Shown piece after piece: positions 1 through 27,387 of a stretch of DNA of 27,387 bases (positions are counted from its first letter, which is position 1; every line of letters begins with the position of its first letter). Position numbers and translations under genes: made by a program. Under the pieces are notes generated by a model, which saw nothing but the letters and a program-made list of their open reading frames with translations, searched no databases and was not told where the DNA came from. The stretch lies in IMG/VR virus record IMGVR_UViG_3300013306_000050, positions 1 through 27,387 of that record; one strand, 5' to 3'. Origin of the DNA: a virus.

Positions 1-47
1 AAGTTTGTACGCGTTTGATGTTGTGCTACATGACATCAGATGTTTGA

Positions 48-121
48 GGCCGAGTAGCAAAATGGTTATGCAGTGGATTGCAAATCCACCTACGCCGGTT
101 CGATTCCGACCTCGGCCTCCA
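48..121 (+). tRNA. tRNA-Cys (anticodon GCA)
   Basis: A full cloverleaf can be folded by hand. The acceptor stem pairs GGCCGAG (48-54) with CTCGGCC (111-117), followed by T and an encoded CCA (119-121). The anticodon stem pairs GTGGA (73-77) with TCCAC (85-89) around the loop TTGCAAA, which puts GCA at 80-82, so it decodes UGC/UGU cysteine codons. The T-arm is GCCGG (94-98), loop TTCGATT, CCGAC (106-110); it has one C-A mismatch (95/109). It lies outside the phage genes and its 3' half is a plausible integration target for the prophage. Confidence 0.95.
94..121 (+). other. Candidate left attachment site in the 3' end of tRNA-Cys
   Basis: Tyrosine-recombinase phages often recombine in the 3' half of a tRNA gene and restore it with their own copy. 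This tRNA-Cys is the only tRNA in the window and lies upstream of everything foreign. Against it, the integrase is about 2.9 kb away, whereas attL is usually within a few hundred bases of int. The right junction is outside the window, so no direct repeat can be shown. The alternative site is the 2823-3008 gap beside the integrase stop. Confidence 0.3.
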
Positions 122-131
122 CTCTTAAAAA

Positions 132-162
132 CCCCGTAGATCAACGATCTACGGGGTTTTTT
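132..162 (+). terminator. Intrinsic terminator after tRNA-Cys
   Basis: A perfect 11-bp stem, CCCCGTAGATC (132-142) and GATCTACGGGG (146-156), closes an AAC loop and is followed by six T. It begins 10 bases after the CCA end, so it ends the tRNA transcript. Confidence 0.9.
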
Positions 163-263
163 ATTGTCTGCAGGAAAGTGAAGTGTTCCGCAATTTTCAG
201 TAGGTGTTCCGCAACTGCGAACGATGGAGGCACCCGTGACCAGAAAAATGTCAGGCCGCAATC

Positions 264-429
264 GGCCCAGGCTGTGTGAAAACTTTTTAGAACGAGTTTG
301 ACGGTCAGAATCTGAACGAAAAACGCATTCCTACGTAAATTATTGGTCTGCTGACTGACCAATCACCGACAGATTTACGTAGCAGCGCAGACTACAAAAC
401 AGTGCATGCGTTTTCACACAGCCTAGGCC
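264..429. mobile_element. MITE-like element or insertion-sequence remnant (166 bp)
   Basis: Two 20-base ends form an inverted repeat with a single mismatch: GGCCCAGGCTGTGTGAAAAC at 264-283 and the complement of GGCCTAGGCTGTGTGAAAAC at 410-429. The interior has no convincing gene. It does contain nested inverted repeats: CTACGTAAAT (331-340) with ATTTACGTAG (373-382), and inside that ATTGGTC (342-348) with GACCAAT (357-363). This is the architecture of a non-autonomous miniature element or internally deleted IS. No clear target-site duplication is seen. Family not recognised. Confidence 0.55.
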
Positions 430-505
430 AAAAGCGGACATCCAGACTACGTCAACTTTTTGCCATTAATATTTGCTTTCTTGACAGCACGGCAACGTTC
501 TTTTG

Positions 506-1243
506 CTATACGTCTAATGAAACACTTTCTAAGGATGTCACTCTTGACATTAAAAGCTTGATGTCAGCATTTGGAAACATATCAAGCTCAGATTGAATAA
601 AATTCATAATTGCTGGAATTTCTCCATCAGTTGGAACGAAAATGTATTTCACATCGCTCGGGAGAAACTTTAACTTACAGAGTTCCGCTGTTTTTTGGTT
701 GCTAGCCTCAAGTTTCTCATCCGTCTGATATTCTCGAAAATTAAGATAGTCATCGATCTCATCATTTTGCGGTACATATCGCCACTCAGATTCCTGGTAA
801 AAATCTTTTAGTAATGGCTCTCCAGAGATAATCATTCGCCCTTTAGTAGGCTTAGAGTGCGCCAATATATATCTCACGCTCTTTAATCCACTTTGTTTTT
901 CTTTTTCGCCCAAACCTACGACTACCTCTGTAAGAGATCTTATCGCCCCGTGAAGCGGATTATCCCCTGCAAAATAAATAACAGGGTTCAAGTTATTTTT
1001 TGCCCCCCACTCCTTAGTAAGCCCTATACCAAACGATCCGTAAAACCCTACATGCTCTGCGATACGGCTCATAGGTATGTCACAAAAACAAACCATAGGA
1101 AAAGCTATAAAGTCATTTGATTTACGTCCTTGCCATTGCACATCCTCCAAACAGTATCTAGGCCAAAACCCGTCCTTCAATACAGCCTTAAGGATTTCCA
1201 TATTCTTAGTGAAATGAAAAAGGGAAACTGATCGTGGCTGCAT
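506..1243 (-). CDS. AbiGi-like abortive-infection protein
   Basis: This 245-residue soluble protein opens with SLFHFTKNMEILKAVLKDGFWPRYCLED, which matches the start I know for AbiGi-type proteins (Pfam 'putative abortive phage resistance protein AbiGi', PF10899). In lactococcal AbiG, AbiGi works with a second protein, AbiGii, to stop phage development. No AbiGii-like nucleotidyltransferase is present here; the divergent neighbour is instead a PIN-like nuclease. No signal peptide or membrane segment is visible. The start is the first ATG of the open frame (complement of 1241-1243); the upstream Shine-Dalgarno is weak. Base composition is far more AT-rich than the phage genes to the right, indicating separate acquisition. 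Family call fairly good from the N-terminus; function inferred. Confidence 0.7.
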   Translation of the reverse strand: MQPRSVSLFHFTKNMEILKAVLKDGFWPRYCLEDVQWQGRKSNDFIAFPMVCFCDIPMSRIAEHVGFYGSFGIGLTKEWGAKNNLNPVIYFAGDNPLHGAIRSLTEVVVGLGEKEKQSGLKSVRYILAHSKPTKGRMIISGEPLLKDFYQESEWRYVPQNDEIDDYLNFREYQTDEKLEASNQKTAELCKLKFLPSDVKYIFVPTDGEIPAIMNFIQSELDMFPNADIKLLMSRVTSLESVSLDV

Positions 1244-1466
1244 TAATCATCGCTCTTATGAGATTTGTTTCATGAATCTTATGTCGCTTTAGAAAATTGT
1301 CAACATTCAATCTAAAAGATACAAAAGACGTATATATTCCAAATGATCGGTAAGGGAGGATCATTTTATCAACGCTCTTCGATAGCTGCAGACAAATAAC
1401 CCCTATTCAGATTGAATTTATGTAAGCTTTAACGCTGGTCGTCAGCTTGATTTTTCTATAAAAAAA

Positions 1467-1494
1467 TTCCATTTCTGAAGAAAATCATTATAGT
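1467..1494 (+). promoter_or_regulatory. Candidate sigma70 promoter for the PIN-domain gene
   Basis: TTCCAT (1467-1472) and TATAGT (1489-1494) are spaced by 16 bases and lie about 45 bases before the ATG at 1539. The whole 1244-1535 gap separates two divergent genes, so it must hold both promoters. It is AT-rich with no gene in it. Box matches are moderate. Confidence 0.35.
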
Positions 1495-1538
1495 GGTGGC
1501 TTGATGCCATACAAATTTTAAAAAAACAAGGATACGTG

Positions 1539-2822
1539 ATGAAAAAACTATTTCCTGGGCACTTTGCAAACTCATCTCAAGATATTGAAAACCTTTGGCA
1601 TGATTGTACGTTTGTTTTAGATGCCAATATTTTACTTAGTTTGTATCGTTATTCTGACTCAACCCGATCAGATCTATTAACAGTATTTGATGCGTTTGCT
1701 AAACGTCTTTGGATTCCTCACCAAGTCGCCCACGAGTATTTAACAAATCGTCTTTTCGTAATCAGTGAGCAAGCTAAATTTTACGACGATGCTATAAAAC
1801 GCATAGATGCCTTAAAAAAATTGCTCGAAAATAATAATCAACACCCATTCGTTGCTCCCGAAACTCTTAACGAATCGAGTGAAATCTTTGAAAAACTCAC
1901 TAGTGAATTATCTGAAAATCGTCTTATTCATGACCGTCGTATAACTCAAGATGAGATCAAAGAACACCTGCTGTCCATCCTCTCAGACAAAGTTGGAGAA
2001 GGTTACGAAAAGGATAAGTTAGAAGAGATAATCTTGGAGGGGAAATCTCGCTATGAAGAAAAAACTCCTCCTGGATTCGGAGACGCTAAAAAGGGTGGAG
2101 ACTCGGCTTTATTTCTTGATAGATGCAAACCGTATGGTGACTACGTTGTGTGGTTACAAATGATGGATTATGCAAAAACTTCTGGGAAGCCAATAATTTT
2201 TGTCACCGCAGATGTGAAAGAAGATTGGTGGACCGTATTTCAAGGTAAAACAGTTGGGCCCCACCCTCAATTGATTCAGGAGTTTTTGACAGTTACAAAC
2301 CATGCCTTTTACATGTATACGCCAGATAAGTTTTTAGAACGCGCAAGCAGCTATTTAGATCAAGCCGCTTCGGAAAAGTCTGTTCAAGAAATAAGAGATT
2401 TACAAAAAGAGGATGAATCAGAGGTCAATATTTTTGATAGAGCAATGAATATTAGTTGGCCGGAAGCCAGGCATAGTAAATCAGCTATGCTCGATTCTCA
2501 CGAATCTCGATCACGTATTGGTCGCTTAGAAGGTGAGCTACCTAATGAATTTGTCGATCTACCTTGGAACAAGCCCGCGCCTAGCCAAAATCCATCGGAG
2601 CGCGCTAATTACTTGGAAAACAAACAAGCACTTATTAGCCAAATCACCACCGCAAAAAACAAGCACTCAGCTTATAATAAGCGTCTGCACGAAATGTCAC
2701 TTGAAGGTAGTTTAGATAGTCACCAAATTCAGTTTATTAAGAGTACGCTCAGAGAGCTAGAGCAATACATCTATTTCAAAGAAACAGAACTTGATGAGTT
2801 ATCGATAATGAGTCGGCATTGA
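1539..2822 (+). CDS. PIN-like domain nuclease (PIN_8 type)
   Basis: This 427-residue protein begins with an N-terminal PIN-like domain. PIN domains are metal-dependent ribonucleases with a cluster of acidic residues. Visible here are VLDANILLSLY (D28), the helix ending PHQVAHEYLTNR (E66), then GDYVVW and IFVTADVKEDWW near residues 198-226, so the acidic set looks complete. The long middle insert and the charged, coil-prone C-terminus (about 290-427) fit the large PIN_8/DUF4935 proteins rather than a small VapC toxin. ATG at 1539 is chosen because AAGGA lies 6 bases upstream; a GTG directly precedes it. The gene is AT-rich, divergent from the AbiGi-like gene and convergent with the integrase. 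The likely role is RNA cleavage in phage defence; this is inference from fold and context. Confidence 0.75.
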   Translation: MKKLFPGHFANSSQDIENLWHDCTFVLDANILLSLYRYSDSTRSDLLTVFDAFAKRLWIPHQVAHEYLTNRLFVISEQAKFYDDAIKRIDALKKLLENNNQHPFVAPETLNESSEIFEKLTSELSENRLIHDRRITQDEIKEHLLSILSDKVGEGYEKDKLEEIILEGKSRYEEKTPPGFGDAKKGGDSALFLDRCKPYGDYVVWLQMMDYAKTSGKPIIFVTADVKEDWWTVFQGKTVGPHPQLIQEFLTVTNHAFYMYTPDKFLERASSYLDQAASEKSVQEIRDLQKEDESEVNIFDRAMNISWPEARHSKSAMLDSHESRSRIGRLEGELPNEFVDLPWNKPAPSQNPSERANYLENKQALISQITTAKNKHSAYNKRLHEMSLEGSLDSHQIQFIKSTLRELEQYIYFKETELDELSIMSRH

Positions 2823-3008
2823 GTTTTTTTGTGTCGCGAAGAGTTTCGAAACAAAAGGTAGGACCGGTGAAAATTTTCGCTCTCCACTAGAATCGGAATT
2901 GGAGCGAATGACCGCTACGGGTCGTTTCTGCCTTTGGCCAACGGCAGCTTTGGGTCGATTTGTCCTTTCGGGGATAACCTACTGGTAGCGACCCATCGCG
3001 CCCCTTAG
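2823..3008. other. Gap between PIN gene and integrase; repetitive intergenic sequence
   Basis: No gene is seen. The stretch 2909-2960 contains the short inverted repeat CTGCC/GGCAG and two GGGTCG words. It resembles, from memory, a repeated intergenic sequence of fluorescent pseudomonads. GCGACCCA (2988-2995) pairs with TGGGTCGC (3017-3024) across the integrase stop codon. This gap is one of two candidate places for attL, the other being the tRNA-Cys 3' end. Confidence 0.4.
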
Positions 3009-4076
3009 TTATTTTGTGGGTCGCACAATTTCACCAACACGGCGATAAACCTTTTTTGTCATCTCCTGCGTCGAGTGGCCAAGCAGGCGGCTAGCATGAC
3101 TAATGTCGTCAATTTCGCTGGCAGCTTTTGGTCGGATGTCGCGGAATTGGAACTGGCGGATCGCGGCGGCAAGCGTTGCATCACCTTCAGCCGCGGCCTT
3201 CGTGGCTGCTTTTTCTCGGGCTTCATCCCACCGATTTCTCAGCATTGCGTAACTCATTCGCAGGCCCGCCTGGTTGGTGATCAGGCTTGAACTTCTGATG
3301 CCGGCCATGGCTTTGCGCTCGAGTAGGGTATCGAGGAAGGTGCTGAGCCCTGATGCGTCTGCGCCGTCGTGTAGACGGATGCGCAAGCGTTTCTCAGTCT
3401 TACCCTGGCCTACCATCAGGAACCCGTTGTTCAAGTCGGCAGTTGATGCTTTGAGCACATCGGCGGGGCGCTGGCCGGTCAGGTAGGCTAGGTCCATTGC
3501 GTCTTTCAGCTCGGGCGGTGCCTCTGTGTAAACCGCATCCCAAACGATTTTGCCTGCGTAGAAGTCGCGGGGTGTTTCTTTGTTCCTGCGTAAGCGGGCG
3601 CAAGGGTTTGCCTTTTCAGTGAGCCCCCATTCGCGGGCAAAGGTGAATATGGTCGAGAGGAGGGCGATCTCGCGGTTGGCGCGTACCTTTGCTGTTCTGG
3701 CGTCGCGATACTGGGCGATCACTTGCGGGGTGACCGCGTCTACAGGGGCTGATTCGAACGCGTTGCGTAGTTGTTTGAGGCCTTTCAAGTAGTCCTTTTG
3801 GGTGCCGGCCTTCAGCCCAGGGATGACCTTTCTTTCGTAGTCGTCGAAAAACCTGCCCATCAGGTGAGCAGGCTTGGGTGTGGCTTTGCTATCCAGACGT
3901 GCCCATTCGACTTTGGCTTCATCGAGGTCGCCGCCGAGCGGAATTTCGACTCGGTTCCCTTCTGTGTCCCGCCCGTTGTAGTAGTAGCCCACCCAGGTAC
4001 TGCCGTTCTTTCTTTTGCGGCTACGGCGGATCATCCGTGGCGGCAGATCCCGGTTTGCGGCTTTCTTCTGGCGCAT
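3009..4076 (-). CDS. int: Phage tyrosine-recombinase integrase
   Basis: This 355-residue protein integrates and excises the prophage by strand exchange through a covalent phosphotyrosine. An N-terminal arm-binding part (basic, about 1-65) and a core-binding helical domain (about 68-150) precede the catalytic domain. Catalytic residues visible are R203 in TGQRPADV, K226 in GQGKTEKR, R315 in FRDIRPKAAS, H334 in LLGHS and the nucleophile Y344 in KKVYRR. The usual box II histidine (H in HxxR) is replaced by R312; I believe related pseudomonad phage integrases share this. It is the last gene of the leftward early operon, 2 bases after the stop of the DUF4224 gene, so it is expressed with that operon after induction. 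Confidence 0.95.
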   Translation of the reverse strand: MRQKKAANRDLPPRMIRRSRKRKNGSTWVGYYYNGRDTEGNRVEIPLGGDLDEAKVEWARLDSKATPKPAHLMGRFFDDYERKVIPGLKAGTQKDYLKGLKQLRNAFESAPVDAVTPQVIAQYRDARTAKVRANREIALLSTIFTFAREWGLTEKANPCARLRRNKETPRDFYAGKIVWDAVYTEAPPELKDAMDLAYLTGQRPADVLKASTADLNNGFLMVGQGKTEKRLRIRLHDGADASGLSTFLDTLLERKAMAGIRSSSLITNQAGLRMSYAMLRNRWDEAREKAATKAAAEGDATLAAAIRQFQFRDIRPKAASEIDDISHASRLLGHSTQEMTKKVYRRVGEIVRPTK

Positions 4077-4078
4077 CG

Positions 4079-4333
4079 TTAACCTACACGTGAGAGGTCA
4101 AGGGACCAGGTTTCAGCTACAGCATTGGTTGCTGATGGTTTCACCCCAGCTAGCTTCAGGCGGGCGTACACGCGACCTACAACGGGGCGTTGTGCGGCTG
4201 TGAGCACGTGTTCCCAAGCATTGCGTTGCAGCCACTGACGTTGGCAGGACGGAATCTTGTAGCCTGTAATGGCAGCCAACTCGTCGTCTGTTAGCGTCTC
4301 ACTCGGCAACTGGATCGAGTTCTCTTTGTTCAT
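4079..4333 (-). CDS. DUF4224-domain protein, possible recombination directionality factor
   Basis: The 84-residue protein contains LTDDELAAITGYKIPSCQRQ, then RPVVGRVYARLKL, the pattern of DUF4224 phage proteins. These small proteins typically sit immediately upstream of integrase genes. The place and size of the gene suggest an excisionase-like or integrase-accessory role, but no biochemical role is established that I know of. Its ATG overlaps the stop of the preceding gene as ATGA, with GAGG upstream, so translation is coupled. It ends 2 bases before the integrase ATG. Confidence 0.8.
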   Translation of the reverse strand: MNKENSIQLPSETLTDDELAAITGYKIPSCQRQWLQRNAWEHVLTAAQRPVVGRVYARLKLAGVKPSATNAVAETWSLDLSRVG

Positions 4334-4602
4334 GCTGCCTCCTGAGCGATAGCGACAGCTTGTACCTGTGTAGACCCCACAACAGGCTGCGCGGGCGGGC
4401 GATTTTCAGCGATTAGCGTTGCATCAGGTGTGGCTGCCTCGCGCAGCTTTTCGTGGGGTATAAGTGCCTCAACAGTGGCGCTGAGAGGGTCAATAATGCC
4501 TGCTGCTGCGCAGCAGAGGCTGTTTGTTTCTGGTGTGTCGACGCCACTGGCGTTGCAGAGCAAAGCGGTCGATGTTTGGGTAGTGTGCTGGTCCATTTTC
4601 AT
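4330..4602 (-). CDS. Hypothetical early phage protein
   Basis: About 90 residues starting MKMDQHTTQTST and ending AIAQEAA. No family recognised. The middle is rich in Ala and Pro, with three Cys. The start at 4602 is preferred because GAGGAAAG lies 6 bases upstream and the frame upstream reads like non-coding sequence. The same frame stays open further upstream to ATG 4695 and ATG 4914, giving longer but unlikely versions (121 or 194 residues). It is coupled to the DUF4224 gene by an ATGA overlap. Confidence 0.6.
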   Translation of the reverse strand: MKMDQHTTQTSTALLCNASGVDTPETNSLCCAAAGIIDPLSATVEALIPHEKLREAATPDATLIAENRPPAQPVVGSTQVQAVAIAQEAA

Positions 4603-4695
4603 GCCGCTTTCCTCTGGTGTTCGATAGCGAGTTGGTCCGTCAGGCGCTGGTGAAGCGTGAGCCGTGTTGAGATGGTGGTGAGAAAGCGGGCTCAT
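4600..4695 (-). pseudogene. Possible frameshifted micro-gene in the early operon
   Basis: The ATG at 4695 has an excellent site (AAGGAGG, 6 bases away) and overlaps the previous stop as ATGA, yet its own frame gives an unlikely His/Pro-rich peptide. Skipping one base after codon four switches to a frame reading ISTRLTLHQRLTDQLAIEHQ, then RKAA and a stop that again overlaps the next ATG as ATGA. A restored product would be about 31 residues. This could be a mutation, an assembly error or +1 frameshifting. Confidence 0.35.
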
Positions 4696-4895
4696 GCGGC
4701 CTCCTTGACCAAGTCCGCCAGTAGCAAGGCGTTCTTGGTGTCTTTGTTCAGTTTGCGCAGGGCGTCGTTGCCGATCAGTGCGACCAGTTGCCGGTCGAAC
4801 TCTTTGCGAAAGCGCGTCAGTTCCAGCAACTCGGTCGTGGCTTGGGTGCATTGCTGTTGCAAGGCGCCGGCTGCCTGTGGTGTCAGGCGCAACAT
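4692..4895 (-). CDS. Hypothetical small early protein (possibly frame-disrupted at its start)
   Basis: The 67-residue sequence MLRLTPQAAGALQQQ... to ...LVKEAA has protein-like composition and predicted helices (TTELLELTRFRKEFDRQLVAL). No family recognised. The in-frame ATG at 4895 has no Shine-Dalgarno. The good initiation site is the ATG at 4914, with AGGAGG upstream and an ATGA overlap with the preceding gene, but it is one base out of frame. Removing one C from the five-C run at about 4898-4902 would give MNRAPQMLRLTP in frame. See the finding on paired +1 disruptions. Its end is coupled by ATGA to the next frame. Confidence 0.6.
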   Translation of the reverse strand: MLRLTPQAAGALQQQCTQATTELLELTRFRKEFDRQLVALIGNDALRKLNKDTKNALLLADLVKEAA

Positions 4896-4910
4896 TTGGG
4901 GGAGCGCGAT

Positions 4911-5330
4911 TCATGCCGCATCCTCCTGCGTTGCTGGCTCCAGCAGGGCTGCCATGGCGACCGCTTGATCGCGTAGGGCGAGTGAATCGCGTTCGAGTTT
5001 TTTGCCGGTGCGGAATGCGCCGAATGTCTCGGCGGCGATCCTGAGCTTGTCAGCGATAGCCAGTAGGGTTTGACGCTCCTGCTCCCCCAGTTTTGAGGCC
5101 ACCAGTGCGCGCTCGTAGTGGGCGTACAGTTGCATGCGCTCGGCACGAACTTGGTGTAGCGAGTGCTCCAGGCTGCTGATAGCTTCCGAGTTGTCGGATT
5201 GTTGAATGGCTTTGCCTTCGTCGATTCCCTCGATGCGGCCATCGATCAGGCCCCCACGGTAGCCGGTCCAGTAGAGAAGGGCGGCGCCGATGATGAGTCC
5301 GATCAATGCGCAGATTTGAATTGCAGTCAT
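4911..5330 (-). CDS. Hypothetical membrane-anchored coiled-coil phage protein
   Basis: The 139-residue protein starts MTAIQICALIGLIIGAALLY, a single N-terminal membrane segment (about residues 3-21). A long charged helical region follows (about 40-130, SSLEHSLHQVRAERMQLYAHYE), which looks coiled-coil. This is the shape of an anchored periplasmic or cytoplasmic rod, but no family is recognised and an early-operon position argues against a lysis spanin. ATG 5330 is chosen over ATG 5354 because AGGAG lies about 9 bases upstream. It ends EDAA with an ATGA overlap. Confidence 0.65.
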   Translation of the reverse strand: MTAIQICALIGLIIGAALLYWTGYRGGLIDGRIEGIDEGKAIQQSDNSEAISSLEHSLHQVRAERMQLYAHYERALVASKLGEQERQTLLAIADKLRIAAETFGAFRTGKKLERDSLALRDQAVAMAALLEPATQEDAA

Positions 5331-5387
5331 GTGGTGTGCTCCTGGTGGTGTCATAGGCTGGTGGTGGCAGCCGTTGGGTCAGGTGTC

Positions 5388-5705
5388 TTACTCGGTTGAA
5401 TCTTCCTGTGGTCGCAGCATCTCTTCATCTGCCTTGTAGGCGCGGATGTCGATCAGCGAAGCGACATGCCGGATGTGCGCGTACTTCGGCGCCTTGCGGC
5501 TGGTGTCCAACGTGGTGATGGGTAGCTGGATCCGGCCGCTGTTGATCTCGGTCACGAACGACTGCTCGTTGAGGTTGCGGAAGTACTGCTCGCGGATTTT
5601 TTCCAGCGGGATCAGCACGTCGCCGAAGGTGCGGTAAAGCAGTTCTACGGTGGCTGACTCAGGTGCGGGTCGCAGTCGTAGCGGAGTTTGGCTGGTGTTA
5701 TGCAT
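5388..5705 (-). CDS. PrtN-family transcriptional activator
   Basis: The 105-residue protein carries TVELLYRTFGDVLIPLEKIREQYFRNLNEQSF, then GRIQLPITTLDTSRKAPKYAHIRHVASLIDIRA. This is the pattern of PrtN, the activator of pyocin genes in P. aeruginosa (PF11112), which is repressed by the CI-like PrtR. Homologues also occur in ordinary pseudomonad prophages. It acts as a DNA-binding activator; its targets here are not visible. ATG 5705 lies inside the end of the preceding gene (8-base overlap), with AAGGAGG about 12 bases upstream. An earlier in-frame ATG at 5756 would overlap that gene far more. Confidence 0.85.
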   Translation of the reverse strand: MHNTSQTPLRLRPAPESATVELLYRTFGDVLIPLEKIREQYFRNLNEQSFVTEINSGRIQLPITTLDTSRKAPKYAHIRHVASLIDIRAYKADEEMLRPQEDSTE

Positions 5706-5877
5706 CGGCTTGCTGAGCCTCCTTGCGTTGTGTTCTTGCCGGGTGGTTCCAGGCATTCAGGCAGTGTGTTTTGGTCAGCTCCCGCAGATGTTCAGGCACT
5801 TCGAGGAGCGCGGCGTTGCGTTCCTCGCGTGTGCGCATGGCGACGATCTGGCGGGCGTACTCCCTAGGCCACGTCAC
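5698..5877 (-). CDS. Small phage protein with GTG start
   Basis: A 59-residue product read from a GTG at 5875-5877: it starts (V)TWPREYARQIVAMRTREERN and ends QRKEAQQADA. WPREYARQ followed by EVPEHLRE is a pattern I associate with small helical proteins of pseudomonad phages; function unknown. The frame fills an otherwise empty 160-base hole in a tightly packed operon. It overlaps the KilA-C-like gene by 14 bases upstream and the PrtN gene by 8 bases downstream, as expected for this operon. No strong Shine-Dalgarno, so it probably relies on coupling. Confidence 0.7.
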   Translation of the reverse strand: MTWPREYARQIVAMRTREERNAALLEVPEHLRELTKTHCLNAWNHPARTQRKEAQQADA

Positions 5878-6148
5878 GGTTGTTTACCGGGATGGCGGGT
5901 AGATCCAGCCCCAGTTGATCGGCCAGCCAGCGAATGCCAGGTTGTCTGACACGGGTTGACTGGCTGTACTGCATACCGGCGGTCTCGTGATACCAGTTGC
6001 TGTCCTTGACCCGCAGGAACTCGCGATCGCGGGTTGGGAAGGCGGGTAGGTTTCGGTTGTTGAGTAGACCTTTTGCCCGCATAAGGTCGATCAGCTTGGG
6101 CCGAGTGATGCCGAGGTGTTTCGCTGCTTGGGCTAGTGTGCGTTCCAT
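5864..6148 (-). CDS. KilA-C-like DNA-binding phage protein
   Basis: The 94-residue protein MERTLAQAAKHLGITRPKLIDLMRAKGLL... resembles the C-terminal domain of phage antirepressors (KilAC/ANT type). It has a helix-turn-helix (about 5-28), then a DREFLRV...NWYHETAGMQYSQSTRVRQPG segment. In antirepressors this domain follows a separate N-terminal domain; here it stands alone. It probably binds DNA or the repressor in the early lytic programme. GAGGGGA lies just upstream of its ATG and overlaps the stop of the preceding gene. Confidence 0.75.
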   Translation of the reverse strand: MERTLAQAAKHLGITRPKLIDLMRAKGLLNNRNLPAFPTRDREFLRVKDSNWYHETAGMQYSQSTRVRQPGIRWLADQLGLDLPAIPVNNRDVA

Positions 6149-6158
6149 GTCGTCCCCC

Positions 6159-6749
6159 TCAAGCGGCGTGCGCGGCGGGTGTTGCCGCTGCCGCCAGGTG
6201 GTTGATCGACTCGGCCACTTGCTTGTAGATCTCGACGTCGCTGCCGTACACGGTGAAGCATTTGGTGCGCGGCCTTTTCTTGCCGATGCTCATGATGGTG
6301 GTGACACCAGAGCGGGTTTTAGTGCGATGCAAGGCGACGTGGATAGGCAGCTCAAAACCCATGTCGAGGCTCACTACGCCACCGGTACGCACTAGCTCGA
6401 GCACTTGTTGCTTATGCTCGATCTCGAAGCGGGCGTACTGGCGGCCGGCGTGGGGGAGGTTCTGCAGATCGGCTGCGTTACTTGCATCGAAGGGGCCGTT
6501 GACGATCTCTTCGATGAAGTCGGCCAGCTTGAGGTGCATCTTTTTTTCGTTCTTCAAGGTCAGCGTGTGGCGCTCGCTGCCTAGTTCAACGGTGAAAAGG
6601 GTGTCGGATGTGTTGCGTTCAACCTTCAAGCGGAACGAGAGAACCTCGCGCTTAGGTGTCGACCTTAGCGTGTGGTTGAATGTCTCGGTCAGGTTGACCT
6701 GGGCGTTGAGCAGTTGGAGGGTGCGGTTGTCTAGCTTGTACATGCTCAT
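6159..6749 (-). CDS. Conserved-looking early phage protein, function unknown
   Basis: The 196-residue protein begins MSMYKLDNRTLQLLNAQVN and ends in an Ala-rich tail. Mixed beta/alpha composition (REVLSFRLKVERNTSDTLFTVELG; KKRPRTKCFTVYGSDVEIYKQ), with no membrane segment or known motif. It is the second gene of the leftward early operon; its ATG overlaps the stop of the first gene as ATGA, with GGAGGG upstream. I do not recognise a family. Confidence 0.75.
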   Translation of the reverse strand: MSMYKLDNRTLQLLNAQVNLTETFNHTLRSTPKREVLSFRLKVERNTSDTLFTVELGSERHTLTLKNEKKMHLKLADFIEEIVNGPFDASNAADLQNLPHAGRQYARFEIEHKQQVLELVRTGGVVSLDMGFELPIHVALHRTKTRSGVTTIMSIGKKRPRTKCFTVYGSDVEIYKQVAESINHLAAAATPAAHAA

Positions 6750-6922
6750 GCTGCGAACCCTCCACCATTCGGATCGAACGGAGCGGGTGTGGCGCGGACT
6801 TTCACCTTAGGTTTTGTGGTGACAAACGTGCAGCCGCATTCGCGGGCTAGGCGGCGGATTTCGAAGATGCGGAACGGTTCAGCAGCGGCCGGATGGACGT
6901 GCAGGGTGGCTGTGGTGTGCAT
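6746..6922 (-). CDS. Small first gene of the leftward early operon
   Basis: A 58-residue product starting MHTTATLHVHPAAAEPFRIFEIRRLARECGC. The open frame extends to an ATG at 6970, but that codon lies inside an operator, between the -35 and -10 boxes of pL, so it cannot be transcribed from pL. ATG 6922 follows GAGG by about 8 bases and is preferred. No family recognised; basic and Cys-containing (CGC). It ends GGGFAA with an ATGA overlap to the next gene. Confidence 0.65.
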   Translation of the reverse strand: MHTTATLHVHPAAAEPFRIFEIRRLARECGCTFVTTKPKVKVRATPAPFDPNGGGFAA

Positions 6923-6958
6923 GGTTTTGCCTCGCTCTGTGGTGGAAGAGTGAGGCTG

Positions 6959-6986
6959 AAGATAACCCATAAGGTTAATTTTGCAA
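6959..6986 (-). promoter_or_regulatory. Early leftward promoter pL
   Basis: On the minus strand a TTGCAA -35 box (6981-6986) and a TATCTT -10 box (6959-6964) are separated by 16 bases. The operator at 6963-6977 fills most of the spacer. The promoter would drive the operon from 6922 down to the integrase. Its layout matches pR at 8886-8914. Confidence 0.75.
6963..6977. promoter_or_regulatory. Repressor operator OL1 (TAACCCATAAGGTTA)
   Basis: A 15-bp palindrome with half-sites TAACC and GGTTA. It is identical to the operator at 8896-8910 and overlaps the -10 box of pL, so a bound repressor would block the promoter. Confidence 0.85.
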
Positions 6987-6992
6987 GAAAAA

Positions 6993-7007
6993 TAACCTTA
7001 TGGGTGA
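6993..7007. promoter_or_regulatory. Repressor operator OL2 (TAACCTTATGGGTGA)
   Basis: On the minus strand it reads TCACCCATAAGGTTA, one change from OL1. Centre-to-centre distance to OL1 is 30 bp, about three helical turns, which suits cooperative binding of repressor dimers on one face. It lies upstream of the pL -35 box. Confidence 0.8.
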
Positions 7008-7044
7008 TTTTTCTACCAGCGCTAGGCGAAGGAGAAGAGTTCGG

Positions 7045-8148
7045 TTAGTAAAAACGACCACCCCCACTTTCTAGATCAGCTGTTGTTGTGACATGCACTA
7101 GGATATCAAATCTATATTCTCGAATAACCTCTATCATTCGATTTCGAACTTCAGTTGGAGATATTTTCAAATTTCCCAGAACTACAACTAAGTGAAGTGT
7201 GAACTTTTTGTCTTTGAAGGTTCGGCTCAGATTGTGAGCTTTTAGGAGTGTATCTGCGTAGCGTCTTGGATCGAATCGATTAGCAAAAAGTTTTACTTCA
7301 ACTACTTGTATTTCATCTGAAGAATAGTTTGCGGCGTCGAAAATATATTTGACTGTTGAGTTGTGTGGTTTGAAGCTTACGTCTGGCCTGAAGTCTATGT
7401 TAAGCGCTTTAGAAAGCTTGCTGATTGCTAGTTTTTCAGTAAGTGCCACATTGGCCATTAAATTCCTATGTTCGATTTCATAGGGTTCCATTAATGCTAA
7501 AAGTTTTGAATCGTAAGCTGTTGGGTGTGAGGTGTAAGTGTTTTTGATTAGTTTTTCGGTGATGTTTTTTAATCTTGTAGCTTCAGTGAGATGGGCGTCA
7601 TCATGGAGAGGATCTAAATTTTCGTGACTTACTTCAGGGCTTTCTTTAATTTGTTCTGATTGCTTTGGCTCAGTTAGCGGGCGGTCATTTGTTTGAGTCG
7701 ACTGGCCAGGCGCAAATACTTCTACATTCTCGGATGCTTTGGGGTCTAAATTTGATTGGCTCTCAGGCTGATCAGTTGAGGCCTTTCCACTCGTTTGAGT
7801 GTGATTTACGCCCGAGCTCGTCTGCGCTTCTGCATCCGCTTGAACCTCACGGGTTTCATCATCTAGTTTGCTTGTTACTTCTTCCGGAGTCGCTCGCCCA
7901 AACGGATTTACAAAGTTATTTTCATCTTTGTAGTCAGATGGTGCGTATAGAACTCTGTGGTTGAAATTTAAGGTTGCAAAAAACAGTATTATTATAAATG
8001 TCGGGAAGAATATTAGAAATATTATATACAGCCATTGGTTGGGGTTTTCAATGAGTGGCAGTATTGCAACGCCGCTCAGTTCTGCGGCGCCAGCAAATAT
8101 AGAAATTAATGTTAATGGGTTTTTTATATGTTTTGCGCTTTCCGTCAT
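7045..8148 (-). CDS. Two-TM membrane protein with a possible PD-(D/E)XK nuclease-like domain (lysogenic cargo)
   Basis: This 367-residue protein has two N-terminal membrane helices (about 10-32 and 38-60), then LNFNHRVLYAPSDYKDE. A long Ser/Gln/Glu-rich linker follows (about 85-200), then a folded C-terminal domain (about 210-360). In the latter, IFDAANYSS (D271) followed by VVEVKLF (E284, K286), with an upstream helix glutamate (E238), resembles a restriction-endonuclease-like core. The gene lies 40 bases downstream of the repressor gene on the same strand, so it should be transcribed in the lysogen. It is clearly more AT-rich than the surrounding phage genes. Location and timing suggest superinfection exclusion or abortive infection; this is inference. 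Family name not known to me. Confidence 0.7.
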   Translation of the reverse strand: MTESAKHIKNPLTLISIFAGAAELSGVAILPLIENPNQWLYIIFLIFFPTFIIILFFATLNFNHRVLYAPSDYKDENNFVNPFGRATPEEVTSKLDDETREVQADAEAQTSSGVNHTQTSGKASTDQPESQSNLDPKASENVEVFAPGQSTQTNDRPLTEPKQSEQIKESPEVSHENLDPLHDDAHLTEATRLKNITEKLIKNTYTSHPTAYDSKLLALMEPYEIEHRNLMANVALTEKLAISKLSKALNIDFRPDVSFKPHNSTVKYIFDAANYSSDEIQVVEVKLFANRFDPRRYADTLLKAHNLSRTFKDKKFTLHLVVVLGNLKISPTEVRNRMIEVIREYRFDILVHVTTTADLESGGGRFY

Positions 8149-8188
8149 CGCAGGTGTGCTCCGTTAGCTTGGCTAAACAAGCGATGGG

Positions 8189-8836
8189 TTAAAGATCTGA
8201 AATTTTCCATCTTGCCCTTCCGCAAATCGTCCATTCTTCAGTCATGCGAATTATTCTTTCAGGCCAGTCAGGATTGAGTGCGTACAAAAATTGTTCTCCG
8301 CCTTCCTGTCTCAACTGTTTCAAAGTTGTGGCGTGATCACTGGTGCGTTTAGCAGCCACAAAGTGACCTGGCAGGGCCTCCAGTGCGGGATCTATTACAA
8401 TTTTGTCACCCTCTATAAATCTAGGCTCCATGCTCATTCCTTCGACTCTCAAAATGAATGCCCGAGGACCAACGGGCCCTGGAGCGTCTATCCATTCTTC
8501 AGCGTCACGCGGATCGAAAATAGCATCGGGTTCGCACCAAGCGCCTGCTGCAATTGATCCAATCACTGGTAATTTACGTCCTGTATGGCTGATAAGTGTG
8601 GCATTGCTGAACTCGCCTATGCCATACGGCATGTCTAGGTAGCCATTGTGCAGACTCAATGCCTTTTCTATCTCGCGCGCTATCTGATCTCCAATTCCTT
8701 TTGTTGGATTTTTCCCTCCAAATGCACTGACTTGTGCCGGAGCTTTACCCAGCAGTTCGGCCACGTCGGTCAACCGTAGCTTTCTGTCCGCCAGGATTCG
8801 TCGGAAATTCTGTAAGCGGGTGTCTGAAATTTTCAT
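8189..8836 (-). CDS. CI/LexA-like phage repressor with S24 autocleavage domain
   Basis: The 215-residue protein has an N-terminal helix-turn-helix (about 5-60, LRLTDVAELLGKAPAQVSAFGG) and a C-terminal LexA/S24 peptidase domain. The probable cleavage site is A97-G98 in GSIAAGAW. The serine is S135 in VEGMSMEP and the general-base lysine K173 in TTLKQL; their 38-residue spacing is close to that of LexA. RecA-stimulated self-cleavage would therefore induce the prophage after DNA damage. It should bind the four TAACC-N5-GGTKA operators. The start lies 97 bases from the divergent cro-like gene, with no strong Shine-Dalgarno. Confidence 0.93.
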   Translation of the reverse strand: MKISDTRLQNFRRILADRKLRLTDVAELLGKAPAQVSAFGGKNPTKGIGDQIAREIEKALSLHNGYLDMPYGIGEFSNATLISHTGRKLPVIGSIAAGAWCEPDAIFDPRDAEEWIDAPGPVGPRAFILRVEGMSMEPRFIEGDKIVIDPALEALPGHFVAAKRTSDHATTLKQLRQEGGEQFLYALNPDWPERIIRMTEEWTICGRARWKISDL

Positions 8837-8855
8837 CTGACGATTCTGGCGTGAT

Positions 8856-8870
8856 TAACCTTTATGGTGA
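8856..8870. promoter_or_regulatory. Repressor operator OR2 (TAACCTTTATGGTGA)
   Basis: Half-sites TAACC and GGTGA are kept with a different 5-base centre. The centre lies 40 bp from that of OR1, about four helical turns, on the repressor-gene side of the intergenic region, where it could autoregulate the repressor. Confidence 0.7.
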
Positions 8871-8885
8871 ATGGCCTTCTAGGTG

Positions 8886-8914
8886 TTGCAAAAAATAACC
8901 CATAAGGTTAAATT
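8886..8914 (+). promoter_or_regulatory. Early rightward promoter pR
   Basis: TTGCAA (8886-8891) and TAAATT (8909-8914), or TTAAAT one base earlier, are spaced 16-17 bases, with operator OR1 between them. It drives the cro-like gene, whose ATG lies 20 bases downstream with GAGAGG before it. Confidence 0.75.
8896..8910. promoter_or_regulatory. Repressor operator OR1 (TAACCCATAAGGTTA)
   Basis: A palindrome identical to OL1, located in the spacer of pR. Two exact copies about 1.9 kb apart, each in the same place within a promoter, are strong evidence of a shared repressor. Confidence 0.85.
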
Positions 8915-8933
8915 GCGATTCGAGAGGTGACCT

Positions 8934-9167
8934 ATGAAGTTGCGAGATTACATAAATGAGTTGGACGCTGAGGGGCTATCTGCATACGCGAAGCGTTGCT
9001 GCATAGCCCTCAATTACCTTCGGCTACACGTCAAATATGCGAGCAAGGATCCGAGTATTTCTCTGATCAAGTCTTTAGCTCGTGAAAGTAATGGCTGCGT
9101 TTCACTCTGTGAGGTGCTTGAGCATTTTGGCGTTACTGAGCCGAATCCTTTGGGAGCAGCGGCATAA
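8934..9167 (+). CDS. Cro-like transcriptional regulator
   Basis: The 77-residue protein MKLRDYINELDAEGLSAYAKRCCIALNYLRLHVKYAS... has a helix-turn-helix shape, with an N-terminal segment like YdaS/Cro regulators. It is the first gene rightward of pR and divergent from the repressor, the classic cro position. It probably binds the same operators to shut off repressor synthesis during lytic growth. Shine-Dalgarno GAGAGGTG precedes the ATG. Confidence 0.8.
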   Translation: MKLRDYINELDAEGLSAYAKRCCIALNYLRLHVKYASKDPSISLIKSLARESNGCVSLCEVLEHFGVTEPNPLGAAA

Positions 9168-9498
9168 ATTAGAAAAAGGGCGACCCTAAGGCCGCCCAGT
9201 TCCTCCCGGCACGCACCACCACAGCGCTGTCGGGTCGCGATAAAGATAGGCGGGCACACCACATGCTAACCACCTCTCTTTACCGCGCTTTCCAAGGCAC
9301 GGATGCCTTGGTGTTGCTGCCTTTTCCACCACAGATTGGGCAGCTGTTGCGCCAGGGGTGAACAACGGATTGTTCTCCTCGGCACGGTGCCGGTATCGAT
9401 CCTGAAGATCTAGCCGGCGTTTGGGCCCTTTCAAGCCACGCGGCAAATGTATCACCACTGCATGTCGCGCGGCACTGGCAACCTTAAGGATTAATGCC
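9168..9498. other. Intergenic stretch between cro-like and CII-like genes
   Basis: No convincing gene. A frame on the minus strand (9186-9500, 104 residues) ends YLYRDPTALWWCVPGGTGRP with its stop inside a hairpin. A 32-residue plus-strand frame (9263-9361) also exists. Neither has a clear Shine-Dalgarno. Variants of the 9190-9240 sequence seem familiar from annotations of pseudomonad genomes, which suggests a conserved non-coding or repeated element rather than protein. Confidence 0.4.
9171..9198 (-). terminator. Leftward intrinsic terminator
   Basis: On the minus strand, GGGCGGCC and GGTCGCCC form a stem with one mismatch, closed by a TTAG loop and followed by five T. On the plus strand there is no T-run after the hairpin, so it works for leftward transcripts coming from 9200-9500, opposite to the cro-CII message. 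Confidence 0.6.
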
Positions 9499-10017
9499 AT
9501 GAGCCGAATCGCTCTGAGTTCTGTAGAACGGGCGCAGCGGGAAATCCTGCCGCTCGATTTAGCGCTTTACCATGCTGCCCGGGACTATCCCGGCGGCGCT
9601 GCAGCAATTGCCGCCACCACCGGCAGAAATGCCACCACGCTGCAGCACAAGCTTTCTCCAACCCACCCCAGTCACACGGTGAACATTCAGGAGTTCGGCG
9701 AGATCCTGGAGCTGACCAAGGACCGGCGCATTCTGGATGCAGTTCATGCACTGGTCGGGGATACGACTTGGCAGGAGTTGGCCGAGGCGTATACCAACGA
9801 CATGCCTGAAACCTTGACCACCGGCATTGCTGAGTATTTTCGGCAGGTCGCGGATTTGGCTGATACCTGGGCCAAAAGCATCGGCGACGGTGTAGTGACG
9901 GACCACGAACTGGCCGCGATCCGCCTGCAGGTGTTTCGCGGTATTCAGGGGCTGCTGGGGATGTTCAACCGCGCCACCTACGTTAATCAAACAACGCGGG
10001 GTGTCGACCGTGGCTGA
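9499..10017 (+). CDS. CII-like phage regulatory protein (Phage_CP76 type)
   Basis: The 172-residue protein contains YHAARDYPGGAAAIAATTGRNATTLQHKLSP and NIQEFGEILELTKDRRILDAVHAL. This is the pattern of the phage regulatory protein CII family (PF06892), DNA-binding proteins that influence the lysis-lysogeny choice. Helix-turn-helix at about 22-48. ATG 9499 follows AAGGA by 8 bases; the open frame continues upstream without a usable start. The next gene starts at a GTG that overlaps its end. Confidence 0.85.
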   Translation: MSRIALSSVERAQREILPLDLALYHAARDYPGGAAAIAATTGRNATTLQHKLSPTHPSHTVNIQEFGEILELTKDRRILDAVHALVGDTTWQELAEAYTNDMPETLTTGIAEYFRQVADLADTWAKSIGDGVVTDHELAAIRLQVFRGIQGLLGMFNRATYVNQTTRGVDRG

Positions 10018-10237
10018 TATCGCTGACTTTGCCAACGATCTGGTGCAGGAGCGGCTTGATCAGGCACTCGCTGCACGTAACGCCGCCAAGCCTGCTTCGG
10101 CGGCGCATTCATTCCTGTTCTGCGAAGGTTGCGATGACCCGATCCCTGAAGCTCGTCGACTCGCACTTCCGGGTTGCACTCAATGCGTGATCTGCCAGTC
10201 CATCGAAGAATCGCGGGAGGCCCGCCATGCTCGATGA
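10001..10237 (+). CDS. C4 zinc-finger protein (TraR/DksA type)
   Basis: The roughly 75-residue protein ADIADFANDLVQERLDQALA is followed by a four-cysteine finger, CEGCDD...CTQCVICQ. This matches small phage TraR/DksA-like proteins, which bind RNA polymerase near the secondary channel and alter promoter use without ppGpp. Two GTG starts are possible, 10001 and 10010; the latter gives the family-typical MADIADFAND and follows GGGGTG. It overlaps the ends of both neighbours. Confidence 0.85.
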   Translation: MSTVADIADFANDLVQERLDQALAARNAAKPASAAHSFLFCEGCDDPIPEARRLALPGCTQCVICQSIEESREARHAR

Positions 10238-12446
10238 GGTATTAGGTCAATTCGCAGACTACGGCCTTGAGCCGGACCAGCCGTTAATTTTTGGCAAGCT
10301 GACCCGCTGCAAGACCACGCAGGACAAGGGCAAAGAAAAGAACGGCTGGTACGTCGTCCACGAACATCGCACTGAGAAGGGCGAGACGCTGATCTTCGGC
10401 AGCTTCGGTGACTGGCGTTCGGGTGAGACGCAGAAGATTAAGGTGAAGGCGGGGCGGATGTCGCCTGAAGAGCGAGAAGTTATGCGCGCTCGCCAAGAGG
10501 ACGCCAAGCGTCGCGCCGCCGAGATAGCGACCAATGCTGCACGTCGAGCGGCGAACCGGGCGGCGGGGCTGTTCAGGCGTATGCCCGAGAAGGGCCGCAG
10601 CGATTATCTGGATCGCAAGCAAATCGTCGGCTTTGGTGTTCGCTACGCGCCCCGCACGGGCGCGTTTTTGGTGCCGATGTGCAACGTGCGGGACCAGATC
10701 GTCGGCCTGCAGGTGGTGTTTCCCACCAAGCAGGAAGATACCGGCCGGGATAAGTCGTACTGGCCCTACGGAATGTCGAAAGAGGGCGCCTTTCATCTGA
10801 TCGGGCCGCACCCGGAACCGGGCGAGCCGGTACTGGTGTGTGAGGGTTACGCTACGGGCGCCAGCCTGCATATGGCGACCTCGCTGACGGTGGCCATCGC
10901 GTTCGATGCGGGCAATTTGCTGGTGGTGTGCAAGACCATGCGCGAGCGCTTTCCGGGTTGCCCGCTGATTGTTTGTCGCGATGATGACTGGAAGACCAAA
11001 CGCCCAAACGGCGATGCCTGGAACCCCGGTGAGGAGAAGGCCAATAATGCCGCGCTGATCGTCGGTGGCCAGGTGGTTGCACCGATCTTCTCCGGTGAGC
11101 GGGAAGACAAATGGACGGACTTCAATGACCTGCACGTCGCCGAAGGGTTGGAGGCGGTCCGGCGTCAGGTGCTGGCGGTGGTCAAGCCACCAGCTGCTGG
11201 TGGGTGGAAGGATCAACTGGCCCGCACCGAAAGCGGCGCCCTGATTGCCCACATGCAGAACGTCGAGTTGATTCTCGGCAATGACGAGCGCTGGGCTGGG
11301 GTGATCACCTACAGCGCTTTCAGTTCGAAGATCGTCAAGCTGCGTTCTGCCCCTTACGGCGGTGGTACGGGCGACTGGGCCGACATCGATGACGTGCGGG
11401 TGATGAAGTGGCTCGCGCAGCAATACAACCTGCGGGTCAAGTCGACGCAGGTGATTGAGGCGGTGAGCGTTGTTGCTCATGACCATGCATTTCATCCGGT
11501 GCGGGATTACCTGCACAAGCTCGAATGGGACCGGGTGCCTCGGTTGGAAAGTTGGCTTACCGATGTCATGGGCGTTCAAGCCAGCGACTACTCGGCGAAG
11601 GTCGGTAAGCGCTGGCTGCTGTCGGCGGTAGGGAGGGTAATGAGGCCCGGTTGCAAGGCTGACTCGGTGATGATTCTTGAAGGCGCGCAGGGCGCGGGTA
11701 AGTCCACGGCGATGAGCATCCTCGGCGGCGAGTGGTTCATGGATACGCCCTTTGCCCTGGGCGACAAGGACGGCTTTCAGGCGATCCGTGGCAAATGGAT
11801 TGTCGAGCTGGGGGAGCTGGACAGCTTCAACAAGGCTGAGAGCACCAAGGCCAAGCAGTTCTTCTCGGCGTCGACTGATACCTATCGGGAGAGCTACGGC
11901 CGCCGAACAAACGACGTGCCACGCCAGTGTGTGTTCGTGGGAACGACCAACCAGGACGAATACCTCAAGGATGCCACCGGAAACCGCCGTTATTGGCCGG
12001 TGGCTTGTACCAAGGTCGACCTGGAGCTGCTGCGTGAGATCCGTGACCAGCTCTGGGCTGAGGCGATGTTCTGTTATGAGGCGGGCGACATCTGGTGGGT
12101 GACGCCTGATGAAGCGCCGACGTTTGCCGAGGCGCAGGAAGAGCGCTTTGTCGTGGACGAATGGGAAGGGCCAATCCTGACCTGGTTGGAGGAATCGCAG
12201 ATTGGCGAAACCACATCTGGCAGCGAGGTGCTGACGAATGCGCTGAAGCTCGACTTCGGCCATTGGGGCAAACCTGAGCAGATGCGCGTTGGGGCGATCA
12301 TGCACCGACTCGGTTGGCGGCGCACTCGGATGCCGGCGTTGGTGAAAAGCGGGCAGCGTCCTTGGGCTTACAAGAAGCCGGCGGGTTGGGGTGGCGCTTC
12401 GGCGTTGAAGGTGGAACCGATCGAGGAGCCTTGCTTCGGTGATTAA
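10227..12446 (+). CDS. Toprim primase fused to VirE-type helicase
   Basis: A 739-residue replication protein. The N-terminal part has a Toprim primase domain (about 110-330), with VLVCEGYATGASLH (E206) and the acidic RDDDW near 250. The C-terminal part is a virulence-associated E (PF05272) superfamily 3-like ATPase, with Walker A GAQGAGKST (about 486-494), the Walker B-like region WIVELGELDSF and a TTNQ sensor. It should prime and unwind phage DNA at the origin. The N-terminus (residues 1-100) has no typical zinc ribbon. ATG 10227 overlaps the zinc-finger gene by 11 bases; the end overlaps the GTG of the next gene by 8 bases. Confidence 0.93.
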   Translation: MLDEVLGQFADYGLEPDQPLIFGKLTRCKTTQDKGKEKNGWYVVHEHRTEKGETLIFGSFGDWRSGETQKIKVKAGRMSPEEREVMRARQEDAKRRAAEIATNAARRAANRAAGLFRRMPEKGRSDYLDRKQIVGFGVRYAPRTGAFLVPMCNVRDQIVGLQVVFPTKQEDTGRDKSYWPYGMSKEGAFHLIGPHPEPGEPVLVCEGYATGASLHMATSLTVAIAFDAGNLLVVCKTMRERFPGCPLIVCRDDDWKTKRPNGDAWNPGEEKANNAALIVGGQVVAPIFSGEREDKWTDFNDLHVAEGLEAVRRQVLAVVKPPAAGGWKDQLARTESGALIAHMQNVELILGNDERWAGVITYSAFSSKIVKLRSAPYGGGTGDWADIDDVRVMKWLAQQYNLRVKSTQVIEAVSVVAHDHAFHPVRDYLHKLEWDRVPRLESWLTDVMGVQASDYSAKVGKRWLLSAVGRVMRPGCKADSVMILEGAQGAGKSTAMSILGGEWFMDTPFALGDKDGFQAIRGKWIVELGELDSFNKAESTKAKQFFSASTDTYRESYGRRTNDVPRQCVFVGTTNQDEYLKDATGNRRYWPVACTKVDLELLREIRDQLWAEAMFCYEAGDIWWVTPDEAPTFAEAQEERFVVDEWEGPILTWLEESQIGETTSGSEVLTNALKLDFGHWGKPEQMRVGAIMHRLGWRRTRMPALVKSGQRPWAYKKPAGWGGASALKVEPIEEPCFGD

Positions 12447-12804
12447 GCGAATCGATGAAATGCTCAAGCTTTGGGCTGAGGATCTGCATTCTCCTGTGAC
12501 CACGTCCGCCGGTGGACCGAGCGGCGGCAACATGATCGCCATGTTGATGGAGTGCAAAGGTGAGTTGATTCGCGGGACTCGCGGTAGTCGGGTGTTATTG
12601 GATGAGTCGGCGGATATTGAGCTGATTGTGAACAAACATCTTGCACCTGAGCTTGCCCTGGTGGTGATGGAGCACTACTGCAACCACGAAAGCTTTCTGT
12701 CGCAGAAGATGCTGCATTGCGGATGCAGTGCGCCGACGTATTACCGTCGTTTGCACGATGCCCATGTGAACATCGAAGGCATGTTGCTGGGGAAGGCTGC
12801 GTGA
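12439..12804 (+). CDS. Probable antitermination protein (Q-like)
   Basis: The 121-residue protein has VNKHLAPELALVVMEHYCNHESFLSQKMLHCGCSAPTYYRRLHDAH, a helix-turn-helix-like segment similar to late-gene antiterminators of the PF06530 type. Two cysteines (CGC) lie in the turn. It is the last gene of the rightward early operon, just before a terminator and the late genes, exactly where lambda-like phages keep Q. Its GTG start overlaps the primase stop (GTGATTAA). Family match moderate; position supports it strongly. Confidence 0.65.
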   Translation: MIKRIDEMLKLWAEDLHSPVTTSAGGPSGGNMIAMLMECKGELIRGTRGSRVLLDESADIELIVNKHLAPELALVVMEHYCNHESFLSQKMLHCGCSAPTYYRRLHDAHVNIEGMLLGKAA

Positions 12805-13205
12805 CCCCAGGCATGACTCCGGCTGCTGTTGTCCCACTGGCCCGCCTTGCCCCACTGCGTTTTGACGTGGTGGGACAAGCGCGGGCCTTGTCGTTGTTGG
12901 GCTGTCCCACCGTCCCGCCTGTCGGGGCCTCCCGCCCATGTGAGCGGAGCGGGCACCAGCACGCGCCCGTGGCGCGCACGCGTGTTATTCAATTTCTTCC
13001 TTTACACGAGAAAGTAGATAAAACAGTAGGACAGTGGGGCGAGGCCCCGAATTTAGGCGCTCTCAGGCGTCCCACTTCGATCCTGAAAGGTGGGACAAAT
13101 GAGACAACGCAACAGCAACAGATAGCCGTGGTGGTGTATTCACCGACATCGCCTAGGCGTTCACCCTGCGTTACCCACATATTCACCGGGTGGCATTAAA
13201 GTGGG

Positions 13206-13235
13206 GTTGCTGCCATGAGAATCCACCTGTAAAAA
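13206..13235 (+). promoter_or_regulatory. Candidate late promoter (pR'-like)
   Basis: TTGCTG (13206-13211) and TAAAAA (13230-13235) are spaced by 18 bases. They lie about 50 bases before the terminator at 13287 and downstream of the Q-like gene. Box matches are modest; the position is the main argument. Confidence 0.35.
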
Positions 13236-13286
13236 GTAGTCATCTTCGATAGGTGCGACCGCAGAGAGCGGCAGGCACCACACACC

Positions 13287-13312
13287 AAACCCGGCCATTG
13301 CGTCGGGTTTTT
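13287..13312 (+). terminator. Terminator upstream of the holin gene
   Basis: AAACCCG (13287-13293) pairs with CGGGTTT (13304-13310), and T continues to 13312. It lies 20 bases before the holin ATG. In a Q-type circuit, late genes are expressed only when polymerase reads through this stop. Confidence 0.65.
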
Positions 13313-13331
13313 GCGTTTATGGGGTAGGACG

Positions 13332-13676
13332 ATGACGAACGAGCAGCAAGCGCTGGCAGAGATGCCGATCTGGTTAGTGATCGTCCTGGCCTTGGTCGGC
13401 GGTGTATCGGGCGAGATGTGGCGCGCCGATAAGGACGGGACGCGGGGCTGGGCGTTGTTGCGGCGCCTGGCGCTTCGGTCTGGTGCCTGCATTGTCTGCG
13501 GCGTGTCAGCGATGATGCTGATGATCGGCGCGGGCATGACGATCTGGACGGCGGGCAGCTTGGGTTGCTTGACCGCAATGGCGGGTGCCGATGTAGCCAT
13601 CGGCTTGTACGAACGCTGGGCCGCCAAGCGGTTGGGCGTTTGCGAAGTGCCACCTGCAGGCGGTGAGCAGGGGTGA
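13332..13676 (+). CDS. Phage holin
   Basis: The 114-residue protein has three hydrophobic segments: MPIWLVIVLALVGGVSG (about 12-28), CIVCGVSAMMLMIGAGMTIW (about 53-72) and a shorter one near AGSLGCLTAMAGADVAIGLY. It has a charged C-terminus (ERWAAKRLG). This is the layout of small phage holins that form membrane pores at lysis time. It is the first late gene, placed before terminase as in several pseudomonad phages. ATG 13332 is preferred over the frame's earlier ATG at 13311, which lies in the terminator. No endolysin gene is present in the window. Confidence 0.75.
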   Translation: MTNEQQALAEMPIWLVIVLALVGGVSGEMWRADKDGTRGWALLRRLALRSGACIVCGVSAMMLMIGAGMTIWTAGSLGCLTAMAGADVAIGLYERWAAKRLGVCEVPPAGGEQG

Positions 13677-13766
13677 TGCACCGGTCTGGGGCGCCGAAAA
13701 CTGCCGGGGACCCTGGGGGTATTCGAGGGGTACGGGGTCGGAAACCCGCGGGAAAGTGTTAGCGGA

Positions 13767-13830
13767 CAGTTCACCAGCTTAGTGAACTGGGGTGAACAGG
13801 TGAACCCCCCGTATTCATTAGGTGAACAGG
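13767..13830. repeat. GTGAAC repeat cluster, candidate cosB / terminase-binding site
   Basis: Five copies of the hexamer occur in about 60 bases: inverted GTTCAC at 13769-13774, and GTGAAC at 13782-13787, 13792-13797, 13800-13805 and 13822-13827. The first two form a perfect hairpin, CAGTTCAC/GTGAACTG. The cluster ends 10 bases before the start of the Nu1-like small terminase. In lambda the gpNu1 sites (R1-R3 of cosB) and cosN sit in this same position. The GC-rich 13677-13766 stretch would be the place to look for cosN. Confidence 0.6.
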
Positions 13831-13840
13831 ACATTCCATC

Positions 13841-14398
13841 ATGACTGTAATCAGCAAAACGGAGTTTGCAGCACGGCGCGGCTGGGCGAAATCGTATGTG
13901 TCCAAGTTGGCGAATCAGGATCGGTTGGTCCTGACTGACGATGGCAAGGTGGAGTTGGAAGCCACCGAAGCATTGCTGGCCGAGTCCGCCGATCCAAGCA
14001 AAGCCGCTGTCGCCAACCGACATGAACGGCTTCGCCTTCAAAAGGAGGCTGAAATCGCCGTCGAAGAACCTGCGGTGCTGCCAGTCGGGCAGGCGGTGGA
14101 CTTCCAAAAGTCTCGGGCTCTGCGCGAGCACTACCTGGCCCTGCAAGAGCAAGCCAACTTCCACAAACAGCAAGGCACCTTGGTCGAGCGTATCGCCGTG
14201 GAAATCGGCGCCTTCAACGCTGGCCGCCTGTTGCGGGATCAACTCCTGGGTATGCCCCCGCAACTGGCACCGGAACTGGCCGTCATGACCGACCCCTGGC
14301 AGATCGAAAAGCACCTGACGGCCGCTATCCGTCGCTCGCTTGAGGATGCAGAACGCTTGTCCTCGGCGGATCTTGAACACGCCCTGACCACGAGTTAA
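13841..14398 (+). CDS. Terminase small subunit (Nu1-like)
   Basis: The 185-residue protein has an N-terminal winged helix-turn-helix (MTVISKTEFAARRGWAKSYVSKLANQDRLVLTDDGKV, about 1-40), then a charged helical region that typically dimerises. The C-terminus (about 130-185) should contact the large subunit. It recognises the packaging site and loads gpA; the GTGAAC cluster just upstream is the obvious target. It lies 4 bases before the large-subunit ATG. Confidence 0.85.
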   Translation: MTVISKTEFAARRGWAKSYVSKLANQDRLVLTDDGKVELEATEALLAESADPSKAAVANRHERLRLQKEAEIAVEEPAVLPVGQAVDFQKSRALREHYLALQEQANFHKQQGTLVERIAVEIGAFNAGRLLRDQLLGMPPQLAPELAVMTDPWQIEKHLTAAIRRSLEDAERLSSADLEHALTTS

Positions 14399-14402
14399 AC
14401 CC

Positions 14403-16418
14403 ATGCCCACGGAAATCCCTGACGGTGCTGAGGTGTACCGGGAGGCGTATTTTCGTGGGCTGCATCCTGACCCGGACGTCTGGGTCGATGAGTGGGCCGA
14501 CGAGTACATGCGTATCCCGCGTGACACCGGTGCCGCTGAGCCAGGCCAGTACCGCACGTCCCGCACGCCCTATGCCCGCGAGCCGATGCGCTGCCTGTCG
14601 CCGGCTCACCCTTGCAAGCGCGTGATCACCATGGTCGCCTCGCAGCTGATGAAAACGCAGATCGCCTTGAACTGGATCGGCGGTCTGATCCACATGGCGC
14701 CGTCCAATATCCTGACTCTGCTACCGAGCCTCGGCCTGGCCAAGCGGGTGTCTTCGCGGATCGGCAAAACCATCAAGGCCACGCCAGTACTGCGCGAGCG
14801 TGTGGCGTCCAGCCGGTCGCGGGATTCCCGCAACACCATGGACACCAAGGAATTCGAGGGCGGGTCGTTGTACGTGACCACCGCCGGCTCGGCGGCCAAC
14901 CTCTCGGAGCTGTCGGCGCGCTACGTTTACGGTGATGAGATCGATCGCTGGGAAGTGGACATCGGCGAAGAGGGCGACCCCATCGAGCTGGCGGAGACGC
15001 GGGGCAGTACCTTCGGCCGCAATGCGAAGTTTTATTTCTCCAGCTCGCCGACGATCAAGGGCGCCTCGCGGATCTCCGACCTGTTCGACGGCAGCGACCA
15101 GCGTTACTACTACGTGCCGTGCCCGAGCTGCGGGCACATGCAAATTCTTGAGTGGGAGCGACTGCATTACTCGAAGGACTACAGCGTCGTGCATTACCAG
15201 TGCGCCGGTCCTGACTGCGATGTGCTGATCGATGAATACCACAAGGGCGAAATGCTTGCCCAAGGCGAATGGCGTGCCCATGCCGAAGGCGATGGTGAGA
15301 CGGTGGGCTTCCACCTCAACGCGTTGTATTCGCCGCTGGGCTGGATGGACTGGAAGTCACTGGCCAAGCAATTTGAAAAAGCCAAAAAGGCCCAGGCGAA
15401 GGGCGATCTTGAACCGATGCAGGTGTTCTACAACACCCGTCTGGCGAAGGTATGGGACAGCGCACAAGAGCAAACCAAAGCCGATGTGCTGAGGCAGCGG
15501 GCGCGGTTGGAAGGCTTTACCCTCGGCTCGTTGCCGACGGCGGTGTTGATGATCACCGGCTCCGTCGACGTCCAGGCAAACCGCTTGGAGTTCATGGCGA
15601 TGGGTTGGGGCGTCGGCATGGAGCGTTGGGTCGTCGATTACCAGGTGGTCTCGGGGGATCCCGCAGACGAACGCACTTGGGCCGCCTTGGACGAATTGCT
15701 CAAGGCTAAATACCGCCATCCGTGCGGTGTCGGCCTTGGCATTCTCGCGGTAGCCGTCGACTCCGGTGGCCACCACACCGATGAGGTCTACCAGTTCTGC
15801 CGCGTTCGCCGCTGGCGGAATGTGTTCGCCATCAAGGGCGCGAGCAAACCCGGTAAGCCGGTGATTGCTCAGCGCCCGTCGATGGTCGACGTGACCTGGA
15901 AGGGCCAGACCGAACGCAACGGCGCCGAGCTGTGGTTCGTCGGTACCGACACGGCTAAGGACTGGATCTACAACCGCTATCCGTTCGAATCTGGCCCGGG
16001 TGCACTGCATTTTGCCAATGATCTACCGGATGACTTCTTCGACCAGTGCGTCGCGGAGCGCAAGGTTGCGCGCTACATACGCGGACACAAGCGCATCGAG
16101 TGGGTCAAGGGTAAGGCCGAGCGTAACGAAGCACTCGACTTGATGGTGTATTGCCTGGCCATGGCGCATTACCTGGGTCTCAACCGTTACAAGGAACACG
16201 ACTGGGAGCGAGTGCGTCAGTCCCTGGCGCAGTCTGGTCTGTTCGACGACGCCTTGGGCATCAAGCCTGTTCAAGGCGAGCGTGTCACCGGACCAGCAAC
16301 ACCAGTTGCTGCACCGCAATCGGCTCCACAACTTACTGCTCCGATCGTGCCATCGCGAGCGGCAGCACCGCCACCTCAACGCCGCAGCTCCACCAGCGGT
16401 TACCTGAAGAGACGCTGA
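14403..16418 (+). CDS. Terminase large subunit (lambda gpA family)
   Basis: The 671-residue packaging motor and nuclease (PF05876). An N-terminal ATPase carries the Walker A-like SQLMKTQIALN (K84; the common Gly before Lys is Met) and Walker B VYGDEIDRW (D178-E179). A zinc-ribbon-like CPSCGH...CAGPDC lies near 240-270. The C-terminal half has nuclease acidic residues, including VAVDSGGHHTDEVYQF. Length is typical. A gpA-type terminase with a Nu1 partner implies cos packaging. The Pro/Ala-rich tail probably docks to the portal. Confidence 0.95.
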   Translation: MPTEIPDGAEVYREAYFRGLHPDPDVWVDEWADEYMRIPRDTGAAEPGQYRTSRTPYAREPMRCLSPAHPCKRVITMVASQLMKTQIALNWIGGLIHMAPSNILTLLPSLGLAKRVSSRIGKTIKATPVLRERVASSRSRDSRNTMDTKEFEGGSLYVTTAGSAANLSELSARYVYGDEIDRWEVDIGEEGDPIELAETRGSTFGRNAKFYFSSSPTIKGASRISDLFDGSDQRYYYVPCPSCGHMQILEWERLHYSKDYSVVHYQCAGPDCDVLIDEYHKGEMLAQGEWRAHAEGDGETVGFHLNALYSPLGWMDWKSLAKQFEKAKKAQAKGDLEPMQVFYNTRLAKVWDSAQEQTKADVLRQRARLEGFTLGSLPTAVLMITGSVDVQANRLEFMAMGWGVGMERWVVDYQVVSGDPADERTWAALDELLKAKYRHPCGVGLGILAVAVDSGGHHTDEVYQFCRVRRWRNVFAIKGASKPGKPVIAQRPSMVDVTWKGQTERNGAELWFVGTDTAKDWIYNRYPFESGPGALHFANDLPDDFFDQCVAERKVARYIRGHKRIEWVKGKAERNEALDLMVYCLAMAHYLGLNRYKEHDWERVRQSLAQSGLFDDALGIKPVQGERVTGPATPVAAPQSAPQLTAPIVPSRAAAPPPQRRSSTSGYLKRR

Positions 16419-16419
16419 T

Positions 16420-16626
16420 ATGTCCTTTACCCAAAAGCACCTCGACGCAGTTGAGGCGGCCATCGCACGTGGTGAAAAAGTCGTGCGCTACACCGACCGC
16501 ACCGTGGAATACCGCACCATCGACGAACTGCTCAAGGCGCGCGATCAGATCCGCACTTCGCTGGTCAACTCAGCCGGGCCGCGCTCGCGCGTGGTTCGGT
16601 TGACCCACGGAGGCAAAGGAGTCTAA
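16420..16626 (+). CDS. Head-tail joining protein gpW
   Basis: The 68-residue protein MSFTQKHLDAVEAAIARGEKVVRYTDRTVEYRTIDELLKARDQIR matches lambda gpW (PF02831) in size and pattern. In lambda it plugs the portal after packaging and lets gpFII attach. The position between terminase and portal is as in lambda. Its TAA overlaps the portal ATG (TAATG). Confidence 0.92.
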   Translation: MSFTQKHLDAVEAAIARGEKVVRYTDRTVEYRTIDELLKARDQIRTSLVNSAGPRSRVVRLTHGGKGV

Positions 16627-18107
16627 TGGCCCGCCACTATCCGACGCTGACCCGTAACGGATTCGTGTTGCCGTCGAACATCAAGGCCAGTTACGAAGGT
16701 GCTGGAGAGGGCCGACGATCCACTGGCTGGGATGCTCCCGACAACGGGGTCAACAGCATCAACACGCCGGCACTGCGTAACTTGCGTTCGCGCTCCCGGG
16801 CGGCGGTTCGCAATGACCCGTATGCCTTCAACGTGATCGATAAGCGCGTCAGCAACCTGATCGGAACCGGCATCACCCCGCGGCCGAAAACTGACGACGA
16901 AGTCCTGCGCAAATTGTTGCAGGAACTCTGGGAGGACTGGGTTGATGAATCAGACGCTGATGAACGCACCGACTTCTACGGCCAGCAGGCGCTAGCAGCT
17001 CGCACGGTTGAAACCTCGGGCGAGTGTTTTGTGCGGTTGCGTCCGCGCAGTTTGGACGAAGGCCTCGCGGTACCGCTGCAGCTGCAGATACTCGCGCCGG
17101 AGTTCGTCCCGCATGACAAGTTTGAGACCACCAAAACCGGCAACCTCATCCGCGCCGGGATCGAGTTCACCCCGGATGGCAAGCGGGTGGCGTACTGGAT
17201 GTACCTGTCGCATCCGCGTGACTCGTCGTCGCTGAACGCCGGTTACAACCAGTTGGTGCGCGTGCCGGCCTCGCAGGTGCTGCATATCTTTGAACCGGTC
17301 GAGCCGGGTCAGTTGCGCGGCGTACCGCGCTTGTCACCGGTGCTCAAGCGCCTGCGTAGTCTCGACAACTACGACGACGCGGTGTTGTTCCGCCAAGAGG
17401 TGGCCAACCTGTTTGCCGGCTTCATCAGTCGACCCGTACCGGAATCCGGACCAGTGCCCAGAGATCCGGTCACCGGCCAACCGCTGAGCCTTGATCGCGA
17501 CGGCTTCACGCCGATGGTCGCGTTGGAGCCCGGCACCATGCAGGAGCTGGGGCCGGGTGAAGAGGTCGAGTTCTCCAAACCGCCGGACGCGGGCAACAAC
17601 TACCCGGACTTTATGCGGCAGCAATTGATGGCTGCAGCGGCTGGGACGGGCACGCCTTACGAGATCCTCACCGGTGACATGCGCGAGGTCAACGACCGGG
17701 CTCTGCGTGTGGTGCTCAACGAGTTTCGGCGCCGGCTGGAACAACTGCAATTCGGAGTTTACGTCCACCAACTCTGCCGCCCGGTGCGTGCCGCCTGGAT
17801 GGACATGGCCGTTTTGTCGGGTGTCCTGGTGCTGAAGGATTACGCACAGCGTCGACGTGAGTACCTGCGCACTCGTTGGGTGCCGCAAGGCTGGGCCTAC
17901 ATCCAGCCCGTGCAGGACGTGCAGGCGCGGCGCATGGAAGTCCAAGCGGGCTTTGCCTCGCGTAGTGAGATGGTCCTGCGCACCGGCTACGACGCCGAAA
18001 CGGTCGACGCGGAAAACGCCGCCGATCTCGCCCGAGCCACGCGACTGGGCCTCAATTACAACACTCTCGACGCCGTCGAGCCCATCGACGACAAGGAGCA
18101 ACCATGA
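16626..18107 (+). CDS. Portal protein (lambda gpB family)
   Basis: The 493-residue lambda-type portal. It contains VNSINTPALRNLRSRSRAAVRNDPYAFNVIDKRVSNLIGTGITPRP near the N-terminus and the family signature GTGTPYEILTGDMREVNDRALRVVLNEFRR near 340. The dodecamer forms the DNA entry vertex. Length is as expected. It is coupled to gpW by TAATG and to the protease by ATGA. Confidence 0.95.
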   Translation: MARHYPTLTRNGFVLPSNIKASYEGAGEGRRSTGWDAPDNGVNSINTPALRNLRSRSRAAVRNDPYAFNVIDKRVSNLIGTGITPRPKTDDEVLRKLLQELWEDWVDESDADERTDFYGQQALAARTVETSGECFVRLRPRSLDEGLAVPLQLQILAPEFVPHDKFETTKTGNLIRAGIEFTPDGKRVAYWMYLSHPRDSSSLNAGYNQLVRVPASQVLHIFEPVEPGQLRGVPRLSPVLKRLRSLDNYDDAVLFRQEVANLFAGFISRPVPESGPVPRDPVTGQPLSLDRDGFTPMVALEPGTMQELGPGEEVEFSKPPDAGNNYPDFMRQQLMAAAAGTGTPYEILTGDMREVNDRALRVVLNEFRRRLEQLQFGVYVHQLCRPVRAAWMDMAVLSGVLVLKDYAQRRREYLRTRWVPQGWAYIQPVQDVQARRMEVQAGFASRSEMVLRTGYDAETVDAENAADLARATRLGLNYNTLDAVEPIDDKEQP

Positions 18108-19258
18108 GTAAAAAAGCGCGACCGCGCATTTACAACCGCGCGGGTGAGCGGGTGCAGGTCAAAGACAAAACCTGGTACGCCGTGCATGCCAGCGGCGAAG
18201 CCACCGAGCGGGTGATTGAGGTGTTCGTCTACGGCGAGATCGGTGCCTGGGGTGTGACGGCCAATCAGTTCGTGCAGGATCTGCGCGCCATGGATGACGG
18301 CGTCTCACCCGTGATCGCTGCCTTCAACAGCATCGGTGGCGACCTGTTTGACGGCTTGGCGATGCACAACGCGCTATCGCGTTTGGGCGAACGCTGCACT
18401 GGACGCATTGATGCGCTGGCGGCCAGTGCGGCCAGCGTTGCGGTGTGCGGCGCGCATAAGGTCGTCATCGCCGAAAGCGCGATATTGATGATCCATAACC
18501 CCTGGACCTACGCGGCCGGCGATGCCGAAGACTTCCGCAAGGTTGCCGACGTTCTCGACCAGACGATGGAAGCCATCATCGCGGCTTACAAAGCGAAGGC
18601 GCCGAACATTGATGAGGTTGAGTTGCGGCGGCTGGTCGCTGCTGAAACCTGGCTCACCGCGAATGAGGCCCTGGCCCTGGGCCTGGCCGATGAAATCGGC
18701 GACGGGATCAAGGTTAAGGCCTGTCTCGGTCAGGGTGGTGTGTTGCAGCGTTACCAGCATGCACCGGCTGAGCTGCTGGCCCAGCTCGACGAGCCACCCG
18801 AAGCGGACCCGGAACCGGAGGTTGAGAAACCACCGCTGGAACCGCCGGTGGTCGACTCGACCAAGTTGGCTCTGATGATCACTCAGCGTTGCTCCGAGGC
18901 GGGGATCAGCAACCTGGTCGCGCCGCTGCTCAGTTCGACCAAGCTTGAAAGCGAAGAGATCGTCCTGGCTGGCCTGGTCCGTGCCAAGGCGGTGAATGAC
19001 CTTTGCGTGGCGGCCCGTTTGCCGGAGTTCAGTGCTGAGTACGTCGCGGCTGGACTGGACGCAGCGGCAGTGCGGGCGCGCCTGTTCGACAAAATTGTCA
19101 GCAGCGGCAAAGGCTTCGAAATCGACAACAGCTTGCCGCTGGACAACGACCCGGCGCCGAAGGTGCTGGCCAAACAAACTGATCCCACCTCGATCTGGGC
19201 CGCTCGACAAGCCGCTCACTCTGGCACTGCGCACGGCGCGAAAGGAGCAAGACCATGA
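18104..19258 (+). CDS. Head maturation protease, ClpP-like (lambda gpC role)
   Basis: The 384-residue protein has a ClpP/S49-like protease domain in residues 1-210. FNSIGGDLFDGLAMHN precedes the serine motif ALAASAASVAV (S108), and HNPW gives the histidine (H131). A Pro/Glu linker (about 235-255, EADPEPEVEKPPLEPP) leads to a helical C-terminal region. In lambda, gpC carries a nested scaffold gene (Nu3) in its C-terminus; the same layout here suggests an internal scaffold start, not pinpointed. Coupled by ATGA to the decoration gene. Confidence 0.9.
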   Translation: MSKKARPRIYNRAGERVQVKDKTWYAVHASGEATERVIEVFVYGEIGAWGVTANQFVQDLRAMDDGVSPVIAAFNSIGGDLFDGLAMHNALSRLGERCTGRIDALAASAASVAVCGAHKVVIAESAILMIHNPWTYAAGDAEDFRKVADVLDQTMEAIIAAYKAKAPNIDEVELRRLVAAETWLTANEALALGLADEIGDGIKVKACLGQGGVLQRYQHAPAELLAQLDEPPEADPEPEVEKPPLEPPVVDSTKLALMITQRCSEAGISNLVAPLLSSTKLESEEIVLAGLVRAKAVNDLCVAARLPEFSAEYVAAGLDAAAVRARLFDKIVSSGKGFEIDNSLPLDNDPAPKVLAKQTDPTSIWAARQAAHSGTAHGAKGARP

Positions 19259-19599
19259 CCATCAAAAAAGAACCGATCCACGCCGGTGAGTTTCTGCTGT
19301 CTGAAGGGGCGGGGAACATCTCGCGAGAAGCCATCAACGTCGCCGCCGGGTCGGCGCTGTACCCGGGCCAGGTCCTCGGCCTGGTGACGGCCACCAGCGA
19401 ATTCGCACCGTACGCTCCGGCTGCCGAAGATGGCAGCGAGACGGCCGTGGCGATTCTCTTCGGTCCGCTGGGTGAGTCGGATGTGGTGCGCCGTGGTCGC
19501 GCCGTCGTGCGATTGGCGGAAGTTAGCGAAGCGCACCTGACCGGACTCGACGCCGACGCCGAAAAAGACTTGGCCGCCCATTTCCTGATCGTCCGATAA
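19255..19599 (+). CDS. Head decoration protein (lambda gpD family)
   Basis: The 114-residue protein ...EPIHAGEFLLSEGAGNISREAINVAAGSALYPGQVLGLVTA... matches the HDPD family (PF02924). It binds the expanded capsid as trimers and stabilises it. It lies between protease and capsid genes as in lambda, with an ATGA overlap upstream and a hairpin terminator downstream. Confidence 0.92.
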   Translation: MTIKKEPIHAGEFLLSEGAGNISREAINVAAGSALYPGQVLGLVTATSEFAPYAPAAEDGSETAVAILFGPLGESDVVRRGRAVVRLAEVSEAHLTGLDADAEKDLAAHFLIVR

Positions 19600-19621
19600 G
19601 TCGCTCAGCCCACTTCATGCA

Positions 19622-19643
19622 CCCCGCCTTGAGCGGGGTTTTT
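19622..19643 (+). terminator. Hairpin terminator between decoration and capsid genes
   Basis: CCCCGC (19622-19627), loop CTTGA, GCGGGG (19633-19638), then five T. Placed inside the late operon, it may set relative amounts of head proteins, be passed by an antiterminated polymerase, or protect the 3' end of the upstream mRNA. Confidence 0.7.
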
Positions 19644-19661
19644 CATTTCTGGAGAGTACCC

Positions 19662-20657
19662 ATGGCCGATATCGCCATTTTTGACGACGAAGCGTTTACC
19701 GTTACCGCGCTCACCGCTGCACTCAACGAACAACCGTACCTTCCGGGCCGGATCAGTGCGCTGGGCCTGTTTCGCGAGGAAGGGGTTACGACCCTGACCG
19801 TGCAGATTGAAAAGGACGGCGACACCCTAGCACTGGTGCCTGCCGGTGAGCGGGGTGGCTCTGGCCTGGTAGTCGCGTCGAGCAAGCGCAACCTGATCCC
19901 CTTCAACACCGTGCACTTGCCGGAGCGCTTCACCATCAAGGCCGACGAGATCCAGGGCATTCGCGCCTTCGGTACCCGCACCGAGTTGCAAGCGGTGCAA
20001 GACGTGGTCAATGCCCGCCTGGCGAAAGCGCGGCGGCAGTTGGACGCGACGCACGAGTTCCAACGCATGGGTGCCCTCAATGGCCTGATCCTCGACGCCG
20101 ATGGCCAAACCCCGCTGTTGGATATCTATGCGTCCTTCGGAGTGCAGCGTCAGAAGCTACCCATGGGCCTGGCCGATCAGAGTACCGAGCTGCGGGTTAA
20201 ATGCGGCGAAGCGCTGGATATGCAGGAAGACGCACTGGGCAGTGTGACCAGTACCGGCTCTCGCGCCTTCTGCGGCAAGAACTTCTGGAACAAGTTGATC
20301 GTTCACAAGGCAGTCAAGGAAACCTACCTCAACAGCCAGCAAGCGGCAGCCTTGCGCGGTGATGCCCGGGAAAGCTTCGAGTTCGGCGGCATTGTCTGGG
20401 AGCGCTACCGTGGCAAAGTTGCCGGGGTGTCTTTCGTCCACGACGACAAGGCGTTGCTGGTCCCTGAGGGTGTGCCTGATCTGTATATCTCGGTGTTTGC
20501 TCCGGCGGACTACATGGAAACGGTCAACACTCAGGGAATCCCTTACTACAGCATGATCGAGCCGCTGCCGTTCAACAAAGGCATGGCCGGAGAAGCCCAG
20601 TCCAACCCGCTGCACCTGTGCACCCGACCTCGTGCACAGATTCTGCTGGAGCTCTGA
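19662..20657 (+). CDS. Major capsid protein (lambda gpE family)
   Basis: The 331-residue protein MADIAIFDDEAFTVTALTAALNEQPYLPGRISALGLFREEG... matches Phage_cap_E (PF03864). It ends with the typical TRPRAQILLEL. It forms the icosahedral shell. ATG 19662 follows GGAGAG; the open frame's earlier ATG at 19617 lies before the terminator and is rejected. Confidence 0.95.
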   Translation: MADIAIFDDEAFTVTALTAALNEQPYLPGRISALGLFREEGVTTLTVQIEKDGDTLALVPAGERGGSGLVVASSKRNLIPFNTVHLPERFTIKADEIQGIRAFGTRTELQAVQDVVNARLAKARRQLDATHEFQRMGALNGLILDADGQTPLLDIYASFGVQRQKLPMGLADQSTELRVKCGEALDMQEDALGSVTSTGSRAFCGKNFWNKLIVHKAVKETYLNSQQAAALRGDARESFEFGGIVWERYRGKVAGVSFVHDDKALLVPEGVPDLYISVFAPADYMETVNTQGIPYYSMIEPLPFNKGMAGEAQSNPLHLCTRPRAQILLEL

Positions 20658-20659
20658 CC

Positions 20660-20980
20660 ATGAGCTTTCGCGATCTGGTGGCCGAGGTCGACGCGGTGGT
20701 GTTCGAAACGCTGGGCGATACCGCGCGGATCGAGGGTCGCGAAGAGCCGGTGTTCGGTATGTTTGCCGCGCCCTGGTTGCAGCCGAAGTTCGGCAAGCTC
20801 AACACCGGGTTACGTGAGCCGCGTTTCGAGATCCGCGTCAGCGACTCGCAGGGCCTGGTGCAGGGCCTGTTGGTCAGCATCGATCTGCCAGCCTTGGACG
20901 GTGGCGGCGATTACGACCTGCTGCAGCTGGAGCCGAGCGGTGACGGCCTGGTCGCCCTGATCCTGAGGATGCGCCCATGA
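20660..20980 (+). CDS. Head-tail joining protein (gpFII-like)
   Basis: The 106-residue protein MSFRDLVAEVDAVVFETLGDTARIEG... resembles the lambda gpFII-type attachment proteins (PF05354) in size and position after the capsid gene. It would complete the head connector and dock the tail. ATG 20660 is chosen two bases after the capsid stop; the frame's earlier ATG at 20618 is inside the capsid gene. Coupled by ATGA to the next gene. Confidence 0.75.
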   Translation: MSFRDLVAEVDAVVFETLGDTARIEGREEPVFGMFAAPWLQPKFGKLNTGLREPRFEIRVSDSQGLVQGLLVSIDLPALDGGGDYDLLQLEPSGDGLVALILRMRP

Positions 20981-21642
20981 GTGTCGGTAGCTATTTCAAG
21001 CCCTCGGCCGGTGGCGGGATGATTTCCATCCAGTCCTCGGCCACGGACCTTCAGGCGTTTCAGGACTTTGCCAAGTTGGTACCGAAGGCGGCGGCAACGG
21101 CGCACCGACGCGCGATCAACAAGACGTTGGGTTGGTTGCGCACGCACATCGCCCGGGCCGTCAGCCGGCAGGAGCGCATCGCTGTCGCGGCGGTGCGTCA
21201 ACGGTTGCGCAGTTACCCGGTTTCCGGCGGGGCTTCCAGCGGCAAGCTGTGGTTTGGACTCAACGCCATCGAGTCCAGCCGGATCGGCCGGGCGCGGCAA
21301 ACGGGCAGCGGCGTGTCAGTGGCGGGGCGCCGTTACCAAGGTGCCTTCCTGAAGAAGGTCTACGGCAACAAGCCCGACATCTGGATTCGCACGGCGAGCA
21401 AGCACTTCAACGCGGACGACTTCCCCGACAGCACGGTGTCACCGGGTCGCGGGCCGAGTTCGGGATGGGTGGCGGAAAATGGCAGTCGCTTTCCGTTGGC
21501 CAAGGCGAAAGTCTCGCTGGAGCAGGCGCGGCCACACTTCGATAGCTGGGTACAGAAGGCGGATGAGCGCCTGCTGGAGATCCTGAAACAGGAGCTCAAC
21601 TTTGAGCTGCAGAAGTACCTCAAGAGGATAGGCAATGTCTGA
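20977..21642 (+). CDS. Tail completion protein (minor tail protein Z-like)
   Basis: The 221-residue protein with VPKAAATAHRRAINKTLGWLRTHIARAVSRQERI and a basic, Gly-rich middle resembles lambda gpZ (PF06763), which finishes the tail end that joins the head. In this position P2-type phages carry R and S completion genes, so it marks the seam between head and tail modules. Overlaps the next gene by 8 bases. Confidence 0.75.
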   Translation: MSVGSYFKPSAGGGMISIQSSATDLQAFQDFAKLVPKAAATAHRRAINKTLGWLRTHIARAVSRQERIAVAAVRQRLRSYPVSGGASSGKLWFGLNAIESSRIGRARQTGSGVSVAGRRYQGAFLKKVYGNKPDIWIRTASKHFNADDFPDSTVSPGRGPSSGWVAENGSRFPLAKAKVSLEQARPHFDSWVQKADERLLEILKQELNFELQKYLKRIGNV

Positions 21643-22147
21643 CGAACCCTTCAGCCTGGACCAGCTTTATCAGGCGGTTGAACAGCATCTGCGTACCCAC
21701 CTGCCAGGCGTGCAGGCGGTGACGGTCTGGCCGAACATTTCGGACCGCGTCGCGCTGCCAGCGGTGTTTCTGGAGCTGGCCGAGATCGAACCAGGTACCG
21801 ACATTGGCACGGGCGAAACAACGTTGATCTGCAAGTTCGAGGCCCGCATCATCGTCGACCCGATCAAGTCGCACCATCAACAGCAGGCCGTGCAATTGGC
21901 GACCCAGCTCGCCGTGTTGCTGCGCGCACAGACGTGGGGGTTACCGGTCGAACCCGCCGAGTTCGTACAAGCGCAGCAGGACTGGACCCAGCCAGCGCTT
22001 GATGGCTACACCGTCTGGCTGGTGGAGTGGACTCAGCAGGTGTACCTCGGTGGAGAGGAGTGGCCTTGGCCGGACGAACCGCCGGGGACGCTCGTATTTG
22101 ACGTTGCCCCAGGTGACGGCCCATTCAGGCCCGAGGATCTGTCGTGA
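21635..22147 (+). CDS. Putative tail terminator/completion protein
   Basis: The 170-residue protein SLDQLYQAVEQHLRTHLPGVQAVTVWPNI...LPAVFLELAEIEPGTDIGTGETTLICKFEARI has the beta-rich pattern of small tail-terminator-like proteins in pseudomonad contractile-tailed prophages. Assignment rests mainly on size and position between the Z-like gene and baseplate V. The C-terminus is acidic and Pro-rich (GGEEWPWPDEPPG). Overlaps the V gene by ATG-stop coupling (GTGAG). Confidence 0.6.
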   Translation: MSDEPFSLDQLYQAVEQHLRTHLPGVQAVTVWPNISDRVALPAVFLELAEIEPGTDIGTGETTLICKFEARIIVDPIKSHHQQQAVQLATQLAVLLRAQTWGLPVEPAEFVQAQQDWTQPALDGYTVWLVEWTQQVYLGGEEWPWPDEPPGTLVFDVAPGDGPFRPEDLS

Positions 22148-22710
22148 GTTATGCAAGCGCCCAGCATGACCGCATGATCGCGGGGGCGGTCAAGGCTTGC
22201 TATGTGGTCGCGGTGGATCTGTCCGCATCGCCGCCGGTGTGTCGCGTGTCAGATGGGAGCGACTGGGTCAGCGCGTGGGTGCGCTGGCACAGCATCGCCG
22301 CCGGGAAGGCCAGGCATTGGCGGGCGCCGTCCATGGGCGAGCAGGGCAGTTTGATCAGTCCCAGTGGTGACGTATCGCAAGGCACGTTTGTCCCGGGCCT
22401 GTATGGCAATGCCGGCCCACCGCCAGATAACCGCGACCACGTCGAGGTCTGGCGCTTCGATGATGGCGGCTCGCTGATCTACGATTGGCAGGCCAAGAGC
22501 TACAGCATCACCCTGCCCAGCGGGACGGTGACCATCAAAGTTGCCAGCACTGAGGCGGTCATAACGGACAGCGCCGTGAGCGTGACCACCGGCAACATCA
22601 ATCTGAAAGCGGCGGTGATGATCGACGGCGCGTTGCACGTCACCAAGGGCATCACCAGCGCTGGCGCGATCATCGATGCCACCGGCAACAGTAACCACCA
22701 CACGCATTAA
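22144..22710 (+). CDS. Baseplate assembly protein V (spike)
   Basis: The 188-residue P2 gpV-type spike protein. An N-terminal OB-fold-like region (about 20-95, CRVSDGSDWVSAWVRWHS) contains GEQGSLISPSGDVSQGTFVPGLYG. A repetitive beta-prism (about 115-175, TITLKVA-like repeats) follows, ending NSNHHTH. The final HxH is the iron-binding apex of these membrane-piercing tips. The start is a GTG at 22144. Confidence 0.92.
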   Translation: MSYASAQHDRMIAGAVKACYVVAVDLSASPPVCRVSDGSDWVSAWVRWHSIAAGKARHWRAPSMGEQGSLISPSGDVSQGTFVPGLYGNAGPPPDNRDHVEVWRFDDGGSLIYDWQAKSYSITLPSGTVTIKVASTEAVITDSAVSVTTGNINLKAAVMIDGALHVTKGITSAGAIIDATGNSNHHTH

Positions 22711-22723
22711 TTCATTCACGACA

Positions 22724-22745
22724 GCCCGCCCAGTGCGGGCTTTTT
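22724..22745 (+). terminator. Terminator after baseplate V
   Basis: GCCCGC (22724-22729), five-base loop, GCGGGC (22735-22740), then five T (22741-22745), 13 bases after the V stop codon. Confidence 0.75.
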
Positions 22746-22762
22746 CATGCCTGGAGAAACAC

Positions 22763-23014
22763 ATGGCCAAGATCGTCGACACGCCTGTCACCGACGAACA
22801 GGTGTCCGCATCACCGATGCGGGAACCGTTACTGCTAACGACACCGGAGCTTTTGAAGTTTCGCGACAAGGTCTACACGTCGCGGCTGCTGATTGTCCCG
22901 GACTCCGATCGCACCCTGCCGGTGAGCCAGGGGCTTGTAGAGGTTTCGGTGTCCGATATCGACGCCGTCAAGTTCCTGAAAGCCAACGCCGAATTTGAGC
23001 CCGCGAAGGAGTGA
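22763..23014 (+). CDS. Small tail-module protein, unknown
   Basis: The 83-residue product MAKIVDTPVTDEQVSASPMRE... contains TTPELLKFRDKVYTSRLLIVPDSDRTLPVSQGLVEVSVSDIDAVKFLKANAEFEP. No family recognised. It is inserted between V and W, which are adjacent in P2. ATG 22763 follows TGGAG; the earlier ATG at 22676 is inside the V gene. Confidence 0.7.
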   Translation: MAKIVDTPVTDEQVSASPMREPLLLTTPELLKFRDKVYTSRLLIVPDSDRTLPVSQGLVEVSVSDIDAVKFLKANAEFEPAKE

Positions 23015-23019
23015 TTTAG

Positions 23020-23346
23020 ATGATCGGAATGGATCGCCACACCGGCCAACCCATTTCCGGCATCAAGCACTTGCGGCAATCCATTCCAGACATTTTGGGC
23101 ACGCCGTTGGGCAGCCGCCGGCACCGCATGGAGTACGGCAGCAAGCTCCGGCGGTTTGTCGATTTGCCCGTTAACGAGGGTTGGAAAAGCGCCGTACAGG
23201 CTGAAGTCGCTCGCGCCCTGGGGCGCTGGGAGCCGCGTTTGAAACTGGATCAGGTGCGCGTCATTTCCGTTATTGGCGGGCAAATCAACCTGAAGATCGC
23301 TGGCGAGTACCTGGGCGACGGCGTCACGTTGGAGGTAGCCGTATGA
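23020..23346 (+). CDS. Baseplate wedge protein W (gp25-like)
   Basis: The 108-residue protein MIGMDRHTGQPISGIKHLRQSIPDILGTPLGSRRHRMEYGSKLRRFVDLP matches P2 gpW / T4 gp25 (PF04965), the conserved sheath-baseplate connector. The EYGS element is visible. Overlaps the J gene by ATGA. Confidence 0.95.
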   Translation: MIGMDRHTGQPISGIKHLRQSIPDILGTPLGSRRHRMEYGSKLRRFVDLPVNEGWKSAVQAEVARALGRWEPRLKLDQVRVISVIGGQINLKIAGEYLGDGVTLEVAV

Positions 23347-24224
23347 GTATCGTGGATCTGTCGTCGTTGCCGGCGCCGAGTGTGTTAGAGCCTCTGGACT
23401 TTGAAGAGGTTTATCAGGAAGGGCTGGGCATCTTTCGCGGGTACATGGGTGGCAACTGGACTGCCGCGCTGGAAAGCGATCCGGTGACTAAGGTGCTGGA
23501 GGTCGGCGCGTACATCAAGGTCGGCAACCGCGCCCGGGTGAATGACGCCGGAAAAGCGGTATTGCTGGCACACGCCATAAAGGGCGACCTCGATCACCTG
23601 GGGGCCAACGTCAATCTAAAGCGCCTGGTTATTCAAGCCGAGGATCTGCTGGCGGTGCCACCGGTGCCGGAGGTCAAGGAGGATGACGATCCGTTTCGCG
23701 AGCGCATCCAGTTGGCCTATGAGGGGCTGACCACGGCCGGCCCGCGTAACAGCTACATCCTGCACGCACGCAACGCCTCGGGGTTGGTGGCGGATGCCAC
23801 GGCCGAAAGCCCGGCACCGTGCTGCGTTACGGTAACTGTGCTGTGTTTGGATGGGGAAGGCGAGGCGCCGCCGGAGCTGCTGGCCACGGTGGCTACCGCG
23901 CTGAATGACGACGACGTGCGGCCGGTAGGGGATCGGGTGACGGTGCAGAGCGCGCAAGTGATCCGCTACCAAATTAACGCGACTCTGCACATGGTCAGCG
24001 CCGGCCCCGAAGCGGATGCCAGTTTGGCCGAGGCGAAAAGTCGATTGTCGGCCTGGATCAATCCGCGAAAACGGCTGGGCATCGAGGTCGCGCGTTCCGG
24101 CGTCGATGCTCAGTTGCACGTTGCCGGCGTTTCCCGGGTTGAGCTGGTCGGCTGGCAGGACCTGGCCCCGACCAAGGCTCAGGCGGCGTTCTGTACGGGC
24201 TACACCGTGACGCTGGCGGGCTGA
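23343..24224 (+). CDS. Baseplate wedge protein J
   Basis: The 293-residue P2 gpJ family protein (PF04865). It has ...DFEEVYQEGLGIFRGYMGGNWTAALESDPVTKVLEVGAYIK at the start and DDPFRERIQLAYEGLTTAGPRNSYILHARNASGLVADA in the middle. It forms the baseplate wedge with W and I. One base separates it from gene I. Confidence 0.95.
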   Translation: MSIVDLSSLPAPSVLEPLDFEEVYQEGLGIFRGYMGGNWTAALESDPVTKVLEVGAYIKVGNRARVNDAGKAVLLAHAIKGDLDHLGANVNLKRLVIQAEDLLAVPPVPEVKEDDDPFRERIQLAYEGLTTAGPRNSYILHARNASGLVADATAESPAPCCVTVTVLCLDGEGEAPPELLATVATALNDDDVRPVGDRVTVQSAQVIRYQINATLHMVSAGPEADASLAEAKSRLSAWINPRKRLGIEVARSGVDAQLHVAGVSRVELVGWQDLAPTKAQAAFCTGYTVTLAG

Positions 24225-24225
24225 C

Positions 24226-24834
24226 ATGAAAAGCCTACTGCCGATCAACAGCACGCAACTGGAACGGGCCATGGAGGCGACGTTTTTCGAGAAAACGATT
24301 GTCCCGCTGCGCGACCTCTACAACGCCGATACCTGTCCGGTGCATCTGCTGCCGCATCTGGCGTGGGCGTGGTCGGTGGATCGCTGGGACTATCGATGGA
24401 CTGAGGCGACCAAGCGCGCCGCTATTAAGGCCTCTTACTACATCCATGCCCACAAAGGGACCATCGGCGCGCTGCGTCGGGTGGTCGAGCCCCTGGGCTA
24501 CCTGATCGAAATTATCGAGTGGTTCAACACCGTGCCCGAGGGCGTGCCGGGCACCTTTGCGCTGAAGGTCGGCGTTCTGGATACCGGGATCACCGAGGAA
24601 ATGTATCAGGAGCTGGAACGCCTGATCGACGACGCCAAGCCGGTCACACGGCACCTGACTGGCCTGGCGATCAGCCTCGAAAGCCAAGGCCTTTTGAACA
24701 TCAGTGTTGCCCTGTACGAAGGCGACGAAATCGACGTTTACCCGCCGGTCATGCGTGACATCGAGGTCACCGGATCCATCGGCGTGGTCGGGCGCGAACA
24801 CTCCATAGACACCCTGGACGTTTATTATGATTGA
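24226..24834 (+). CDS. Tail protein I
   Basis: The 202-residue P2 gpI family protein (PF09684). It contains LRDLYNADTCPVHLLPHLAWAWSVDRWDYRWTEATKRAAIKASYYIHAHKGTIGALRRVVEPLGY, the family core. It links the baseplate to the tail fibre. Its end overlaps the fibre gene by 8 bases. Confidence 0.95.
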   Translation: MKSLLPINSTQLERAMEATFFEKTIVPLRDLYNADTCPVHLLPHLAWAWSVDRWDYRWTEATKRAAIKASYYIHAHKGTIGALRRVVEPLGYLIEIIEWFNTVPEGVPGTFALKVGVLDTGITEEMYQELERLIDDAKPVTRHLTGLAISLESQGLLNISVALYEGDEIDVYPPVMRDIEVTGSIGVVGREHSIDTLDVYYD

Positions 24835-26764
24835 TGCGAATTCGCAGTTTTTCGCGATCCTCACGAACGTGGGGATGGCCAAGCAGGCGAACGCCGACGC
24901 GCTCGGCCTTCCCTGGAAGTTCACCGAAATGGGCCTGGGCGATGCCAACAACACCGACCCGATCCCCAGTGCGACACAAACCCACCTGATCAACGAATGG
25001 CGCCGCCGTCCGCTGAATCAGGTGCGGGTTGATCCGGTGAACCCGGCGGTGATTATCGCCGAGCAGATTATTCCGGCCGACGAGGGTGGGCACTGGATTC
25101 GCGAGATCGGGCTGTATGACGCGGACGGCGATCTGGTGGCGGTGGCCAACTGCGCGCCGAGCTTCAAGCCGGTGCTGTCGCAGGGGTCCGGCCGAACGCA
25201 AGTGGTGCGGATGAATTTCATCGTGTCCAGCACCGGCAATATCACGCTCAAGATTGATCCGTCCGTTGTGCTGGCGACTCGCGAGTATGTTGATCTTCGG
25301 ATCATGGAAGAGCTGTACAAGCTCGACAGCAAGCAGTCGGTGCGGGTAGCCACCACGGCCAACATCGCGCTGGCGGGCCTTCAGGTTCTCGACGGCGTCA
25401 CGTTGTTGGCGGGCGATAGGGTGCTGGTGAAAAACCAGACCGTGGCCAAGGACAATGGCATTTACATTTCCGGTGCCCCTGCCTGGGTGCGTGCGCCGGA
25501 TGCCGACACCAATGCCGAGGTGACTTCGGCGCTGCTGGTATCGGTCGAGCAAGGCGCGACGCTGGCCGACTCTCGTTGGCAACTGGTCACGGATGGGGTG
25601 GTTGTCCTGGGCGCCACGGCCCTGACGTTTCAGGACGTGACTCAAGGTTATGCACCGATCAACTCCCCGGCCTTGCTGGGCGCTCCAACGGCACTGACCC
25701 CGCCCCAGTTCGACAACTCGCTCAGGCTGGTGAACACCGCCTTTGCCAAACGAATGGGCGTCGAGTACTCGGGCTTCGCCCCGCTTATAGCCAGTACCGT
25801 GCTGGGTGCGTCAAGTGTTGGTGGGGTGGTGGTCGGCGCATCTGCTACGCCGATCAACATCACGTTGCCGCCTACCGCCGGGGTGCCCGAGGGGGCGACG
25901 GTCGAGGTGGTGAGTGCTGGGGCCGGTGCCGTGACTGTTCTAGCGGCCGGGTTGGACGTGTTAGCGTCTCAGGTCGCTGGAGTGATACCCGTCGTCTTGG
26001 GCATGGGGGATAACGCCGAGTTCGTTAAAGTGTCGGGCACCTGGCGTTTGCGTGGCGGCTCTATTGCGCTCAAATATGCCGCCGTTATGTCTGGCCCAAA
26101 CTGGACCACGCAGCCGCAGTTCAACAATACCAAGGCGCCCGCTACGACGGAGTTTGTGCAGCGATCGCTGGGTAACTACAGCGGTTACGGTAACCTGCCT
26201 GCTGGCGTCATCACTGCCGCACATGTCGGTGGTGTATACCAGCCAGCCGAAGGTGCCGCTATTCAGCTCCCGCAACCAGGAGTAGCTGGTATCCCCATGG
26301 GGGGGGCAATAACAATAGTGATGGGTAGCAGGTCTGCTTGTAGCGTAGTCGCTGTAGCAGGGGGGAATTTGACGGTCGGGACAACCAACCAGACCGTAAA
26401 CCTGGTGACAGGTCAGTCGATCACTTTCGTGGCTATTACCTCGACAAGTTGGATTGCTCTAGTTTCTGGCGGCCTCGGACTTACAGCAGAGTTCGCCGCC
26501 TCCTTAGGTGCGAATGGTTATCAGAAGCTACCGGGCGGGTACATCGAGCAATGGGGGGTGGTGACCACTACCGCGTTTAGCGGTGGGTTCAACAGCTTTA
26601 CTTTCCCTATTGCGTTCACCAGCGAAGTTTTTGGCGTGTGGGCTAGCCCGCGCGCGCAGCCTAGCGGATATGTAGGGGCTGAGGGCGTTTCGCTGACCTC
26701 TGGTCGGCTTACTAGCTCGGCTGCGGGGTATCAAATCATCTACTGGCGAGCAATCGGCAAATAA
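24827..26764 (+). CDS. Tail fibre protein (gpH-like)
   Basis: A 645-residue receptor-binding fibre. The N-terminal 150 residues match the P2-type tail-fibre N-terminal domain (MGLGDANNTDPIPSATQTHLINEWRRRPLNQV, PF12571). VRVATTANIALAGLQVLDGVTLLAGDRVLVKNQTVAKDNGIY begins the shaft, which is followed by Ala/Gly/Val-rich repeats. The C-terminal tip (about 560-645, GYQKLPGGYIEQWG... ending IIYWRAIGK) is the receptor-binding part. From about 26200 the base use is less GC-rich than in the N-terminus, consistent with tip exchange. A run of eight G at 26299-26306 lies in frame. Confidence 0.92.
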   Translation: MIDANSQFFAILTNVGMAKQANADALGLPWKFTEMGLGDANNTDPIPSATQTHLINEWRRRPLNQVRVDPVNPAVIIAEQIIPADEGGHWIREIGLYDADGDLVAVANCAPSFKPVLSQGSGRTQVVRMNFIVSSTGNITLKIDPSVVLATREYVDLRIMEELYKLDSKQSVRVATTANIALAGLQVLDGVTLLAGDRVLVKNQTVAKDNGIYISGAPAWVRAPDADTNAEVTSALLVSVEQGATLADSRWQLVTDGVVVLGATALTFQDVTQGYAPINSPALLGAPTALTPPQFDNSLRLVNTAFAKRMGVEYSGFAPLIASTVLGASSVGGVVVGASATPINITLPPTAGVPEGATVEVVSAGAGAVTVLAAGLDVLASQVAGVIPVVLGMGDNAEFVKVSGTWRLRGGSIALKYAAVMSGPNWTTQPQFNNTKAPATTEFVQRSLGNYSGYGNLPAGVITAAHVGGVYQPAEGAAIQLPQPGVAGIPMGGAITIVMGSRSACSVVAVAGGNLTVGTTNQTVNLVTGQSITFVAITSTSWIALVSGGLGLTAEFAASLGANGYQKLPGGYIEQWGVVTTTAFSGGFNSFTFPIAFTSEVFGVWASPRAQPSGYVGAEGVSLTSGRLTSSAAGYQIIYWRAIGK

Positions 26765-26780
26765 CCCAAGGGGTAGATAA

Positions 26781-27206
26781 ATGTTCGCTTCAAAAACAAC
26801 TCGCGGTTTTTACGATCCAGCAATCCACACGACCATGCCGGCTGATGCGGTTGAAATGCCAGAAGGTCTGCATGCCGAGCTGCTGGCGGGGCAGTCGGAA
26901 GGCAAGGTTATTACCTGGGGCGATGATGGTTATCCGGTGCTGGTTGATCCTCCTCCGCCATCCCCGGAGGTTTTGGCGGCGATTGAGCGTGTATGGCGTG
27001 ACGGTCAGTTGGCGGCCACTGACGGCGTTGTTTCGCGCCATCGCGACGAGCTGGAAGGGGGTCAAGAAACCACCTTGACTCCCACGCAATACGCCGAGCT
27101 TCAGGCCTACCGCCGAGCGTTGCGCAACTGGCCAGAAGCGGGAGAGTTCCCGTTGATTGAACACCGACCGCCGTCGCCTCTCTGGCTGGCTGGTCAACTC
27201 CAATAA
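26781..27206 (+). CDS. Tail fibre assembly protein (gpG-like)
   Basis: The 141-residue protein MFASKTTRGFYDPAIHTTMPADAVEMPEGLHAELLAGQSEGKVI... has the FYD...MP pattern of tail-fibre assembly chaperones (Caudo_TAP). It ends with a WPEAGEFPLIEHRPPSPLW segment. It should help fold or attach the fibre encoded just upstream. AAGGGG precedes its ATG. Confidence 0.85.
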   Translation: MFASKTTRGFYDPAIHTTMPADAVEMPEGLHAELLAGQSEGKVITWGDDGYPVLVDPPPPSPEVLAAIERVWRDGQLAATDGVVSRHRDELEGGQETTLTPTQYAELQAYRRALRNWPEAGEFPLIEHRPPSPLWLAGQLQ

Positions 27207-27229
27207 ACGCCCCGCACTGACGGGGCGTT
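27206..27229 (+). terminator. Terminator after the tail fibre assembly gene
   Basis: AACGCCCCG (27206-27214) and CGGGGCGTT (27221-27229) form a 9-bp stem with a CACTGA loop, followed by TTCTTTT. Confidence 0.85.
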
Positions 27230-27265
27230 TTCTTTTCCGTTACGCGTAACACGAACATCCCTCAC

Positions 27266-27288
27266 AGCCTCGCTTATGCGGGGCTTTT
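27266..27288 (+). terminator. Second hairpin terminator before the sheath gene
   Basis: AGCCTCGC (27266-27273) pairs with GCGGGGCT (27278-27285), including one G-T pair, then four T in all (27285-27288). Two terminators in about 85 bases isolate the fibre genes from the sheath transcript. Confidence 0.65.
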
Positions 27289-27310
27289 CCGTTTCTGGAG
27301 ATTGAGCTTT

Positions 27311-27387
27311 ATGAGTTTCTTTCACGGCGTTACGACCACCGATATCAAGACCGGGGCGCGCACCATTTCCTTGCCGTCGTCTTCCAT
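27311..27387 (+). CDS. Tail sheath protein FI (start only)
   Basis: The window ends 25 codons into this gene: MSFFHGVTTTDIKTGARTIS and a few more residues. The start matches the contractile sheath proteins of P2-like phages, and the order G then FI is as in P2. GGAG lies about 11 bases upstream. The presence of a sheath gene makes this a contractile (myovirus-type) tail. Confidence 0.85.
   Translation, partial: MSFFHGVTTTDIKTGARTISLPSSS

Follow-up and report, generated by a model that had tools for sequence, protein, structure and literature searches.

A putative membrane-tethered PD-(D/E)XK-like nuclease in the rex position of a lambda-like Pseudomonas prophage and the defence hot-spot in which it lies

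The gene at positions 7045–8148 of the window (the whole stretch of viral DNA that was analysed, 27,387 nucleotides) probably encodes a lysogen-expressed, membrane-tethered nuclease that would exclude superinfecting phages. We favour this reading because the gene lies between the repressor and OL and in the repressor direction, because unrelated defence genes can replace it there, and because its product combines a membrane tether with a predicted nuclease fold. It would then be a gene of lysogenic conversion (a moron) that takes the place of rex in a lambda-like prophage of Pseudomonas and that is most likely co-transcribed, in distal position, with the repressor. The features of the region are collected in Table 1.

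Table 1. Coordinates of the switch region and of the gene under study in the window
Feature	Position	Strand	Basis or remark
S24-type CI repressor	8189..8836	-	Peptidase_S24 E=1.5e-19; ends 40 bp upstream of the 7045–8148 gene
OR-side operator-like palindrome 1	8856..8870	.	
OR-side operator-like palindrome 2	8896..8910	.	
OL-side operator-like palindrome 1	6993..7007	.	
OL-side operator-like palindrome 2	6963..6977	.	
First gene of leftward lytic (pL) operon, phrog_35204; far border of hot-spot	6746..6970	-	
CII-like activator (Phage_CP76), rightward operon	9451..10017	+	Profile match
Membrane-tethered PD-(D/E)XK-like protein, 367 aa	7045..8148	-	Gene under study
Predicted two-helix membrane hairpin, residues 11–62	7963..8118	-	Model helices 11–32 and 35–62; hydropathy
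Juxtamembrane signature NHRVLYAPSDYKDENNF, residues 63–80	7909..7962	-	Most conserved stretch of the family
Disordered acidic linker, residues 113–186	7591..7812	-	Low pLDDT; fastest-evolving part, dN/dS 0.30–0.56
PD-(D/E)XK-like domain, residues 214–360	7069..7509	-	pLDDT 93.9, topology, fold matches
E238 codon, conserved glutamate of first helix	7435..7437	-	Kept in 43/54 relatives
D271 codon, candidate catalytic aspartate	7336..7338	-	Kept in 52/54 relatives
E284-V285-K286 codons, (D/E)xK motif	7291..7299	-	Motif position and conservation

Domain architecture and predicted nuclease fold

The open reading frame starts with an ATG, which is preceded by GGAG at 10 nt and lies 40 bp from the repressor stop codon. 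A preliminary description of this DNA had proposed that the product consists of two transmembrane helices, a low-complexity linker and a C-terminal PD-(D/E)XK-like domain with D271 and E284-V-K286. The two helices are borne out by the agreement between the modelled helices and the Kyte-Doolittle peaks, which reach 1.6 and 2.6. Both termini of the hairpin are predicted to be cytoplasmic, judging from the distribution of charges: the lysine, histidine and arginine residues outside the helices are on one side and a short acidic loop is on the other. In the full-length AlphaFold2 model the hairpin is followed by a helix at residues 88–112, the linker is disordered, with pLDDT of 40–50 over residues ∼121–180, and order resumes after residue 214.

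The C-terminal part (residues 205–367), modelled with AlphaFold2 from an alignment of 38 sequences, gave a mean pLDDT of 93.9 and a pTM of 0.85. Its secondary structure elements follow the order alpha-beta-beta-beta-alpha-beta-alpha-beta, which contains the alpha-beta-beta-beta-alpha-beta core of PD-(D/E)XK proteins (H10-45, E50-55, E64-71, E75-84, H90-106 and E111-120 in the domain model). All of the residues named beforehand were found at their positions and on both expected strands, with D271 on beta2 and E284 and K286 on beta3, while E238 is located in the first helix. The model thus returned a PD-(D/E)XK core and not a fold unrelated to restriction endonucleases.

Structural searches with VIA-align placed AF1548 (Z 10.1), PaqCI (9.7), XisH (9.4) and NucS (9.3) at the top, followed in fifth place by the CdiA-CT/CdiI toxin-immunity complex (Z 9.2), and lower down by SfsA, Can2, McrC, BstEII, Card1, BglII and viral cap-snatching endonucleases. 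Nearly all high-scoring solved structures were restriction-endonuclease-like folds, and the cA3/cA4-activated nucleases Can2, Card1 and Cdn1 were among the fold matches. Models that have no clear match typically reach Z 7–8 on this scale; a Z of 10 with consistent superfamily content exceeds this range, if only modestly. Foldseek hits to solved structures were weak by E-value (best 4.5e-3), as is usual for a fold this divergent, and a search of PDB sequences with the C-terminal profile produced chance-like matches only (best E 0.0047, entry C2HR4_8r).

In the profile-based set of 54 non-redundant relatives that possess the C-terminal domain, the aspartate is kept in 52, the glutamate or aspartate of the second position in 51 and the lysine or arginine in 45; the full D-(E/D)-(K/R) set is intact in 45 relatives. 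Judging from this conservation across the relatives, the D/E/K motif is not a product of chance. By predicted fold and motif the protein is PD-(D/E)XK-like, and it would be catalytically active. It shares with members of the superfamily such as AF1548, NucS, XisH, PaqCI and McrC both the fold and the E-D-ExK arrangement of residues, but differs from them in that a disordered tether links its domain with a conserved hairpin in the membrane, and in that the sequence has no Pfam family match.

The repressor–pL interval as a defence hot-spot

The location assigned to the gene in the preliminary description, between the repressor and pL and in the repressor direction, is confirmed by the OR and OL palindromes that bracket it. 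The four operator-like palindromes are near-perfect copies of TAACC-N5-GGTTA, for which 10 matches were observed in the window (both strands counted) against 0.57 in whole-window shuffles. Since the palindromes flank the repressor and the 7045–8148 gene, the OL–OR interval contains exactly these two genes, as it contains cI-rexA-rexB in lambda. The CII-like activator encoded in the rightward operon confirms that this is a lambda-like switch region. No terminator-like site was found between the repressor and the gene.

The same arrangement was encountered in relatives. An S24 repressor is located immediately upstream and on the same strand in all nine IMG/VR Pseudomonas relatives, and directly upstream in all five Pseudomonas genomes with an intact nuclease motif in the genome scan, although some of the latter represent the same prophages as the IMG/VR set. 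OL/OR-like palindromes flank the gene in most relatives checked; for L010, L012 and L106 the search setting used gave none.

To what extent does base composition mark the gene as cargo, as had been claimed? The GC content of the gene is indeed low (about 39–43%, compared to about 60% for the phage body). However, the repressor is also AT-richer (46–49%), and GC content alone is therefore weak evidence. Stronger evidence for cargo status comes from relatives with an empty site and from the dozens of alternative cargoes described below.

Eighty viral loci with a related repressor were retrieved, and in about 70 related Pseudomonas prophages (L122–L194 in our listing) the interval is either empty or filled with cargo. 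In L171, L173, L184 and L192 only 45–47 bp separate the repressor stop codon from the first pL gene, and the stop codon runs into both OL palindromes; these are natural empty sites. The other loci carry 0.6–3.2 kb of cargo in the interval, falling into 61 clusters of ORFs, some of which are spurious. The family of the 7045–8148 gene is the largest cargo cluster, with eight complete members and a truncated one (L194). Its members are always in the repressor orientation, whereas the cargo is on the opposite strand in approximately half of the other loci.

Many of the alternative cargoes match known defence models: PD-T7-3 (E=2.3e-33), AbiTii (1.8e-17), the PARIS-like AriB (7.5e-11), reverse transcriptases of the retron and DRT kinds (type VI retron-like RT, 1.6e-74; UG17 RT, 6.2e-162), SIR2-type PDC-S25 (2.0e-26), NsnA/PD-T4-2 (2.1e-70), PDC-M01A/PtuA (5.8e-104) and PDC-S59 (3.4e-70). 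Pfam matches add SLATT, putAbiC, HEPN, GmrSD, TIR and C5-methylase domains. With its conserved borders, variable interior and empty sites, the repressor–pL interval is a defence hot-spot; its enrichment in defence genes was scored by matches to known models, with no null set for comparison. The defence role suggested earlier for the 7045–8148 product gains support from the defence nature of the alternative cargoes at the same slot. A large number of the cargo clusters match no known model; they are candidate new systems.

Defence hot-spots with exchangeable anti-phage genes are known from P2, P4 and Vibrio K139-like prophages (PMC9122126). The Pseudomonas slot resembles them in having a fixed place in the prophage, conserved border genes and swappable anti-phage genes, but in these lambda-like prophages it extends from the stop codon of the repressor to OL/pL. 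No earlier description of a repressor–pL hot-spot was found in the literature searched, which mostly excludes subscription journals. A second AT-rich cargo patch is present at the left end of the window, outside the integrase gene, where an AbiGi-like protein (506–1243, minus strand; PADLOC E=2.3e-49) and a PIN_8-domain protein (1536–2822, plus strand; Pfam E=1.5e-60) are encoded.

The protein family and its membrane module

Relatives of the 7045–8148 product are present in phages, plasmids, IMG/VR contigs and genomes. No family covering them was found in Pfam or NCBIfam, and six relatives, the window copy included, gave no profile match at E≤1 in the PADLOC library of 2023. They are covered by phrog_26238 (F116 gp41, function unknown), which belongs to the same family by its N-terminal module (E=1.1e-25). 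Weak matches to an endolysin PHROG and to a spore YkwD model map to the linker and the following helix and were discounted. No close DNA relatives of the window were found among deposited phages.

The family members of phages F116 and H66 differ from the 7045–8148 product in their degenerate active site and their genomic place. In both, the aspartate and the lysine are missing, and in seven other relatives the set is incomplete; catalysis is therefore not required in every relative. The copies in F116, H66 and RHEph21 are not inside a repressor operon. Those of F116 (gp41, L002 5001–5912) and H66 (L008 3001–3900), with the degenerate sites FSG..VEVF and VEAF, are located between portal and structural genes, and a terminator is annotated 3' of the H66 copy. 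The Thiomicrorhabdus relative (L056 3286–6861) looks, by eye, like a cassette that follows an integron-integrase-like gene and adjoins two other restriction-endonuclease-like genes, while the end of the Vibrio plasmid relative (L001) looks, also by eye, like attC read-through.

In the closest pair of relatives (L011/L015), most other pairs being saturated at synonymous sites, dN/dS was 0.025 for the membrane part, 0.54 for the linker and 0.20 for the nuclease domain. Purifying selection thus acts on both ends of the protein, with far less constraint on the tether.

The most conserved part of the family is formed by the N-terminal ∼80 residues, which end in LYAPSDYKDExxF. Across many phyla this membrane module is combined with different cytosolic domains, being fused to wHTH-like, TPR-like, receiver-like and pYEATS domains. 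The pYEATS fusion is encoded in L118 at 5956–6723 (Pfam E=1.3e-9, above the cut-off). The module also occurs alone, as a protein of ∼102 aa. In nearly all of the 31 loci concerned a small beta-helix-like gene lies directly 3' of the module gene, often with overlapping codons, and in L051 the module and the beta-helix-like part are in one ORF. Module-only proteins are encoded in L022–L050, L088, L098, L101, L004 and L096; in the inspected loci their genes have the lysis cassette on one side and the terminase genes on the other, and the beta-helix-like partner is characterized by the motif ..C.F.NC..GPAANT..FENIKK. A match to the module was found in 170 of the 299 Pseudomonas species genomes, mostly in a chromosomal gene with another C-terminus (L106 and L206–L231 are such genes). 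A response-regulator gene adjoins it in both inspected examples (L106 and L214), and argG is next to it in L106, the inspected example that extends far enough.

The hairpin surpasses the nuclease domain in conservation and is found by itself as well as joined to other domains. It may thus do more than anchor the protein, and its occurrence in these settings argues for a functional unit. It is conceivable, and we put it forward tentatively, that the module ending in LYAPSDYxDExxF represents an unrecognised membrane platform, found alike in phages, integrons and plasmids and in core genes of the chromosome across many phyla, on which nuclease, wHTH, pYEATS, TPR and receiver-like domains, or a beta-helix partner in trans, are exchanged. 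Such a platform might dock each domain at one specific site of the inner membrane, and would in the present case station the nuclease where phage DNA enters.

Since the hairpin looks like a functional unit, the main rival explanation is Rex-like abortive infection within a single chain, in which the C-terminal domain would sense phage DNA by binding it, without cutting, and the hairpin would be an effector that disturbs the membrane. The conservation of the hairpin, its occurrence as a separate ∼102-aa protein with a beta-helix-like partner or together with wHTH, pYEATS, TPR or receiver-like domains, and the loss of catalytic residues in F116 and H66 would all be in line with this model, as would the rex position, given that defence of the RexAB type relies on a DNA-binding protein and a membrane protein (PMC12894663). 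On the other hand, conservation within the domain is highest at the catalytic residues, and these are intact in 45 of the 54 relatives, which is unexpected if DNA binding alone mattered; moreover, a hairpin of two helices is small for an effector, though oligomers are possible. We therefore consider this explanation rather unlikely, albeit worth keeping in view.

Proposed function and relation to SNIPE and Rex

According to the reading that we prefer, the hairpin would place the product in the inner membrane with both ends in the cytoplasm, and the long disordered tether would hold the nuclease domain, with E238, D271, E284 and K286, close beneath the membrane. The nuclease would cut the DNA of a superinfecting phage during entry, and the membrane tether would keep it away from the host chromosome.

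Entering phage DNA is suggested as the specific target by analogy with SNIPE (PD-lambda-1), a membrane-bound nuclease. SNIPE cleaves phage DNA in the course of injection and turns toxic once its membrane part is removed (PMC13190303). Like SNIPE, the 7045–8148 product is encoded by a single gene, has an N-terminal-proximal anchor in the inner membrane and a C-terminal nuclease domain in the cytoplasm (an orientation predicted here from charges), and is proposed to act on phage DNA as it enters. SNIPE, however, comprises a single membrane helix, DUF4041 and a nuclease of the GIY-YIG type, its N-terminus being variable and its nuclease conserved (PMC13190303), whereas in the 7045–8148 product a two-helix module that is conserved is combined with a PD-(D/E)XK domain. 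Neither GIY-YIG nor DUF4041 gave a Pfam match at E≤1, and since these two defining domains are absent the product is not a member of SNIPE. No earlier description of a two-helix PD-(D/E)XK exclusion protein was found in the literature searched, mostly without subscription journals.

The position of the gene, between CI and OL/pL and in the repressor direction, is that of the rex genes. RexABpp of a P. putida prophage shows that genes so placed behind a CI repressor are able to protect Pseudomonas (PMC12894663). With lambda RexAB and P. putida RexABpp the gene shares, apart from its place downstream of CI, the combination of a nucleic-acid-type domain with a membrane protein and a presumable role in lysogen-expressed exclusion (PMC12894663, PMC11077077). 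It differs from them in being one gene and not two, in having two helices and not four, and in that the domain is a restriction-endonuclease-like core. The gene occupies the Rex position; at the sequence level, its product gave no Pfam match at E≤1 to RexA or RexB.

A membrane-tethered defence nuclease might also act on host nucleic acid, causing abortive infection, or on RNA. The fold matches to cA3/cA4-activated nucleases (Can2, Card1 and Cdn1) and to cap-snatching RNA endonucleases would fit such a target, and several of the alternative cargoes of the hot-spot are abortive (AbiTii, SIR2, retron). Nevertheless, the protein carries no activating or ligand domain, the slot contains no second gene, and a membrane tether is better suited to a spatially restricted target, all of which makes this alternative improbable. 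Least plausible of all is a regulator of lysogeny or lysis, or a host-fitness gene, with no role in defence: hairpin-only relatives just 3' of the lysis cassette in enterobacterial phages, the Pseudomonas gene that encodes this hairpin beside argG, at a core locus of the chromosome, and the copies of F116 and H66 between portal and structural genes might be cited in its favour, but presence or absence of the gene and its swapping for unrelated defence genes in otherwise similar prophages are unlike a lysogeny regulator.

Compared with the preliminary description, the analysis adds a widespread family, a conserved membrane module, a hot-spot and the loss of catalytic residues in some relatives (F116 and H66). 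The repressor–pL interval of Pseudomonas prophages offers a rich, bounded and easily mined anti-phage slot, for which the natural empty sites can serve as controls, and the conserved hairpin raises a testable question concerning its docking partner in the inner membrane. If the proposed exclusion by a tethered nuclease is true, the 7045–8148 product would be a second, independently built case of the SNIPE strategy, in which self is told from non-self by place, namely the membrane, and this strategy would have been built with a nuclease fold and a highly conserved membrane module that are both unrelated to those of SNIPE.
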